Below, one piece after another: positions 1-64,000 of a DNA stretch of 64,000 bases. Every line of letters begins with the position of its first letter. Position 1 is the first letter of the stretch. The notes beneath the pieces were generated by a model. The model was not told the DNA's origin. It was given only the letters and a program-made list of their open reading frames with translations, and made no database searches. Source of the stretch: Gemmatimonadaceae bacterium (GTDB taxonomy: Bacteria; Gemmatimonadota; Gemmatimonadetes; Gemmatimonadales; Gemmatimonadaceae); NCBI GenBank assembly GCA_025930755.1, contig JAICOJ010000003.1, positions 1 to 64,000 on the forward strand, given 5' to 3'. The position numbers and the translations under genes are program-made.

Positions 1-294
1 CAGATCCTCGGCGTCCTTGCTCCCGATGTCTTCGCGAGAGACGCGAAGGCTCATGCCGTTGACTTCGGCGATGCGCTCCCGCTCCTGAAGGCCGGCCCGG
101 TCTGCCGGACTCCCGGACGTGACGGCTGAGACGAGTGGACCGAGCGTATCGCGGCTGGTGCCCGACATCGATATTTCGATTCCGAGGAGAACCCGCGTGT
201 AGTAATCGGCGATGGCGGTTTGTGCGACGGCGGATGACGCGGCGACGGCCAGCGCCGCAGGGACGGCGCTGAGAAGGAACGCAGGGGCTCGCAT
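1..294 (-). CDS. PDZ-domain exported protein (partial)
   Basis: Ninety-eight N-terminal residues are visible; the gene runs off the left edge. Residues 1-22 form a signal peptide (MRAPAFLLSAVPAALAVAAS) with probable cleavage after AVA. The stretch from about residue 45 (LGPLVSAVTSGSPADRAGLQ, then ERIAEVNGMSL) has the SPADRAGL...I..VNG pattern of a PDZ domain, as found in periplasmic proteases and scaffold proteins. Whether a protease domain follows cannot be seen. The start is the only ATG before the signal peptide. The next gene on the same strand (hydrolase, 480-1454) lies 185 bp upstream. Confidence 0.7.
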   Translation of the reverse strand, partial: MRAPAFLLSAVPAALAVAASSAVAQTAIADYYTRVLLGIEISMSGTSRDTLGPLVSAVTSGSPADRAGLQERERIAEVNGMSLRVSREDIGSKDAEDL

Positions 295-479
295 GAATGC
301 CTCGTTGGCGATAGCGGTCGCCAGAGGGCAAAGCACAGGCAAGGCCGGGTTTCCGCCACCCACGAGGCCATCGCCTATCTCGTTTTCCTGCCGAGCGATG
401 CGCGCTTCTCGCCAATCCCGCTCGGGATGGCCGGTGTCCGTACCGGGAGACGCGCGGATGTCTCCTCCGCGCACGCCGT

Positions 480-1454
480 TTACGGCGGCGGCTCGCTCGC
501 CATCATGGCGACGACCGTATCGACCAGGGGCTTGAGCACGGCGGCGCTCGAGCGAACATGGCCGCCGGGGAGCCACACGATCGACTTCGGTTCGTTCGCG
601 CGCTCGAAGAGGCGCTCGACCAGCTCGCGCGGCATGCGCTCGTCATCGCGTGCGTTCACCATGATGAAAGGCCGCGGAGCGATGCGATGCGCCCAGTTCT
701 CCGGGGCCATGCTCGGGCCGTTGATGATGAGGGCCGACACGGCCGCTGCAACGTGCCTGAGGCCGGGTATGGGAATCTCGCGGCGCATGCTGACCTCGAG
801 CGGGCCGTACGACCCCGCGGAGCCGTGCACCACCCACACGCGGCTGATGCGCTGATCGAGCGCAGCCGCAATGGTCACGAACGGACCGCCGAGGCTGACG
901 CCGACGAGCTCGACCCAGGCGGGATCGACGTCCGGCTGCGCGAGCAGATAGTCGAGCGCGAGCATGATTGCCGGCGGCGTGTCGAGGAATGCCTGCCGGA
1001 TATTGGGGATGTCGCTGACGAACTCGAGCGCATCGGGGCGGGGCTCGCCAGCGTACGGATAGGAAAGGGCGGCGACGATCATTTCTCCCGCATCGGGAAT
1101 GAACTGGACGGCGCTGCGGGCGGTCCGGTGACCGCCGAGTACGACGGCGAGCGGCCGTCGTGTGTCGGCACCGGAGTCGGAAAGACGCCGCTTCACGGTG
1201 AGCTCGACTTCGATGCCACTCTCGGCGCGGAGCTTCACGTCGCGCAGCTCGTGGTTCCCCTCCCGAACGATCGGTCCCTCCGTCACCCCGGCGAGGCGCG
1301 AGCGGCGTTCGAGCATGCGCGGCTCGGGATCGCGAGTGAGCCACAGGCTGCCGGCGATACAGACCGTGAGCACGACAGCGGCGGCGACAGCCGTTAGGCG
1401 CCGGCGCCGGAGCGTTCGACGGGACGTGGCGGGCGCGACGACAGAGGCGGACAT
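480..1454 (-). CDS. alpha/beta hydrolase, membrane-anchored
   Basis: 324 aa. An arginine-rich N-terminus is followed by one hydrophobic segment (about residues 20-40, ending SLWLTRD), so the protein is probably anchored in the inner membrane or exported. The nucleophile elbow GVSLGG supplies the catalytic Ser. The later VNARDDERMP segment and the GGHVRSS segment supply the expected Asp and His, so the triad looks complete. The HGSAGSYG stretch fits a strand-loop next to the elbow. The substrate is not predictable. Both neighbours lie on the same strand but at a distance, so no operon is evident. Confidence 0.75.
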   Translation of the reverse strand: MSASVVAPATSRRTLRRRRLTAVAAAVVLTVCIAGSLWLTRDPEPRMLERRSRLAGVTEGPIVREGNHELRDVKLRAESGIEVELTVKRRLSDSGADTRRPLAVVLGGHRTARSAVQFIPDAGEMIVAALSYPYAGEPRPDALEFVSDIPNIRQAFLDTPPAIMLALDYLLAQPDVDPAWVELVGVSLGGPFVTIAAALDQRISRVWVVHGSAGSYGPLEVSMRREIPIPGLRHVAAAVSALIINGPSMAPENWAHRIAPRPFIMVNARDDERMPRELVERLFERANEPKSIVWLPGGHVRSSAAVLKPLVDTVVAMMASEPPP

Positions 1455-1770
1455 GCGTGTCTCGGGGTATCGAGGTACGTCGACGAGCTGGTGAGCTGCG
1501 TCTGAATTGGTGAGTGCAGTCGCAGTCAGGGCGACGGCAGCCGCGACGACAGTCTTCCCGCGGAGAACGCGGAGAGCGCAGAGGACTGCACCCGCTGGAG
1601 TCTATCGAAAGCCGCTGTGGTTGACGCTCCGTTCTCCGCGTATTGCCGTTGCCGTGCTGTTTCTGCCGTCAAGGGATCGGCGTTCCTGCGTGGCCAAACA
1701 CGCTCGAGGTTGCCGTTCGCACGTCGCTGCGGCTCCGTGGACCCCCTGCACTCAGGACCCCAGACGCAGT
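1455..1770. other. intergenic region with an 11-bp inverted repeat
   Basis: This 316-bp stretch between two minus-strand genes has no convincing reading frame. CGCGGAGAACG at 1559-1569 is repeated exactly inverted at 1630-1640 (CGTTCTCCGCG), about 60 bp apart. The left copy runs into GCGGAGAGCGCAGAG, a degenerate purine-rich repeat that recalls the heptameric arms of the palindromes found elsewhere in this window. It could be a degraded copy of that family, a terminator for the upstream-lying oxidoreductase (1771-2859), or chance. Confidence 0.4.
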
Positions 1771-2859
1771 TCACTGGATCGGCGAGGCGTCAGTCGGGAC
1801 GGCCATGACGCGCTGCTCAGCGGAGGATCGGCGTGCGGCCTCGATGACGGCCAACGTCGCGATCGCATCGTGAGGATGTACGGGAGGCGGTGCGACGCCG
1901 CGCAGAACGTCGACCACTCCTTCGTAAAATCGTCGATAGGCACCCCTTTCGGTAGGGACGGCTTGCGATTCGTCTCCCGTTCCGAGTGTCCCCCAGTGGC
2001 TCTCGGGATCGTCGCCAAACCCGGGGGCGTCGGGAGACTGCCCCTCGCGCAGCTTGGCCTCCTGCGGGTCCAGTCCCCATTTCACGTATGCGGCGCGACT
2101 GCCCAGCAATCGAAACCGCGGCCCCGTCTGCGCGGCGACGGCACTCATGAAGAGATGCGAGCGAACCCCGTTCGCGTGGGTGAGCGCGACGAACGAGTCA
2201 TCGTCGGCCTGTACTCCAGGGCGCCGTACATCAAGCTCGGCATAGACGTGACGCGCGGAACCGAATAGCTGAAGGGCTTGATCGATGAGGTGACTGCCGA
2301 GGTCGAACAGGAGACCGCCGGCGTCTTCCGGTTGTCCACTCTCGCGCCAGGTGCCTCTTGGAACGGGACGCCAGCGCTCGAAGCGGGACTCGAAGCGAAC
2401 CGGCCGGCCCACGGCCCCCTCGGCCAGCAGCCGTCGGACCGTGAGAAAATCGCCGTCCCATCGGCGGTTTTGAAACACCGTGATGACGCGATCTCTGCGC
2501 GCCGCCGCGGCGACGAGCGCGCGTGCTTCGGTCACGGTGGTGGCGAATGGCTTGTCGACGACGACATGGAGGTCGTGCTCGAGCGCTTGCGTGGCGAGCG
2601 ACGCGTGCGTGCGATTGGGCGACGCAACGACGATGACATCGAGCTTGTCGGCGCGCTCCCACAGCCGCGACACAGACTCGACGATGGTGGCCGCGGGATG
2701 CGCGCGCGCGGCCGCGCGTTGGCGATCGGCGTTTCCGGTAACGATGGCTTCCAGCCGCAGACCGGGGGTCGTGGCGATGAAGGGTGCGTGGAAGGCCTCG
2801 CCGGCGAGGCCGTACCCGATGAGGCCAACGTGAAAGGGGGGTTCGCGGGTGAGTGTCAC
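1771..2859 (-). CDS. Gfo/Idh/MocA family oxidoreductase
   Basis: 362 aa from the GTG at 2859, which has an AGGA box seven bases upstream; an ATG twelve codons further up (2895) would overlap the divergent kinase region. The N-terminus FHVGLIGYGLAGEAFHAPFI is the Rossmann NAD(P)-binding motif GxGxxG. VVVASPNRTHASLATQAL and VVDKPFATT (the conserved EKP/DKP lysine) are family hallmarks, and GGLLFDLGSHLIDQALQLFG is the C-terminal catalytic helix with GxHxxD. Family members oxidise or reduce sugars, inositols or related polyols. The substrate here is unknown; no sugar transporter is adjacent. Confidence 0.88.
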   Translation of the reverse strand: MTLTREPPFHVGLIGYGLAGEAFHAPFIATTPGLRLEAIVTGNADRQRAAARAHPAATIVESVSRLWERADKLDVIVVASPNRTHASLATQALEHDLHVVVDKPFATTVTEARALVAAAARRDRVITVFQNRRWDGDFLTVRRLLAEGAVGRPVRFESRFERWRPVPRGTWRESGQPEDAGGLLFDLGSHLIDQALQLFGSARHVYAELDVRRPGVQADDDSFVALTHANGVRSHLFMSAVAAQTGPRFRLLGSRAAYVKWGLDPQEAKLREGQSPDAPGFGDDPESHWGTLGTGDESQAVPTERGAYRRFYEGVVDVLRGVAPPPVHPHDAIATLAVIEAARRSSAEQRVMAVPTDASPIQ

Positions 2860-2985
2860 GGCGGTTCCTGAGGTCAGTTGACGGTAGTGAGCCAAACTAC
2901 CGCCGCGGTCCAGACCGTGCTTTACGACCGACGGTCAACGCGTACCTTCCGCCACCCATCGAGGCCCGGAGCAGCAGGTCCCGTC

Positions 2986-4668
2986 GTGATAGAAGAATCC
3001 TCATCGGCACCGTCGCGCCTCCGGGGTTCCCGGGTGTCGGCAGCAGCGGCCGTTGTCGTAGTGGGCATTGGCGCCCTGGTCATCGTCGGATGGACCTTCG
3101 ACATCCTGTGGCTGCGGCGCCTACCGCCCGATCCCATCGTCATGCTTCCCAACACGGCGGTCGGGTTCATGATGGCCGGACTGGCGCTCTGGCTTCTTCG
3201 CCGTCAGCACGCGCCGGTCAATGCAATTCGAACCGGTCGCGGGTTATCGGCAGCTGTTCTCGCCCTGGGACTCATTTCATTCGTCGAGCGAGTCACGGGT
3301 CTCGATGTGGGGATCGACCGGCTGCTGTTTCCCGAGCGCGTTGCGTTGTTTCCATACCGGCCCGTGGGGCTCATGGCCACCAACTCCACCATCTGCTTCA
3401 CTCTCGCCGGAGTGTCGTTGCTGACGCTCGACCTCGAGACAAAGCGGGGGTGGCGACCATCGCAGCTGGTGGCGACCGCAGGGCTCGGAATCGCCACCCT
3501 GGCTCTGGTGGGGCATCTGTACGGCGCGAGTCCGCTGTACGCCATCGATCGTGCGGCGGGCATGGCGCTCATTACGACACTCGCCTTCATGTCGCTGCTC
3601 GTCGGTCTCCTCCTCGCCCGGCCGGATCGTGGCCACGTCGCGCTCCTCACCGCACCCGACCTCGGTGCGCTGCTGGCCAGGCGACTGCTGCCGGCGACGA
3701 TCCTCGTTCCGCTGCTGCTCGGATGGCTGTTCATCGAGGGCCGTGAGGCTCCCGTCGTCAGTCGCGAGGGTGGTGCCGCGCTCCTGACCCTCACCACCAT
3801 TGCGGTGCTCCTCGCGATCGTGATGCGGAGTGTCGCCGTCGTGCGCGCCGTCGACCGAGAGCGTCAACGCGTGCTCGAGCGTGAAGAAACCGCGCGGACG
3901 GAAGCGGAGCGGGCAACCCGGCGAGCACAGGAAGCAGCGGCGGAGGCTGCTCGCGCACGCTCCGATGCCGAAATGGCGAACCGCACCAAGAGCGAGTTCC
4001 TCGCCGTCATGAGCCACGAGCTTCGCACCCCGCTGAACGCGATCGGGGGCTACGTCGAGCTGATCGAGTTGGGAGTGAGGGGTCCCGTGACCGAGCAGCA
4101 GCGCAACGACCTCGCGCGCATCAAGCGAAGCCAGACCCATCTTCTCGGATTGATCAACGAGGTGCTCAACTATACGCGCATCGAGGCGGGTGCGATGCAA
4201 TACCAGATCGCGCCGCATTCCGCCCGACATCTGATGTCGACGATCGAGCCGCTCGTCGCGCCCCTGCTGCACGCCAAGGCGCTCTCTTTCGAGTGGGAGA
4301 ACGGACGCGTGGATCATCACGTTCTCGCCGATCCGGAGCGAGTGGGTCAGATCTTCCTCAATCTGCTGTCCAATGCGGTGAAGTTCACTCCCGCTGGCGG
4401 AACGGTGAGGCTGCGCTGCGAGCCTGACGGGGACATGCTCGCGTTCCGGGTGTCGGACACCGGCATCGGCATTCCTGCGGACCGGATCGACTCGATCTTC
4501 GATCCATTCGTGCAAGTCAACGCGCGGCTCACGCGAACCGAGGATGGAATAGGGCTTGGGCTCGCCATCAGCCGTGATCTCGCGCGAGGAATGGGTGGCG
4601 ACCTCACCGTCGAGAGCGAGATGGGCGTGGGCTCGACGTTCACGCTGACACTCCCACTGGCGAAATGA
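2986..4668 (+). CDS. membrane-bound sensor histidine kinase
   Basis: 560 aa from the GTG at 2986. The frame stays open up to a TTG at 2878, but that start would crowd the divergent oxidoreductase. The N-terminal half has several hydrophobic helices containing the MLPNTAVGFMMAGLALWLLR and LMATNSTICFTLAGVSLL segments, which resemble the multi-TM input domains of integral-membrane kinases. A coiled-coil linker rich in E/R/A (about residues 290-335) leads to HisKA (EFLAVMSHELRTPLN, phospho-acceptor His about residue 344). HATPase_c follows with N box LLSNAVKFTP, G1 DTGIGIP, G2 GIGLGLAIS and a C-terminal VGSTFTLTLPL. No response regulator lies next to it, so it is an orphan kinase in this window. 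Confidence 0.88.
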   Translation: MIEESSSAPSRLRGSRVSAAAAVVVVGIGALVIVGWTFDILWLRRLPPDPIVMLPNTAVGFMMAGLALWLLRRQHAPVNAIRTGRGLSAAVLALGLISFVERVTGLDVGIDRLLFPERVALFPYRPVGLMATNSTICFTLAGVSLLTLDLETKRGWRPSQLVATAGLGIATLALVGHLYGASPLYAIDRAAGMALITTLAFMSLLVGLLLARPDRGHVALLTAPDLGALLARRLLPATILVPLLLGWLFIEGREAPVVSREGGAALLTLTTIAVLLAIVMRSVAVVRAVDRERQRVLEREETARTEAERATRRAQEAAAEAARARSDAEMANRTKSEFLAVMSHELRTPLNAIGGYVELIELGVRGPVTEQQRNDLARIKRSQTHLLGLINEVLNYTRIEAGAMQYQIAPHSARHLMSTIEPLVAPLLHAKALSFEWENGRVDHHVLADPERVGQIFLNLLSNAVKFTPAGGTVRLRCEPDGDMLAFRVSDTGIGIPADRIDSIFDPFVQVNARLTRTEDGIGLGLAISRDLARGMGGDLTVESEMGVGSTFTLTLPLAK

Positions 4669-4838
4669 CGGGACCAGCGCGGCGCTACCGACTCGAGGAT
4701 CCCGCGAGAGTTCCCTGCCACGTGTTCTTCGATCTCGTCAAGCCCGCTGGTGTATGAGCAACAGGCGGACTTGGACTTGCAATATCCGCCCTGCCTTCGA
4801 CGCGTGACGCGAAGGTCGACGAGTAGTCTGAGGTGGAT

Positions 4839-7127
4839 ATGAGACGTTTGCTGTTCTGTCTGTTTGTTTCCGCGGCGAGTTGCAGCCAGCCTGCCGCGCG
4901 CGAGATGTCGGAGGGCGCGCTCGAGGCGCCCGCGACCGGCGATTCCATTCTGATCAATGCCGCCGCGGCGCTCCAGAACGGTCAGCCCTGGCGTGCGGCG
5001 CAGATTCTCGAGCCGGTGCTGCGCGACTCGACGCAGCGAACGCCGGAGCGCGTGCTTCTCGCCGCGAGGGCTGCCGCCGAGTGGGGAGGATGGAGCCAGG
5101 TCGATCGGCTGCTCGGCAAGGAGCCGTGGCTGGACTCGCGGTTCGATGGCCTTGGCCGGGAGCTGATGGCGCGTGCCGCCACCGCCCGCCGCGAGGATAC
5201 GCTCGTCCTTCGGCACGCCGAGCTGGCGGTGAATCAGGCGAGCAGCTCGCGGGAGCGAGGAACGCGCGTCGTTCTCATCGCACGGGCGCTCGATCGCATG
5301 GACTCGCTGGCTCGCGCGGCATCGACCTACGCCGAGGCGGCGACGCTTCTTCCCGAGGTCGGCGATTGGCTTCGCCTGCGCGCCGCCGCGGTCACCGCGG
5401 ACAGCGCGGCGCGCGCGGCGCACTATCTCGCGCTGCAGACGGATGTCGCCCGGGCTCGCGTGTCCTGGGTCGAGGCGCAGGCGCGCGAGCGCACCAGTGA
5501 TCTCGACGGCGCGGTGGCCGCATACCAGGCACTCGGGGCTCGTATGTCCGCGCTTCGCCTGCGTCTCGCGGCGGCGGCGGCCGCGGGGGACAGCGCGGCC
5601 CGAGACACGATACGCCGCGAGCTCTTTGGCATCGTCACGGCCAGTCGCGGGAGCACCAATGCCCGCCTGGCCGTGGAGCTGATCGACGGCAGCCTCGGGC
5701 CGCTCACCGCGGACGAAGAGCTGGCGGTCGCGCGCAGTGCGGCGGTCTCCGGGCCAGCGGCGCGCGCGCTCGACGGCTTCGCCCGCGCGTTCAGGGCAGG
5801 CCGGGGCACGCCTAACGACCGATACACCTACGCCTCGTCGCTGGCGAACGCCGGGCGGTATCGCGAGGCCGCCGCACAATTCGCCAGGGTGCCGGCGTCG
5901 TCGAGACTGGCGGCGAGGGCGGCCTACGAGCGTGCGCGTGCCCTTCTGCGCGATGGCCAGGGGACGAGAGCGAGCACCGCGCTGCAGGCGATCGTCACGC
6001 GCTTCGTCTCCGATACGTCGGCGGCGTCGTCCGCGCTCTACCTGCTCGGTGACCTCGCTGCCGATGACGGGCGTGATGACGACGCGCGCGGTTTCTTCCG
6101 GCGCGCCGCGACGAAGTATCCATCGGCAGCGCTCGGACCAAGCGCCCGATTCCGCGCGGCAATCCTCGCGTTCGTCAAGGAGGATTATCGAACGGCGGCG
6201 CTCGAGCTCGACACGCTGGCGCTCCACCGGCCGCGCAGCAGCGAGACGCTGTCGGGGCTGTATTGGAGCGGTCGCGCCTGGGACAGCGCGGGCGACAGTG
6301 CCACCGCTCGCGCGCGGTGGGCGGAGGTGATCACGCGGGAGCCGGGATCGTATTACGCGATGCTCGCGGCGCGGCGGCTGCGACGCGAGCCCTGGGCGCC
6401 CAGCCCGGGGAATGACACGATCGCGGTCGATTCGGCGATGCTCGCGGCCCTGCAGCGCGCCGAGCTTCTGCTGCATCTCGGGATGGACAGCGAGGCGCAG
6501 CTCGAGCACGACTGGGTGGCGTCGCAGGCGGAGCGCTCCGTGGAGGCGACGCTGACGGCGGCACACGCATTCCGGCAACGGGATCTCGCGCCGCGCGCGA
6601 TTCGTCTCGGGAACAAGGCCCTGTCGAGCGGCGCGGCGCGCGATCAGCGGCTGTACGAGGTTCTGTATCCCCTCGCGTTCAAGGGGGCGCTCACTCGTGA
6701 GGCGGAGCGCCACCGGCTGGACCCGGCACTCGTGGCGGCGCTCATTCGCCAGGAATCCAACTTCGAGCCACGGGCGACGTCACGAGTGGGCGCGCGCGGG
6801 CTCATGCAAATCATGCCCGCCGTGGGCCGCCAACTGGCGTCGGCCGAAGACTACCACATGTGGGACGCCGAGCTCCTCTACCAGCCTGACGTGAGCCTGG
6901 AGCTCGGCACGACGCACCTGGCCGGTCTGCTGAGCGGCTACGCGCACGTCTCGCACGCGCTCGCCGCGTACAATGCCGGGAGCTCGCGCGCGAAACGGTG
7001 GCTGGAGAAGCCGGGGACGGCCGATCCCGAAGTCTTTGTCGAGCGCATTCCGTTTCGGGAGACGCGTGACTACGTGCGAATCATTCTGCGGAATCGCGAG
7101 CTCTACCGCAGCATGTATGGTGCGTGA
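4839..7127 (+). CDS. lytic murein transglycosylase with TPR-like domain
   Basis: 762 aa from the ATG at 4839, preceded by GAGGTG. The N-terminus MRRLLFCLFVSAASCSQ is a signal peptide with a possible lipobox (AASC). Residues about 30-600 are alanine-rich helical TPR-like repeats, the Slt70-type superhelix. The C-terminal SLT domain begins near residue 620: ALIRQESNFEPRA carries the catalytic Glu (about residue 639), and GARGLMQIMPAVGRQLA, AAYNAGSSRAKRWL and FVERIPFRETRDYVRIILRN are the conserved flanking motifs. It should cleave the MurNAc-GlcNAc bond of peptidoglycan in the periplasm. It stands alone, followed 114 bp later by a porin. Confidence 0.92.
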   Translation: MRRLLFCLFVSAASCSQPAAREMSEGALEAPATGDSILINAAAALQNGQPWRAAQILEPVLRDSTQRTPERVLLAARAAAEWGGWSQVDRLLGKEPWLDSRFDGLGRELMARAATARREDTLVLRHAELAVNQASSSRERGTRVVLIARALDRMDSLARAASTYAEAATLLPEVGDWLRLRAAAVTADSAARAAHYLALQTDVARARVSWVEAQARERTSDLDGAVAAYQALGARMSALRLRLAAAAAAGDSAARDTIRRELFGIVTASRGSTNARLAVELIDGSLGPLTADEELAVARSAAVSGPAARALDGFARAFRAGRGTPNDRYTYASSLANAGRYREAAAQFARVPASSRLAARAAYERARALLRDGQGTRASTALQAIVTRFVSDTSAASSALYLLGDLAADDGRDDDARGFFRRAATKYPSAALGPSARFRAAILAFVKEDYRTAALELDTLALHRPRSSETLSGLYWSGRAWDSAGDSATARARWAEVITREPGSYYAMLAARRLRREPWAPSPGNDTIAVDSAMLAALQRAELLLHLGMDSEAQLEHDWVASQAERSVEATLTAAHAFRQRDLAPRAIRLGNKALSSGAARDQRLYEVLYPLAFKGALTREAERHRLDPALVAALIRQESNFEPRATSRVGARGLMQIMPAVGRQLASAEDYHMWDAELLYQPDVSLELGTTHLAGLLSGYAHVSHALAAYNAGSSRAKRWLEKPGTADPEVFVERIPFRETRDYVRIILRNRELYRSMYGA

Positions 7128-7241
7128 GCGGCGACGAGGTGATCGGCCGTCGGCCTTGCGCTGGGCGCCCGGGTGGCGAAGCTTCGATGTCCTCCGACGG
7201 CGGATTCTGATGCAGCACGAGCGTCCCGTCACCCGGTACGC

Positions 7242-8279
7242 ATGAGGGTCGACCTGCGACATCTTCTGTTCCGCACGTCTCTCATCGCGATCGCGTTCGT
7301 GACAGGCGCCAAGGCAGTGGCGGCACAATACCCCCTGGTGCCGTCGCCGGTGCTCGACCCGGGGCTACTCCGGGGCGAGGTGCGCCTCGGCGGCTACGTG
7401 TCGATCCGGGAAACGATCCGCAGTGACTCCTCGACGTTCAACGTCAATCAGGCACGGATCACGGTGACGGTCGCGCCGGCCGACTTCGCGACGGTGAAGC
7501 TGCAGGGCAACCTCGCGGCGCTGGGGCGCAGCACCGGCGATACTATTCCCGGCTTCGTCGTGACCGACGCCTACGTGCAGCTGGCTCCCCCTAACGAGCG
7601 GGCCATCGGCGGCATTCGTCCCACCGTCATCCTCGGCCAGTTCAAGGCGCCGTTCAGCCTGGAATACCTGACGGGGTTTTCCCTTCTTCAGACCGCAGGC
7701 CGCTCTCAGGTGGTCGAGCAGCTCGCTGTCCGTCGTGATGTCGGCGTCATGGCGCACTTCGCGTTCAGGAATCTCGCGACACTCGCCGGGACGATCGTGA
7801 ATGGCGAGGGTCCCAACAGTCTCCGAAATGCAAACGGCAAGCAGCTTGCGGCCGGTCGATTGACGGTCATGCCCGCGCCAAGCCTCGCCATTGCCGGGAA
7901 GTGGGCCGGTGAAGGCGCGGATCACCGGTGGGGATATGACGTGCGCTGGATGATGAACGGGCTGGTCCTCGAGGGGGAGCGCATCGAGCGGCGTGCCCCG
8001 ATCAGCGCCGGCATCGCGCAACGTGCGGCTGGCCGCTATCTCATGGCGTCATACCGTGTGGGTCGACATCTGCAACCGGTCGTGAAGTGGGAGCAGATGC
8101 GAGATGCTCGCACCGAGGCTGGTGTGACATCAGAAGCGCGCCTTACGTGGACGACGTATGGGCTCAACGTTGTCTCGGGGGCCGAGGCCATCCGTTTTCA
8201 GGCGAACTGGATCGTGAAGCGTGAGCGGCCGATAAGTTCCGCCAACGAGCTGGTGGGGCAGCTGATCGTGATCTTCTGA
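7242..8279 (+). CDS. porin, OprO/OprP-like outer membrane protein
   Basis: 345 aa from the ATG at 7242. The signal peptide ends TGAKAVAAQ. The body alternates polar and hydrophobic residues as in a beta barrel. DAYVQLAPP, VILGQFKAPFSLEYLTG and LAVRRDVGVMAHFAF resemble the phosphate-selective porin O/P family, in which the GQFKxPF segment is conserved. The C-terminus ends in Phe (LIVIF), as expected for recognition by the Bam machinery. It probably forms a general or anion pore; ion selectivity cannot be judged. A second porin of the same type follows at 8393. Confidence 0.75.
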   Translation: MRVDLRHLLFRTSLIAIAFVTGAKAVAAQYPLVPSPVLDPGLLRGEVRLGGYVSIRETIRSDSSTFNVNQARITVTVAPADFATVKLQGNLAALGRSTGDTIPGFVVTDAYVQLAPPNERAIGGIRPTVILGQFKAPFSLEYLTGFSLLQTAGRSQVVEQLAVRRDVGVMAHFAFRNLATLAGTIVNGEGPNSLRNANGKQLAAGRLTVMPAPSLAIAGKWAGEGADHRWGYDVRWMMNGLVLEGERIERRAPISAGIAQRAAGRYLMASYRVGRHLQPVVKWEQMRDARTEAGVTSEARLTWTTYGLNVVSGAEAIRFQANWIVKRERPISSANELVGQLIVIF

Positions 8280-8392
8280 CGAGGATTGTGAGACAGGTCG
8301 TGGTTCCGCGACGCCCAGTCTCGGTACCATGACCGGAATGCGTAGCATCGCACGCGAGCGCAGGGCAACGAACTCGCACCGGGGGAGGTCAC

Positions 8393-9511
8393 ATGACCGC
8401 GAAAGGGTTGGCTGAGCGAATCACTCGGTTCACGCGGCGCGCGGGAATCTACGTGCTGCTCGCGATCACCCTTACGACGACGCCATCGGCGATCGGAGCG
8501 CAGGCATCGATCAAGGTCGGCGAGGACGTCACGATTCGGTTCGGGACGCTCCTTCAGGGATGGGGCGACTGGACGCAGGATCCCGTGAGTGAGGGCTACG
8601 CGCAGAACCTCTATCTGCGACGGGCGCGTCTCCTGGTCGGCGGGCAGGTGGCGAAGAACATCACCTTCTTCATCGAGACCGACAATCCGAACCTCGGACG
8701 CGCGCCAAAAGCGCTCGGCAGTGGGTTCATTCTTCAGGATGCACTGGCGGAGGTGAAGCTGTCGGATCCGCTCACGCTGTCCGCCGGCTTGATGTTCGTG
8801 CCGTTCTGCCGGAACTGCATTCAGAGCGCGGCCACGCTGCTGAGCCTCGACTACAGCTCCTTTGCGTTTCTCGCCACGCCGGCCACGCAATCCAGTGTCG
8901 GCCGCGACGTCGGGTTTCAGGCGAAAGGCTACTTCAACGGGAACCGGATCGAGTACCGTGTTGGTGCCTTCCAGGGCTTCCGTGCGGCCGGCTCGCGGAA
9001 TCCGCTGCGCGGGGTCGGTCGGCTTCAGATCAATCTCTTCGAGCCCGAGACGCCCGGCATTTTTTACACGGGGACGTATCTCGGCACGAAACGCGTGCTC
9101 GCCATCGGCGGCGGCTTCGACATGCAGGCGGGGCCCGGTGACAACTACAAGGCGTTCACGATCGACGCTTTTCTCGATCATCGGCTGACCGACTCGGTCT
9201 CAGTGACGGCGCAGGTCGATTATTTCTCGTACGACGGCGGGCAGACCTTCCCGACGGTGGCCGAGCAGACGGCGATTTTCGCCGAGGCCGGCTTGTACTT
9301 CAAACCGTTGCGGCTCATGCCGTTCGTGAAGTTCGAGACGCAGAACCTCGATGCCGCGGCGGCGGTCGACAACAAGCGGTACCAGGCCGGGTTTACGTAT
9401 TACATGTACGGTCACAACGCGAACCTGAAGGTCGCGTACTCACGATTCGATCCCGATGCGGGGAACGCGTCGAACCAGTTCACGACGCAGCTGCAGGTGT
9501 TCTACTACTGA
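8393..9511 (+). CDS. porin, OprO/OprP-like outer membrane protein
   Basis: 372 aa. A GGGGGAGG box lies just before the ATG. The N-terminal hydrophobic stretch with cleavage after SAIGAQA is a signal peptide. The segments NLYLRRARLLVGGQVAKNIT and TFFIETDNPNLG match the phosphate-selective porin O/P pattern, where YLRRARL is a recurring strand. SAGLMFVPFCRNC contains two cysteines that could form a disulphide. The protein ends QLQVFYY, a typical aromatic outer-membrane signature. Together with the preceding porin it forms a tandem pair, probably from an old duplication. The stop codon abuts a heptad-repeat palindrome. Confidence 0.78.
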   Translation: MTAKGLAERITRFTRRAGIYVLLAITLTTTPSAIGAQASIKVGEDVTIRFGTLLQGWGDWTQDPVSEGYAQNLYLRRARLLVGGQVAKNITFFIETDNPNLGRAPKALGSGFILQDALAEVKLSDPLTLSAGLMFVPFCRNCIQSAATLLSLDYSSFAFLATPATQSSVGRDVGFQAKGYFNGNRIEYRVGAFQGFRAAGSRNPLRGVGRLQINLFEPETPGIFYTGTYLGTKRVLAIGGGFDMQAGPGDNYKAFTIDAFLDHRLTDSVSVTAQVDYFSYDGGQTFPTVAEQTAIFAEAGLYFKPLRLMPFVKFETQNLDAAAAVDNKRYQAGFTYYMYGHNANLKVAYSRFDPDAGNASNQFTTQLQVFYY

Positions 9512-9580
9512 AGGAATGAGGACCGAGGAATGAGGAAGTTGCTCGGGGCCTCCTCATTCCTCCGTCCCTCCGTCCCTCCG
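9512..9580. repeat. heptad-arm palindrome A (convergent gene ends)
   Basis: It lies between the 3' ends of two convergent genes. The left arm is built from 7-bp units of the GGAATGA type (9512-9538), and the right arm (9549-9563) is its inverted copy, giving a stem of about 14 bp around a ten-base loop. The right arm continues into CCGTCCCT repeats of period 8. As RNA this would be a strong hairpin and could act as a bidirectional terminator, although there is no T tract. Confidence 0.7.
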
Positions 9581-9624
9581 TCCCGGTCGCGCGCGCACGC
9601 CAGCGCGGGTCTTGCGCGGATCAC

Positions 9625-10632
9625 TCACGTGCGGGTCACTGGAACCGGCACGAACCCGCCGGGTCCCTGGTCGACGCGTGGCGCGACATCACGCGGCACT
9701 TTGTCCCGAGCTCGAGCACGCTCGAAGATTTCCATCCATTCACGGAAGCGGCGGGAAATGCGAGACACCGCCGCCTGGCGCGTGGCCCTCTTCGCGACCA
9801 AGTCGGCGATCGGGTCCCAGAAGGTTGTCCGCCCAACGGCAAAACCGACGAAACCGGCAACCGATGCCGCGGTCTCGAGCCAGCGCGATACGCTTCTTGG
9901 ATCGGCGCCGCTGCCGAGTACGATGCAGCTGACCTCATCCCGACCACCCCGCCGGGCCGCGGCGGCAACGCGCTCGCAGTCCTGACGCCGGTCGAGCCCT
10001 TCCACCTTCCAGATGTCCGGCTCGATCCCCGCGTCCTGCAGTGTGGTAATCGCCCGAACCGTGAGCTCCGGCCGCATCCACATATCGTAATCCGTCTCGA
10101 GTGCCTCAGCGCGATGACGCTGCGCGTCAGTGGGCGGCACCAGGAGCTCGAACATGAACAGCTGGCCCGCTGATTGGCAGTACTCGGAAAGCCGCCGCAG
10201 CCGAGCGATCTGGCGGTCGTTCATTGCCGGATCGTCCTCCGGGTTGTAGCGGACCAGGGCCTTCGCGAACGTCGGCGAGAAGGCTGCGATGTGCTGTGCG
10301 AACGCCTCGCCATACTCGAGCTCGAACTCCGCCGAGCCACTTTTCTCGACGGGAAGCGCGGTCACGTGCCCGTTTGCGACCGCGCCCCGCAAGATCTCGG
10401 CGCCGAATTCCTCGTCGACGAGAACCCCGGCACTTCCGATCGAGACATCGCGGTCGGCCGCATCCAGAAACCCATCGTAGATCACTCGCTTGCTGTCGGC
10501 GACCATTCGATGTTGCTGCGCGGTGAGCTGGCCTGTGAGATGGAACATTCCCGCGACGTAGGAATGGCGGTGATCGAACGGCAGGAGATATAGTGGGCGC
10601 GCGTAGCCACGACGCATGAGTGGATTACGCAT
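9625..10632 (-). CDS. stand-alone DUF2090 aldolase-like protein
   Basis: 335 aa. [11 protein letters not shown] at the N-terminus and the TIM-barrel-like segments ([62 protein letters not shown]) match DUF2090. In many Proteobacteria DUF2090 is the C-terminal half of IolC, the inositol-catabolic kinase, and is related to class I 2-deoxy-5-keto-gluconate-6-phosphate aldolases. The Lys in KVEGLD is a candidate Schiff-base residue. No kinase half and no other iol gene are present. The start overlaps the end of folE by 8 bp, so the two are translationally linked; an ATG five codons further in is an alternative. It is the last gene of the operon. Confidence 0.75.
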
Positions 10633-11263
10633 GCTGATGCGCCAGTCGGAGGAATTCGTCGCGCGTCATCGGGCACTCGCGGAATTGACCGCGCAGAGCG
10701 CTCGTGATGGTCCTGGAGTTCTGCTTCTCCACACCCCGCATCATCATGCAGAGGTGGACCGCCTCGATCACGACGCCCACGCCGCGGGGGCGTAGCGCCT
10801 GTTCAATCGCCTGCGCTATCTGCTCGGTGAGCCGCTCCTGCACCTGAAGGCGCCGAGCGAAGACCTCGACGATCCGCGGCAGCTTCGACAGGCCAACGAT
10901 CCGGCCATTGGGGATGTAGGCGATGTGCGCCCTCCCGAAGAACGGAAGCATGTGGTGCTCGCACATCGAGTAGAGCTCGATGTCGCGAACGACGACCATG
11001 CTCTCGTGGGTCTCCTCGAAGAGCGCATCGCCGAGAACATCATTGACGTCCTCGCCGTACCCGCGCATCAGCCAGGCGAGCGACTTCGCGACTCGCTCCG
11101 GTGTCTTGACGAGCCCGTCGCGGTCCGGATCCTCGCCCAGGAGCTCGAGCTGACGTCGCACCAGACCCGCGAATTCATCGATGGGGCCCTGCTCGCGCAA
11201 TCGCGATATCGGCGGCACGAGCTCGCGCGGCTCCGGGGATGCGTGCATGGCGAGGGAGCGCAT
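10625..11263 (-). CDS. folE: GTP cyclohydrolase I
   Basis: 212 aa from the ATG at 11263, which has GAGGTGA six bases upstream inside the end of the preceding gene. It converts GTP to 7,8-dihydroneopterin triphosphate, the first step to folate, tetrahydrobiopterin and some 7-deazapurines. [12 protein letters not shown] gives Cys101 and His104, and [13 protein letters not shown] gives Cys172; the 71-residue spacing matches the zinc ligands of the zinc-dependent FolE family. [17 protein letters not shown] and [20 protein letters not shown] are family signatures. Its place after a Rieske reductase and before a DUF2090 protein is unusual for folE. Confidence 0.96.
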
Positions 11264-11268
11264 CGCGG

Positions 11269-12852
11269 TCACCTCGCGGCGCTCGCGAGCGATTCGCCAG
11301 CGACCCGCTCCATGGCGAGCTCGGCCAACAGGCTCGTCCGGTCGCGTCCAACCGTCGCCACCGCCAGGATGTCGTCGCCACGCCTGAACGTCGCCGCGCA
11401 ATCGCGCGCCGCAAGATCTCCCGTGAGCTGGATATCATCCCACCGCTCGGCGTGCCCGACGTACGAGATGGACAGGTCGTAGTGGTTGCTCCAGAAGAAC
11501 GGCACCGCATCGAATGATTCGGCCGCGCCGAGGATATTGCGGGCTGCGGTTTGCCCCTGGCGCTGCGCCACCACCCAGTGCTCGACGCGGAGTCGACCTC
11601 CACCGCGCGCATCGGGCCACGACGCGATGTCACCAGCCGCGAAGACACCCGGCGCGCTGGTCTCGAGATACTCGTTGACCTCGATACCCCGACGGACCGC
11701 GAGACCAGCGTCCGCGGCGAGGTCGGTGTTGAGCCTTACGCCGATCCCCGCCACGACGAGGTCGGCTGGAATCCACTCGCCGTTCTCGAGGGTGACGGAG
11801 TCTCCAGTGATCTCAGCGGCGGTATGTCCCAGGTGGAACACAACGCCGTGCTCTTCATGCACCGCGCGGATGAACGCTCCGAGCTCGGGTCCCATCACCC
11901 GCTCGAGAGGGATGCGCTCCGGCGCCACGACATGCACTTCGACTCCACGCGCACGAAGCGAGGCCGCCACCTCGAGGCCGATGAAGCTCGCTCCGAGCAC
12001 GACGGCGTGGTGCGCCCGCTGTGCGGCGGCGATGATCGCGCGGCTATCAGCCACCGTTCGCAGGTAGTGCACGTGCTGCACGCCAGGAATCGCGCCGGGG
12101 AGACGTGCCGGCGCCGCGCCCGTCGCGATGAGGAGCGCGTCCCACGTCAGCGTGCGTCCGTCCGTCATCATGACGGACTTTGCGCCCACGTCGATGCTGC
12201 TGGCGCGCGTGCCGCGAATCAGATCGATGCCGTGGCCGTGATAGAAGTCGACCGACCGCAGCGGGAGCCACTCCTCCGGCGCGGTCCCCGCGAGATAGTC
12301 CTTGGAGAGGTTCGGTCGGTCATAGGGCGCATCAGGATCGCCGTCCACCAGGGTGATGGCTCCGGCGAACCCTTCCCGGCGCAGTGTCTCCGCCGCCGCG
12401 CTTCCGGCGGCGCCGGCTCCGATGATGAGAACCGAGTCCGGACGATCACTCACCCGCGCCGGTCGGGTGGACTCGTTAGGGACATTCGCCAGGTCGGCAT
12501 CCCGCGGCTCGATCTTTCCGCGAACGAACACCGTGTCACCCGACAGCTCGACATCCCACCGGGGTAGCGGGCGGAGAGCCGGTGCCCTCAGCGCATCGCC
12601 AGTGCGAGCGCTGAAACAGGCGTGATGCCACGGACAGCGCACCGTCTCACCGACGACGATTCCCTCGACGAGAGGAGCGCCGTAATGCGTACACGTCGCG
12701 CCGACGGCGAAGAACCCGTCTCCGGCGCGAACGAGAAGCACCGCCTCGCCCAACGCGTGGCCCGCCAGTGCTGCTCCGTCGGCGAGAGAATCGGCCGGAA
12801 TACCCGTGGAAAGGTCGGGCCCGGTCAATTGCGTTTGCTGATCACTCACCAC
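11269..12852 (-). CDS. Rieske / FAD-dependent pyridine nucleotide reductase fusion
   Basis: 527 aa, two parts. Residues 10-115 are a Rieske ferredoxin domain: CTHYGAPL (Cys54, His56) and CPWHHACF (Cys73, His76) bind a [2Fe-2S] cluster. Residues 138-527 are a FAD/NAD(P)H reductase of the AIF/ferredoxin-reductase type, with FAD motif [15 protein letters not shown], GAxPARLPG, NAD motif [16 protein letters not shown], and [11 protein letters not shown] near the C-terminus. There is no signal peptide, so it is cytoplasmic. It probably moves electrons from NAD(P)H through FAD to the Rieske cluster and on to an unknown acceptor. It lies between a periplasmic di-haem cytochrome gene and folE; five bases separate it from folE. 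Confidence 0.9.
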
Positions 12853-12875
12853 GACCTCGCATCATCGGGAGAAGT

Positions 12876-14072
12876 TCAAAGCGACTTGAGATACTCGACT
12901 AGGTCACGCTTCTGCTGCTCGGTGAGTCCGAGCGCACGGACCCGGTTGTAATGCTCCACGACCTCGCCGAGCGTTGCCGCGCTGCCGTCGTGGAAGTACG
13001 GCGGATGCTGCCAGAGCCCACGCAGCGGAGTCGTGCGATACGCCTTCTGCGTCGTCCTCGCGGCGTAGCGCGGATCCATCCCCGTCTCACTGGGCGCGTG
13101 CAGGATTCCGGCGTTGACGTCGGTCAATAGGCTCCCGGCGTGGCACGAGGCGCAGCCCGCTTCACCCTCGAACAGGGCCTCTCCGCGCGTCGCGGCGGCG
13201 ACGTCGAAGCTGCCGGGAGGAGGTGGCGGCTTGCGAAGGCTCAGCTGGTACTCCCGGAGCGCGGCCAGCTTCGGCGTGACGAGATCCGGCGTCTGGATGA
13301 TCTCAACGCCGAGCCGAGGATCGCTGAAGTTGCCCTGTCCATGCATCTGCGTGACGGCGACGTATGCATTCCAATACGACACCGGTCCCTCGGCGGTGAA
13401 CGTTTCCTTGTCGACACCGAGGAGGCCATACGCCGGAGGCAACACGAGCGGCGTGCTCAGGCCGTCGAAGTTGAAGCGTGGATCGTAGAGTCCCGGCCCC
13501 CACGAGTTGTAAACGGCTTTCTGCGCCGGCGTGAGCGCGGGGGAAAGGGCGACGATCGCACCTGGGTTGAGCGTCGTGTTCGCCCAGCCGTCCTGTCGGC
13601 TCCCGATCCCGGGCGCGAACGAGTTGTCGACCGTCGAGTGACAGAGGGCGCAGGTGATGCCGACACGAACGAGCGTGTCGCGTCCGCCTAACGTCTGCAC
13701 CTCTCCCTTGACGCCGAGGACGGCGTTCAGCCTGAGAAGCGCAAGGGTCGTCGCGGTGCTGTTGAGATCCACCTGGCCAGCGGCGAGCGCCGCCTTGACC
13801 TCGGCGGGCAGCGCGTCGGCGTCGACCTTCAGACCCACCGAGAGCGCCACCGCTGGCGTCACCGACTGCTGGATGACCTCGTGCATTCGGAGCGTGTCCG
13901 TCCAGAACTTTTCGTCGCCGAACGTGTCGAACCGAAAAATTTCCTTGCCCTGGGCGACGAGCGCGGGATCGAGGAAGCGCTCACGCGGCCCGATGGGCCG
14001 GTCGCATGCAGCGAGCACTGCGACCGACACCATCATCCCGGTGAGGCCCGCTCGTGTGCGGGAGCACCTCAT
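12876..14072 (-). CDS. di-haem c-type cytochrome, MauG/cytochrome c peroxidase-like lipoprotein
   Basis: 398 aa. The N-terminus ends VLAAC (lipobox, Cys23), so the mature protein is probably a lipoprotein outside the cytoplasm. Two haem c motifs are visible: CALCH (141-145) and CASCH (307-311). The C-terminal segment LRGLWQHPPYFHDGSAATLG with VVEHYN is typical of di-haem peroxidases and MauG relatives. The first haem domain is unusually extended and no Trp-bridge motif could be assigned, so peroxidase activity is uncertain. It overlaps the preceding DUF4142 gene by ATGA. Confidence 0.88.
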   Translation of the reverse strand: MRCSRTRAGLTGMMVSVAVLAACDRPIGPRERFLDPALVAQGKEIFRFDTFGDEKFWTDTLRMHEVIQQSVTPAVALSVGLKVDADALPAEVKAALAAGQVDLNSTATTLALLRLNAVLGVKGEVQTLGGRDTLVRVGITCALCHSTVDNSFAPGIGSRQDGWANTTLNPGAIVALSPALTPAQKAVYNSWGPGLYDPRFNFDGLSTPLVLPPAYGLLGVDKETFTAEGPVSYWNAYVAVTQMHGQGNFSDPRLGVEIIQTPDLVTPKLAALREYQLSLRKPPPPPGSFDVAAATRGEALFEGEAGCASCHAGSLLTDVNAGILHAPSETGMDPRYAARTTQKAYRTTPLRGLWQHPPYFHDGSAATLGEVVEHYNRVRALGLTEQQKRDLVEYLKSL

Positions 14073-14671
14073 TTGCGGGCGAGCTGCTTCTCGAGCCCCT
14101 GGGCGGCGAGCATGTGCGCCTCGAATGCCGGAGCGACCTTCACGACCAGCGCGCGCAGCTCCTCGTTGCGAATGGCGGGTAGCAACGTGCTCTTGACGGC
14201 GTCGATCACCGACTTGTGAAAGGCGGCCTCGTGCTGGAGGAAGGCGCGATCGAAATCCGCTCCACTCTTGGCCCGCAGCGAGGCCATCGCCTGTGCGTGC
14301 GCCTTCGCCGCGGCGTCGTCCTTCGGCGGGGTAGGTGTTACTCCAAGCTTCGCGGCGAGATCGCGACCAATCTGACGGACCTGCTCATGGTCCCGGGCCA
14401 ACATCTCGCCGAACGCGCGGACTTCCCTGGAGTGCCCACGCTCAGCGGCGAGCAGGCCGGTTTCGATGTCCGCCGTATTAGCGGCATCGAAGATCGCGAC
14501 GATCGTCGCGTCGTCGAGCGCGGCCCCATCGCTCGGCCTGGAGCGAGCGGAAAGCTCCACCGCGACGGCCAAAATGAGCGCGGCCGCGATGGCCAGCCAA
14601 AGGATCAGGCGACGGCGGCGAGTGCCTGGTTCGCGGTACTGCTGCAAAGGCGCTACGGTGAACTTTCTCAT
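14069..14671 (-). CDS. DUF4142 membrane-anchored protein
   Basis: 200 aa from the ATG at 14671, preceded by GGGGAGGAC. One transmembrane helix (about residues 22-42) is followed by a periplasmic helical domain with DATIVAIFDAANTADIETG and the HEAAFHKSVIDAV helix, typical of DUF4142. That domain is a ferritin-like four-helix fold of unknown function, often linked to stress. Acidic residues and histidines (AERGHSREV, ARDHEQV, LQHEAAFH) are spaced as in possible metal sites. It is the first gene of the operon regulated from 14.7 kb. Confidence 0.82.
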   Translation of the reverse strand: MRKFTVAPLQQYREPGTRRRRLILWLAIAAALILAVAVELSARSRPSDGAALDDATIVAIFDAANTADIETGLLAAERGHSREVRAFGEMLARDHEQVRQIGRDLAAKLGVTPTPPKDDAAAKAHAQAMASLRAKSGADFDRAFLQHEAAFHKSVIDAVKSTLLPAIRNEELRALVVKVAPAFEAHMLAAQGLEKQLARK

Positions 14672-14708
14672 AAGTCCTCCCCTTGAGAGTTGAAAGGCTG
14701 GTATGGCG

Positions 14709-14783
14709 AGGATAGGGTGCTTTCCACAATATGTCAAGTAATATCTTGAGTTATTTGACAGTGTACGTGGCAAATGGTATCTT
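14709..14783. promoter_or_regulatory. divergent promoters with shared palindromic operator
   Basis: On the plus strand TTGACA (14755-14760), a 17-bp spacer and TATCTT (14778-14783) form a sigma70-type promoter for the regulator at 14811. On the minus strand TTGACA (complement of 14732-14737), 17 bp and TATCCT (complement of 14709-14714) form a promoter for the DUF4142 operon. The two -35 boxes are the outer ends of a 29-bp AT-rich inverted repeat (14732-14760) with arms TGTCAAGTAA and TTATTTGACA, one mismatch. A dimer bound there would occlude both promoters, so mutual autoregulation by the adjacent regulator is the natural reading. Confidence 0.82.
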
Positions 14784-14810
14784 AGGCCCCGTCAGACAGG
14801 AGCCAGGCTT

Positions 14811-15479
14811 GTGACGACCCCAATTCTGAACATGCGTTTTCTCCAGACGACCCGCGGAAAGATCGTGACCGCGCTGCGCCGTGGCGCGCGCACCGTGGAA
14901 GACCTGGCGCGGTCGCTCGGCCTGACGGACAACGCGGTTCGCGCGCATCTCTCGACCCTCGAGCGCGATGGCCTGGTACGGGCGGAGGGGGTGCGGCGCG
15001 GGCCCGGGGCTGGAAAGCCGGCAACGCTCTACGAAGTGCCCCGCGACGTCGAGCCCCTCTTTTCGCGCGCGTATGCCCCCGTTCTGGGCGCCCTTCTCGA
15101 CGAGCTAGCCGAGGAGTTGCCGGCCGAACGCAGGGTCAATGTGATGCGGGCGGTCGGGCGCCGGCTGGCGGCTGGTCTCGGCCGACCGACGGGGGAACCG
15201 CCCGAAGCGCGAGCTCAGGCCGCTGTCGCCCTACTCAACGCGCTGGGTGGCGATGCACAGCTCGAGGAGCACGAGGACAAGCTCGTGATTCGCGGCGCCG
15301 GGTGCCCACTCTCGGCCGCGACGTCGCGCCGGCCGGAAGTATGCCGGGCGGTGGAAGCGTTGCTGACGGAGGTTGTCGGCAGCCCGGTCAGAGAATGCTG
15401 CGCGCATGGGGATCGACCGCGCTGCTGCTTCGACGTGCTCGGCGAAGACTACCAGCGCAAGCCCCCGACGGCGGCGTGA
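14811..15479 (+). CDS. SufR-like winged-helix regulator with C-terminal cysteines
   Basis: 222 aa from a GTG with CAGGAG upstream. Residues 10-75 are a winged helix (TVEDLARSLGLTDNAVRAHL as recognition region, then a basic wing ending ATLYEV). The C-terminal half has GCPLSAA, PEVC, RECC and PRCC with Cys165, 178, 196, 197, 205 and 206. The 165-x12-178 spacing and a third Cys near 205 resemble SufR, the [4Fe-4S]-binding repressor of Fe-S assembly genes. It is divergent from, and probably controls, a cytochrome/Rieske operon rather than suf genes. The ligand (Fe-S, NO or redox) is inferred, not shown. Confidence 0.82.
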   Translation: MTTPILNMRFLQTTRGKIVTALRRGARTVEDLARSLGLTDNAVRAHLSTLERDGLVRAEGVRRGPGAGKPATLYEVPRDVEPLFSRAYAPVLGALLDELAEELPAERRVNVMRAVGRRLAAGLGRPTGEPPEARAQAAVALLNALGGDAQLEEHEDKLVIRGAGCPLSAATSRRPEVCRAVEALLTEVVGSPVRECCAHGDRPRCCFDVLGEDYQRKPPTAA

Positions 15480-15608
15480 GAGTGGCGCCTGGCAGTTGCG
15501 CTCAAGCGATCCGCGCGGTTGCGGCGCTCCCTTCGTGAGAGCGCCACCCCACACATTCGGTTTCCGAGAAGATGCACGTTCGCGTCGTCAGTTCGGCATC
15601 AGCCTGAT

Positions 15609-16361
15609 CTAACGTGCGAGATACCCTCCGTCGACCGGGTAATACGCGCCAGTGACGAACCCCGCCTGGTCGCTGCTCAGCCAGACGACGAGATCGGCGA
15701 CCTCCTCGGGGCGACCCAGGCGGCCGATGGGGTGCAGCTCGATGAGCGCGGCTTTCACCTTCGGGGAGAGGGAGTCCAACAGCGGCGTGTCGATGTAGCC
15801 GGGACCGACGGCGTTCACGCGGATTCCCTGCTCCGCAACCTCGAGCGCCGCGGTCTGCGTGAGGCCGAGCACGCCGTGCTTCGCGGCGACGTAGCCGGCC
15901 GACCCCTTCGTTCCAACCTGGCCGAGGATCGACGCCATGTTCACGATTGCGCCTCCGCCCGCCTGAAGCATGCGCGGAATCTGCGCCTGCATCGCGTAGA
16001 ACACACCTGAGAGGTTCACGTCGATGACCTTGCGCCATCCCTCGACGCTCATGGCCGCGACGAAGTTCAGCTCACCGCCGATTCCCGCGTTGTTACAGGC
16101 GATGTGCAGTGCGCCGAAACGGTCGACCGCCGCCTGCGCCAGCGCCGCGTGGTCCGTCGGGCTCGACGCGTCGGCGCGCACGAACACCGCGTCGGTTCCC
16201 GAGGCCTTCTCCTTCACGAGGCGAACGGTCTCCTTGCCAGCATCCTCGGCGATGTCGGAGACGATGACCCGTGCCCCTTCGCGCGCGTACGCGAGCGCCA
16301 CGGCGCGACCGATTCCAGACCCCGCACCGGTCACGATCGCCGACTTCCCTTTCAAGAGCAT
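15609..16361 (-). CDS. short-chain dehydrogenase/reductase (SDR)
   Basis: 250 aa, the usual length for a classical SDR. TGAGSGIGRAVA is the NAD(P) motif TGxxxGIG. NNAGIGG, NMASILGQVG (catalytic Ser) and YVAAKHGV (catalytic YxxxK) complete the active site, and PGYIDTPL follows. The SDIAED stretch after strand 2 has Asp at the position that favours NAD(H) over NADP(H). The substrate is unknown. It ends PVDGGYLAR, a normal SDR C-terminus. It lies 22 bp downstream of the SnoaL-like gene on the same strand, so the two may be co-transcribed. Confidence 0.92.
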   Translation of the reverse strand: MLLKGKSAIVTGAGSGIGRAVALAYAREGARVIVSDIAEDAGKETVRLVKEKASGTDAVFVRADASSPTDHAALAQAAVDRFGALHIACNNAGIGGELNFVAAMSVEGWRKVIDVNLSGVFYAMQAQIPRMLQAGGGAIVNMASILGQVGTKGSAGYVAAKHGVLGLTQTAALEVAEQGIRVNAVGPGYIDTPLLDSLSPKVKAALIELHPIGRLGRPEEVADLVVWLSSDQAGFVTGAYYPVDGGYLAR

Positions 16362-16383
16362 GAAGGTGTCCGTTCGCTAGGTG

Positions 16384-16908
16384 CTACTTACCGAGTCCGA
16401 TTTGCTTCGTGAAGCCGACGAGGTCGTAGAACAGGTTCTCCTCGATGATCTGGCCCTTGTCATCCCAGTGCGCGACCGTGCAGAAGTCGACCTCGAAGGA
16501 TTTGCCCGTCGGTGGAATCTCCTTCCCATCGGGTCCCTTCATCGGTCCGGTCATCGTGCCAGTGAAGCGCGCAATCGAGCACGTCCAATCGCCGGACGCG
16601 AAGAAGGTCTTGTATGGCCGGTTGTCCAGATGCTGGTCCGGGAACGTCTTGAAGAAGTCGAGCGCCTCTTGCCGGTGCGCGTCGATACCGTGAGTCGGAG
16701 GCTGGCCCGGCCACCTGACCACGACATCGTCCCTGTGGCGCTTCGCGAACGTCTCCACGTCCTGCGCATTCCACGCGTCGTCGAGCGTCTGCATCAGCTC
16801 CATGTTGCGGGCGGCACGTCCTTGGCTCGTGATATCCTCGGCCCCCGTCCGCCGGACACTCTGATCCTCGCCACTCTCTAGTGGAACGCTGCGCTCCTCG
16901 AATCTCAT
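16384..16908 (-). CDS. SnoaL-like / NTF2-fold protein
   Basis: 174 aa from the ATG at 16908 (GGAGAG upstream). DDAWNAQDVETFAKRHRDDV and VVRWPGQPPTHG, then DFFKTFPDQH, DWTCSIARFTGTMTGPM and IIEENLFYDLVGFTKQIGLG form the cone-shaped NTF2-like fold typical of SnoaL polyketide cyclases and ester cyclases. Most bacterial copies have no known substrate. The first 35 residues are a poorly conserved leader without signal-peptide character, so a later start is possible. It precedes the SDR gene; a joint role in modifying a small carbonyl compound is a guess from proximity only. Confidence 0.75.
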   Translation of the reverse strand: MRFEERSVPLESGEDQSVRRTGAEDITSQGRAARNMELMQTLDDAWNAQDVETFAKRHRDDVVVRWPGQPPTHGIDAHRQEALDFFKTFPDQHLDNRPYKTFFASGDWTCSIARFTGTMTGPMKGPDGKEIPPTGKSFEVDFCTVAHWDDKGQIIEENLFYDLVGFTKQIGLGK

Positions 16909-17104
16909 GTGCGCTCTCCGGGATTGTATCGTGGTTCGTTCCGATGCGCGGTATCGCCGTCGTATCGAGTATCGGCCAGCTCGACACACGAGAGCAGAGC
17001 AACAGCGAGGATTACGCCACCTGGGAAGTTGGTATGGCATCCTCCGCTAGTTTTTGAACGGGAGAGTGTTGGCCGGGCACGATTCACCGACGAGGAGATG
17101 ATCC

Positions 17105-17503
17105 ATGGTTCAGGGAGCACCCCGCACATGGCTCCGCATCGAAGGCCTCTTTGCATTTGCCCTGGCGCTCGCCCTGTACGCCGAGGCGCCGCGGGGCTGG
17201 CTTCTCTTCGGCGCACTGTTTTTCGTGCCGGATGTCTCCTTTCTCGGGTATCTCGCGGGACCGCGCACCGGTGCGATCGTCTACAACCTCGCGCACTCGT
17301 ATGCGCTGCCCCTCGCGCTTAGCCTGAGTGCGCTCGTCCTCGAATTCACGGGCATCACTCCCTTCGCGCTCATCTGGGTGGCGCACATCGGGTTTGACCG
17401 TGCGCTCGGGTACGGGTTGAAGTATCCGTCGGCCTTCCGCGATACGCATCTCGGACCGATCGGTCGTGAAGGGCGCGCGAGTCTGTCTTCGCCCGCCGCA
17501 TGA
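17105..17503 (+). CDS. DUF4260 membrane protein
   Basis: 132 aa from an ATG with GAGGAG seven bases upstream. Three or four hydrophobic segments are present. PDVSFLGYLAGPRTGAIVYN, then AHSYALPLAL, HIGFDRALGYGLKYP and FRDTHLGPIG are the conserved motifs of the DUF4260 family of small integral membrane proteins. The function is unknown. The gene stands alone, divergent from the SnoaL-like gene. Confidence 0.82.
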   Translation: MVQGAPRTWLRIEGLFAFALALALYAEAPRGWLLFGALFFVPDVSFLGYLAGPRTGAIVYNLAHSYALPLALSLSALVLEFTGITPFALIWVAHIGFDRALGYGLKYPSAFRDTHLGPIGREGRASLSSPAA

Positions 17504-17664
17504 CTACCGCATTCCCCGCTTCCGAGTACGAGGATGTCGTAGCGGTCAGCCTTGGGCACGTGCCACCTCTCGGCGAATTGACACGGCTTCCGTAATGAAA
17601 TCTGTTCGTTGGGCGCACGCGCGCCTCGGATCACTGCCGTCGGCTACGATGATCTCGACGACGT

Positions 17665-17889
17665 CTATTCCGCCAGAAGCTCATCCCATAACGCGACACG
17701 CTCTGCGGTGATCTGATTCGGCGGCGCCGTCCGGTAGCGTTCAGGGATCGGCCCGATGGGGAACCCGCCGCCGTAGCGGTGCGTGCCATCAGGGCGTCTC
17801 GCCGGATAGTGCACGAAGATCTGACCGGCATGCGCGGAATAGCCTAGCCCGACCGAGTCGAATCGCATGTCGCTGTTGTACGCGTACAT
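17665..17889 (-). CDS. small hypothetical protein
   Basis: 74 aa from the ATG at 17889; a TTG at 17898 is also possible. The sequence reads like a real soluble protein (MYAYNSDMRFDSVGLGYSAH, then YGGGFPIGPIPERYRTAP, ending ERVALWDELLAE) rather than the Arg/Ala/Pro-rich shadow frames around it. No family is recognised and no ribosome binding site is convincing. A competing longer frame on the same strand (18049 to 17789) has shadow-like composition at its end. The 17504-17664 and 17890-18081 flanks hold nothing I can name. Confidence 0.4.
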   Translation of the reverse strand: MYAYNSDMRFDSVGLGYSAHAGQIFVHYPARRPDGTHRYGGGFPIGPIPERYRTAPPNQITAERVALWDELLAE

Positions 17890-18081
17890 GGTGGACAATC
17901 AGCGATGGTGATTCCCGAAAGATTGACGCCGTTCGCGCCTCGACGCGAGCCGTGGAGGATGCCAACGAGCCCATGACGAGGACGCATGCTGCTCCTGGTA
18001 TAGGGACGAGTATCGTCTGACCGACACCGATGCGGATACGCTTCGCCATTGAACGAACGAGGCGCGTCCGCAGGGCGTGGG

Positions 18082-18459
18082 TTATCGATCGGGGCGGCGC
18101 GACGACGTTCGCTCCTCGAGCGGAGCATCCTGCCGGGCGAGTACTCCAGCGAGCGCGTCTCGCCGCTCGATGCCCTGCACCTCGGCTCCCGACACGTACG
18201 CGGCGCGGGCAAGCAGCTGAGAGGCCGCGGAGAGCGTGAGGAGCATCAGCATGATCGTAAGAACACCGGGCCATGGCGTCGAAGTGCCACCGGCAACGAG
18301 CGTCCCGCCAACGACGAGGCAGACGCCAATGCCGCCGGCTTTCGTCGCCGCGTGCATTCGCTGAAGGACGTCGGGGAGTCGCGCCACCCCAATCGCGGCA
18401 ATCGTAATGAACGCGACGCCGATGATCAGCATGATCGAGGCGCTCACCATCCGGATCAC
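18082..18459 (-). CDS. mrpG: Mrp antiporter subunit G
   Basis: 125 aa from the GTG at 18459 (GTGA overlap with the end of mrpF; an ATG three codons later is possible). Three transmembrane helices (residues about 5-25, 40-60, 65-85) with ARLPDVLQRMHAATKAGGIG, the signature of the MnhG/MrpG family. The C-terminal 40 residues are a hydrophilic tail longer than in many homologues. It is part of the heteromultimeric Na+(K+)/H+ antiporter in the cytoplasmic membrane. It is the last gene of the operon. Confidence 0.9.
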   Translation of the reverse strand: MIRMVSASIMLIIGVAFITIAAIGVARLPDVLQRMHAATKAGGIGVCLVVGGTLVAGGTSTPWPGVLTIMLMLLTLSAASQLLARAAYVSGAEVQGIERRDALAGVLARQDAPLEERTSSRRPDR

Positions 18460-18737
18460 CGGCGGTTTCCTTTGCGCTCGAGAAACGCCGCGACCGCGCA
18501 CGTCGAAACAAAGTTGATGAGAACGACGCCCAAACCGATATCGAGGAAGGCGCTTCGGTCAGTCGAGAGCGCCGCGAGCGCAGAGAAGCACACGACGACG
18601 GCCGTCAGCATGTCGAGCGCCACGAAACGATCGGCGTATCCCGGGCCTTTGATCATGCGATAGGCCGCGAGGGCGAACGGAACAGCGAGCACAGCGATCA
18701 GAATTTCTGGCACAATCGCGAACGCGGAGTCCATCAC
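18456..18737 (-). CDS. mrpF: Mrp antiporter subunit F
   Basis: 93 aa, three transmembrane helices. YRMIKGPGYADRFVALDMLT is the conserved MrpF/MnhF motif (GPxxxDRxxALD), followed by VLINFVSTCAVAAFLER. It overlaps mrpE by ATGA at its start and mrpG by GTGA at its end, so translation of the three is coupled. In structures of related complexes this small subunit sits between the MrpA and MrpD antiporter modules. Confidence 0.93.
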   Translation of the reverse strand: MMDSAFAIVPEILIAVLAVPFALAAYRMIKGPGYADRFVALDMLTAVVVCFSALAALSTDRSAFLDIGLGVVLINFVSTCAVAAFLERKGNRR

Positions 18738-19081
18738 GGCGACCTCCCTCCTTCCAGGGTCCGTATCCGGTGCTCGAACAGGGCCTTGATCTCCGCCGCC
18801 CGCGCCTCCTCGTCAGGCGCGTGGAGAAAATGCACGAAGAGCGCGCTTCGGTCTTCGGCGACGTGCAAGCAGGTTGACCCGGGGGTCATCGACACCAGGT
18901 AAGCGAAAAGCGCGATCCCCCAATCCGTTCGCGCGTCGATGGGCACCCTGACGATCGCCGGCATCGGCCGCGGGTGTGGCGCGAGAACAATGCGCGCTAC
19001 GCCAAGCGAGGCCACGACCAGATCGTACAGAAAGATTCCGGCCAGAGAGACTCCAGCCCACGTGCGACGTGCGAGGCTCAT
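18734..19081 (-). CDS. mrpE: Mrp antiporter subunit E
   Basis: 115 aa from the ATG at 19081 (ATGA overlap with mrpD). This is shorter than the usual 150-160 aa MrpE: only one N-terminal helix is clear (GIFLYDLVVASLGVARIV), where typical homologues have two or three. The soluble part retains the family motif IALFAYLVSMTPGSTCLHV, followed by FLHAPDEE and the acidic-helical tail. A longer upstream frame is out of register with the family and inside mrpD, so the short form is probably genuine. Confidence 0.88.
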   Translation of the reverse strand: MSLARRTWAGVSLAGIFLYDLVVASLGVARIVLAPHPRPMPAIVRVPIDARTDWGIALFAYLVSMTPGSTCLHVAEDRSALFVHFLHAPDEEARAAEIKALFEHRIRTLEGGRSP

Positions 19082-20592
19082 CGTGTCATTCCGACGGACA
19101 TGGGATGCGTCAGCTGCGAAGCGGCGTCGGTGGCGAAGGTAAAGACGACATCGATGGCGAGCCCAATGCCGATCGTGCACGCACCGAGCAGGATCATGGC
19201 GTACATCATTGCCGGAGGAATGGTGCGAATCACGCGCGTCTGCCTCGAGGTCGTTCCCCAAAAACTGTCCGACCAGAGCGTGCTCATGGAATACAGGGTC
19301 AGAAAGCCTACGATCAGCGCCACCACGGCGAGCCACGCCGCATCGGCGCGGAATGCGGCATCGATCACCACAAACTTTGCCCAGAAGCCCGATAGCGGTG
19401 GAACACCCGAGAGCGACAGGGCCATCACCGCGAACAGCGCCGTGAACAGCGGACGGTCACGAACGAGGCCGGGAGCCTGACGCAGGTCGTAGCTACCGTG
19501 AGCCCGCGCGATCGCACCGGCGCCCAGGAACAGGCCTGTTTGTACGAGCATCGTGTGCATCATGTAGACGATCGCGGAGGCGATTCCAACCGACGAGGCC
19601 AGAGCCAGTCCCATCATGAGATATGCGACCTGGCCGACGATGTGAAACGCGAGCAGTCTCCGGATGTCGACCTGCGCGAGCGCGGCCAGAACGCTGACGA
19701 TCATCGTCGCCGCGGCCAGGAGCGCCGCCAGCGGTGGAATCCCTGGGACTACTTCCTTGCCGCCGACGCCGAACACCACGACCAGAACGCGCAGGCATGC
19801 ATAGAACCCTACCTTGGTCAGCAGGCCGGCGAGCGCGGCGGTCACCGATATCGGAGCCGTGTGATACGAAGCAGGCAGCCAGAAGAACAGCGGAAAGAGG
19901 CCGGCCTTGAGCGCGAACCCCGCCAGCAGCATGAACGCCGAAGTCCCCAGCGTCAGGGTCGGCTCTTTGCCGACGAGCGTAACACCGAGGTGCGCGATGT
20001 CGAGTGTACCAGTCTCCCCGTAGAGCAGGCCAATGCCAATCAGGATGAATGACGCGCCCACCATACTCATGGCCGCATAACGAATGGCGCCGTCGATCTG
20101 CGCCGGTCGCCGGTCGAGTGAAACAAGCCCGACAGCGGCCACGAGCATCAGCTCGAACCACACGTAGAGATTGAACAGATCGCCGGTGAGAAACGCGCCG
20201 TTGACCGCCGCGAGCATGCCGAGGAACAGCGGGTCGAACCCGGCCTTCCGACGCCGAGCGCGAATGTCGGCCCGGGCATAGATGGCGACGGCGAGGGCCA
20301 CGATCCCGGTGACGAGCGACAGCGCCGCACCGAGCCGATCGGCGACGAAGGTTATCCCGAATGGCGCTCCCCATCCGCCGAAGGCCATGACCGCGACGTC
20401 ATCGCGCGCAACTCGCACCAGGAGCGAGACCGACGCGCCGAGCATCAGCATCACGCCGCCCTCCATCACGCCTCGCTGAATCCGTGGCGAGCGGCGAACC
20501 AGGAGAGTGAGCGCGGCACCGATGAGGGGAATCGCGACCGGCCACACTGCGGCGCCGCGGGCGATGGCGTCAGCGATCACCGCCTGCCTCAT
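19078..20592 (-). CDS. mrpD: Mrp antiporter subunit D
   Basis: 504 aa from the ATG at 20592; a GTG at 20580 with GAGGCAGG upstream is the alternative. It has about fourteen transmembrane helices and belongs to the proton_antipo_M family, homologous to complex I NuoM/NuoN. FNLYVWFELMLVAAVGLVSL contains the essential TM5 Glu, LKAGLFPLFFWLPASYHTAP the TM7 Lys region, and LSGVPPLSGFWAKFVV the TM12 Lys region. It overlaps mrpC by 23 bp and mrpE by 4 bp. It is one of the two proton/Na+-translocating modules. Confidence 0.94.
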   Translation of the reverse strand: MRQAVIADAIARGAAVWPVAIPLIGAALTLLVRRSPRIQRGVMEGGVMLMLGASVSLLVRVARDDVAVMAFGGWGAPFGITFVADRLGAALSLVTGIVALAVAIYARADIRARRRKAGFDPLFLGMLAAVNGAFLTGDLFNLYVWFELMLVAAVGLVSLDRRPAQIDGAIRYAAMSMVGASFILIGIGLLYGETGTLDIAHLGVTLVGKEPTLTLGTSAFMLLAGFALKAGLFPLFFWLPASYHTAPISVTAALAGLLTKVGFYACLRVLVVVFGVGGKEVVPGIPPLAALLAAATMIVSVLAALAQVDIRRLLAFHIVGQVAYLMMGLALASSVGIASAIVYMMHTMLVQTGLFLGAGAIARAHGSYDLRQAPGLVRDRPLFTALFAVMALSLSGVPPLSGFWAKFVVIDAAFRADAAWLAVVALIVGFLTLYSMSTLWSDSFWGTTSRQTRVIRTIPPAMMYAMILLGACTIGIGLAIDVVFTFATDAASQLTHPMSVGMTR

Positions 20593-20953
20593 GTGCCGAG
20601 GGATCCCCGAGATGTTCGGCCGACCGAATCTCACCGGTGTTCAGGGTGCCGTGCGCTCGATAGGCGCGGAGCGCCAGCGCGGAGAGCACCACCGTCAGCG
20701 CAAACCCGATGACGATGGCGGTGAGGATCAATGCCTGAGGGAGTGGATCCGCTGACTCTCGCAGAGTGTCAGTCCCCTCCGCGATCAGCGGCGGCCGAAC
20801 CGACCGGAGGTGTCCGGCCAGGAACAGCATGATGTTCACCGCGGTCGCCAGGAGCGACAAGCCGAGGAGGAGGCGCACGAGGTTGCGTGAGAGCATCATG
20901 TAGAGCGCGCAGCCGAACAGGCTCGCTGCGAGCAAGGCGTAGAGAGCGTTCAT
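20570..20953 (-). CDS. mrpC: Mrp antiporter subunit C
   Basis: 127 aa, three transmembrane helices, homologous to NuoK. GCALYMMLSRNLVRLLLGLS and ATAVNIMLFL, then DPLPQALILTAIVIGFALTV are the family signatures, including the conserved Pro-Gln-Ala-Leu-Ile-Leu-Thr-Ala-Ile-Val-Ile motif. The last 25 residues are a charged cytoplasmic tail. The start overlaps the end of mrpAB by ATGA. Confidence 0.94.
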   Translation of the reverse strand: MNALYALLAASLFGCALYMMLSRNLVRLLLGLSLLATAVNIMLFLAGHLRSVRPPLIAEGTDTLRESADPLPQALILTAIVIGFALTVVLSALALRAYRAHGTLNTGEIRSAEHLGDPSAHEAGGDR

Positions 20954-23703
20954 CGAGCCGCCTCGCGCCGCAGGCCGAACAAAAACGCGAGCACCGTACC
21001 CAGCACCACGAGATAGACACCGAGATCGAACGGGAGTGTCGTTCCTTGCTTGATCGGGATGCCGAAGACGTCGATCTCGAGCCAGAGGTGACGGAGGAAA
21101 TCGCCGTGGAGGATGAGCCCCGGAAGGCCGCTGGCGATGGCGAGGAAGAGGCCGCCACCAGCCAGGGAGATCGGGTGGACCCGGAGCATCGCCCGGGCTC
21201 GATCAGTGCCGTCCGCGAGTGAGATCAGCGCAAACCCGAGTGCCGCGGTGAGCCCCCCGACGAAACCACCCCCGATCTGATTATGGCCGCGGAGGAGAAT
21301 GAGCACCGACAGAACGGTGAGGAGCCAGAAGAAGAGCCGGCTCGTCATCGAGAGAATGAAGATCGTGCGTCCGCGTGCGACTGCTGCGCCGCCCGCACCT
21401 GACGTTCTCGGGCCGAGCAGCGACCAGGCGAGGATGGCGGACAGCGCGATGACGGTCGTCTCACCGAGCGTGTCGAACCCTCGAAAATCGACGAGGATGA
21501 CGTTGACGACGTTGCGCCCGAACGCGGAGACGTAGCTGTGCGCGGCGAAGAAGTCGGAGATGAGCGTTGCTCGAGACGTCGTGCTCATGTCCACCAGGAC
21601 GCCGAATACGACCAGCGAGAAGGCAGCGGCGAGACTTGCGTCGAGAGTGCGCTCTCGACGCGTCCGCGTCGATGGCGCATCGAGGGGCAGCACGAGCAGC
21701 ACGAGCGTCAAGAGCACCACGATCAGCGACTCGACCGCGAACTGCGTGAGCGCCAGATCGGGCGCCCCGTTCATCATGAAGGTCAGCGCGGCGACGAACC
21801 CCGTCAGGCCGACGGCGACCATCGTCGACACCAGGGTCCTCGCCCGCACCGCGGCGAATGCTCCGCCGATTCCGATGAGGGCGACCGCCGCCGGGCCGAT
21901 TCGCCAACCGGGGAGCGTGTCGGGCAAACGCGGCCAACGCCCCGTGGCGACGTGGCCCCAAATGACGAACGCCATACCCGACGCCAGCACGACCCACAGA
22001 TACTTGCGAAGATCGCCGTGCTGGACCCACCGGGCGGTGGCGGCGGCCAGTCGCCCGCCACGACGGGTGATGGCCTCGAAAGCATGCTCCGTGTCGTAGC
22101 GGTCGATCAGCGTCCGCGAACGGAGGTGCGCGTGGATCGGCCCCCAGAACCTGAGGATCAGCGCTCCGATTCCGACGACGACCGCACTCAGCGCGAGAGT
22201 CTGCGTCACGCCATGTCGCAACGATGGCAGCTCGAGGGCGACGTCCGCGCCGTACACGGCCGCTACCGCGGGTCGCATCACCGCCGCGGTAATCCAATCA
22301 GGTTCGAGGCTCAGCAGGAGGCCAAGAAGCGACAGGACGACGGGACCGACCAGCAGCGCCGGCGTCTCGCCGTGTTTCACGTGCTTCACTTTCCCCCGGC
22401 CGAGAAAGAAGGGGCGCAGCGTCACAACGCCGGCCACCGCCACCAGGACCGCGTTGACCAGCACGGCCACCGCCATGGGGACTGCGTTCCAGGAGCTCTG
22501 GATTTGAGCTTCGAACAGAAACTCCTTGGAGATGAACCCGACAAACGGCGGAAGTCCGGCCATCGAGAGGCTGGCGAGGGCGGCCGCTACCGCGGTCACG
22601 GGAAGGAAGCGCACCAAGCCACCCATCGCGCGCAGCTTGCTGAGCCCTGTGGCGTGCAGGACTGATCCCGCGCAGAAAAACAGTGTCGCCTTGTAGAGCG
22701 CATGCGCGAGGACGAAGCCGACCATGGCGACGGTCGCGATGGGCCCATCGAGACCAACGAGCATAACGAGGATGCCCAGCGACGCGACGGTCGAATACGC
22801 GAGGACCGTCTTGAAGTTCTCCGCGCGCAACGCCTGGAAGGCCGCGATGAGCATCGTCGCAAGGGCGAACGCGATCAGGGTATCGCGCCCTCGAGGCGCG
22901 GCGCCGATGACGGGCTCGAACCGCGCCAGGAGATAGATGCCGAGCTTCACCATGGTCGCCGAATGGAGATAGGCGGACGCCGGCGTCGGCGCCTGCATGG
23001 CGTTCGGGAGCCAGAAGTGGAAGGGAAACTGCGCGGACTTCGTGAAGGCGGCGATCAGGACGCCGATCAGGATCGGCACGATCCACGGGCTCTGTGCCAG
23101 CTCGTACGCCCGCGCCGTGACGTCGGTAAGCAGATAGCTTCCGAGCGACATGCCGACGAGGATGATGGCGGCGAGGAGCGCAAGGCCTCCGCCGGCCGTG
23201 ACGCGCAGGGCCATGAGCGCGGCGCGCCGCGGGTGCGGGCTGTCGGCATGGAAGCCGATGAGCAGGAACGACAGAATGCTCGTCGCTTCCCAGAAGAGAA
23301 ACAGGACGAGCAGGTTGTCGGAGAGGACGGCGCCGAGCATCGCCGTCATGAACAACAGGATCAGCGTGAAGAATCGCGCGCGGCTGGGTGCGCTCTCGTT
23401 GGAGAGGTAGTCGCCGGCGTAGACGACGACGAGCGCGCCGATGCCGGTAATGAGCAGGGCGAAGAGAAAAGAGAACCCGTCGAGACGAAGGGTGAGATCG
23501 ACTCCCAGGGAGGGGGCCCAGGTCATCCGCCACTCGACCGCGCGCCCAGCGGCGATCGTGGGAACGAAATCCAGGAAGGCGACGAACAGGGAGGCGGGGA
23601 CGAGGGCGAGCAGCCAGCCGGACGCTCGTCGCCCGAACAGGAACGACAGTGGCCAGGCGGCGCAGCTTCCCAGGAAGGCGAATCCGAGAAGCCAGGCGAT
23701 CAT
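20950..23703 (-). CDS. mrpA: Mrp antiporter subunit A fused to subunit B
   Basis: 917 aa, three parts. Residues about 1-480 are a NuoL-like antiporter module: LFLFWEATSILSFLLIGFHA carries the key TM5 Glu, FWLPNAMQAPTPASAYLHSA the TM7 region, and SMAGLPPFVGFISKEFLFEA the TM12 Lys/Glu. Residues about 590-700 are the MbhD-like region (MNGAPDLALTQFAVESLIVV). Residues about 770-917 are a complete MrpB/MnhB domain (GGGFVGGLTAALGFALISLA, then GTTLPFDLGVYLVVLGTV). The A-B fusion gives a six-gene operon, as in the group of Mrp systems known from several Gram-negatives. It is the first gene; no clear promoter was found upstream. Confidence 0.94.
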   Translation of the reverse strand: MIAWLLGFAFLGSCAAWPLSFLFGRRASGWLLALVPASLFVAFLDFVPTIAAGRAVEWRMTWAPSLGVDLTLRLDGFSFLFALLITGIGALVVVYAGDYLSNESAPSRARFFTLILLFMTAMLGAVLSDNLLVLFLFWEATSILSFLLIGFHADSPHPRRAALMALRVTAGGGLALLAAIILVGMSLGSYLLTDVTARAYELAQSPWIVPILIGVLIAAFTKSAQFPFHFWLPNAMQAPTPASAYLHSATMVKLGIYLLARFEPVIGAAPRGRDTLIAFALATMLIAAFQALRAENFKTVLAYSTVASLGILVMLVGLDGPIATVAMVGFVLAHALYKATLFFCAGSVLHATGLSKLRAMGGLVRFLPVTAVAAALASLSMAGLPPFVGFISKEFLFEAQIQSSWNAVPMAVAVLVNAVLVAVAGVVTLRPFFLGRGKVKHVKHGETPALLVGPVVLSLLGLLLSLEPDWITAAVMRPAVAAVYGADVALELPSLRHGVTQTLALSAVVVGIGALILRFWGPIHAHLRSRTLIDRYDTEHAFEAITRRGGRLAAATARWVQHGDLRKYLWVVLASGMAFVIWGHVATGRWPRLPDTLPGWRIGPAAVALIGIGGAFAAVRARTLVSTMVAVGLTGFVAALTFMMNGAPDLALTQFAVESLIVVLLTLVLLVLPLDAPSTRTRRERTLDASLAAAFSLVVFGVLVDMSTTSRATLISDFFAAHSYVSAFGRNVVNVILVDFRGFDTLGETTVIALSAILAWSLLGPRTSGAGGAAVARGRTIFILSMTSRLFFWLLTVLSVLILLRGHNQIGGGFVGGLTAALGFALISLADGTDRARAMLRVHPISLAGGGLFLAIASGLPGLILHGDFLRHLWLEIDVFGIPIKQGTTLPFDLGVYLVVLGTVLAFLFGLRREAAR

Positions 23704-23919
23704 CGGGATGCCGATCGATGCACGCCTAACGCGGTGTCAGGGCAGGCGCTCTTTCCGTCAGACACCACCATGGCCGGCTCCAGGACGGATCGCGTTTCGG
23801 ACCAGGGCCTGTCGTCTCCCGGCCGTACGCGCTTCACAGTAACCGGAAGAGTCAGCGCCGAACAGGACTGCGGCGCGGCAGCCGATCCGAGCAATAAATC
23901 GTTCCGGGCGTCCGGCCCC

Positions 23920-23957
23920 TTGACAATGCTCGTGATAACGACTATCCTTATCCCATG
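23920..23957 (+). promoter_or_regulatory. promoter and operator of the marR gene; probable leaderless start
   Basis: TTGACA (23920-23925), a 17-bp spacer and TATCCT (23943-23948) form a near-consensus promoter. A transcript starting about seven bases after the -10 box would begin at or beside the ATG at 23955, and no Shine-Dalgarno sequence precedes it, so the mRNA is probably leaderless. The pseudo-palindrome TCGTGATAACGA (23930-23941) lies in the spacer, and its closest match (TCGTGATCACGA) lies in the next promoter at 24494-24505. Confidence 0.75.
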
Positions 23958-24455
23958 CTTAAACGTGCCCACCGGGGCGGTCCCCCGAGCGGAGGTGAGG
24001 GTAAGCCGGACGGCCGAGGTGCCCGGTTCGAGACACCGCAGCTGCTGGCCTTCGATCTCCTCCTTCGTACGGCCAGTGAGCTCGACCAACAAGTGGCCCA
24101 GGCACTCAAGCCGGCGGAGGTTACGCCGGCGCAATACAACGTGCTGCGGATCCTGCGCAATGCCGGGACGGCCGGGCTAGCCTGCAGCGACGTGTCCGAG
24201 CGCCTGGTTCGGCACGACCCCGATGTCACCCGGTTGCTCGATCGCCTCGAGGCGCGCGGCTTCGTCCAGCGCTCACGGGATGCGGAAGACCGGCGCGTGG
24301 TGACGGCGCGTATTACCGCAAAGGGACGTGCGGTCCTGGACAAGCTTGGCGAATCGATCGCCGCTCTGCACGCACGGCAGTTCGATCACCTGACCCGGGA
24401 CGAGTTCCGCACGCTCCTGTCGCTCCTCGAGACGTTCGGATTCGAGGCCCGGTGA
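23955..24455 (+). CDS. MarR family transcriptional regulator
   Basis: 166 aa. The N-terminal 30 residues are a disordered Gly/Arg-rich extension. The winged-helix core follows: LAFDLLLRTASELDQQVAQA (dimerisation helix), AQYNVLRILRNAG, CSDVSERLVRHDPDVTRLLD (recognition helix region), LEARGFVQRSRDAEDRRVV (the DxRxx wing typical of MarR) and the C-terminal dimerisation helix. It probably represses its own gene and the 24554 cluster. The inducer is unknown. It is divergent from mrpA, so control of the antiporter is also conceivable. Confidence 0.92.
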   Translation: MLKRAHRGGPPSGGEGKPDGRGARFETPQLLAFDLLLRTASELDQQVAQALKPAEVTPAQYNVLRILRNAGTAGLACSDVSERLVRHDPDVTRLLDRLEARGFVQRSRDAEDRRVVTARITAKGRAVLDKLGESIAALHARQFDHLTRDEFRTLLSLLETFGFEAR

Positions 24456-24481
24456 TCCCCGGAGCGAGCCCCGGCGCCATC

Positions 24482-24510
24482 TCGACACAATAGTCGTGAT
24501 CACGATATAT
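24482..24510 (+). promoter_or_regulatory. promoter with MarR-type operator
   Basis: TCGACA (24482-24487), 17 bp and ATATAT (24505-24510) make a plausible sigma70 promoter. The perfect 12-bp palindrome TCGTGATCACGA (24494-24505) sits between the boxes and differs at one base from the one in the marR promoter; both are followed by a TAT..CC string. GATAACGA also recurs in both regions. AAGGAGG (24541-24547) then precedes the ATG at 24554. Confidence 0.68.
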
Positions 24511-24553
24511 CCGATAACGAGCGAATAACCTTTTTCCCGCAAGGAGGCGGATC

Positions 24554-24907
24554 ATGACACACATCGCCACGAGCACGCAGCGAGGGGCCGGCGCGCGATT
24601 CTCGGCGAGCGAGCGCCCGATTCCCCGGAACCTGGGCCGCCACACATCGCCGCCCGGCATCGGGGCGCTGCCCATCAATCTGGCCGTTCGAATGACGGTC
24701 ATCGCCGTCATGCTCGCCTTCCTGGCCCTCGCCGCCCTTGTCGTTATGGCACCCACGAAGGTCACGATTCCGCTGGCCACGGTACTCGTGCTCGGGTTCG
24801 CCGCCGCCGGCGTCGTCGGATTCATCGACCGGCGTCGATCGCGTGTGCGGATCATGGGCGGAGCCGCTCTGTCATCGTCGGCACCTGCTCGGCGGCGTCT
24901 CCGGTGA
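24554..24907 (+). CDS. small two-TM membrane protein
   Basis: 117 aa with a strong AAGGAGG box. The first 45 residues are hydrophilic. Two adjacent hydrophobic helices follow (MTVIAVMLAFLALAALVVMA and IPLATVLVLGFAAAGVVGFI) separated by a short PTK turn, then an Arg-rich tail (DRRRSRVRIMGG...ARRRLR) that should face the cytoplasm. No family is recognised. It is the first gene of the cluster that starts at the putative MarR operator, and about 90 bp precede the next gene. Confidence 0.6.
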   Translation: MTHIATSTQRGAGARFSASERPIPRNLGRHTSPPGIGALPINLAVRMTVIAVMLAFLALAALVVMAPTKVTIPLATVLVLGFAAAGVVGFIDRRRSRVRIMGGAALSSSAPARRRLR

Positions 24908-24996
24908 CGGAGCGCCGCCCTCATGCCCCCGGCGCGCGAAGACCATGTCGGACCTCGCGGCGCCTCACCAACACACACTTATCAAGGAGCATTGGG

Positions 24997-25692
24997 ATGA
25001 GCACGCACATTTTGCCCAACCACCTCGGGCTACCGCCCCCGCTCAAGCTGGACCTGATGGACGCGGACCGCGCGGTGGGTTGGATTGCCGGCCAGGCGGT
25101 AGGGTTCCGCGGATTCGCGAATGAGGTCGAGGCCGCCCACGCCGCCTGGGTTGCGTACCGCACGCTGTCGCGCCGCCTGGCGCGGCGCTACGGCACGCGT
25201 CCCATTCCGGTCGATATCGAGCCGGTCGCACTCCAGCGGCACGGCGAGGATGAGGTGATTCTCGCTGGCGGAAGGAAGATCGCGACGTTGGTCCGTCCCG
25301 GCCCATACAGCCCGACCGGCCCGGATTCGTTCGGATTCGAGATCGTGATACCTCAGGTCGCGGATGAGCTTCGCATGCGCGCGAAGGCCTACTTCATCTA
25401 CCGCACACTGCGGAAGGCCGGGACCCGCTGGGCGCTCTGGGAATCCGCCGCGGCGGCCGAACCATTGCCGCGATCAGCGAGCCCAGCGGTTTCTGGGACG
25501 GATGACGCGGACGTCGCGCGCACCGTAGAGGGCTCCGTTCCGGACGGGATCGACGCCGCAAACCATCAGCGTGGAGGATACAGTGATGTCACTCAGCATT
25601 CTGGCCAACGACCATGGTGGCTTCGCGCTGTACCGTGGCGACGAGCAGGTGGGCTGGGTCGAAGGGCGAGCGGTCGCGCTCCTCGGGTTTGA
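24997..25692 (+). CDS. uncharacterised protein, paralogue A of an overlapping pair
   Basis: 231 aa from an ATG with AAGGAG eight bases upstream. The central domain VGWIAGQAVGFRGFANEVEA, a helical stretch ending ARRYG, then VILAGGRKIATLVRPG and DSFGFEIVIPQ matches the next protein (VGWVEGRAVALLGFETAEEA, ARERR, LTLGRAPVGRLLEPND, DYGFELLLPPG) segment by segment, so the two are paralogues of one unnamed family. The last 36 residues are encoded where the next gene has already begun in another frame, and have shadow-like Arg/Trp-rich composition. The native stop may have been lost. Confidence 0.62.
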   Translation: MSTHILPNHLGLPPPLKLDLMDADRAVGWIAGQAVGFRGFANEVEAAHAAWVAYRTLSRRLARRYGTRPIPVDIEPVALQRHGEDEVILAGGRKIATLVRPGPYSPTGPDSFGFEIVIPQVADELRMRAKAYFIYRTLRKAGTRWALWESAAAAEPLPRSASPAVSGTDDADVARTVEGSVPDGIDAANHQRGGYSDVTQHSGQRPWWLRAVPWRRAGGLGRRASGRAPRV

Positions 25693-26032
25693 AACCGCCG
25701 AGGAAGCACACGATGCAGCGCGCGCGGCGTTCGACGCGCTTCGCCGCTGGATGGCTCGGGAGCGGCGGACCGACTTCGTGCCCGGGCCCAGGCGTGCGCT
25801 GCGCGTGAAGCGTGATGGCTCGCAAACGCGGCTCACGCTCGGCCGAGCACCCGTGGGCCGCCTCCTCGAGCCTAACGACCCGGTCCTGAACAGAGCGGAC
25901 TACGGGTTCGAGCTCCTGCTGCCGCCTGGGCTGGGACCGGTGACCGGGATCAGCGCGGCGAAGATCATCGATACCGCGCTGACCCGGCGGGACGCGGCAA
26001 AGAGTCTCGAGCCCGTCGCCCTCGTGGCGTAG
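25586..26032 (+). CDS. uncharacterised protein, paralogue B of an overlapping pair
   Basis: 148 aa from the ATG at 25586 (GGAGG about ten bases upstream, inside the end of paralogue A). It begins MSLSILANDHGGFALYRGDE, with the same YRGDEQVGWVEGRAVALLGF strand pair as paralogue A, a helix with ALRRWMARERR, a beta-rich half and a C-terminal helix. No signal peptide or membrane segment. The family is not one I recognise. Its place with a universal stress protein and under a MarR-type operator suggests a stress role, which is inference only. Confidence 0.7.
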   Translation: MSLSILANDHGGFALYRGDEQVGWVEGRAVALLGFETAEEAHDAARAAFDALRRWMARERRTDFVPGPRRALRVKRDGSQTRLTLGRAPVGRLLEPNDPVLNRADYGFELLLPPGLGPVTGISAAKIIDTALTRRDAAKSLEPVALVA

Positions 26033-26048
26033 GGCTCAGCGATGTGCG

Positions 26049-26077
26049 GGCGGCGGTACCGGCCTGGTACCGCCGCC
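26049..26077. terminator. strong hairpin after the MarR-linked cluster
   Basis: GGCGGCGGTACC (26049-26060) and its exact inverse GGTACCGCCGCC (26066-26077) flank a five-base loop, giving a perfect 12-bp stem 16 bp after the stop codon of paralogue B. No T tract follows, so it may act as a weak or factor-assisted terminator or as an mRNA 3' stabiliser. It separates the cluster from the universal stress gene. Confidence 0.7.
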
Positions 26078-26153
26078 GTCGCATCCGTGGAGGGTGCTTG
26101 CGCACGCGTCCGCCCCGATGTAGGTGAGAGGGACAGGAGAAAAGGAATCATGC

Positions 26154-27083
26154 ATGCGGGACTTCGCGCGTCTGCTCGTCTGGTCATCTGATTATCGACG
26201 CACCACCGCCGCCCGATACGCGGCACGACTTGCCGCGGCAACCGGTGCGGCGATCACCGTGACCGATGTGCTGCAGGAGATGCCTCGCCTCGCTCGCCGC
26301 GTTCTCCCTCATGGCTGGAACTTGCGATCGCTCGCGCGATCGCAGAAAAAAGCCGACCTCGAGCGGACCGCGGCGCGCGTCCGACGCCTGGGCATCGCTC
26401 CAAGGGTGGCCTTGCTGGATGGCTCCCCGGTCAACGCCCTCGTCGCCGAGGTCGTTCGGGGCCGGCACGACATCCTCGTGCTCGATGCGCCATCCGGGGA
26501 CAGCGTGCAGCCCGACCGGACAACCGCAACTCGCCTCGTACGCGAATGTCCGTGCGCCGTGCTTTTCGTGCATGATGGCCGTCGTCGTCGCCCGCGCGTG
26601 CTCGTCGCCGTCGACACGGGGCCGTGGCGAGGACGAGCGACCGACGTGCTCAACGCCGAGCTCATTGAAACGGGGCTGTGGTTCAGCGAGGCTCTTGGCG
26701 GTGAGCTCCACGTGGTACACGCATGGGAGGCGTACGGCGAGCGCATCATGCGTCGTGGCGGCCTCACGCCAGCGGAACTGAAACAGTACATCTCGGATGC
26801 CCGCGAGCAGGTGCGGGAGGATCTCGAAGGCACCGTCGCCCCGTTCTCGGATCGTATTGATCCCGTCCACGTCCACCTCGAGCGCGGCGATCCCAGAAAG
26901 GCGATTGTTGCGTTCGCCACCAGGCATCGCATTGACCTGATCGTCATTGGGACGGTTCCCCGTCGGGGACTTGCCGCGCGGGTCATAGGGAACACGGCGG
27001 AAACGGTGCTGGACAAGGCTCCGTGCTCGGTACTGGTCATTGAACCGGCACGCGAGACGCGCTCGACCCGGAATCGTCGCTAG
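26154..27083 (+). CDS. tandem universal stress protein
   Basis: 309 aa from the ATG at 26154 (AAAAGGA upstream). Two UspA-like domains, as in UspE: residues about 1-140 (LLVWSSDYRRTTAARYAARL, ending VRECPCAVLFVHD) and about 145-300 (RVLVAVDTGPW, ending APCSVLVIE). Only the second keeps the ATP-binding loop pattern GTVPRRGLAARVIGNTAETV (G-x2-G-x9-G-S/T type). The first is degenerate, which is common in tandem Usps. Cytoplasmic. Its role is probably stress survival under anaerobic or starvation conditions; it lies just upstream of the formate dehydrogenase operon. Confidence 0.88.
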   Translation: MRDFARLLVWSSDYRRTTAARYAARLAAATGAAITVTDVLQEMPRLARRVLPHGWNLRSLARSQKKADLERTAARVRRLGIAPRVALLDGSPVNALVAEVVRGRHDILVLDAPSGDSVQPDRTTATRLVRECPCAVLFVHDGRRRRPRVLVAVDTGPWRGRATDVLNAELIETGLWFSEALGGELHVVHAWEAYGERIMRRGGLTPAELKQYISDAREQVREDLEGTVAPFSDRIDPVHVHLERGDPRKAIVAFATRHRIDLIVIGTVPRRGLAARVIGNTAETVLDKAPCSVLVIEPARETRSTRNRR

Positions 27084-27109
27084 CCCGCCCCACCAGGAGG
27101 TCTGTCGCA

Positions 27110-27307
27110 ATGGCGAGCAAGGATCAGAGGGACCCTGGGCGGGGCGAGCCGCATCAGCGACGCGCCGCTCCGCTATCCACGGACGTCGCCCTCGACGATG
27201 TCGGGGAGGCATCCGCGGAGAGCTTTCCCGCGAGCGATCCGCCGTCATCGACGGGGGTCCGTGCCGGGCCACCCGATCGAGCGATCGTCGACAGCAGTGC
27301 ACCTTGA
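27110..27307 (+). CDS. small ESFPASDPP-motif protein
   Basis: 65 aa with AGGAGG upstream. It is hydrophilic and probably disordered, with the motif EASAESFPASDPPSST. Short proteins built around ESFPASDPP occur widely in bacteria and have no assigned function that I know of. It lies 26 bp after the universal stress gene and may share its transcript. Confidence 0.65.
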   Translation: MASKDQRDPGRGEPHQRRAAPLSTDVALDDVGEASAESFPASDPPSSTGVRAGPPDRAIVDSSAP

Positions 27308-27331
27308 CGATTGGGCTTCGGCCCTTAGATA
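27304..27331 (+). promoter_or_regulatory. possible promoter and small hairpin before the formate dehydrogenase operon
   Basis: TTGACG (27304-27309), 16 bp and TAGATA (27326-27331) resemble a sigma70 promoter. The spacer itself contains the tetraloop hairpin GGGC-TTCG-GCCC (27313-27324), which could instead end the upstream small gene. The two readings are not exclusive. GAGGAG (27380-27385) is the ribosome binding site for the ATG at 27392. Confidence 0.35.
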
Positions 27332-27391
27332 GGAGTGAAGGCGAACTTCCGATTGGCTCGCGACACCGGTCTTCGCGCGAGGAGTAGCGCA

Positions 27392-30300
27392 ATGACAGCC
27401 ACGCGACGGGAATTCCTCCGCTATGCCACGGGCGCCGGCGTCGGGACCGCTCTGGGCGGCCTCGCCGGTCTCGGCCTCACCCTCGCCCCCGCGCGGGCCA
27501 AAGCGCAGGCGCTGCGCATCAAGGACAGCAAGACGGTCCCCAGCATCTGCCCATTCTGCTCGGTGGGCTGCGCGACGCTGATCCACGTAAAGGACGGCGA
27601 GATCATCAACATCGAGGGTGATCCCCGCAGCCCTCATAACGAGGGAACGCTGTGTCCCAAGGGCGCCGCGATCTATCAGCTGCACAGGAATCCCAACCGC
27701 CCTACCAAGGTCCTGCACCGCAAGCCTGGCGCGAGGGACTGGGAAGTCGTCGAGCTCGGCTGGGCGATGGACCGCGTGGCGGAGCTGATCAAGAAGACAC
27801 GCGACGAGACGTTCGTCGAGCGGATGCCGGACGGCAAGCTCGTGAACATGACGACGTCCATCTTCGCCCTGGGCGGTGCGACGCTCGACAACGAGTTCAA
27901 TCACGTCGCCCAGAAGTTCTGTCGCGGCCTGGGCATCGTCGCGATCGAAAATCAGGCGCGAATATGACACAGCTCTAGCGTCCCCGGTCTGGGGTCACGG
28001 CTAGGTCGAGGCGCGGCGACGGTGTATCCGCGCAATCTGGAGCACAGTGATTGTTTCGTGATCATGGGCTCCAACATGGCCGAGTGCCATCCGGTCGCGT
28101 TCCGGTGGCCGATGAAGGCCAAGATGAACGGCGCAAAGCTGATTCACGTCGATCCGCGGTTCACGCGTACGAGCGCGAACTGCGACATTCACGCGCCCAT
28201 CCGCGCCGGGTCCGACATCGCGTTCCTCGGCGGGCTAATCAATTACGTCATCAACAGCGAGCGCTGGAACACGGACCCCTTCTTCAGGGAGTACGTGGTC
28301 AGCTACACCAACGCCGCCACGATCGTCAGCGACGATTTCAAGGATACGGAGGATCTCGAAGGGGTGTTCTCGGGATTGGTGCAATACACCGAAAAACCCG
28401 AGTGGCCGTACAACGCGTTCGTCGGCTCGTATCAGCCCGCGTCGTGGCAGTACAAATCGCCTTCCGTCCAAGGGCAAGGCGAACAGGTTGCGCCGACGGC
28501 TCGGTCCGGAGAGCAGAAGGCCGCACAGGGACCGCAGGCGGGGCAGCCAGCCGGTGGACCAACGGGCCCTCAGCCACCGGCCCCGCTTTCCTGGGATGAC
28601 GTCGTCCGCTCGCTGAAGAGGCCGCCGCCGCAGCGCGATCCAACGCTCCAGAACCCGCGCTGCGCCTTCCAGATCACGAAAAGGCACTTCGCACGCTACA
28701 CGCCTGAGGTCGTCGAGCAAATCACCGGATGCCCGCAGGCGAAGTTCCTCCAGGTCGCCGAGACCTTGCTCCAGAATTCGGGAGCCGACCGGACGTCCGC
28801 GTTCGCCTACGCGGTGGCATGGACGCAGCACACGTACGGCGTGCAGATGATCAGCTGCTGCGCGCTCCTGCAGCTGCTGTTAGGCAACATGGGCCGTCCC
28901 GGTGGCGGCATCATGGCGCTTCGCGGCCACGCCGCGATTCAGGGCTCCACCGACGTGCCGACGCTGTATCACAGCATCCATGGGTACATGAGCCACCCGA
29001 CGGTGCTGAAGAAGCACGACACGCTGCGCGACTTCATCACGACCGAGACGCCATCGGGCGGTTACTACGCCAACCTGCCCAAGTTCATGGTGTCGTACCT
29101 CAAGTCGTTCTACGGCGCCGCCGCCACTCGGGAGAACAACTGGGGCTACGACTGGCATCCCAAGATCATCGGCGACCATTCGCACATGGCGATGATGGCC
29201 GCGATGGAGGAAGGCAAGGTCAAGGGGATGATCTGCGTCGGACAGAATCCGGCGACGTCCCTCAACGGGTCATCGCAGCGAGCGGCCATGCGCAAGCTCG
29301 AGTGGATGGTCGTGAAGGACAACTGGATGACCGAGACCGCTACGCAGTGGTATTCGGCGCCGGAGATCAAGAACGGCGACGTGAAGGTCGCGGACATCAA
29401 CACCGAGGTCTTCTTCTTCCCGTCGACGCAGATCGCGGAGTACGACGGCAGCTTCACCAACACGCAGCGGATGCTGCAGTGGCATTTCAAGGCCGCCGAC
29501 GCGCCAGGCGACTGCAAGACCGACACGTGGTTCTACTATCACCTGGGCAAGCGGCTGAAGCGGGCATACGAAAACAGCTCGGCGGCGCGCGACCAGGGGT
29601 GGAAGAACACCGTCTGGGATTACGATCGCGAGCCCGCCGAGACCGCGGGTGAAATCTCCGACGAGCCTGACGAGCTCAAGATTCTGCGGGAGATCGCCGG
29701 ATTCCAGACCGCGGATCCCACCAAGCATCTCGCCGGGTTCGGCGAGCTCAAGGACGATGGCTCCACGACGTGCGCGTCGTGGATCTACTGCGGGTGTTAT
29801 CCGGCGCCCGGCCGCAATCTCACTGCGCGGCGCCAGCCGGATCCTCCGGGTGCACCGGGCGCGCATCTCAATTGGGGGTGGGCCTGGCCGGCGAATCGCC
29901 GCGTCATGTACAATCGTGCCTCGGCGGATCCGCAGGGCCGCCCGTGGAGCGAGCGCAAGCGCTGGGTCTGGTGGGACGGCTCGGCGGCGAACGCTCCGAA
30001 TGCGCAAACGGGCGCGCCGACACCCGCCGGGAAGTGGATCGGGTACGATGTGCCCGACTTCGCGTTGACCAAGGCGCCTAACGCGCAACCGAGGCCCGAC
30101 GGCATCGGCCTCGATGCGATGTCGGGGCTCGACGCATTCATCATGAAGCCCGACGGCAAGGGGTGGCTGTACGTGCCCTCCGGCCTCGTCGACGGCCCGC
30201 TGCCGACGCATTACGAGCCGGTCGAATCGCCCGTCCAGAACCTGCTCTATCCCAAGCAGCAGACGAGCCCCGTCTACAAGCACTGGGCGAAGGCGAAGAA

Positions 30301-30724
30301 CTACAATCAGGTCGCCAGGGTGGGCGATCCGGATTATCCGCACGTCATCACCACGTATCGTCTCACGGAGCACTACCTCGCTGGTGCGATGAGTCGCTGG
30401 CTGCCCTGGCTCTCCGAGCTCATGCCCGAGCTGTTCATCGAGATGGGACGTGCACTCGCCGACGAGAAGGGCATTCGCAACCTCGACTGGGTGAAGATCA
30501 AGACCCCGCGCAGCGAGATCCGCGCGAAGGCGCTCGTCACCGATCGTATCGGTGTGATGAACATCGCGGGCAAGCGCGTGCACCACGTCGGCATGCCATG
30601 GCACTGGGGATGGGAGGGTCTGAGCACGGGCGATGTCGTGAACGATCTGACGTCCTGGGTGGGTGACCCCAACGTGTCGATCCACGAAGGCAAGGCGTTC
30701 CTCTGCAACGTGGAGAAGGACTGA
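27392..30724 (+). CDS. fdnG: formate dehydrogenase-N type alpha subunit, selenocysteine-containing
   Basis: One gene of 1110 codons read through an in-frame TGA at 27965-27967 (codon 192). A Tat signal (TRREFLRYA, residues 4-12) sends the folded enzyme across the membrane. Cys53, 56, 60 and 88 (CPFCSVGC ... CPKG) bind a [4Fe-4S] cluster. Around the TGA the frame reads VAIENQARI-Sec-HSSS, matching the Sec-His active site of E. coli FdnG (VAIDNQARV-U-H). Downstream GSNMAECHPVAFRW, VDPRFTRTSA, GNMGRPGGG and ICVGQNPATS are molybdopterin-binding motifs. It oxidises formate to CO2. A Pro/Gln-rich insert (about residues 365-410) makes it longer than FdnG (1015 aa). Confidence 0.95.
27976..28003 (+). 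promoter_or_regulatory. bacterial SECIS element
   Basis: Eighteen bases after the TGA, CCCC (27982-27985) and GGGG (27991-27994) form a stem around the loop GGTCT, the GGUCU-type loop that SelB recognises in E. coli formate dehydrogenase mRNAs. Outer pairs GT/AC and TAGC (27976-27979)/GCTA (28000-28003) extend the stem with a small bulge (TC at 27995-27996). The element lies entirely in coding sequence, as in other bacterial SECIS elements. Confidence 0.88.
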
Positions 30725-31539
30725 TGGCCGAAGCGATGGGGTTCTTCACCGACACGACCGTCTGCATCGGCTGCAAAGCCTGCGAGGTCGCGTGCAAGAG
30801 CTGGAACCAGCTCCCGGCGCGGGAAGGCGGCCAACCCGAGTTGAGCGGTATCAGCTACGACAACACGGTGCAGCTCAGCGGCACGACGTGGCGTCACGTC
30901 AAGTTCATCGAGCAGTTCGACGGGCCGTACAACGGCCGCTGGCTCATGATGAGCGACGTCTGCAAGCATTGCGTGCAAGCAGGGTGCATCGAGGTGTGCC
31001 CGACGGGCGCCATCATCCGCACCGAGTTCGATACCGTCGTCATCCAGTCCGACGTCTGCAACGGCTGCCGCGCGTGCATTGCCGGCTGCCCGTTCGGCGT
31101 CATCGACATGAACCCCGTGTCGGGTACGGCGCAGAAGTGCACGCTGTGCTACGACCGCATGAGCGTGGGGCTCGAGCCGGCGTGCTCGAAGGCGTGTCCC
31201 ACCGACTCGATTCAGTTCGGGCCGATCGACGATCTGCGACGGCGGGCGCAAACGCGGCTCGAGCAGCTGCAATCGCAGGGGGAGACGCGCGCGCAGCTCT
31301 ATGGCGCGGACCCGGAGGGGCCGGTCGGCGGACTGAATTCCTTCTATCTCCTGGTCGACGAGCCCGAGGTGTACGGTTTGCCCTCCCAACCGAAGCTGCC
31401 AAGCCGCAACCTCGCGTCGAGCGCCGCTGGGTCAGTCGTTGGAGCGGCCGTCCTCGGAGCAGTCGGCCTGGTCACGCTGCGCAAGCGCCGCTCGGAGGAC
31501 GTGGCCGAGTCGGAGCGTGGGGGGCAGCCGCGTGCCTGA
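30724..31539 (+). CDS. fdnH: formate dehydrogenase beta subunit, four [4Fe-4S] clusters
   Basis: 271 aa; the ATG overlaps the fdnG stop (TGATG). Cysteine groups CIGCKACEVACKSW, CKHCVQAGCIEVCP, CNGCRACIAGCPFG and CTLCYDR...CSKACP arrange four [4Fe-4S] clusters, as in FdnH, and carry electrons from the alpha subunit toward the membrane. Near the C-terminus a hydrophobic helix (SAAGSVVGAAVLGAVGLVTL) followed by RKRR is the membrane anchor, like the single TM helix of FdnH. It is exported with the alpha subunit by the Tat route. Confidence 0.95.
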   Translation: MAEAMGFFTDTTVCIGCKACEVACKSWNQLPAREGGQPELSGISYDNTVQLSGTTWRHVKFIEQFDGPYNGRWLMMSDVCKHCVQAGCIEVCPTGAIIRTEFDTVVIQSDVCNGCRACIAGCPFGVIDMNPVSGTAQKCTLCYDRMSVGLEPACSKACPTDSIQFGPIDDLRRRAQTRLEQLQSQGETRAQLYGADPEGPVGGLNSFYLLVDEPEVYGLPSQPKLPSRNLASSAAGSVVGAAVLGAVGLVTLRKRRSEDVAESERGGQPRA

Positions 31540-32452
31540 CACGTTCTTCACGACGCCGCCCGAATGGACGTGGTGGATCATCTTCTACTTCTTCATCGGC
31601 GGCATCGCCGGGGGAAGCTTCTTCATTGCGTCGCTGCTGTACCTGTTCGGCCGCCCGAGCGACCGACCCGTCGTCAGGCTCGGCTACTACGTCGCATTCG
31701 TCGGCGTGGTCATCAGCGGCATCCTGCTGATTCTCGACCTGCACCGGCCGCTCCGCTTCTGGCACATGCTCATCGAGTCCAATACCGGAAACCTCATGTT
31801 CAAGTCGTGGACGCCGATGTCCATCGGCTCATGGGGACTCCTGCTGTTCGGACTCTTCGCGGCGCTGGCGGCGCTCAGCGCCGCGCGGGAAGAAGAGCGT
31901 GTGCGGTGGGGACCGGGGTTTGTGGTCGGACGTGGATTTCGTACCGTCGTCGCGATCATCGGCGGCATCCTTGGATTCTTCCTCGCCGGCTATACCGGCG
32001 TGCTGCTCAGTGTCTCCAACCGGCCGGTGTGGGCGGACTCGCCCATGTTAGGCGCGCTGTTTCTCATTTCGGCTGCCTCGACGGCTGCTGCCACCTTGAT
32101 CCTGCTCGGTCGGCGTCGTGACGCCGTCGATGCTGCCTCACTGGGTAAGCTCGCGGAATTCGACAAGTGGGCCTTGATTCTCGAGCTCGTCGCCATCGTC
32201 GTGTTCCTCGTCACGCTCGGTGCCGCGGTGCAGGTGTTCCTCAGTGTGTGGGGCGTGCTGCTGGTCCTCGGCGTGATCGGCGCTGGCATCCTGCTTCCAC
32301 TCGCGATCGGCATGGGATGGGTGAAGCGGTGGTCGACGAAACCGGCGACGGCGGCCGTACTCGTCCTCGTAGGCGGCTTTCTGCTTCGCGTCGTCACGCT
32401 TCTTTCATCGGAGCAGGTCCACATCGCGGGGCACCGGGTCATTTCGCCGTGA
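31532..32452 (+). CDS. nrfD: NrfD/PsrC-type membrane subunit
   Basis: 306 aa from the GTG at 31532 (8-bp overlap with fdnH). Eight or nine hydrophobic helices. PPEWTWWIIFYFFIGGIAGG and DLHRPLRFWHML, then MFKSWTPMSIGSWGLLLFG are the NrfD/PsrC hallmarks. This haem-free quinone-interacting subunit replaces the cytochrome b556 FdnI of the E. coli enzyme, so formate electrons should enter the menaquinone/ubiquinone pool without haem b. It ends with a GTGA overlap with the next gene. Confidence 0.9.
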   Translation: MPDTFFTTPPEWTWWIIFYFFIGGIAGGSFFIASLLYLFGRPSDRPVVRLGYYVAFVGVVISGILLILDLHRPLRFWHMLIESNTGNLMFKSWTPMSIGSWGLLLFGLFAALAALSAAREEERVRWGPGFVVGRGFRTVVAIIGGILGFFLAGYTGVLLSVSNRPVWADSPMLGALFLISAASTAAATLILLGRRRDAVDAASLGKLAEFDKWALILELVAIVVFLVTLGAAVQVFLSVWGVLLVLGVIGAGILLPLAIGMGWVKRWSTKPATAAVLVLVGGFLLRVVTLLSSEQVHIAGHRVISP

Positions 32453-32721
32453 CCACGCGATCGTCGAGCATTGCCGCGGCCCTCGCGCTCGCCGGCGTAA
32501 TGGTCCTGGCATCGTGCGACAGTCCGGAGGCTGATCGCGTGCGCGGTGGTGGCGAGCGAGGCGCGGACGTGGGGAATCGCAACCCCGTCATTGAAACGCA
32601 CGCCGGATCGAAGATGTACTACGATACCCCATGCCTCATGCCTGACGACGAATGCAGCGGACCACCAGCGGTATCGGGACTCCCGGGGGACTTTCCGGAC
32701 ACGAGGCGCAGGGGCACCTAG
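32449..32721 (+). CDS. small lipoprotein in the formate dehydrogenase operon
   Basis: 90 aa from the GTG at 32449. The signal sequence ends VLASC (lipobox), leaving a short hydrophilic mature chain with two further cysteines (DTPCLMPDDEC). No family recognised. It overlaps both the NrfD gene (4 bp) and fdhE (70 bp), so it is embedded in the operon. It may be an accessory of the periplasmic complex, but nothing in the sequence says how. Confidence 0.65.
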   Translation: MTTRSSSIAAALALAGVMVLASCDSPEADRVRGGGERGADVGNRNPVIETHAGSKMYYDTPCLMPDDECSGPPAVSGLPGDFPDTRRRGT

Positions 32722-33575
32722 ACCAGGCCTGGCGGCCGTGGGTCAAGCTGCTCGATGTAGCGCTCCAGGCGGCCGAGAGCTCCGCCTGGGCATCGGCCGT
32801 CCCGGAGCTGCCGGTGCGGAGCGACGCCGCGTGGCCGCCCTACGCGCCGTTGCTCGAGGGGGCATCGATCCGCATCGATGGGCGTCGTACGCGCAAGCTC
32901 GTGCGCGAGCTCATCCATACGGCCGATGATGCACGCGACGCGGGCGCACAATGGTCCACGGCGATGCGCGGCCGCCGGCTGGATGCCGTTGGGCTGCTTC
33001 ACGCCGCCATCATCCGCGATCATGACGCCGTGGAACGGATCGCTGCCCGAGCGGGCATCGATGCGTCGGCGCTCGCGGTCGTCGCGCAGCTCGCGGTGAT
33101 GCCGCTGCTGCACGCCTGCGCCGACCGGTGGCGAGAGCACGTTTCGTCGGCGTGGACGCATGGGTATTGCCCGGTGTGCGCGGCCTGGCCGGCGCTGGCG
33201 GAGCTGCGCGGTCTCGAGCGCAGCCGCCGGCTGCGGTGCGGTCGGTGCGCCACCGATTGGCCGCTGCCCGTGCTTCAGTGTGCCTACTGCGGCGAAGACG
33301 ATCACGATCGTCTCGGAACGTTGACACCCGAGGGCGAGTCGCAGACGCGACGCGTCGAGGTATGCTACACCTGCAAGGGATATCTCAAGACCTTCACCAC
33401 GCTGCGGCCGATGGTACTGCGCACGATCGCGATGACCGACCTCGCGAGTGTCGATCTCGACCTGATCGCGCAGGAACGGCAGTACGCACGGCCGTCCCAG
33501 TTCGCGCACCGCCTCACGCTCACGGTATCACGTGCCGGAGCGCGAGCGGGCGAGCTCCGGACGCCGGCACCCTAA
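32652..33575 (+). CDS. fdhE: formate dehydrogenase accessory protein FdhE
   Basis: 307 aa. Four CxxC pairs in the C-terminal half (CPVC, CGRC, CAYC, CYTC) form the rubredoxin-like iron-binding sites of FdhE, followed by GYLKTFTTLRP and TDLASVDLDLIAQERQY, which are family signatures. FdhE is a cytoplasmic factor needed for active respiratory formate dehydrogenase and interacts with the catalytic subunit before Tat export. The start may be later, since the first 70 bp overlap the lipoprotein gene. FdhD is not in the window. Confidence 0.92.
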   Translation: MQRTTSGIGTPGGLSGHEAQGHLDQAWRPWVKLLDVALQAAESSAWASAVPELPVRSDAAWPPYAPLLEGASIRIDGRRTRKLVRELIHTADDARDAGAQWSTAMRGRRLDAVGLLHAAIIRDHDAVERIAARAGIDASALAVVAQLAVMPLLHACADRWREHVSSAWTHGYCPVCAAWPALAELRGLERSRRLRCGRCATDWPLPVLQCAYCGEDDHDRLGTLTPEGESQTRRVEVCYTCKGYLKTFTTLRPMVLRTIAMTDLASVDLDLIAQERQYARPSQFAHRLTLTVSRAGARAGELRTPAP

Positions 33576-33580
33576 CGGCG

Positions 33581-33931
33581 ATGCGGCCGGCGGACATCTG
33601 TCGTGAGCTCCTCGAGACGATCGAGGTATCGGAAGGCCGGCGGAAGCGCCGCGTCCGCGACACGACCGCCGACTCCATCGGGCTGCAGCTCAAGCGCACC
33701 CTGCTGGCGGAGATCGTGAGCGCGGATCCGAGCGCCGATGATTTCGAGGGGTGGCTTCTCGAGCGCTGTCTCGCCGAAGGTCCGTCGGATGGGCCGGTGC
33801 GGGCGATCGCAATCACGATCTGGGAGGAATGGCAACTGACCCAAGCGAGCGGTGATTTTCGACAGTGGCTCGCGCAAGGTGCGCCGTCGGAGGACCGGGA
33901 GTCTTCTTCTGGGAATGGAGTGGTGCGATGA
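33581..33931 (+). CDS. hypothetical protein of the formate dehydrogenase operon
   Basis: 116 aa from the ATG at 33581, five bases after fdhE. Mostly alpha-helical and charged (MRPADICRELLETIEVSEGR, then LLAEIVSADPSADDFEGWLL, then IAITIWEEWQLTQASGDFRQ). The pattern resembles small cytoplasmic accessory proteins, but I do not recognise a family. It overlaps the next gene by ATGA, so it is translated with the operon. A chaperone-like role for one of the formate dehydrogenase subunits is a guess from position. Confidence 0.65.
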   Translation: MRPADICRELLETIEVSEGRRKRRVRDTTADSIGLQLKRTLLAEIVSADPSADDFEGWLLERCLAEGPSDGPVRAIAITIWEEWQLTQASGDFRQWLAQGAPSEDRESSSGNGVVR

Positions 33932-34218
33932 GGCGCTCACGAATTGCTTCCCGCGCGTTCATCGCGGTGCTGGTGCTGGCCGCGTGCGGGGATGACGACG
34001 AGGCCGGAATACGCGAGGGACCAGCGAGTGGTATGCTTGCCGACTCGGCAGTGCTCGCGGAGATGCGGGATACGGTGACAGTCAACCGGATCATTTACGA
34101 CCCAGCGCCCGATCTGTCGCTTTCATCGGCTCAGCAGCGGCGTCCGGAGATCTTCAGGCCGCCAGCGGCGGTCGCTCCTGCTCCCCGCGCGCAATCTCGG
34201 GATACGAGTAGGAGCTAG
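33928..34218 (+). CDS. small lipoprotein, C-terminus set by a repeat element
   Basis: 96 aa. The signal sequence ends VLAAC (lipobox). The mature chain is hydrophilic and ends in a Pro/Ala-rich stretch. Its last codons AGT-AGG-AGC-TAG (Ser-Arg-Ser-stop) already belong to the left arm of palindrome B. No family is recognised. It is the last gene of the formate dehydrogenase operon by overlap. Confidence 0.6.
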   Translation: MRRSRIASRAFIAVLVLAACGDDDEAGIREGPASGMLADSAVLAEMRDTVTVNRIIYDPAPDLSLSSAQQRRPEIFRPPAAVAPAPRAQSRDTSRS

Positions 34219-34330
34219 GGGTCAGGGGTCAGGGGTCAGGGGTGGAAAGGCGGCGCGGCCTCATCAGATGAGCGCGGCAGCTTCGCTGCCGCGCCTTTCC
34301 ATCCCTGACCCCTGACCCCTAGCTCCTGCT
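34209..34330. repeat. heptad-arm palindrome B, core type I
   Basis: It lies between convergent genes. The left arm AGGAGCT followed by AGGGGTC repeated about four times (34210-34243) is matched by the inverted GACCCCT repeats and AGCTCCT of the right arm (34303-34327). The core holds two further hairpins: CTCATC-GATGAG (34260-34272) and GCGCGGCAGC...GCTGCCGCGC (34272-34294). The same core, reversed, occurs in palindrome F. Both flanking genes take their TAG stop from the arms. Confidence 0.85.
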
Positions 34331-34903
34331 TTCAAACCGGTCGATGATCCGCTTGCCCCCGCCAGCGGCTACGAGCTCATGTCGCGCCTGGCCCGCGACG
34401 TCGACGTCGACGAACTCCGCCATGTATTCGGGGACCCATGCCGGCGGATCGCCGGCCATCCCCCACGGGCTGCGCGCGAATGCCGTTTTCCCGTCCGCTA
34501 CCGTAAACACGGGCATGCCCAGAACCGATGCGGCGCGGACCGCCTCTCGCTCGAACCCACTGGTCGAGAACATCATGGCGTAGTGGGCCCTGGCTTGCTG
34601 CACCTTCGTGTGAAGCGCCTCGATCGCGGTGGCGCCCACGGGGGCAGGCCGGTTATGGCATTCGATCAGCACGTAGCGGTCGCTATCTCCAATGTGCAGC
34701 GAGCATCCGAGCTCCACGGTGTAGTCGTCGGTCTTTCCTGCGGTCAGAATCCGGTCGCGTACCTTCACCGCGGACGGAGCGAGCCCGGCTTTTCGCAGCT
34801 CACGCGTGACGAAGATCTCGACCTCGTGAGGCAGCAGCGATCTCGGGTTACCCAACGGAAGCCTCGGACGTGAAGTCCCCGCAATCTTCGGAGGCGCATC
34901 CAT
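34319..34903 (-). CDS. PD-(D/E)XK nuclease-like protein (Mrr_cat-like)
   Basis: 194 aa from the ATG at 34903, whose CAT complement overlaps the divergent ATG at 34902. LLPHEVEIFVTRELRKAGL is an N-terminal helix; DDYTVELG, YVLIECHNR, HTKVQQARAHYAMMFSTSGF and EAVRAASVLGMPVF follow the core order of Mrr-type restriction-endonuclease-like folds. The usual E-x-K has become E-C-H in VLIECHNR, so catalysis is doubtful. No methylase or other restriction genes are nearby. Its Ser-Arg-Ser-stop C-terminus is encoded in the right arm of palindrome B. Confidence 0.65.
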   Translation of the reverse strand: MDAPPKIAGTSRPRLPLGNPRSLLPHEVEIFVTRELRKAGLAPSAVKVRDRILTAGKTDDYTVELGCSLHIGDSDRYVLIECHNRPAPVGATAIEALHTKVQQARAHYAMMFSTSGFEREAVRAASVLGMPVFTVADGKTAFARSPWGMAGDPPAWVPEYMAEFVDVDVAGQARHELVAAGGGKRIIDRFESRS

Positions 34904-35699
34904 GAGAAGCAAGGCCAGCGTTCGCGGGCACCCCATTCACCCGGCGCTCATCCCCTTCCCGTTCGCCTTCCTCACCGGCGCTTTTTTCTTCGATGCGGCG
35001 GGTTGGCTAGTCGATCGCGAGAGCTGGTGGACGACCGGCGGTCACCTGGCAGCCGCCGGTATTGCGACAGCGCTCGTCGCCGCCGTGCCGGGATTCATCG
35101 ACTACCTGTTCACCGTCCCACCACGCAGCTCGGGCAAGCGGCGCGCGACGCGGCACATGCTCGTGAATCTGCTCGCCGTGGCCCTCGTCGCGGTCGCGTG
35201 GATCATGCGACGCGGGATGATCGCTGGTCCCGACATCTGGGTGCTGGGACTCGAGCTCGCTGCCCTCGGCCTGCTCACCGCCGGTGGATGGATGGGAGGC
35301 GTACTGGTGAACCGCAACCAGATCGGCGTCGACCATCGCTACGCAAGCGCCGGCAAGTGGAAGGAACAGCGCATCGCGGCGAGTCCAGGGGCGCCAGGGA
35401 CCGTCGCGAACGTCGATGAGCTCAAAGTGGACCAGATGAAGCTGCTCCACGTCGGCGATCGGCGAATCGTCCTCGGTCGTACCGAACAAGGATACGTTGC
35501 ATTCGACGATCACTGTCCCCATCGTGGCGGCTCGCTCGCCGGCGGAACGATGATGTGTGGGACGGTGCAGTGCCCTTGGCACGGCTCCCAGTTCGATGTG
35601 CGAACCGGGGCGGTCAAGGCCGGCCCCGCGGATCGATCGATCGAAACGTACCGGATCGAGCAACACGGGAACGAGATTCGACTCTCGCTTTCGCGATGA
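34902..35699 (+). CDS. DUF2231 membrane domain fused to a Rieske domain
   Basis: 265 aa with GGAGG six bases before the ATG. Residues 1-160 are DUF2231: [20 protein letters not shown] is the diagnostic start, and four transmembrane helices follow. Residues 170-265 are a Rieske domain with [10 protein letters not shown] and [13 protein letters not shown], two Cys and two His for a [2Fe-2S] centre. The fusion is found in several soil bacteria. It is probably an electron carrier on the cytoplasmic face of the membrane; partners are unknown. It overlaps the next gene by ATGA. Confidence 0.88.
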
Positions 35700-37018
35700 A
35701 TCGCCCGCTCCTCGTCATCGCGGCAACTCTCGGCGCTTTCGCGGCGTGCGAAGGTACGGCGCGGCTGCCCGTGTCCGCCGGGATGGGCGTTGCGCCGCAT
35801 CTCCCGCCACCCGATCGGGGACTTTTCCCCGCGGTCGAGATCGCCGAGGCGAAAGGATGGCCCTCGGGGGGCAAGCCGGTAGCGCATCCCGGTCTGGTGG
35901 TGACGGCGTTCGCGACCGGGCTGGACCATCCGCGGTGGCTCTACGTTCTGCCGAACGGGGACATCCTGGTCGCCGAGACCAACGCGCCTCCGAACCGCGA
36001 CAACCGTCCGGGCATCAAAGGGTGGTTCTTCAAATTCTTCCAGAAGAAGGCCGGAGGTGCCGTTCCCAGCGCCAACCGGATTACGCTTCTGCGTGATGCG
36101 GATGGCGACGGGACGGCGGAGACGCGGTCGGTGTTTCTCGACAGCCTGAGCTCGCCGTTCGGAATGGTGTTGGTGGGGAGTGACTTCTACGTCGCGAACA
36201 CTGATGCCGTCGTCCGGTTTCCGTACGTGGCGGGCGAGATGCACATCGACGCCCCCGGTACTCAGGTCACCGCCGTGCCCGCGGGACGCATCAACCACCA
36301 CTGGACGAAGGGGCTCGTGGCTTCGGCAGATGGATCGAAGCTGTACGTCTCCGTCGGATCGAACAGCAACGTGGGAGAACGAGGCATCGCGAACGAGGAG
36401 GGTCGCGCCGCGATCTGGGAGATCGACACACGGTCCGGACACCACCGCGTTTTCGCTTCCGGATTGCGCAACCCGGTCGGCATGGCTTGGGAGCCCGAAA
36501 CGGGCGAGCTCTGGGTCGCGGTGAACGAGCGAGACGAGCTCGGCGGCGACCTCGTGCCCGACTACATGACGGCCGTGCGTGACGGTGGCTTTTACGGGTG
36601 GCCATACAGCTATTTTGGCCATCACCTGGATGAGCGCGTGAAGCCGCAGCGACCCGATCTGGTCGCGACGGCCATTCGCCCCGACTACGCGTTAGGCGCG
36701 CACACCGCCTCGCTCGGACTCGCCTCGGCGCGGGGGGCAACGCTGCCCTCGCCGTTCACGCATGGGATGTTCATCGGCCAGCACGGCTCGTGGAACCGGA
36801 AGCCGCGCAGCGGCTACAAGGTGATCTTCGTTCCCTTTGCCGGGGGCGTCCCGTCGGGAGCGCCGGTCGATGTATTGACCGGATTCCTCAACGACCAGGG
36901 TCAGGCGATGGGTCGCCCGGTCGGCGTTGCCATCGACAGGACGGGTGCCTTGCTGGTGGCGGACGACGTTGGGAACGTCGTGTGGCGGGTGAGCGCGGCG
37001 GCAAACGATCGTGATTGA
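35696..37018 (+). CDS. PQQ-type sugar dehydrogenase lipoprotein (propeller)
   Basis: 440 aa. The signal sequence ends FAAC (lipobox). The body is a six-bladed propeller of the glucose/sorbosone dehydrogenase family: [20 protein letters not shown], then [72 protein letters not shown] and [19 protein letters not shown] are characteristic. The first block contains the conserved His used by this family near the PQQ site. Family members oxidise aldoses or sorbosone with PQQ and Ca2+ in the periplasm; the substrate here is unknown. It is translationally coupled to the Rieske gene. Confidence 0.86.
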
Positions 37019-37045
37019 CTGAGTCAAATCCTTGGAGGAACGTTG

Positions 37046-39445
37046 ATGCGAGTGAAGGATCTCTTCTCGCGCGGGATCGTCGCCGCGCTGGCGCTTACCG
37101 TCGCCGCTCCGACCGTCAGTCTTGCGCAATTCATCGGAGTTCGCGTCGATGCCGACCGCAACAAGGTCTTGCTCGAGATTGCTCCGAGCCGGTTGAATCG
37201 CGACATGCTGCACCAGAGCGTGCTCGCGACCGGATTCGGAGCCAACGCGCTGGGGCTCGATCGCGGCCAAACCGGAGGCAGTGCCGTCGTGCGGCTCGAG
37301 CGACAGGGAAAGCGCGTACTGCTCGTCCGCGACAACTGGAGCGTACGCGCGCAGGGGGCTGATGCCGCCGGCCAGCGAGCGGCGGCCGAGGCGTATCCGA
37401 CCTCGGTGATCGCGTCCTTCCCGATCGAGTCGGAGACTAACGGCGTCGTCGTCGTCGACGCTACCGGTCTCTTTCTCACCGATACGTACGGCATCGGCGA
37501 GAGCTTGCGGCGTGCGCAGCAAGGGAGCGCGCGCGTCGACGCGAACCGAAGCTGGATCGACGCGTCGCGCACGAAATCCTTCCCGGGCAATACCGAGATT
37601 CATGCGGTGCTGACCTTCGCGATCGAGAATCCAGGGCCGGCCGTACGCCGGCACGTCCCTGATCCATCGTCGGCGACGATGGAGATCCATCACTCGCTGG
37701 TGGAGCTGCCCCCGCCGCACGGATTCACGCCGCGCGCGGCCGATCCGCGAGCCGGGTTCTTCGCGACGCAGTTCAACGACTTCGGGCAGGGCTTCGAGGG
37801 CACCTACCGCGCCGGCTTCATCAACCGGTGGCGACTCATCCCCAGGGATCCTGCCGCCTACGCGCGCGGGGAGCCCACCGAGCCGGTCACGCCAATCGTC
37901 TATTACCTCGATCCCGCGATTCCCGAACCGTATCGCACCGCGTTTCGCGACGGTGGTCACTGGTGGAACACCGTCTTCGAAGCGGCTGGATGGCGCAACG
38001 CTTTCCAGGTCCGCGATCTGCCCGCCGGCGCCGATCCGATGGATGCGCGATACAACCTGATCTACTGGGTGCATCGCAGCGGCCCCGGTCCGTCCGTGGG
38101 CCCCTCGTTCGCCGATCCACGCACCGGTGAGATCGTGCGCACGGTGGTGCGCATGGATTCGTGGCGCTCCTTGATCGATTACAACATCTATGCTGGTCTC
38201 CTGCCCGCGGCAGGATCAAACGGACTGAACATGCCGGCGGAAGAGTTCGCGATGGCGCGCCGTCGCCAGCATGTCGCTCACGAGATCGGTCATACGCTCG
38301 GTCTCTCGCACAACTTCATCTCGTCGTCACAGGAACGCGCCTCCGTCATGGACTATCCGGTGCCGGTCATCACGGTCGGCGCAAATGGGCAGCTCGATCT
38401 CTCGCGCGCGTACGCGCCCTTCGCCGGTGGATGGGATTCGCTCGCGATTCGCTACGGCTATACCTGGTATCCCAATGCAGAGGCGGAGCGCGCCGGCCTC
38501 GCGCGCATCGTGAAGGAAGGGCTCACCCGCGGGCTGCGTTTCGTCGCCGATCAGCACGCCGGCGCAGATGGGTCGATACCCGAAGCGACACGCTGGGTCG
38601 AGGGAACGACCAACTTCGATGCGGTGGAGCGCACCTCGGCTGTCCGTCGCGTGCTGATCGAAAAGTTCGACGAGCGGGCCATCAAGCCGGGCGAGCCGAT
38701 GTATCTGCTCAACATGCGGTTCGCGCACGTCTACTTGCACCACCGGTATTCGCTCGAGGGGCTCATCAAGTACATCGGAGGAATGGACTTCACCTACGCG
38801 GTGCGTGGTGACAGTCAGGTGCCGACCACCGTCGTGCCTCCCGCGCAACAGCGGCGTGCGCTCGCGATGGTCCTCGACGAGCTCGAGCCCGCGAAGCTCG
38901 CCGTTCCCGCGCGTGTGATGGCGCTGATTCCTCCGGCGCCCGCCGGAGGAGATCAATCGAATGAGTGGATCGGCTCGGCAGGCGGCACGTCGTTCGATCA
39001 GCTCTCGCTCGCCGGTGGGCTGGCGACGGAGGTGATCGAGGGCATTCTCGACCGCGAGCGCGCTGCCCGGGTCGTGTTGCTCAATGCGCGAGATGCGGCG
39101 AACCCTTCACTCGACGAGGTCATGCGCACACTCGTGACCCGAACATGGGGTGCTGCGCCGTCGACCAATGGAGGTCACCAGGCACTCCGCCGCGCGGTGC
39201 AACAGGTCGTGCTCAACACACTGCTCGATCGCGCGGGCGACAAGGCGGCACTGGCTGAGGTGCGCTCCGTGTGTGCGATGCATCTCGATCTTTTGAGGAA
39301 CCGGCTATCGGCCGCGAGTGGAGGCTCGCCCGCAGACAGGGCGCATCGAGCGGCAGCCATTCGCGACATCACCCGCTTCTTTGCCGGCGAGGATGATCCG
39401 GAGTCACGGTCCCGGTTCAGGGTCATCCCGCTGCCATGGCCCTAA
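37046..39445 (+). CDS. zinc-dependent metzincin-type protease (DUF5117/DUF4953)
   Basis: 799 aa from the ATG at 37046 (GGAGGAA upstream). The signal peptide ends TVSLAQ. HEIGHTLGLSHN (His about 412) is the HExxHxxGxxH zinc site, with SVMDY about 25 residues on as the Met-turn, so the active site is complete. The N-terminal third (LEIAPSRLNRDMLHQSVLAT, then SFPIESE) is DUF5117-like and the C-terminal part is DUF4953-like, as in the large exported proteases of Bacteroidota and Gemmatimonadota. It is probably secreted or outer-membrane-associated and degrades protein. It ends in a CCCTAAC stop context. Confidence 0.9.
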   Translation: MRVKDLFSRGIVAALALTVAAPTVSLAQFIGVRVDADRNKVLLEIAPSRLNRDMLHQSVLATGFGANALGLDRGQTGGSAVVRLERQGKRVLLVRDNWSVRAQGADAAGQRAAAEAYPTSVIASFPIESETNGVVVVDATGLFLTDTYGIGESLRRAQQGSARVDANRSWIDASRTKSFPGNTEIHAVLTFAIENPGPAVRRHVPDPSSATMEIHHSLVELPPPHGFTPRAADPRAGFFATQFNDFGQGFEGTYRAGFINRWRLIPRDPAAYARGEPTEPVTPIVYYLDPAIPEPYRTAFRDGGHWWNTVFEAAGWRNAFQVRDLPAGADPMDARYNLIYWVHRSGPGPSVGPSFADPRTGEIVRTVVRMDSWRSLIDYNIYAGLLPAAGSNGLNMPAEEFAMARRRQHVAHEIGHTLGLSHNFISSSQERASVMDYPVPVITVGANGQLDLSRAYAPFAGGWDSLAIRYGYTWYPNAEAERAGLARIVKEGLTRGLRFVADQHAGADGSIPEATRWVEGTTNFDAVERTSAVRRVLIEKFDERAIKPGEPMYLLNMRFAHVYLHHRYSLEGLIKYIGGMDFTYAVRGDSQVPTTVVPPAQQRRALAMVLDELEPAKLAVPARVMALIPPAPAGGDQSNEWIGSAGGTSFDQLSLAGGLATEVIEGILDRERAARVVLLNARDAANPSLDEVMRTLVTRTWGAAPSTNGGHQALRRAVQQVVLNTLLDRAGDKAALAEVRSVCAMHLDLLRNRLSAASGGSPADRAHRAAAIRDITRFFAGEDDPESRSRFRVIPLPWP

Positions 39446-39654
39446 CGAAATCTCGGCACAAGGGCCACGAGCTGACTGCGGTTCAGCTTTCCGCGGCCCA
39501 GCGACTGGAACGCCTGACCCGTGAATCCCGACACAGGCCTCATTCGTAGACACTTGTGAGGCGGAGCACCGGGCGGGGATCTTGCCCTTCTCGGTTTCCG
39601 TTCCTATCTTGGGCTCAACGGCAGCACCTCTCACGGGGGAACCCCAATCCTGAA

Positions 39655-39783
39655 ATGACAGAAAGCCTCCGAGTTAACACTCTCATCCGCGTCTCCGGAC
39701 CGCGCGTCTTCGCCCTGATGGGCGTAGTGCGCCCTGGAACGGGGATTTTTGGCGGTGACTCCGCCGGAGGCCGAGCACCCTAG
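39655..39783 (+). CDS. possible 42-residue leader peptide
   Basis: ATG at 39655 to TAG at 39783. The peptide begins MTESLRVNTLIRVSGPRVFA and ends GGDSAGGRAP. No Shine-Dalgarno sequence is clear. It would sit between a probable transcription start and the terminator at 39811, where an attenuation peptide is expected, but no codon run suggests amino-acid control. It is also consistent with a chance open frame. Confidence 0.25.
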   Translation: MTESLRVNTLIRVSGPRVFALMGVVRPGTGIFGGDSAGGRAP

Positions 39784-39810
39784 AAGCGCAGGATTCGATG
39801 TCGTGATCCG

Positions 39811-39849
39811 AGCCTTTCGGGTGCTGCCATGGACCTGAAAGGCTTTTTT
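39811..39849 (+). terminator. rho-independent terminator
   Basis: AGCCTTTC (39811-39818) pairs with GAAAGGCT (39837-39844); GGT/ACC inside extends the stem, and six T residues follow (39844-39849). It is the only textbook intrinsic terminator seen in the window. It ends about 30 bp before the ABC transporter ATG. Confidence 0.85.
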
Positions 39850-39880
39850 GCTGCCTAACTCTGAGCGCGGATCACGAATC

Positions 39881-42133
39881 ATGAATCAGGACCAAGAGAT
39901 CATCAGCCGATACATCGGCCAACCCGCTCGGCTCCCCACCGAGCTTCGCGCGCGCATCGAGCGCGAGTGGGGAAATCAACCGGTACAGCTGTATGCGCTC
40001 GCCGACCTCGATCACGGCCTCCGGCTCCACGAGTCGTGGCTCGCGTTAGGCCCTCGGCACGTCGCGCTCGCGCGTCCTGCGGGAAATGGCGTGTGGAACG
40101 TGCACTCGGTCGAGCGCGCGCACATACAGGCGGTGCAGGAATCGCCGGGGCTCAGCGCGAACGCGTTGCTCCTGCTCGGCGTGCCCGACGATCCGCCCTT
40201 GGCGGTCGTCCGGTACACGCAGCGACAGCGCGGCGCGTTCGAGAACATTCGCTTCGTGCTCGACGAAGCGCTTGAAGGGCGCGCCGTGGAGCCGACCGAT
40301 CCCGACCGCGTGTACGCGGACGCGGTCGCGCGCCCGGTGCGCGATGCGCAGGCGCTGGTGGCCGGCCGTCAGTCCGCGGTCATCCTGCGTCTGCTCAGGT
40401 ATCTCACGCGCTATCGTCGCGAGCTCACGCTCGGCCTCACCGCCGCGGCGGTCGTGACGCTGGCGAGCCTCGTCCCGCCGTATCTGGCGGGCTATCTGAT
40501 CGACGACGTCGTGCGCAAGGCGAACGAGGGCACGATGGCGCGCGGTGCGGCGGCGACGATCGCCTGGATCGCCGTTGGCGCGATGGCGGCGCTCTACGTG
40601 CTCCGGCAAATCGCGGCGCACGTGCGGCTCCGCCTGATGTCGGTGATCGGTGAGTGGGTCGCGCGCGACCTGCGGGCCGAGCTGTACGAGCACATCCAGC
40701 ACCTGAGCCTGTCGTTCTTCTCACGGAAGAAGACGGGAAGCCTGATCACGCGCGTGACGTCGGACACCGATCGCCTCTGGGATTTCGTGGCGTTCGGGGT
40801 GGTGGATGTGTCGCTCTCGCTCGTCATGCTGCTCGGGCTGGGCGTCGTCCTGCTCTCGCTCGACTGGCGGTTGGGACTGGTGATGACGCTACCGGTCCCG
40901 CTGTTCTGCTGGATGATCTACCGGCACGGTGAATCGCTCAATTCGCGCTTCATCCGGGCGTGGCGCAAATGGTCGCGCGTCACCGACGTGTTGTCGGACA
41001 CGATTCCGGGCATCCGGGTGGTGAAGGCGTTCAACCAGGAGTCGCGCGAGATCGAGCGTTTCAGTGAACGAAACGAGGACTGCACTGACGAGGCGAACGA
41101 GATCCACAAGATGTGGACGACGTTCTGGCCGCTGCTGATGCTCGCGGTGCACTCGACGACAGTCATGGTGTGGATCTTCGCGATGCCCCGGTTGCTCGGC
41201 GAAGGCTCTCCGTTGTCGGCAGGCGTGTTCGTGTCGTTCCTGCTGTACACGACGATGTTCGTCGGTCCGATCGAGATCATCGGCCAGATGGCGCGCACGA
41301 TCAATCGTGCGACATCCTCGGCACACCGGGTGTTCGAGGTGCTGGACAGCGAGCCGGAGGTGCGTGATGTGCCGGAGCCGGTCCGGCTCACGCCGGTGCG
41401 CGGGGGCGTGACGTTCGAGAACGTGACATTCGCGTATGACGGTGTTCGGCAGATCCTGCGCGGGATCAGCTTCGACGTTCGCGCGGGAGAGCTGATCGGG
41501 CTCGTCGGCCCGTCGGGTGGTGGCAAGTCGACGGTCGTGAACCTGGTGGCGCGCTTCTACGATGCCACCGGCGGAACGGTTCGCGTCGATGGCGTGGACA
41601 TTCGCCAGCTCGATACGGGGCACTATCGCCAGCAGCTCGGGATGGTGCTGCAGGATCCGTATCTGTTTCACGGGACGGTGTTGGAGAACATCCGCTACGG
41701 CATGCAGACGGCGTCGTTGAGCGCGGTCGTGGCGGCGGCGAAGGCGGCGAACGCGCACGACTTCATCTGCAAGCTCGGTCAGGGCTACGACACGGTGGTC
41801 GGTGAGCGGGGACACACGCTGTCGGGTGGTGAGCGTCAGCGCATCTCGATTGCGCGGGCGATCCTGCACGATCCGCGGATCCTGATCCTCGACGAGGCGA
41901 CGAGCAGCGTCGATACGGAGACGGAGCGGGAGATTCAGGAGGCGCTCGAGCGGCTGATCGCCGGGCGCACGGTGTTCGCCATCGCGCACCGCCTGTCGAC
42001 CCTTCGCCGCGCATCGCGGTTGTTCGTGATCGAGGAGGGCCGGCTCGCCGAGTCCGGAACGCATCGGGAGCTGTTGGCGAGGCCTAACGGGATGTACCGG
42101 AGGCTCTACGAAATGCAATTGCAGCTTCAATAG
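39881..42133 (+). CDS. ABC exporter, fused permease-ATPase with N-terminal extension
   Basis: 750 aa from the ATG at 39881. Residues 1-160 are an extra soluble domain (GLRLHESWLALGPRHVALAR, then VRYTQRQRGAFENIRFVLDE). Residues about 175-470 are a six-helix type IV exporter domain. Residues about 500-750 are the ATPase, with Walker A GPSGGGKST, signature LSGGERQRIS, Walker B ILILDEATSS and H-loop IAHRLST; all catalytic residues are present. Exporters with this extension paired with DUF1854 are named cyanophycin metabolism-associated in some annotations. No cyanophycin genes are visible here, so the cargo is open. Confidence 0.9.
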   Translation: MNQDQEIISRYIGQPARLPTELRARIEREWGNQPVQLYALADLDHGLRLHESWLALGPRHVALARPAGNGVWNVHSVERAHIQAVQESPGLSANALLLLGVPDDPPLAVVRYTQRQRGAFENIRFVLDEALEGRAVEPTDPDRVYADAVARPVRDAQALVAGRQSAVILRLLRYLTRYRRELTLGLTAAAVVTLASLVPPYLAGYLIDDVVRKANEGTMARGAAATIAWIAVGAMAALYVLRQIAAHVRLRLMSVIGEWVARDLRAELYEHIQHLSLSFFSRKKTGSLITRVTSDTDRLWDFVAFGVVDVSLSLVMLLGLGVVLLSLDWRLGLVMTLPVPLFCWMIYRHGESLNSRFIRAWRKWSRVTDVLSDTIPGIRVVKAFNQESREIERFSERNEDCTDEANEIHKMWTTFWPLLMLAVHSTTVMVWIFAMPRLLGEGSPLSAGVFVSFLLYTTMFVGPIEIIGQMARTINRATSSAHRVFEVLDSEPEVRDVPEPVRLTPVRGGVTFENVTFAYDGVRQILRGISFDVRAGELIGLVGPSGGGKSTVVNLVARFYDATGGTVRVDGVDIRQLDTGHYRQQLGMVLQDPYLFHGTVLENIRYGMQTASLSAVVAAAKAANAHDFICKLGQGYDTVVGERGHTLSGGERQRISIARAILHDPRILILDEATSSVDTETEREIQEALERLIAGRTVFAIAHRLSTLRRASRLFVIEEGRLAESGTHRELLARPNGMYRRLYEMQLQLQ

Positions 42134-42236
42134 GATTACGGATTGCGGATTGCTGATTGCGCGTCCCTCCGGCAAGGAATGCGAACCGCAACCAGCACCC
42201 GCAATCAGCACCCGCAATCAGCAATCAATCGACTGC
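42133..42236. repeat. heptad-arm palindrome H
   Basis: Between the ABC exporter and DUF1854 genes, starting at the exporter stop codon. The left arm is GGATTAC-GGATTGC-GGATTGC-type heptamers (42133-42161). The right arm (42200-42231) is the inverted GCAATCA series. The loop region includes CCCTCCGGCAAGG. As RNA it would form a stem of about 20 bp between two co-directional, probably co-transcribed genes, where it could adjust the expression of the second gene. Confidence 0.75.
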
Positions 42237-42254
42237 CTCAAAGGAGGAATTGAT

Positions 42255-42746
42255 ATGGCTCAGTCGTTGGAGCTCGAAGGCGAGACGACGCAACTCGAAC
42301 TCAAAGGCGCCGGCGACGGTCGATTGTTCGCGATCGTCGACGGCGTGGCGGTGCCAGTGCGGCTGCGTCAGTGCTTCCCGTGGTCGGAGCCGCACCGGCA
42401 TCTGTCGCTTCGGGATGAGGACGACGAGGAGGTCGCGTTGGTAGAGGACCCGGCGACCCTCGGCGAGGAGTCACGCCGCGCGATCGAGCACGCGCTCGCG
42501 GAAGCCGGGTTCGTGCTCCAGGTAATGCGCGTCGTGTCGATCGAGGAAGAAGTGGAAATCCGGCAGTGGAAGGTCGAGACCAGACACGGGCCGCGATCCT
42601 TTCAGACGCACCTGGATGACTGGCCGCGCGTGCTTCCCATGGGCGGCCTGCTCATTCGCGATGTAGGCGGTGATCTGTACCTGCTCGCCGCGCCCGGTGA
42701 GATGGACCGGCGGAGCAAGGAGCTGCTGTGGGCGTTCGTTGATTAA
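42255..42746 (+). CDS. DUF1854 protein, partner of the ABC exporter
   Basis: 163 aa from the ATG at 42255 with AAAGGAGG upstream. LRQCFPWSEPHRHLSLRDED and EEVALVEDP, then RVVSIEEEVEIRQWKVETRH, GPRSFQT and WPRVLPMGGLLIRDVGGDLY are the conserved DUF1854 blocks. In other bacteria DUF1854 genes follow exporters with the same N-terminal extension, so the two probably work together. It is soluble with no signal peptide. The mechanism is unknown. Confidence 0.88.
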   Translation: MAQSLELEGETTQLELKGAGDGRLFAIVDGVAVPVRLRQCFPWSEPHRHLSLRDEDDEEVALVEDPATLGEESRRAIEHALAEAGFVLQVMRVVSIEEEVEIRQWKVETRHGPRSFQTHLDDWPRVLPMGGLLIRDVGGDLYLLAAPGEMDRRSKELLWAFVD

Positions 42747-42876
42747 AGGAATTAGGGGTCAGGGGTCAGGGATCAGGGGGTGTCAGGGAATAGGTTTGAG
42801 GAGAGGTGCGTGCCGTTCTCTCCTACAACCCACCGCCTAACACCCCCTGATCCCTGACCCCTGACCCTAATTCCTC
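42747..42876. repeat. heptad-arm palindrome C, core type II
   Basis: Between convergent genes. AATTAGGGGTCAGGGGTC on the left and GACCCCTGACCCTAATTCC on the right form arms of 7-bp units. The core (about 42776-42840) contains GGAGAGG and CCGTTCTCTCC and is closely similar, when reversed, to the core of palindrome D: both share GGAGAGAACGGCA and end in CACCCCCTGATCCCTG. The stop codons of both neighbouring genes lie at the element edges. Confidence 0.82.
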
Positions 42877-44815
42877 AGGGGTTGGCGCTCACCGTCGCCT
42901 CACCCTTGAGATGCTTGTCGAGGAACGCCAGCACCGCGGTGTAGCCTTCGATCTCGTTCTCCTTCTTCACGAAGCCGTGGCCTTCGTCCTCGAATACGAT
43001 GTACTCGACGGGGACGCCGTTTTTCTTCGCCGCGGCCACGATCTCGTCGGACTCGACCTTCAGCACGCGGGGATCGTTCGCGCCCTGGAGCACCAGCAGT
43101 GGCGCCTTGATCTTGTCGGCGTTGAACAGTGGCGAGATCCGATGCAGACGCGCGCTGTCCGTCTTCGGATCGCCCATCTCGGCGTAGAGCGCCTCCTTGA
43201 ACGACGCCCACCAGGGTGGGATGCTGTTCAGCGTCCGCATCCAGTTGGAGATGCCGAAGAGATCGACACCGACCTTGAAGGCCTCCGGCTGCAGCGTGAG
43301 GGCCGCGAGCACCATGTAGCCCCCGTAGCTCCCGCCGAGGATGCCGATCTTCGTGGAATCGACGTAGCCTGTCTGTGCGAGCATCGCCTTGCTGGCGACG
43401 ACGTCTCCAAGGTCGGCTTCGCCGTGCTTGCGGTCATCCATCGCGTAGAACGTCTTGCCGTATCCCGAGCTACCGCGGTTGTTGATGTCGAACACGACGT
43501 ACCCGCGGTTCACCAGCGCCTGCGTGAGCGCATTGTAGCCGACCTGCGCCTGACCACCCGGGCCTCCGTGCACCTTCACGATTGCCGGCGCTTTCGCGTC
43601 GGGCGACGCCTGATGCGGACGGTACAGAACGCCGGAGACCTCGACGCCGTCGTACGACTTGAAGCGGACGACCGTGGGAACGACGAGATCCTCACGCCGA
43701 ATCGCGGCGTGAAGCGCGTTGGTCAGCCGAGTCGGGGCGGAGCTGAACGACCGGACGTAGAGCTCGTCAGGCACGCTGCCATCGCTGGCGTAGAACGCGA
43801 GCGAGGCATCGTCGGGCGAAATACTCACGCCACGGACGAGGCCCGTCGGCATGTCCGACAGCGTCACCACCGAGAACGTCGCCGCGTCGAGCACCCGCGC
43901 GACGAATCGCGAGTCTTCGTTCACGTAGACCGTCAGATACTTGCCACCCTTCGAATACTCCGCGCCCAGCACGTCCCACGGCTGGGCGTACACCGTCGAC
44001 TTCGCGCCAGCGGCGATGTCATAGCTCCGTAGTGCGGCGAACTCACTGCCGCTGTCCGAGACGAAGAGCAGCTTGGAGCCATCGGGTGAGAAGTCCGCCG
44101 GTGAGTTGTTCACCGTGCCGGTATGTTCGGTGATGTTCTTCGTCGTGTTCGTGGTGCGGTCGTGGACGAAGATGTCGGCGTCCGACGTCGTCCGTGGGCG
44201 CACGAGCGCGATGTAGCGTTTGTCGCGGGAGACCGGCCCGATCTCGAACCCGTCCGTGTTCTTGTAGAAGAGGGTACGGGCGTAGCCGTCGGTGGTGATC
44301 TCATAGAGATCGAAGAAGCGGGCATCGCGCTCGTTGGTGGAGACGAAGAACGACTTGTCGTCGCCCGCCCAGCCATGGAAGCTCGCCTTGAGCTTCGTGC
44401 CGGGAGTAAGATCTTTCGTCGTGCCCTCGGGATCGCGCACGTAGACGTGCGTGAGCTCGTTTCCGCCCTCGTCGCTCGTGTAGATGATGCGCTCATCCCC
44501 CGGGAAATAAGACTGCGCGAAGATGGAGTTCCCCGTCGACTGGGTCAGCGGCTGCGGATCACCACCGCCCACCGGGACGGAATACGCATTCCAGATCCCC
44601 GAAAGATTGGACGAGACGAGAAGCTTCTGGCGGTCCGGGGACCAGGAGGCGCCGAAGAACCGTGTGTTCTTGTAGAAGTCTTCGACCGAATACTGCTGGG
44701 GTGTGAAGACCCGATCGACGGATCCCTGAGATTCCCGCGTCGATCCACCGGGCGCGCAGGCGGCGAGTGCGAGGAATGGCAGGACGGCGGCACGACGGTA
44801 AGCGTACGAGAGCAC
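42875..44815 (-). CDS. S9 family prolyl oligopeptidase-type peptidase
   Basis: 646 aa. The N-terminus ends ALAACAPGG (lipobox), so it is a lipoprotein. Residues about 50-400 are a beta-propeller (DPR..LLVSSNLSGIWNAYS, then YTSDEGGNELTHVYV). The C-terminal alpha/beta hydrolase carries the catalytic Ser in GGSYGGYM (about Ser496), Asp in LVLQGANDPRV and His in FEDEGHGF. KVHGGPGGQAQVGYN is the oxyanion region. It resembles dipeptidyl aminopeptidase/acylaminoacyl peptidases and cleaves short peptides outside the cytoplasm. Confidence 0.93.
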   Translation of the reverse strand: MLSYAYRRAAVLPFLALAACAPGGSTRESQGSVDRVFTPQQYSVEDFYKNTRFFGASWSPDRQKLLVSSNLSGIWNAYSVPVGGGDPQPLTQSTGNSIFAQSYFPGDERIIYTSDEGGNELTHVYVRDPEGTTKDLTPGTKLKASFHGWAGDDKSFFVSTNERDARFFDLYEITTDGYARTLFYKNTDGFEIGPVSRDKRYIALVRPRTTSDADIFVHDRTTNTTKNITEHTGTVNNSPADFSPDGSKLLFVSDSGSEFAALRSYDIAAGAKSTVYAQPWDVLGAEYSKGGKYLTVYVNEDSRFVARVLDAATFSVVTLSDMPTGLVRGVSISPDDASLAFYASDGSVPDELYVRSFSSAPTRLTNALHAAIRREDLVVPTVVRFKSYDGVEVSGVLYRPHQASPDAKAPAIVKVHGGPGGQAQVGYNALTQALVNRGYVVFDINNRGSSGYGKTFYAMDDRKHGEADLGDVVASKAMLAQTGYVDSTKIGILGGSYGGYMVLAALTLQPEAFKVGVDLFGISNWMRTLNSIPPWWASFKEALYAEMGDPKTDSARLHRISPLFNADKIKAPLLVLQGANDPRVLKVESDEIVAAAKKNGVPVEYIVFEDEGHGFVKKENEIEGYTAVLAFLDKHLKGEATVSANP

Positions 44816-44906
44816 GTTTCCTCCGAAACGGGGGGATGACAGGATACGGCTTTCGGGCTGGCGGACGCCAGTCTGGCGTCTGGTCGAACGTGTAAGGCTC
44901 TCGTGG

Positions 44907-45044
44907 CACCAGGGGTCAGGAGTCAGGAGTCAGGAATCAGGGGATGTCAGGGAACGGGTTTCAGGAGAGAACGGCAAGGCATCTCCTAACCCCTTCACCC
45001 TGACACCCCCTGATCCCTGACTCCTGACTCCTGATCCCTCGGGT
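44907..45044. repeat. heptad-arm palindrome D, core type II
   Basis: Between two divergently transcribed genes, an exception in this family. The left arm AGGGGTCAGGAGTCAGGAGTC (44910-44945) and the right arm GACTCCTGACTCCTGATCCCT (45017-45040) are inverted heptamer series. The core (44945-45010) shares GGAGAGAACGGCA and CCTGACACCCCCTGATCCCTG with the reversed core of palindrome C. The element ends about 20 bp before the ROK kinase ATG, so the promoter or 5' UTR of that gene must overlap it. Confidence 0.82.
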
Positions 45045-45062
45045 GTTACCTTCGCGCCGCCC

Positions 45063-46001
45063 ATGGCCTTCATTGGGATCGACCTCGGCGGGACCAAGCT
45101 CGCCGCCGCTGCCTTTACGGCGGGGGGCGAGCTGTTGCAGCGCGAGACCACACCACTGGCCGGCCGTCACGGAACAGGGGTCGGAGCACTGATCGTCGAG
45201 CGGATAGGAAAGCTCGCCGGACAACACGGGTTGGACGGTGCTGGCGTCTGCGTACCCGGACTTTACCGCGCGCGGCACGGGACCGTGTGGGCACCGAACA
45301 TTCCGGGGTGGGACGACTATCCGCTGCGCGACGAGCTGCGCTCGGCGCTCGGGGACACGAGCCTCACGATCGATAGCGATCGCGCGGCGTACATTCTCGG
45401 AGAAACCTGGCGCGGTGCGGCCGCGGGAGCGCGCGATGCGATCTTTCTCGCGGTCGGCACCGGAATCGGGGCAGGCATTCTCACCGAGGGGCGCGTGCTT
45501 CGTGGCCATGGCGATGTGGCGGGCGCCATTGGCTGGCTCGCGCTGGATCGGCCCTACGCGCCTCGGTACCGGACTCACGGTTGCTTCGAGGATCAGGCAT
45601 CGGGGCCCGGGCTCGTTAGGGTCGCTCGCGATCTGATGGAAGGCGACACGAGCTACCGTGGCGCGCTTCGGCCGCACGCCGAGGCGCTCGACGCGGGCGC
45701 CATCTTCGCGGCGTATGACCAGGGCGATGCGATCGCGGCGCAGGTCATCGACAACGCGATCGAGCTGTGGGGGATGGCGTGCGCGAATCTCGTGAGTCTC
45801 TTCAATCCCGAGATCATCGTGTTCGGCGGCGGCGTGTTCGGTCCGGCCACGCGGTTTCTCGATCGCGTACGTGCCGAGGCCAAACGCTGGGCCCAGCCAC
45901 TAGCGATCGAGCAGGTGCGCTTCGTCGCCACTGCCCTCGGGGGTGACGCCGGACTGGTGGGTGCTGGGCGGCTCGCCATGCTCGGACAAAGAGACCCATG
46001 A
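45063..46001 (+). CDS. ROK family sugar kinase
   Basis: 312 aa. FIGIDLGGTKLAAAAF is the N-terminal phosphate-binding ROK motif. GVCVPGLY and APNIPGWDDYPL follow, IDSDRAAYILGE carries the catalytic-site Asp, AVGTGIGAGILTEG is the second phosphate loop, and NPEIIVFGGGVF closes the fold. The usual zinc motif of ROK proteins (HxxxxxxxxxCxCGxxGC) is reduced to THGCFEDQASG, so zinc binding is doubtful. It probably phosphorylates a hexose or amino sugar. It overlaps the MFS gene by ATGA. Confidence 0.88.
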   Translation: MAFIGIDLGGTKLAAAAFTAGGELLQRETTPLAGRHGTGVGALIVERIGKLAGQHGLDGAGVCVPGLYRARHGTVWAPNIPGWDDYPLRDELRSALGDTSLTIDSDRAAYILGETWRGAAAGARDAIFLAVGTGIGAGILTEGRVLRGHGDVAGAIGWLALDRPYAPRYRTHGCFEDQASGPGLVRVARDLMEGDTSYRGALRPHAEALDAGAIFAAYDQGDAIAAQVIDNAIELWGMACANLVSLFNPEIIVFGGGVFGPATRFLDRVRAEAKRWAQPLAIEQVRFVATALGGDAGLVGAGRLAMLGQRDP

Positions 46002-47164
46002 AGCCAAGCTCGAGCCGTGCGCTGTTCGTCTGCGCGTGTCTTTGTCTGCTCACGTTCGGCATCGTCTTCACGATGGTGGGCACGGTGCTGCTCTCGGTGA
46101 TGGAGCGCTTTGGAATCGACAAGGCGTCCGGTGGTGCGCTACTTCTCCTGATGACGTTTGGCGTCCTCCTCGGGGCGCTCATTTTCGGTCCCATCGTCGA
46201 TCGCCGCGGCTACAAGGCGATGCTGATGGGTTCCACCGCCCTGATCATTCTCGGACTCCAAGGTGTGGCATTCGCTCCGTCGATCGGCTGGCTTCGTGCG
46301 GCGGTGTTCCTGATCGGATTCGCCGGCGGCATCATCAATGGCGGTGCGAATGCGCTCGTCTCCGACATCAGCGGCGAGGCGCGCGGGCCTCGGCTCAATC
46401 TCCTCGGCGTGTTCTTCGGCGTCGGCGCGATGGGCGTACCATTCATGATCGGGATGTTGACCAGCCGTTTCGGCTACGCGTCGCTGATTGCGGGGATCGG
46501 CGCACTCGTCCTCGTGCCGCTCGCGGCCATCGCGACAATCACGTTTCCGCCGCCCAAGCAGGCGCAGGGTTTTCCGATTACGGACGCAGCCCGGCTGCTT
46601 CGTGATCCGCTCATGCTGTTGATGGGACTGATGCTGTTTCTCGAGAGTGGTCTCGAGATCACCGTGGGTGGGTGGACATCCACGTTCGTCACCGAGGAGC
46701 TGGCGGTCAGCGAGCGGAGCGCGCTCATTCTGCTTTCGCTCTACTGGGCGGGGATGATGCTCGCGCGCCTCGCGGTGGGTACGGTATTGAGTCGCGTCTC
46801 CCCGTTCCGCATCCTCTACACCTGCCTGGCGATCGCCCTCGCCGGTGCGGCCCTGCTGCTCACGACTCGCAGCGTTCCCCTGGCGGCGCTGGGCGTGTTC
46901 TCACTCGGTGTCGGCTTTGCCGCCATGTTTCCGACCGTGCTCGGGTTCGTCGGGTCGCGCTTCGCGGCACTGTCGGGCACCGCATTCAGCGCCGCCATCA
47001 CCATGGCGCTCCTCGGCGGGATGAGTCTCCCCTACAGCGCCGGCGTCCTTGGAGAGCGGTTCGGAATGCGAGGGTCGTTGCTCATCGTGCCGGCCGCGCT
47101 CGTGGTCCAGGGCGTATTGCTCGGCGTTCTCTCTCGCGCCCTTCGCCGCCCCTCATTGCCCTGA
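45998..47164 (+). CDS. MFS transporter, probable sugar permease
   Basis: 388 aa, twelve hydrophobic helices. GALIFGPIVDRRGYKAMLMG is the MFS motif A region after helix 2 (GxxxDRxGxK/R). AGGIINGGANALVSDISGEA and GVFFGVGAMGVPFMIGMLTS resemble the fucose/glucose-galactose permease family, where NGxNAL is conserved. Translational overlap with the ROK kinase gene and a SIS protein downstream supports uptake of the sugar that the kinase phosphorylates. Confidence 0.87.
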   Translation: MKPSSSRALFVCACLCLLTFGIVFTMVGTVLLSVMERFGIDKASGGALLLLMTFGVLLGALIFGPIVDRRGYKAMLMGSTALIILGLQGVAFAPSIGWLRAAVFLIGFAGGIINGGANALVSDISGEARGPRLNLLGVFFGVGAMGVPFMIGMLTSRFGYASLIAGIGALVLVPLAAIATITFPPPKQAQGFPITDAARLLRDPLMLLMGLMLFLESGLEITVGGWTSTFVTEELAVSERSALILLSLYWAGMMLARLAVGTVLSRVSPFRILYTCLAIALAGAALLLTTRSVPLAALGVFSLGVGFAAMFPTVLGFVGSRFAALSGTAFSAAITMALLGGMSLPYSAGVLGERFGMRGSLLIVPAALVVQGVLLGVLSRALRRPSLP

Positions 47165-47166
47165 CG

Positions 47167-47922
47167 ATGTCGAGCCACACCTGGTTGTCGAACACGCGGG
47201 CCGTTCTCGACGACATCGAGCGCTCACAGCTTCCGGCCATCGAGCGTGCTGCGAACCTGATGGCCGACTCGATCGCTGCGGAACGGTGGGTCCACACCTT
47301 TGGATGCGGCCACGCGACGATCCCGGTGGAAGAGATGTATCCCCGGATCGGTGGTTTCGTCGGCTTTCATCCGATGATCCAGCTGCCCCTGACGTTCTTC
47401 ACGCGCATCACCGGGGAGATGGGCATTCACCAGTTCCTCTTTCTCGAGCGGGCAGAAGGATACGGCGACGCCATCATGAAGGGGTATACGTTCGACCCGC
47501 GCGACACGATGTGGATCTTCTCGCACACCGGGATCAACAACGTGAACATCGATGTGGCGTTGCGCGCGAAGGCGCTCGGAATGCGCGTCGTCGCCACGGG
47601 ATCGGCGGCCGAGGCGTCGAGGTCGCGGCATCCGTCCGGTCGGACGCTGTTCGACATCGCCGACGTGGTGATCGATACCCGCGTACCGGCCGGGGATTCC
47701 TCGGTCCCCGTGAAGAATCACGTCGACAATGTGGGACCGGTGTCGACGATGGCGTTCGTGGCGGTGGTCTGGATGACGATCACGACCGTCGCCGAGCTGT
47801 TGGCCGAGCGAGGGGTGACGCTCTACATCCATCCGTCGCACAACGTGCCCGGTGACACCACGGCGCGCGAGCGTCTCGACGCCGCGCTCACCGAGTACAA
47901 GCGGCGGATCGCCGGCGTATGA
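47167..47922 (+). CDS. SIS (sugar isomerase) domain protein
   Basis: 251 aa from an ATG two bases after the MFS stop. HTFGCGHATIPVEEMYPRIG is the phosphosugar-binding loop region, MWIFSHTGINNVNIDVALRA the SIS helix-strand pair, and MRVVATGSAAEASRSRHPSG with FDIADVVIDTRVPAGDSSVP completes the fold, as in the UPF0309 family. SIS domains bind or isomerise phosphosugars. With the kinase and permease it forms a short sugar-use operon, possibly for an amino sugar; identity is inferred. Confidence 0.85.
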   Translation: MSSHTWLSNTRAVLDDIERSQLPAIERAANLMADSIAAERWVHTFGCGHATIPVEEMYPRIGGFVGFHPMIQLPLTFFTRITGEMGIHQFLFLERAEGYGDAIMKGYTFDPRDTMWIFSHTGINNVNIDVALRAKALGMRVVATGSAAEASRSRHPSGRTLFDIADVVIDTRVPAGDSSVPVKNHVDNVGPVSTMAFVAVVWMTITTVAELLAERGVTLYIHPSHNVPGDTTARERLDAALTEYKRRIAGV

Positions 47923-48153
47923 AGCGGCCCGGTCACGCACCTCGGGTTCGCGACCCTCGCAGTGCTGCTGCTCTGGACGACCGTGCGCGCCTATCTTGCG
48001 GCGCGGCAGCGCGCCATCGCCGCGCACCGGCGCTGGATGCTGCTCAGCTATGCCCTGATCTTCGCGGCCGTGACGCTCCGGATCGAGCTTCCGCTACTCA
48101 TCAGCGCCTGCGCGTCGCCTGACGGGACGGTTCGACCACCGTGCGGCTCGTGA
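47923..48153 (+). pseudogene. DUF2306 C-terminal remnant
   Basis: Starting right after the SIS stop, the same frame reads HLGFATLAVLLLWTTVRAYL, then AARQRAIAAHRRWMLLSYAL and IFAAVTLRIELPLLI. HRRWMxxSYAxxxAAVTLR is the C-terminal signature of DUF2306 membrane proteins, which are normally around 200 aa with several helices. Here the first two-thirds are absent and no good start codon exists (only GTG at 47962), and the frame ends after a short unrelated tail. It looks like a deletion remnant fused next to the sugar operon. Confidence 0.7.
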
Positions 48154-48959
48154 TCTCCGCGCTGATTCTCGTCGCCGCGCTGTACGTCGTCATGCTCGTC
48201 GCGGCGTGGCGAATGCAGGAGCGCATCGTGTGGCAACCGCCGCGACTTGCGCAGTACCCCACGGCCGATACGCGGCGCCTGGACTACCGGTCCGACGACG
48301 GCCAGCCACTCTTTGCATTCCTCATCGGCGATCCGGCGCAAGCGCCAGGTCTCCTCATCGCCTACCACGGCAACGCTGATCTGGCCGCGTGGGTCGTGCC
48401 GTGGGCGAGGGAGGTGGAGCGCGCCACCGGCTGGGCGGTGCTCGTCCCCGAGTATCGCGGATACGGCGGACTCGGTGGCTCGCCCGATTACCTCTCATCC
48501 CAGCGCGACGCGCGCGCGACGTATCGGCTCGCGCGCGAGCAACTGGGTGCGGACTCGGCGCGTATCGCGCTGTACGGGCACTCGCTGGGGAGCGCCATCG
48601 CGACGGAGCTGTCGGTCGAGCATGCACCGGCTGTGCTGATCCTCGAAGCCCCCTTCACCTCGGCGCGGGAGATGGCGCGGGGTCCGCTGGCGCCCGTGAC
48701 GCTTCTCTGGGGCGTCATCGCGCGCATCCATTTCGATACCCGGTCGAGGGTTGCGGAGCTCGACGTGCCGACATGGGTGGTCCACGGCGAGCGCGACGGC
48801 ATCATCCCCGTGCGCATGGGCCGCGCCGTTCACGCGGCGGCGCGGATTCGTGGCGAGCTCCTGCTCGTGCGCGGTGCCGGGCATAACGATGTCAGTGACG
48901 TGGCCGGCGAGGTGTATTGGTCCTGGCTGCGACGCGCGCTCGAGAGCGCATCGCGATAG
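48141..48959 (+). CDS. alpha/beta hydrolase, BEM46-like, membrane-anchored
   Basis: 272 aa from a GTG at 48141. An N-terminal transmembrane helix (LVISALILVAALYVVMLVAA) is followed by MQERIVWQPP, LLIAYHGNADLAAW (oxyanion strand), VLVPEYRGYGGLGGSPDY, nucleophile GHSLGSAIATEL, VHGERDGIIPVRMG (Asp) and GAGHNDV (His). This is the BEM46/YfhR-type serine hydrolase pattern with a complete triad. The substrate is unknown. It overlaps the DUF2306 remnant by 13 bp. Confidence 0.85.
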   Translation: MRLVISALILVAALYVVMLVAAWRMQERIVWQPPRLAQYPTADTRRLDYRSDDGQPLFAFLIGDPAQAPGLLIAYHGNADLAAWVVPWAREVERATGWAVLVPEYRGYGGLGGSPDYLSSQRDARATYRLAREQLGADSARIALYGHSLGSAIATELSVEHAPAVLILEAPFTSAREMARGPLAPVTLLWGVIARIHFDTRSRVAELDVPTWVVHGERDGIIPVRMGRAVHAAARIRGELLLVRGAGHNDVSDVAGEVYWSWLRRALESASR

Positions 48960-50279
48960 CTACCGCGGAGGCCGCCCCGGCGCCGCAGCGCTGTCTCGCC
49001 TCACCGGCAGGACGCAGGAGGCAATGCTTCCACTTTTTCGCGGCAGCACGCGACGCTCAGGATCGCTCGGATCGCCGGTACGACGCGTGATCGCGATGAC
49101 GTTGCCGACGGGGCGTTCCCCGCTGGCGTCGGATGGCCTGTTCACGATGGAATCACGCACGACGAGCGCGGTCGACCCGCCCCCGTCCAGGTTCATCGCC
49201 TCGTAGGCCCCGAGCGCGATCATCGCGTCGGCCAGCTCCTCGAGCGTCATCCCGACGCTGGTCTGCTGTCGGCCGTCGACGGCCACCAGATAGAGCGTCG
49301 TGCTGTCCCGCGAGATGCCTAACGCAGAGCGGGGGTGACGAGCGCGGGAGAACCGCGGTATGGTGCCTTCGAGAGAATCGGCCGCGAGAGCGATGTTACG
49401 CCCGGCCTCGACGATGCGTGGCCATCCCCCGACGACGGTCCGCAGCGGACCTCGATCGGGAACGAGTGTCGTCACGATCTCGACGCGATCGCCTGGACGA
49501 AGGCGCTCCACCACCGGTAGCGCATCCCCCCGCGCAACGAGCACGGCCGTCTCGTCCGATGGAGCGACCGGTCGTTCGCGGATCGGGTTGGATTCGACCC
49601 GGTAGCGCGCCGTGTCGCTCCGCCCACCGACCTTGAGCAAGGCAACGTGCGCGCTCGTGTCTGCGGGCTGCAGTGCGAGCGCGAGTGTGTCGAACCACCG
49701 CGTGAGGAGTGCGAGCGCCCCGGGGGCATGCGCATTGATCGCGGCCAGCGGCCATTCGCCGCTCGGGGTGCGAACGATGCCGGTCAGGGAGAAGCGATCG
49801 AGTACCGGCGCACCGGTGGCGGTAATGCCGAACTGGGTGTGGACATTGTCAAAGGCGTCGAATGGCGACTCGGTCGTTGTCACCGCCTTTACAATCTCAC
49901 CATCGATGACGACGTTGCTCTCGGTCGCGCCCGTTCCACCGCGCAGATCGAAGAAGTCGGCGTTGAGAATTCCGACGACATCTACTCCCTCCTGCCGCAT
50001 TCGGCGCGCGGTCGCGGAGGGGCGTTCGCGCCCGAGCAGGTGGTCGCATGCGCGAACGCCCCGTACCTCGATTTCCGGCCGCCGCAGATCGACTTCGAGC
50101 ACGGAAAGAACCCATGGTCCCGCGGGTCGCACGATACGCCGCAGCATCGCTCCCGGCACCACTGGGCGTGCGCTAACAGAGTCAGCTACCGTCACTTGCG
50201 CGCTTGCCACCGACGGTGCGCCGGCCAGAGTGACGAGCACTGCTGCGGCGGTGGTCACTGTGTTGTTGACACGACGCAC
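48960..50279 (-). CDS. phosphodiester glycosidase (NAGPA domain) protein
   Basis: 439 aa from the GTG at 50279. A signal peptide ends PSVASAQ. VDVVGILNADFFDLRGGTGA and VVIDGEIVKAV, then FGITATGAPVLDRF, HPRSALGISRDSTTLYLVAV, VGMTLEELADAMIALGAYEA and MNLDGGGSTALVVRDSIVNR with PVGNVIAI are hallmarks of the phosphodiester glycosidase family, which includes the enzyme that uncovers mannose-6-phosphate and bacterial exopolysaccharide proteins. It is periplasmic or secreted and probably removes a glycosyl group linked by phosphate. It is divergent from the TonB-type receptor; 58 bp separate them. Confidence 0.88.
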   Translation of the reverse strand: MRRVNNTVTTAAAVLVTLAGAPSVASAQVTVADSVSARPVVPGAMLRRIVRPAGPWVLSVLEVDLRRPEIEVRGVRACDHLLGRERPSATARRMRQEGVDVVGILNADFFDLRGGTGATESNVVIDGEIVKAVTTTESPFDAFDNVHTQFGITATGAPVLDRFSLTGIVRTPSGEWPLAAINAHAPGALALLTRWFDTLALALQPADTSAHVALLKVGGRSDTARYRVESNPIRERPVAPSDETAVLVARGDALPVVERLRPGDRVEIVTTLVPDRGPLRTVVGGWPRIVEAGRNIALAADSLEGTIPRFSRARHPRSALGISRDSTTLYLVAVDGRQQTSVGMTLEELADAMIALGAYEAMNLDGGGSTALVVRDSIVNRPSDASGERPVGNVIAITRRTGDPSDPERRVLPRKSGSIASCVLPVRRDSAAAPGRPPR

Positions 50280-50337
50280 GGCGCACCATAACCTCGGCGC
50301 GTCCGCGGCACGCTCCCTCCCACCCCGCGAGATTCCC

Positions 50338-53163
50338 ATGCGAATACCCTTGTCGATTCTTTCCCTGCTCACTGCGGTCGGTCTCATGATGGCCGTCCCC
50401 GCTCTTACTCACGCTCAACTCACGATCACTCTCGAAGGCTCGGTTCGCAACAATGCGGGCGAGCCGGTCGTCGGTGCGGTCGTCGCGGTGGTGAATCCCG
50501 CGACGAACGAGCGCCGCGGCGTGAACACCAGCGATCTCGGCCGGTTCCGAATCCTCGGCCTCGGTCCCGGTCGGTATGAAGTCACCGTTCGCGCCATCGG
50601 GTTCGAGCAAGAGAGCCAGATGGTCGAGCTATTGCTCGGGCAGCGCGCCAATCTCGTGTTCGATCTCGAGCCATCGACGACGCAGCTCACCGGCGTCGAA
50701 GTGACAGCCGATCGCACGACCACCGTCGAAGTCCAGCGGACATCCGTGTCGGCGCCAGTCGTGCAGCAGATGATCGAGCAGCTTCCGACGATCGACCGCA
50801 ACATCATGACGCTGGCCGCGGTCACGCCCGGGGTGAGAGGCTTCGCACCGCAAGCAGGGCGCGCGCTTCCCTCGGCGGGCGCGATGCCCGAGCTGCGCTT
50901 CAGCAATTTCTATCTCGATGGGATCGAGCTGAAGAGTCTCTTCAACGGGAACCTCGTCGGCATTCCGCAGACGGGTGCACCGCTGCCGCAGGAGGCCGTT
51001 CAGGAGTTTCGCGTCTTCATCAACCCCTACGACGCGGAATACTCGCATGCCGGCGCGTACGTGATCAGCGCCGAGTCGAACCGCGGGACGAACGAGACCA
51101 AAGGGGCGGTGTTCGGGTTCTTCCAGGACAAGTCGATGGTGGCGCGGACGAACTTTCAGACGGTGACACCCGACTTCAACCGCATGCAGGTCGGCGCGAA
51201 CCTCCGCGGCCCGATTCAGCGGGATCGGCTCTTCTATGCGCTGAACTATGAAGTGACGGACAGCGACAACTTCATCGACGTGGTGCCGGGGCGCCCGGCG
51301 AGCAGTCCCGGTGTTTGGGATGGGCTGCGCGGTTCCTTCAAGGCCCCGAATCTCAATCACACCGGTTTTCTCCGGGGCACGTACACGCCGAGTGAGCGAA
51401 ATACGTTCGACCTGTCGTGGTCGACGCGATACATGACGGGCGAGTCGAACTTCGGCGGGACCGTCGCGCGGAATGGCGGGATCGATCAGTCGTACTTCAT
51501 CAACGTCGGGCAGCTCCGTCACCGCTATCTCCCCTCGTCCAATGTGCTGAACGAGCTCAGCCTCCAGATCGTGAAGTGGCACCACGATGAAGGGATGCTC
51601 GTCGAGCGCGAGCAGCGGGTCTACCCCAGCGTGACGCAGGGGACGGCAACGTTCCCGCTGGAGCTGAACGAGACGCATCTCCGGCTGATCAACCGCCTGA
51701 CGTACACGAAGGACAACTGGGGCGGCTCGCACGTCTTCAAGGTCGGCGCTGAGGTGAGCCGCATCGATGCCGATCAGTTCTCGCCGAACTTCCGGATGGG
51801 GAGCTTTCGCTTCACGACCGACACGAGCCAGAACCCCAACCAGGCGACGATCGGCGTCGGCTATCAGGACCGGCAGGGCATCGCCGATGCGCGGGCCGAG
51901 CTCAGCGGGTGGATCACCGGCTTCTATCTGAATGACGAGTGGCGGCCGACGTCGACGCTCACGCTCAACCTCGGCCTTCGCTACGATGCCGAGCTCAACA
52001 CCATCAACAACGATTTCACCGTACCGTGGGCGAGTGATACCGCGATCACGAACAAGGCCGCGCTCGCCAACTACATCAATCGCGGCGACCGCAAGAACGA
52101 CTTGAACAACCTGTCGCCGCGTGTCTCGTTCTCGTGGGATCCGATCGGCGAGAACCGCACCTTCCTTCGCGGCGGCTTCGGCATCATCTACGATCGCGTC
52201 GCGAGCTTCATTGGCTTCCAGGAGCGACTGGCGGCGACGTGGCGCAGCTATACGATCGCCAACCCGGCCACCATGGACGTCGCGCTCCTGCGCGCGCAGG
52301 TCATCGCCGGGACGGTGCCATCGACGCCGAACATCATTCTGGTGAAGAACAAGATGGAGGCGCCCGAGAACCGGCAGATGTCGGTCGGCATCGGTCACCA
52401 GTTCACGCCCGATCTCGCGCTCAATGTCGACTACGTCCACCAGGATGTTCGCCATCTCTATAACCGGCTCAATGCGAACTACCTGAACACGCAGCCGAAT
52501 CCGGACGCGCGCGTCCTGACGCCGAACTACGGCGACATCATTCTGTGGGATGACTTCGCCAAGGCAAAGTACGACGCGGTCATGATGTCAGTGAACTATC
52601 GACGCGGCCGCTTGCTGTCCAACCTCGCGTACACGTTAGGCTGGGCCAAGGCCGACTACGACGCTGTGACCGCCCCTGCCTTCGCCTTCCGCAGCTCGTA
52701 CAACATGCAGGAGACCATCGGCGACGAGCGGCACCGCGTGGTCCTCTCGGAGGTGGCCGACTTCGACTGGCTGGGCGGTCTTCAGATCGCGGGGATCGTG
52801 ACGCTGGCGAGCCCGCGGCCCTTCGGGGCGTCGATCGGGCAGGACCTCAACTTCGACAACGACTTCGCCGATGATTTCTTCCCCGACGGCAGCCCGTCGG
52901 GCAAGCGCACGATTCGCCCGGACAACGACTTCAAGAACTGGTATCGCAACGTCGACCTCCGCGTTGGGAAGTCGCTGTTCACCACGCAGGGGACCACGGT
53001 TCGCCTGACGGCGGAAGTCTTCAACGTCTTCAACACGGACAACATCTCGGCGTACGGTGGCCGGCAGAAGACCGCGGCCGGGGTGGACATCACGAACTTC
53101 GGCCAGCCAACAGGTGCCTTCGGCGCGCGTCGGGCGCAGGTAGGGGCGAGATTCGAGTTCTGA
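50338..53163 (+). CDS. TonB-dependent receptor-like protein with carboxypeptidase regulatory domain
   Basis: 941 aa from the ATG at 50338. The open frame continues far upstream but only as antisense to the glycosidase gene. A signal peptide ends ALTHAQ. Residues 28-110 are a carboxypeptidase-regulatory-like domain (GSVRNNAGEPVVGAVVAVVN, then FRILGLGPGRYEVTVRAIGF). A plug-like region (QMIEQLPTIDRNIMTLAAVT, then LDGIELKSLFNGN) and a large barrel follow, ending AQVGARFEF with the terminal Phe. It is an OmpA-related/TonB-type outer membrane protein, probably for uptake of large substrates. No TonB box is obvious. Confidence 0.88.
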   Translation: MRIPLSILSLLTAVGLMMAVPALTHAQLTITLEGSVRNNAGEPVVGAVVAVVNPATNERRGVNTSDLGRFRILGLGPGRYEVTVRAIGFEQESQMVELLLGQRANLVFDLEPSTTQLTGVEVTADRTTTVEVQRTSVSAPVVQQMIEQLPTIDRNIMTLAAVTPGVRGFAPQAGRALPSAGAMPELRFSNFYLDGIELKSLFNGNLVGIPQTGAPLPQEAVQEFRVFINPYDAEYSHAGAYVISAESNRGTNETKGAVFGFFQDKSMVARTNFQTVTPDFNRMQVGANLRGPIQRDRLFYALNYEVTDSDNFIDVVPGRPASSPGVWDGLRGSFKAPNLNHTGFLRGTYTPSERNTFDLSWSTRYMTGESNFGGTVARNGGIDQSYFINVGQLRHRYLPSSNVLNELSLQIVKWHHDEGMLVEREQRVYPSVTQGTATFPLELNETHLRLINRLTYTKDNWGGSHVFKVGAEVSRIDADQFSPNFRMGSFRFTTDTSQNPNQATIGVGYQDRQGIADARAELSGWITGFYLNDEWRPTSTLTLNLGLRYDAELNTINNDFTVPWASDTAITNKAALANYINRGDRKNDLNNLSPRVSFSWDPIGENRTFLRGGFGIIYDRVASFIGFQERLAATWRSYTIANPATMDVALLRAQVIAGTVPSTPNIILVKNKMEAPENRQMSVGIGHQFTPDLALNVDYVHQDVRHLYNRLNANYLNTQPNPDARVLTPNYGDIILWDDFAKAKYDAVMMSVNYRRGRLLSNLAYTLGWAKADYDAVTAPAFAFRSSYNMQETIGDERHRVVLSEVADFDWLGGLQIAGIVTLASPRPFGASIGQDLNFDNDFADDFFPDGSPSGKRTIRPDNDFKNWYRNVDLRVGKSLFTTQGTTVRLTAEVFNVFNTDNISAYGGRQKTAAGVDITNFGQPTGAFGARRAQVGARFEF

Positions 53164-53250
53164 GCAGGAACGGGGAAGGAGGAACGAGGAAGGAGGAAGC
53201 GGCACGCCGATCGTTGTTGCGCGCTTCCTCGTTCCTCGTTCCTTATTCAC
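53164..53250. repeat. heptad-arm palindrome E
   Basis: Directly after the receptor stop codon and ending just before the next ATG. The left arm GGAAGGAGGAACGAGGAAGG (53174-53199) faces TTCCTCGTTCCTCGTTCC (53224-53242); both are made of GAGGAAC-type heptamers. The short core (53200-53222) is GC-rich. It lies between co-directional genes and includes the region where the ribosome binding site of the 53252 gene must be. Confidence 0.75.
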
Positions 53251-53251
53251 C

Positions 53252-53773
53252 ATGCTGACGCTGCTGAAGCTTCTCCAATCGCTCATCAAGACGCTGCACT
53301 CCGAGGGGACGCCCGGCCAGGTCGCGGCGGGAATCGCCCTGGGATCGGTGCTCGGCCTCACGCCGGTCATGAACGTCCACAATCTCCTGATTGCGGCGGT
53401 CATCCTCGTCCTGAACGTTTCGATTGGCGGCGCCCTCCTCGGGTGGGCGCTCTTCCTGCCGCTGGGATTTGCGCTCGACCCGGTCTTCGATCGCGTCGGC
53501 CGCCAGTTGCTGCTCGAGACCCCAGCGCTGGAACCGATGTGGACGGCGTGGTTCAACACCCCCGTGCTCCCCTATACCAACTTCAACAACACGATCGTAC
53601 TCGGCAGCTTCGTGACCTGGCTGGTCCTGGCCCTGCCAATCTACTTCGCGGCGCGCCATGGCGTCGCGCGCTATCGGGCGACGCTGGGAGAGCGGGTTCG
53701 TCGCTCGCGCTTCTACAATGCCGTCACCGCCTCCAAAGCGTACAATGTCTACACCTGGTTCCGCCCGGACTGA
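53252..53773 (+). CDS. TIGR03546 family membrane protein
   Basis: 173 aa. The N-terminal LLQSLIKTLHSEGTPGQVAA and GIALGSVLGLTPVMNVHNLL resemble the DUF2062/TIGR03546 pattern. Four hydrophobic helices follow, then EPMWTAWFNTPVLPYTNFNN and TIVLGSFVTWLVLALPIYF. TIGR03546 proteins are encoded beside TIGR03545 proteins, exactly the arrangement here: the next gene starts 29 bp inside this one. The function of the pair is not established. Confidence 0.85.
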   Translation: MLTLLKLLQSLIKTLHSEGTPGQVAAGIALGSVLGLTPVMNVHNLLIAAVILVLNVSIGGALLGWALFLPLGFALDPVFDRVGRQLLLETPALEPMWTAWFNTPVLPYTNFNNTIVLGSFVTWLVLALPIYFAARHGVARYRATLGERVRRSRFYNAVTASKAYNVYTWFRPD

Positions 53774-55661
53774 CGCGGGCCAGGAGGCCCACTACACACC
53801 CGAGGCCCGCGGCACGCCACACGGCGAAGCGAGATCGCCGACACGAAAGCGGCTGGTTCGGTGGCAGGGGCTCATTCCGCTCGGCCTGCTGCTCCTTGCC
53901 CTCGTGGCGTTCTGGTTTCTCTTTGGCGACCGCGTAGTTAGGCAGACGGCGGCCGAGGCGGCGACGAAGGCGCTCGGGACGCAGGTGGACATCGCGTCGC
54001 TCGAAGTGCGCGAGAGCGAGAGCTCGGTCGAGCTCCGCGGCCTGGCGATCGCCGACCCGTTCAACCCCCGACGCAACGTCCTCTCCGCGGATCGCATCCG
54101 GGTCGAGCTCGAGCCGACGCCGCTGCTCGAGAAGAAGCTGATCATCCGTCGCCTCGCCGTGGGCGGGGTGCGGCTGGGAACGATGCGGAGCGAGCCTGCA
54201 CGCCACATCGATGACGCCGGCTTCGCGGCCACCACGCTCCGCAGTATCCGTGAGTGGGCCGCGACGTACCGGCATCCCGTGCTCGCCCTCACGCCGATCG
54301 ACACGATCAGGCAGATCGTACTGGATCCGACCCAGCTTGGCACGGTGAAAGCCGCTACCGCGCTTGGAGCCACCGCCGACTCGGTGCGCGGCGTGCTCGA
54401 GGCCCAGTGGCGCGGGCTCGATCTGCGCACCGCCTTCGACTCCTCGGAGGCGCTCGTCAGGCGCCTCGCGGGTGCGACTCCACGCACACTTGGCCTCGAT
54501 GGTACGCGGCGAGCGGTGTCCGATGTCCGTCGCGTGGTGCGGCAGATCGACGAGGCAAGGAACCGTCTCGAGATGCTGCATCGGAGCGCGCGGGCCGGTG
54601 TTGCCGTGCTCGATACCGGCATCGCGTCCCTCGATGCGGCCCGCCGCGCGGACTACGCCTTCGCGCGAGGTCTGCTCGAGATCCCGTCCCTCGAAGGGCC
54701 GGACATCGGGGGCGCGCTCTTCGGTCCGGTGACGCTCGATCGGTATCAACAGGTGGTCTATTGGGCGGAGCTTGCGCAACGGTACATGCCTCCGGGGCTC
54801 CGACCGCGACCGCGCGACGGGCCAGAGCGGCTACGCGCCGCTGGCGCGACGATCGCCTTTCCGCGAGCCAGGCAGCTCCCGGATTTCCACCTTCGCGACG
54901 GTCAGCTCGATTTCGCCTTGGCCGACGGCGCCGCACGGGGCAGCTACATCGCTCGACTCAGCGACCTAACGACCGCGCCCGCGCTCGTGGGAAAGCCGAT
55001 GCGCTTTTCGGCCCGACGTGACGCGGCAGGCACGGCAATGGGCGCGCTACAGGTCGCGGGACTCATCGACCACACGGCTGGCCGCGTACGCGATTCGCTG
55101 CGTGCCGTGGGTAGCGACATTACCCTGCCCAGGTTCGCGCTGCCGGGGCTCCCCTTGCGCGTCGACCCCGGTAAGGGCACGAGTCAGCTCGACTTCCTTC
55201 GCAACGGCGACCGCATCGCGGCACGCTGGGTCATCCGCTCCAGCGACGTGCGGTGGCTCCCCGATTCATCGCGTGCCCGCGCGCTGAACCCGCTGGAGCA
55301 GCTCGTCGGTCGCGTGGTGTCCGGACTTCGAGAGCTCGAGATCACCGCGAACCTCACCGGAGAGATTCGGTCGCCCACGATCGCGATCAGCTCCAACCTC
55401 GACCGTGCGGTGGCTGCTCGCGTTCGTGAAGTGGCGGGCGAGGAGATCGCCAAGGCGGAGGCGCGCGCCCGCGCGGCGGTCGATCGGATCGTCGAAGAGC
55501 GCACGGCTCCGGTACGTGCCCGAATCGCGGAGCTTCGTGCGGAATCCGAGCGTCGTGTCGCCGACGCGCGTGCGCGACTCGAGGAGGAGCGCCGGCGGTT
55601 GCAGACGCGGCTCGATTCGCTCACCGGTGGACTGGGTGGGATCCCCCTGCCTCGCGGATAG
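53745..55661 (+). CDS. TIGR03545 family envelope protein
   Basis: 638 aa from the ATG at 53745. One N-terminal transmembrane helix (LIPLGLLLLALVAFWFLFGD) is followed by a long periplasmic AsmA-like start (DIASLEVRESESSVELRGLA, then LSADRIRVELEPTPLLEKKL), helical regions and a coiled coil at the end (residues about 580-625, A/R/E-rich with ARVREVAGEEIAKAEARARA). This matches the TIGR03545 architecture. With TIGR03546 it may form an envelope complex; lipid or polymer transport by analogy to AsmA proteins is a guess. Confidence 0.84.
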   Translation: MSTPGSARTDAGQEAHYTPEARGTPHGEARSPTRKRLVRWQGLIPLGLLLLALVAFWFLFGDRVVRQTAAEAATKALGTQVDIASLEVRESESSVELRGLAIADPFNPRRNVLSADRIRVELEPTPLLEKKLIIRRLAVGGVRLGTMRSEPARHIDDAGFAATTLRSIREWAATYRHPVLALTPIDTIRQIVLDPTQLGTVKAATALGATADSVRGVLEAQWRGLDLRTAFDSSEALVRRLAGATPRTLGLDGTRRAVSDVRRVVRQIDEARNRLEMLHRSARAGVAVLDTGIASLDAARRADYAFARGLLEIPSLEGPDIGGALFGPVTLDRYQQVVYWAELAQRYMPPGLRPRPRDGPERLRAAGATIAFPRARQLPDFHLRDGQLDFALADGAARGSYIARLSDLTTAPALVGKPMRFSARRDAAGTAMGALQVAGLIDHTAGRVRDSLRAVGSDITLPRFALPGLPLRVDPGKGTSQLDFLRNGDRIAARWVIRSSDVRWLPDSSRARALNPLEQLVGRVVSGLRELEITANLTGEIRSPTIAISSNLDRAVAARVREVAGEEIAKAEARARAAVDRIVEERTAPVRARIAELRAESERRVADARARLEEERRRLQTRLDSLTGGLGGIPLPRG

Positions 55662-55720
55662 GATGAGTACCGCCGCGCGGACGATCCACGCGGCGGCGTC
55701 ATCGTGTTGTCCGAGGATGC

Positions 55721-56311
55721 TTAGAACTTGATCGTCAGCCCCGCGGCGACCGCGACGTCGTTACGGGTCTTGGCCTCGCCGCTGCCCGTCAGCGGCTTGA
55801 AGCGCGAGACGTAGTCGCGCCCTTCGATGCGAACCCCGAACTGCCCGAAGCCGAACTCGCCGCCTAACGCCCCGTACCCGGCGACGTTGGTCTTCGCGTC
55901 GACGTCCAGATCGCGGTAGTCATACGTCCGTCCACCGACCCCAAGGCCGACGAAGGGAGTGAAATCCCACGAAGCGCGCTGCACCCACGCCGGGGCGCGA
56001 AGCTCGGCGCCGACGTCATACTGGAGCAGGTCCAGCGTTTGGCCCGCGCCGACTCGATCCTCGGTCGGGGACCAGCCGAGCGTGCCGGTGATCGCGAGCT
56101 GGGGAATCACGCGGTACGACGCCTGCGCGCCGACGAGAATCGCATCCTTCAGAATGTCGCGCTGATCTCCCGTGGGGAGATAGGCGCCGACGTAGGGACG
56201 GATCTCGAAATTCCCCGAGCTCTGGGATTGTGCCTCGAGGGGATTCGCGACGGCCAGGGCGACCACGGCGAGTCCGCCCAGGAGGCGTGAAACGGAACGA
56301 CTGCCTGACAT
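55721..56311 (-). CDS. outer membrane beta-barrel protein
   Basis: 196 aa from the ATG at 56311 (GGAGG upstream). The signal peptide ends PLEAQ. FEIRPYVGAYLPTGDQRDIL and AILVGAQASYRVIPQLAITG, then FTPFVGLGVGGRTYDYRD and the final AVAAGLTIKF form an eight-stranded OmpW/OprF-like porin fold ending in Phe. It is probably a small structural or gating outer-membrane protein. It is the last gene on this strand before palindrome F and the MarR gene upstream. Confidence 0.78.
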   Translation of the reverse strand: MSGSRSVSRLLGGLAVVALAVANPLEAQSQSSGNFEIRPYVGAYLPTGDQRDILKDAILVGAQASYRVIPQLAITGTLGWSPTEDRVGAGQTLDLLQYDVGAELRAPAWVQRASWDFTPFVGLGVGGRTYDYRDLDVDAKTNVAGYGALGGEFGFGQFGVRIEGRDYVSRFKPLTGSGEAKTRNDVAVAAGLTIKF

Positions 56312-56415
56312 GGTACCACCTCCGTACAAGGGAACGTTCACACTGCGCTGTACGGATCAGTAACGTTCATATATGAAGCATAGTTCCCGCCCGATTCCAT
56401 CGCGGTCTACGGCGT

Positions 56416-56838
56416 CTATTTCACGCCGGCCAGCATCCGAATGAGAACTTCGCGATCGCGGGGCGGGATGGATGCCGCGAAATCATCCTGGACGCGCTTC
56501 ATGGCGCGGGCGCCTGCCGCGGCGCGCTCCTCTCCCAGGCGGGTAATCGCCGCGCGGACGCTGCGCCGATCGCCCGGATCGTCCACCCGCCGCACGAGTC
56601 CATCGGCCTCGAGCCGGTCGATCAGCTGAGTCATGTTGGAGCGCACGCAGCTCTGGCGGGTCGCGAGCTCGCCGAGGGCGAGCGGCTGACCGGCGCGCGC
56701 GAGCTGGGAGACGACACCGTACTTCGCCATCGACAGCCCGACCTCCGCCAATGCGCTCTCGAGCCGCTGCTCGAGCGCGTGCGCCGCCTCGAGCAGCGAG
56801 AACATGACGGGGTCGGCTTTGCCGGCGGGACGGTTCAT
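56416..56838 (-). CDS. MarR family transcriptional regulator
   Basis: 140 aa. VMFSLLEAAHALEQRLESAL is the first dimerisation helix; LSMAKYGVVSQLARAGQPLA, LGELATRQSCVRSNMTQLID (recognition helix) and LVRRVDDPGDRRSVRAAITR (wing with DxRS) define MarR. A Cys in the recognition helix (QSCVRSNM) could serve as a redox switch, as in OhrR-type members, but this is unproven. No ribosome binding site is evident before the ATG. Targets are not visible apart from possible autoregulation. Confidence 0.9.
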   Translation of the reverse strand: MNRPAGKADPVMFSLLEAAHALEQRLESALAEVGLSMAKYGVVSQLARAGQPLALGELATRQSCVRSNMTQLIDRLEADGLVRRVDDPGDRRSVRAAITRLGEERAAAGARAMKRVQDDFAASIPPRDREVLIRMLAGVK

Positions 56839-56873
56839 AGGTGAACAAAATATCGGGCAGGACCGGCTGTCAA
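56833..56873 (-). promoter_or_regulatory. promoter and possible operator of the second marR gene
   Basis: TTGACA on the minus strand (complement of 56868-56873) is followed after 15-17 bp by A/T-rich -10 candidates (TATTTT/TTTTGT). The inverted repeat GTTCA-TAGG-TGAAC (56833-56846) straddles the start codon, where an autorepressor could bind. The promoter lies only a few bases from palindrome F. Confidence 0.45.
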
Positions 56874-56878
56874 GTTAG

Positions 56879-57045
<167 letters not shown>

Positions 57046-57046
57046 C

Positions 57047-57505
57047 CTACTTCACCTCGAACTCCTTCTTCTGCGCCTCCGTCCCGTTGAGCAGCACGCT
57101 CAGCGTGTAGTTGCCAGCTGGCAGGCCGTTCGGTTGCGAGATGAAGAACACCGTGTTCGCATCGCCGGTCGGCGAAATCGTCTCGGTGCGCTCATCCACG
57201 ACCTGGCCATCCTGGAACGTCCAGCGTGCCGTGATTGTCGCGCTGGTCGCCGTTCCGCTGGTGCGAACCGAGGCATATACCGTGTCGCGCCGCGCGAAGT
57301 CGTCGGTCTCATCGCGGATGGTCTTGTCGGCCTGAACGCCCTTGCCCAGATCGACTTCGGCGATTTCAATGGCCGACGCCTCGGCCACAGCGCCGCCGGA
57401 GGTCGTAGTGCTCGCGTCTTCCGTGCGGTCCTTACACGCAAACGTCGTGAGCGCGAGGGCGAAACACGCGCCCTTGAGCAGCGTGCCGGAAAGAGTGCTC
57501 GTCAT
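57047..57505 (-). CDS. small lipoprotein, Ig-like/CARDB-like
   Basis: 152 aa from the ATG at 57505 (GAGGAAC seven bases upstream; a GTG at 57520 would overlap the LysM gene by GTGA). The signal sequence ends TTFAC (lipobox). The mature domain is beta-rich: VYASVRTSGTATSATITARW, then DGQVVDERTETISP and GLPAGNYTLSVLLNG, a small immunoglobulin-like sandwich. It ends KKEFEVK at the edge of palindrome F. Co-transcribed with the LysM gene; function unknown. Confidence 0.72.
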   Translation of the reverse strand: MTSTLSGTLLKGACFALALTTFACKDRTEDASTTTSGGAVAEASAIEIAEVDLGKGVQADKTIRDETDDFARRDTVYASVRTSGTATSATITARWTFQDGQVVDERTETISPTGDANTVFFISQPNGLPAGNYTLSVLLNGTEAQKKEFEVK

Positions 57506-57516
57506 GAGTTGGTTCC

Positions 57517-57801
57517 TCACTGCTCAGCGGGAATGGTGAGTACCTGACCCGGATGGATCAGGTCTGGATCCTTGATCTGGTCGCGATTCGCTTCGTAGAT
57601 CTGCCGCCACTTCTGTGCGTCGCCATACTCTCGCTTGGCGATTTTCGACAGGCTGTCTCCAGACACCACCGTGTAGCTCCTCACCTCTACTTCGCCCCGC
57701 GAGCGCGGCGCCGTCGAGGAACTGCCGCCCTGAACGTTCGAGAAGTCCGCTTTGGGCTTGTCGGCGTCTTTCTTCTCGGGGTCCTTGTCGAAGAGTCCCA
57801 T
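57517..57801 (-). CDS. LysM domain protein, YgaU/Kbp-like
   Basis: 94 aa. A charged N-terminus (MGLFDKDPEKKDADKPKA) without signal peptide is followed by one LysM domain: SYTVVSGDSLSKIAKREYGD, then WRQIYEANRDQIKDPDLIHP and GQVLTIP. The LysM is closest to that of the E. coli potassium-binding protein Kbp (YgaU), but the BON domain is missing. It binds N-acetylglucosamine-containing polymers or acts in ion sensing. The stop overlaps or abuts the next gene. Confidence 0.85.
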   Translation of the reverse strand: MGLFDKDPEKKDADKPKADFSNVQGGSSSTAPRSRGEVEVRSYTVVSGDSLSKIAKREYGDAQKWRQIYEANRDQIKDPDLIHPGQVLTIPAEQ

Positions 57802-58142
57802 ATCTCGCTCCGTGGTTTGTCGCCCGGATCTTCCGTGAGCACACCGTCACCCACAGACGGACTTTTTGTGGCAGGATGCGTACCCAGGAGAGCGCTCTCC
57901 GCGACAAGTGATCCTCGTCACACGGAAAGGCTCCCCGAGGCTACGAGCGGCCTGGAGGAAGCGCTCGAGGTCCTCCGGCCAGACGTGGACCCCGTGGACA
58001 CGCGGCGATGGGCCAGCCACGGCGACGCACTCTCCTTCGATCGATCACGGGCAACCTCGGAAGCGTGACTGCGAGGGACCGACGTACGTGTGGTCCCGTG
58101 GTGCCGCCAGTTATTTTGCGTGATCCCCGCCTCCTCAGGTCA
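57802..58142. other. intergenic region between LysM and DUF763 genes
   Basis: 341 bp between divergent genes. Frames here are short and Arg-rich, and the DUF763 frame remains open to 58008 without homologous N-terminal sequence. I see no repeat, terminator or clear promoter. Confidence 0.4.
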
Positions 58143-59228
58143 GTGGCTCGCCACACCGGAATCGCGTCACTCCCCCTTCACACGGGCAAGGCTCCACCAT
58201 GGCTCTTCTCGCGCATGGTGTTGCTGGCGCGCGAGCTCGTCATCTACATGGTCCGGGAGTTCGGCGCGCCGGAGGTGCTTCGCCGACTTTCCGATCCGTA
58301 CTGGTTTCAGGCGTTCGGATGCGTTCTCGGGTTCGACTGGCATTCGAGCGGGGTGACGACGACGGTGTGTGGTGCCGTGAAGGAGGGCATCAAGGACATC
58401 GACGTCGAGATCGGCCTGTTCGCCGCCGGCGGGAAGGGTGCCGCATCGCGGAAGACGCCGGCGCAGGTCGTAGCGGCGTGCGAGCGAATCGGGCGCGACC
58501 CCGCTCCGCTGGTGTACGCGAGCCGCATGTCGGCCAAGGTGGACAATACCGCGGTGCAGGACGGCTACCAGCTGTACCACCACGCGTTCTTCTTCACGAG
58601 CGCAGGCGAGTGGTGCGTCGTGCAGCAGGGCATGAGCGACGCGACGCGGCTTGCACGCCGATATCACTGGCTGTCGCCACATCTGCAGAGCTTCGTCGAT
58701 GAGCCGCATCACGCGGTGTGCTGCGACATTCGTCAGGAGACGCTGAACCTCGTCGCGCGCGAGAACGCCGGAGTGCGAAGCGCGTCCGCCGAGCTCGCGA
58801 GTCAACCGCCGAGCGTGACGCTCGATGCGCTGGCGAAAGTGCCCGAGCTCAGGATGCCGGTGAGACACACACTGTTTCCGGAGCTCGACGTGCCGCAGAC
58901 GCATTTGCACAGAATTTTGCTCACGACGTATGAGCAGGCGCCACCCGACTTCGAGTCACTGCTTGGCATTCCCGGAGTGGGACCCCGAACGGTCCGCGCG
59001 CTGGCGCTCGCGTCCGAGCTCGTGCATGGAACGCCGGCCAGTCTTCGCGATCCCGCGCGGTTCGCGTTCGCGCACGGCGGCAAAGATGGCACGCCCTTTC
59101 CAGTGGACCGCCCCACCTACGATCGCACAATCGAGATTCTTGGGAAGGCGCTCAATGCGGCGAGCGTCGATCGGTCCGAGAAAGTGAAGGCGTTTCGGCG
59201 GCTGGGGCGACTGGAGCGAGGAACCTGA
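58143..59228 (+). CDS. DUF763 family protein
   Basis: 361 aa from the GTG at 58143, which places the conserved start HTGIASLPLHTGKAPPWLFS at the N-terminus, as in the family. GFDWHSSGVTTTVCGAVKEG and DIEIG-type GLFAAGGKG, QVVAACERIGRDPAPLVYAS, QDGYQLYHHAFFFTSAGEWC, VVQQGM and a helix-hairpin-helix GIPGVGPRTVRALALASELV, then FAFAHGGKDGTPFPVDRPTY are the DUF763 blocks. The family is uncharacterised; the HhH motif suggests nucleic-acid contact. Alternative starts up to 58008 cannot be excluded. Confidence 0.88.
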   Translation: MARHTGIASLPLHTGKAPPWLFSRMVLLARELVIYMVREFGAPEVLRRLSDPYWFQAFGCVLGFDWHSSGVTTTVCGAVKEGIKDIDVEIGLFAAGGKGAASRKTPAQVVAACERIGRDPAPLVYASRMSAKVDNTAVQDGYQLYHHAFFFTSAGEWCVVQQGMSDATRLARRYHWLSPHLQSFVDEPHHAVCCDIRQETLNLVARENAGVRSASAELASQPPSVTLDALAKVPELRMPVRHTLFPELDVPQTHLHRILLTTYEQAPPDFESLLGIPGVGPRTVRALALASELVHGTPASLRDPARFAFAHGGKDGTPFPVDRPTYDRTIEILGKALNAASVDRSEKVKAFRRLGRLERGT

Positions 59229-59267
59229 GACGCGCTCAGCGGCATCCCAACATTCAAAGGAGGCGCA

Positions 59268-59493
59268 GTGCCCATGAACCGACGCGCGTGTCTTTCGAAT
59301 GGTCGATGGCCTGGGCGAGGAGCGTGAGCATACAGCGCATCACGTGAAGGATTTGGAATCAGGCCACTTCGTCGTCGTCGTCGATGCGCCCGATGACGCG
59401 GCCAAGTCGCGGGCGCGTGAGGCGCTTGCGCGTCATGGGGGGCATTTCATCAACTACTACTCGCGCTTCTCGACGGAGAATCTCGCTCCCTAG
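59268..59493 (+). pseudogene. frameshifted small stress-type protein remnant
   Basis: A perfect AAAGGAGG box (59256-59263) leads into GTG/ATG starts at 59268/59274, but that frame stops after about 20 codons (59327). The coding-quality sequence is in the next frame, from about 59299: LGEEREHTAHHVKDLESGHF, then VVVVDAPDDAAKSRAREALA and RHGGHFINYYSRFS. The ending resembles the C-terminal half of small heat-shock/general-stress type proteins (VVxVxxxxxA...L..HGG...Y). A single-base shift would join the two. It could alternatively be a short gene of 64 aa starting at 59299. Confidence 0.45.
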
Positions 59494-59540
59494 CGTCGCA
59501 TTCAGGAATTCCGATCAACGTCGCGGGGAGATCGACAACC

Positions 59541-60233
59541 ATGAGCACACGTCACTTCATCGCCGCCGCCGGAGCGGCACTGGGCATTCTCGCCGGGTGC
59601 ACAGCTTCGGATGAGGCGCGGTCGGCAACGGTCGACACGATCACCTCGACGAGCAACGGCGCGCTCGCGCCTCTCACCGTCGCCGGCACGCGCTATGTCG
59701 TCGCTCCATCGGGGAACGAGGTTCGCTATCGGGTGCGGGAGCAGTTGGTGGGTTTCGATCTTCCCAACGATGCGGTCGGCAAGAGCACGGCAGTCACCGG
59801 CGTGGTCGCCATCGACGATGCGGGCCGGATAATTCGCGACGCGTCGCGGTTCGTGATCGACGCCGCCACGTTCGCGAGTGACCGCGACCGGCGTGACAAC
59901 TACGTGCGGGGACGACTCCTCGAGGCGGCGCAGTATCCGTCGGTGGTCTTCGTTCCCACGGAAGCGCGTGGAATCACGTTGCCCCCTTCTGGAACGGCCT
60001 CGCACACGTTCGACTTGCTCGGTGATCTCACGGTCCGTGGCGTGACGCGGCCCACGACCTGGCGTGCAACGGCGAAGATGGCGAACGGGGAAGTATCCGG
60101 GACCGCGATCACGACGTTCGCCTTCGTCGATTTCGAGATGCAGAAGCCGAAGGTGCGATCGGTCCTTAGCGTCGCCGACACGATCGCGCTCGAGTACGAC
60201 TTCAGGCTCGTGCGAGAGGAAAGCACGCCGTAG
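59541..60233 (+). CDS. YceI-like lipoprotein
   Basis: 230 aa. The signal sequence ends ILAGC (lipobox). The body is the YceI lipocalin-like barrel: YVVAPSGNEVRYRVREQLVG and FDLPNDAVGKSTAVTGVVAI, then RDNYVRGRLLEAAQYPSVVF (the R..YxxxxFLxxxxYP motif), FDLLGDLTVRGVTRPTTWRA and a C-terminal barrel strand VADTIALEYDFRLV. YceI proteins bind isoprenoid quinones or other amphiphiles in the periplasm. The gene is alone, preceded by the frameshifted remnant and followed by palindrome G. Confidence 0.9.
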   Translation: MSTRHFIAAAGAALGILAGCTASDEARSATVDTITSTSNGALAPLTVAGTRYVVAPSGNEVRYRVREQLVGFDLPNDAVGKSTAVTGVVAIDDAGRIIRDASRFVIDAATFASDRDRRDNYVRGRLLEAAQYPSVVFVPTEARGITLPPSGTASHTFDLLGDLTVRGVTRPTTWRATAKMANGEVSGTAITTFAFVDFEMQKPKVRSVLSVADTIALEYDFRLVREESTP

Positions 60234-60331
60234 AGGAACGAGGAACGAGGAACGAGGAAGCGCCGAGGAAGCTCTGTACACCGGAGCTCAACGGCCACTT
60301 CCTCGTTCCTCGTTCCTCCCTCGTTCCCCGG
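60234..60331. repeat. heptad-arm palindrome G
   Basis: It starts at the YceI stop codon. GAGGAAC is repeated about four times on the left (60233-60260), and inverted GTTCCTC units occur on the right (60299-60328), with a core containing GCTC-TGTACACCG-GAGC. Arms match those of palindrome E (same heptamer). It lies between co-directional genes. Confidence 0.78.
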
Positions 60332-60466
60332 CTCGCCCTTGGATTCCATGCGCTCGCCCTGCTCTTGGGACTCTTCGCCGCGCGCGGCCCGGGATATGCC
60401 AACTGGTCGAACCCACACTCGGAGCCCGTTTGCAGGGCGTTGTAAGAACCGTAAGGACGAATTGTC

Positions 60467-60886
60467 ATGGGCCACCTACTCGACCACGCACCCGCCCTCG
60501 CTGCGGATGTCATCGATGTCGCCACCGCCGCCCTCTCGGCGGCCTGGCCACGGAGCCTCGCTGCTCGCGAAGTCGAGCGGCTCGCCGAGGACGGCTATGT
60601 GATCGGCGAAGCGTGTGACGTCGACTTCGCGCTCGCGCTCCACACGCCCGAGCTCGCCGACATGGCACTCTCGGCCATCACGCTCGCCGGATTCACGGCG
60701 CTCGACCGGCATCCCGATGCCCATGGATTCGTCACCGTGCGTGCCCCCGTTCGCCTGCGCGCATACGATCTCGTGCGGGCGGCCTCCCGCCTCAACCGGG
60801 CGGTGTGGCGGTACGGCGGCTTCGCCGAGGTGATCGGGCCCGCGGCGCCGGCCGCGGCGGTGGACATGCCCGGGCGGGCCGCCTAA
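60467..60886 (+). CDS. RraB/ribonuclease-inhibitor-fold-like protein (tentative)
   Basis: 139 aa from an ATG with AAGGA eleven bases upstream. The central part VIGEACDVDFALALHTPELA, then DMALSAITLAGFTALDRHPD and FVTVRAPVRLRAYDLVRAAS, RLNRAVWRYGGFAEVIG has the two alpha-beta repeats and final GG-x-x-x-E pattern seen in RraB/DUF695-like proteins, which regulate RNase E in enterics. The match is by pattern, not by clear identity. No signal peptide. It overlaps the convergent dehydrogenase gene by 4 bp through a shared GCCTAACG octamer that supplies both stops. Confidence 0.5.
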   Translation: MGHLLDHAPALAADVIDVATAALSAAWPRSLAAREVERLAEDGYVIGEACDVDFALALHTPELADMALSAITLAGFTALDRHPDAHGFVTVRAPVRLRAYDLVRAASRLNRAVWRYGGFAEVIGPAAPAAAVDMPGRAA

Positions 60887-62277
60887 CGGCTTCCTCCGCC
60901 CTGCGCGCCTCGATAGACGACGCGCCAGATTCGTCCCGCCTTGTCATCACTGATGTACAACGCCCCATCGGGCCCCACCGCCAGGCCCGAGGGGCGATGG
61001 GCGGCGCGGTCCGGCGATTTCTCCGGGCCGGCGAATCCATCCGCGAACGTCTCGAAGGGACCGGACGGGGTAGCGCCGGAGAATGGAACGAACACCACGT
61101 TGTATCCCCCTTGAGGGCCCGGCGCACGATTCCAGGACCCGTGGAAGGCAATGAAGGCGCCGCCGCGATAGCGGGCCGGGAACCGATCCCCCGAGTAGAA
61201 CACGAGCCCGTTAGGCGCCCAGTGGGCGGGGAAGGTCGCGGTGGGGGCGCGCATGGAGGCGCAGCGCCCGATGTCGCTGCCGTTGCCGCCATACTCGGGC
61301 GCCAGCACGAGCTGCCGCTTCGTATCGTCGTAGTAACAGTACGGCCACCCGTAGTCCCCGCCTTCTTCGACCTGAAGCAGCTCCTCCGCAGGAAGGTTCT
61401 GTCCCTGCTCCGCCGTGTAGAGTGCCGGCCAGCTTTCCGTGAGCTGATCGCGGCCATGTTGCGTGGCGTAGAGCGCGCCGCTCGGGCCGATGGTGATGCC
61501 GATGGCGTTTCGGATGCCCGTCGCGAAGCGCTCCGCCGGGGAGAAGGTCTGGCCGCCGCGATTGGCGTCGTACCGCCAGATGCCCGCGCGCGTCGTCAGC
61601 TCCGTGCATGGGTCGCGGCCGGGTGACCCGGGGGTGCGATCGCGAACACCGCACGCGTTCGTCGCCGAGCCGGAGTTGACGTAGAGCGCTCCGCCCGATC
61701 CGATCGCAAAGGGATGAGCCGGGTGATCGCCGGTCATCGGGAGCCCACTGACGACGGTGGTCGGGGATGCGTTCGGCGCGATCGCGTCAGCGGGAAGGTC
61801 ATATCGAACGATCTTGTCGTTCGCCTCGGCGAAGAGATCGCCGTCGTACAAGGCGACCCCCGTACCGCCGATGCCGCCGCTCCGCACGCTGTCGCCAAAG
61901 CGCACCCGCACGTCGGCCACGCCGTCTCCGGTGGTGTCGCGCAGCGCGACGAGGAACCCGCCGCGCGGCGCCGGCGCATTGCCGTAATAGCGTCCGCTCC
62001 AGGTGTTGACGTACACGGTGCCGTTAGGCAGCACGACCATGTGTCGCGCGTGCCCGACGGTGTCGGCGAATACGGTGGCACAGAATCCGGTCGGAAGTGT
62101 GATCCCGCCGTTGTCGGCCGGGCAGGCCGCGCTCGTGTCGCCCGCGCTGCGAGCCGCGGCAGCGGTGTCGCCGCTGTCGGGGGCGCGTTCGCCCCGCTGA
62201 CAGGCGCTGGCCGCGACGGCCGTAACGATCACCGCTCGCGTCAACAGCCGTTGGGCACCACCGCGGCTCGTCATCAT
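60883..62277 (-). CDS. PQQ-type sugar/sorbosone dehydrogenase lipoprotein
   Basis: 464 aa from the ATG at 62277 (AAGGAG nine bases upstream). The signal sequence ends AASAC (lipobox). The propeller motifs [113 protein letters not shown] and [20 protein letters not shown] place it in the L-sorbosone/glucose dehydrogenase family. The His in TQHGRDQL and the Arg of GSWNR are the usual PQQ-site residues. The substrate is unknown. It is divergent from a second propeller dehydrogenase at 62429. Confidence 0.88.
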
Positions 62278-62428
62278 CTTCTCGATCTCCTTGAATGCTG
62301 ACACGACCATGTCCGTTTCGTTGACGGGGTTCCTTGCAACTTTCACACGCCCCGCGCCAGTAGTGTCGTTGCATGAGGTGCGCCCGCGCGCCACACTTCA
62401 GCAGACCCGCTCAATCAAGGAGCTCGAG

Positions 62429-63616
62429 ATGCGATCCACCGGTATGCCCCGCCGAACGATGACGTTGGCGTTCCTCCTCATCGCAGCGCCCCTGGTGACG
62501 CAGTGCAAAGCGCAGCCGCCGCGGACCGGGCCCGCACAGGCCTCGCCGCAGCCGCGGTCGATCGATGGGAACGTCACGGTGGAGACCGTCGCAAGCGGCC
62601 TCGAGCATCCGTGGGGACTCGCGTTCCTTCCCGATGGGCGCATTCTCGTCACGGAACGGCCAGGCCGGCTCCGGATCGTGGACACGAGCGGCCGGGTGTC
62701 CGAGCCGCTGGCCGGCGTCCCGCAGGTGCACGCAGTGAGTCAGGGTGGATTGCTCGACGTCGCCATCGATCCCGACTTCGCTCAGAACCAGCTGGTCTAC
62801 CTCTCGTTCTCCGAGCCCGGCGAAGGGGGTGTATCGGGAACCTCGGTCGCGCGCGGCCGGCTCGGGAACGGAAGGCTCGACAACGTCGAGGTGATCTATC
62901 GTCAGCAGCCAAAAGTCCGCAGCGGCGGTCACTACGGCTCGCGATTGGTATTCTCGCGCGACGGCAAGCTGTTCGTCACGCAGGGAGACCGGCAGTCCGG
63001 CTCGTTCCGCCAGCAGGCGCAGCAGCTGTCCTCGGGCATCGGGAAGATCGTTCGCATCAATCCCGATGGGAGCATCCCTTCCGACAATCCCTTCGTCGGA
63101 CGCGACGATGCGCGACCGGAGATCTGGTCGCTCGGTCATCGCAACGCTCAAGCAGCCGCGCTGCATCCGGAATCCGGCCAGCTCTGGACCGTTGAGCACG
63201 GCGCCATGGGCGGCGACGAGCTCAATCGTCCCGAGAAGGGAAAGAACTATGGGTGGCCGACCATTACGTATGGGCGCGACTACTCCGGCTCCGCCATCGG
63301 CGAGGGGACGCAGCGAGAGGGGATGGAGCAGCCAGTCTACTACTGGGATCCGGTCATCGCGCCGTCGGGCATGACGTTTTACACCGGCGACCGCTATCCC
63401 GGGTGGAAGGGGAGCGCGTTCGTGGGAGCCATGGGACCCCGTGCGCTGGTCAGGCTCACGATCGAGAACGATCGCGTCACGCGCGAAGAGCGCTACCTCG
63501 GTGATCTCGGCGCGCGCATTCGCGACGTTCAGCAGGGGCCGGACGGCCTGCTCTACCTCGTGACGGATGATGCCAACGGGAAGGTGCTCCGCGTGGTCCC
63601 GAAGACGGGGCGGTGA
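62429..63616 (+). CDS. PQQ-dependent aldose sugar dehydrogenase (YliI/Asd-like)
   Basis: 395 aa from the ATG at 62429 (AAGGAG six bases upstream). The signal sequence ends VTQC (weak lipobox). [20 protein letters not shown] and [12 protein letters not shown], then [88 protein letters not shown] and [20 protein letters not shown] are the hallmarks of soluble aldose dehydrogenases such as E. coli YliI, which use PQQ and Ca2+. It is periplasmic. It overlaps the next gene by GTGA. Confidence 0.92.
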
Positions 63617-64000
63617 GCAGGAGCGCGGCGGCGCTCTTGTTAGGTGCGGCCCTGGCCTGCTCGGAGCCCGACGCGCCGGCGCCGGCGCGTGCCTACCGGA
63701 TCGGATTCGCGGCGACGCCACCCCGGCTGGACATTCAGTCGGTGCTGGCGACGATCGAGATGTGGATGCCGCGCGCCGACGGCGCGCTGCTCTCGCTGAC
63801 GGTCCCGTGGAAGAGTCTCCTCGCCGACACGAGCGCACGCGTCCTCGTGCGGCGGGATCAGCTCGAGCTGGTGCAGTTGTACCGCGGCCGCGGCCTCGAG
63901 GTCGTCGCGATGATCGACGCCACCGACGGCCTCGCCCGCGATCGGGAAGCGCCGGAGCTCCTCGAGCTCGGGCGATCCATTCGCGAGCCCGAGGTACAGC
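63613..64000 (+). CDS. lipoprotein, hypothetical (partial)
   Basis: 129 codons are visible from the GTG at 63613; the gene runs off the right edge. The signal sequence ends ALAC (lipobox). The mature part [20 protein letters not shown], then [20 protein letters not shown] and [38 protein letters not shown] resembles the start of a TIM-barrel protein, but no family is certain. It is translationally coupled to the aldose dehydrogenase (GTGA overlap), suggesting a related periplasmic role. Confidence 0.65.

Follow-up and report, generated by a model that had tools for sequence, protein, structure and literature searches.

A predicted FdnG-family selenocysteine formate dehydrogenase in a Gemmatimonadaceae genome, and selenocysteine use across Gemmatimonadota

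We describe a gene in a 64,000-nucleotide stretch of genomic DNA (the window) that almost certainly encodes an FdnG-family formate dehydrogenase that contains selenocysteine (Sec), is exported through Tat, is decoded through SelB and a SECIS hairpin, and reduces quinone by way of an NrfD-like subunit in the FqoABC layout, in a Gemmatimonadaceae-like host. At the level of sequence, the recoded frame, the covariation of the SECIS hairpin, the full Sec machinery and the operon are demonstrated; we infer that Sec is inserted in vivo, that formate is the substrate and that electrons flow to quinone.

Results

The fdnG frame has a TGA as its sole interruption, read here as residue 192 (Table 1), with ...VAIENQARI before it and HSSSVPGLG after it, in sequence that is conserved on both sides. 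In a phmmer search against the PDB, the match to E. coli FdnG (1kqf) spans both halves of the frame (E = 1e-221) and aligns residue 192 with the X (Sec) of that structure, counting as residue 196, which bears out the placement of the TGA by an earlier sequence-only reading. Under the standard code the gene is read as two ORFs, one of 210 aa (27335-27967) and one of 900 aa (28022-30724), the split into truncated genes which that reading had anticipated. The protein scores 984.1 bits against TIGR01553 (formate dehydrogenase-N alpha), for which the curated NCBIfam cut-off is 814.2, and contains Pfam 4Fe-4S, molybdopterin and dinucleotide-binding domains. Direct reading of its N-terminus reveals a Tat signal, TRREFLR followed by a hydrophobic stretch. 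Relative to 1kqf it carries an extra, unaligned segment at approximately residues 342-413.

Table 1. Features of the formate dehydrogenase locus in the window and of the selenocysteine machinery elsewhere in the same genome (contig:positions)
Feature	Position	Strand	Details
fdnG/fqoA, formate dehydrogenase-N type catalytic subunit	27392..30724	+	1110 aa with Sec192; TIGR01553, 1kqf
In-frame TGA, selenocysteine codon	27965..27967	+	E. coli FdnG Sec196 position
Bacterial SECIS core	27980..27996	+	stem CCCC 27982-27985, loop GGTCT 27986-27990, stem GGGG 27991-27994
fdnH/fqoB, iron-sulfur (ferredoxin-type) subunit	30724..31539	+	one C-terminal transmembrane helix
nrfD/fqoC-like, polytopic quinone-interacting membrane subunit	31532..32452	+	NrfD PF03916 1e-29
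fdhE, formate dehydrogenase maturation protein	32652..33575	+	divergent; below NCBIfam cut-off, above Pfam cut-off
selA	C57:22439-23758		553 bits, family search
selB	C1:17146-18981		325 bits, family search
selD	C13:12801-13721		383 bits; own in-frame TGA in CAG-U-AAK
tRNA-Sec	C13:12614-12706		73 bits; ARAGORN tRNA-SeC, anticodon tca (UCA)

In principle, a TGA at this codon could stem from an error of sequencing, or from a nonsense mutation that arose recently in a gene of the Cys type or in one that is decaying, and Cys versions of FdnG do exist, one of them in the same family (genome G033, see below). However, a genome of the same genus (91% identity) keeps the TGA, as do 34 of the 298 sampled Gemmatimonadota genomes, together with a covarying hairpin, and the Sec machinery is present. 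Moreover, the 919 codons downstream of the TGA are open and conserved; on base composition alone, the probability of their staying open by chance is approximately 1.5e-10. As the TGA is conserved among relatives, we rejected error and nonsense mutation, whose remaining probability we regard as negligible. A binning artefact was also rejected, since both the same-genus genome and the nearest Gemmatimonadaceae carry this TGA.

The predicted CCCC-GGTCT-GGGG hairpin is indeed present downstream of the TGA, its core flanked by a U27981/U27995 mismatch and a G27980-C27996 pair. The proposed spacing of 18 bases is correct for the GGU loop, while the stem itself begins 14 nt past the TGA. Loop and spacing are as in E. 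coli fdhF. The sequence CCCGGTCTGGG occurs once in the window, counting both strands. Beside the stem, the Ser codon TCA of the window gives a U-U where most relatives have ACA, so that the hairpin here is slightly weaker than is typical. The outer TAGC/GCTA stem that had been proposed exists in the window (27976-27979 / 28000-28003), but its pairing is not conserved: of the four pairs, three are formed in just 12-37 of 77 relatives, and the fourth, A-T in 61 of 77, sits at amino-acid-constrained positions. Stretches of 37-51 nt around the hairpin fold no better than shuffled sequences (z = +0.3 to -1.2), and the core hairpin alone folds modestly better (z = -1.9). Folding energy is thus weakly informative, and the evidence for the SECIS is covariation. 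Scanning the window against Rfam with the gathering thresholds gave no match, and hence no help on this point.

For covariation we compared the 36 nt after the Sec/Cys codon in every FdnG-like gene among the loci from the window's relatives, the phylum and the genome collection, giving 77 distinct Sec-codon and 12 Cys sequences. In all 77 Sec-codon sequences, the third bases of the Val codon and of the second Gly codon form a pair (40 C-G, 23 G-C, 11 U-A, 2 G-U and 1 U-G). At these sites, 74 Watson-Crick pairs were observed, against a mean of 30 and a maximum of 46 in 20,000 shuffles. The other two informative stem pairs form in 76/77 and 77/77 Sec rows. A loop T in the Gly/Ser codon (GGT/AGT) is present in 77/77 Sec rows and 1/12 Cys rows. 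Among the nine closest TGA relatives, eight have an identical CCCC-GGTCT-GGGG and the ninth is compensated (GCCC-GGTCT-GGGC). Because shuffling ignores relatedness, a tree-based test was added, using a FastTree phylogeny of 102 proteins, which also served for the Sec/Cys changes; the two stem sites changed jointly and in the same direction in nine independent row pairs, all on branches with good support (p = 0.004 by a sign test).

Conservation of the hairpin might instead reflect nothing but coding constraint on VPGLG, with no RNA signal, and many of the paired bases are indeed first or second codon positions of residues that are conserved. The pairs that vary, however, lie at synonymous third positions and covary in Sec genes only, whereas Cys genes of the same family break the informative pairs (5/12 paired at the Val/Gly site, 3/12 and 3/12 at the other two). 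We therefore consider purely coding constraint exceedingly unlikely and favour a SECIS. As a side observation, one otherwise typical TGA fdnG (L168, G134:C55) carries GTCGCCGGTCTGGGG, in which a G-G breaks one stem pair and Ala replaces Pro; this gene is perhaps on its way to SECIS loss.

A selenoprotein pathway, which the sequence-only reading took the TGA to imply, is found in the window's genome, whose assembly totals 4.27 Mb in 275 contigs, with completeness at 100% and contamination at 1.2%. The absence of selA, selB or selC had been named as grounds for discarding the reading; selA, selB, selD and the tRNA-Sec gene are all present, on three contigs of the assembly, none of them the window's own. 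The selD gene, itself a selenoprotein gene, adjoins that of tRNA-Sec. FdhD was not found in this assembly. Among 31 other Gemmatimonadota carriers of FdnG that were tested, a clear FdhD homologue is present in 29 and a partial one in G203, while G242 (88% complete) has none; the same-genus relative has FdhD too. Since nearly all related carriers encode FdhD, its absence here is most likely an assembly gap, and we set it aside as a novelty.

Among named relatives, the nearest is a Gemmatimonadaceae metagenome-assembled genome (MAG; 74% identity), in support of the proposed Gemmatimonadota-like host. That reading had further regarded respiratory formate oxidation as a trait not to be expected in such an organism, but the trait is nothing exceptional in the phylum: in 298 evenly drawn Gemmatimonadota genomes, selA exceeds the cut-off in 220 and selB in 218. 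A strong FdnG match was obtained in 39 of the 298, and in 34 of these the TGA was covered. All 34 TGA-FdnG genomes have selA or selB and 28 have both; the missing selA (G137, G219, G280) or selB (G036, G102, G228) in the remaining six most likely reflects assembly gaps. A second, shorter Sec formate dehydrogenase-like protein was also seen, in many Gemmatimonadota without FdnG. Its example at locus L059 (G020:C15:22000-27000, minus strand) is a 661-aa frame with the TGA in ...CNRT-U-HAPS... and no Tat signal seen; frames of this size with one TGA occur also in G002, G010, G022 and G030.

The Cys-type FdnG proteins (that of G033 and several from Actinomycetota) belong to the same family and share the flanking motif of the window's FdnG, but have TGC at the Sec codon and, unlike the window's gene, no SECIS hairpin. 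In G033, which is of the same family as the window's organism and 100% complete, the hairpin has decayed (broken pairs, loop GGACT), and neither selA nor selB was found in the genome. Its FdnG is nested in the Gemmatimonadota Sec clade, sister to a Gemmatimonadaceae Sec gene with a FastTree support of 100; Sec-to-Cys is therefore the simpler direction of change. The topology as a whole requires three Sec/Cys changes. When genomes of several phyla were tested for tRNA-Sec, it scored at least 65 bits in all 15 that have TGA or TAG here, versus 2/11 with TGC. The other Cys genomes gave 44-51 bits, about the range of tRNA-Ser in the window's genome, and two Cys genomes exceed the 47-bit tRNA-Sec cut-off on such tRNA-Ser-range matches. 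In Geodermatophilus sp. TF02-6 (L098) and Blastococcus sp. DSM 46786 (L100), the Sec codon of FdnG is TAG and the hairpin is intact; for the FdnG family, Sec at UAG together with a CUA tRNA-Sec is already known (PMC5330540).

The operon runs fdnG-fdnH-nrfD-fdhE, an order that recurs at L062 and L064 (a Gemmatimonadaceae and a Thermomicrobiaceae MAG). The third gene, which probably starts with the GTG at 31532 and overlaps the stop of fdnH, is NrfD-like and not the cytochrome b FdnI. A simple hydropathy scan of its product picked out seven hydrophobic stretches (the FqoC type has eight transmembrane helices), and a search of the product's sequence against the PDB found nothing. The window's enzyme thus shares with E. 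coli FdnGHI (1kqf) the Sec position, the Tat signal, FdnH and a UGA with an immediately downstream SECIS, but differs in its membrane subunit. With FqoABC it shares FdnG-FdnH homologues and an NrfD-like membrane subunit in one operon. FqoABC is described as uncharacterised and its assignment as a formate:quinone oxidoreductase as tentative, and the phyla listed for FqoC are Actinobacteria, Chlorobi, Crenarchaeota, Chloroflexi and Deltaproteobacteria, with Gemmatimonadota not among them (PMC8076601). Respiratory formate oxidation, as first proposed, would accordingly be of the predicted FqoABC type, without the E. coli type of membrane partner.

Elsewhere in the window, we noted a large antiporter-type gene at 20950-23703 (minus strand) that combines Proton_antipo_M, MbhD, MbhE and MnhB domains in one protein. 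Between two genes at 34207-34330 lies a large inverted repeat of GGGGTCA units (arms of 43 nt, 84% complementary, 25 nt apart), with a further copy of the motif at 42755; it is possibly a terminator or a mobile repeat.

Discussion

In the mechanism we propose, the UGA at codon 192 would be decoded by Sec-tRNA-Sec, delivered by SelB acting on the downstream SECIS hairpin, and the selenol of Sec would ligate a Mo/W-bis-MGD cofactor at the active site. Formate would be oxidised at the outer face of the membrane, its electrons travelling along the FeS clusters of first FdnG and then FdnH to the NrfD-like subunit and on to quinone, and FdhE may aid maturation. A Sec molybdoenzyme whose main role is not respiratory formate oxidation, such as a CO2 reductase or an enzyme using another donor, would be compatible with a membrane subunit unlike E. 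coli FdnI and with the tentative nature of the FqoABC assignment (PMC8076601). Nevertheless, the whole-length match to formate dehydrogenase-N families and 1kqf, the Tat signal on FdnG and the presence of FdhE in the operon make such a role improbable, and we retain respiratory formate oxidation as the preferred function.

This kind of enzyme is already well known, FdhA-type enzymes being among the most widespread bacterial selenoproteins (PMC9312934, PMC13188914); what is added here is the prevalence of Sec use in the phylum and a clean Sec-to-Cys case. Across bacteria overall, the reported share of Sec users is about 18-25% (PMC4561486, PMC9312934). In the open-access literature that we searched, comprising one library, we found no report of Sec use in Gemmatimonadota. 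Its frequency in the phylum seems a modest surprise, and its spread little noticed. We think it probable that Gemmatimonadota are predominantly Sec-using and that the trait outlives any single selenoprotein: FdnG would account for roughly one in nine genomes, and the remainder would be explained by SelD, by the second Sec formate dehydrogenase and by unlisted families. A clean switch from Sec to Cys would have happened at least once, in G033, whose genome is without selA and selB.

In conclusion, the reading of fdnG presented here mends a gene that standard annotation cuts in two, and assigns to a Gemmatimonadota lineage a respiratory type of formate oxidation that depends on selenium. The Cys switch of G033, with its hairpin lost and selA and selB absent, is a neat natural experiment, and in the Gemmatimonadota sampled, Sec use is the norm and not the exception.
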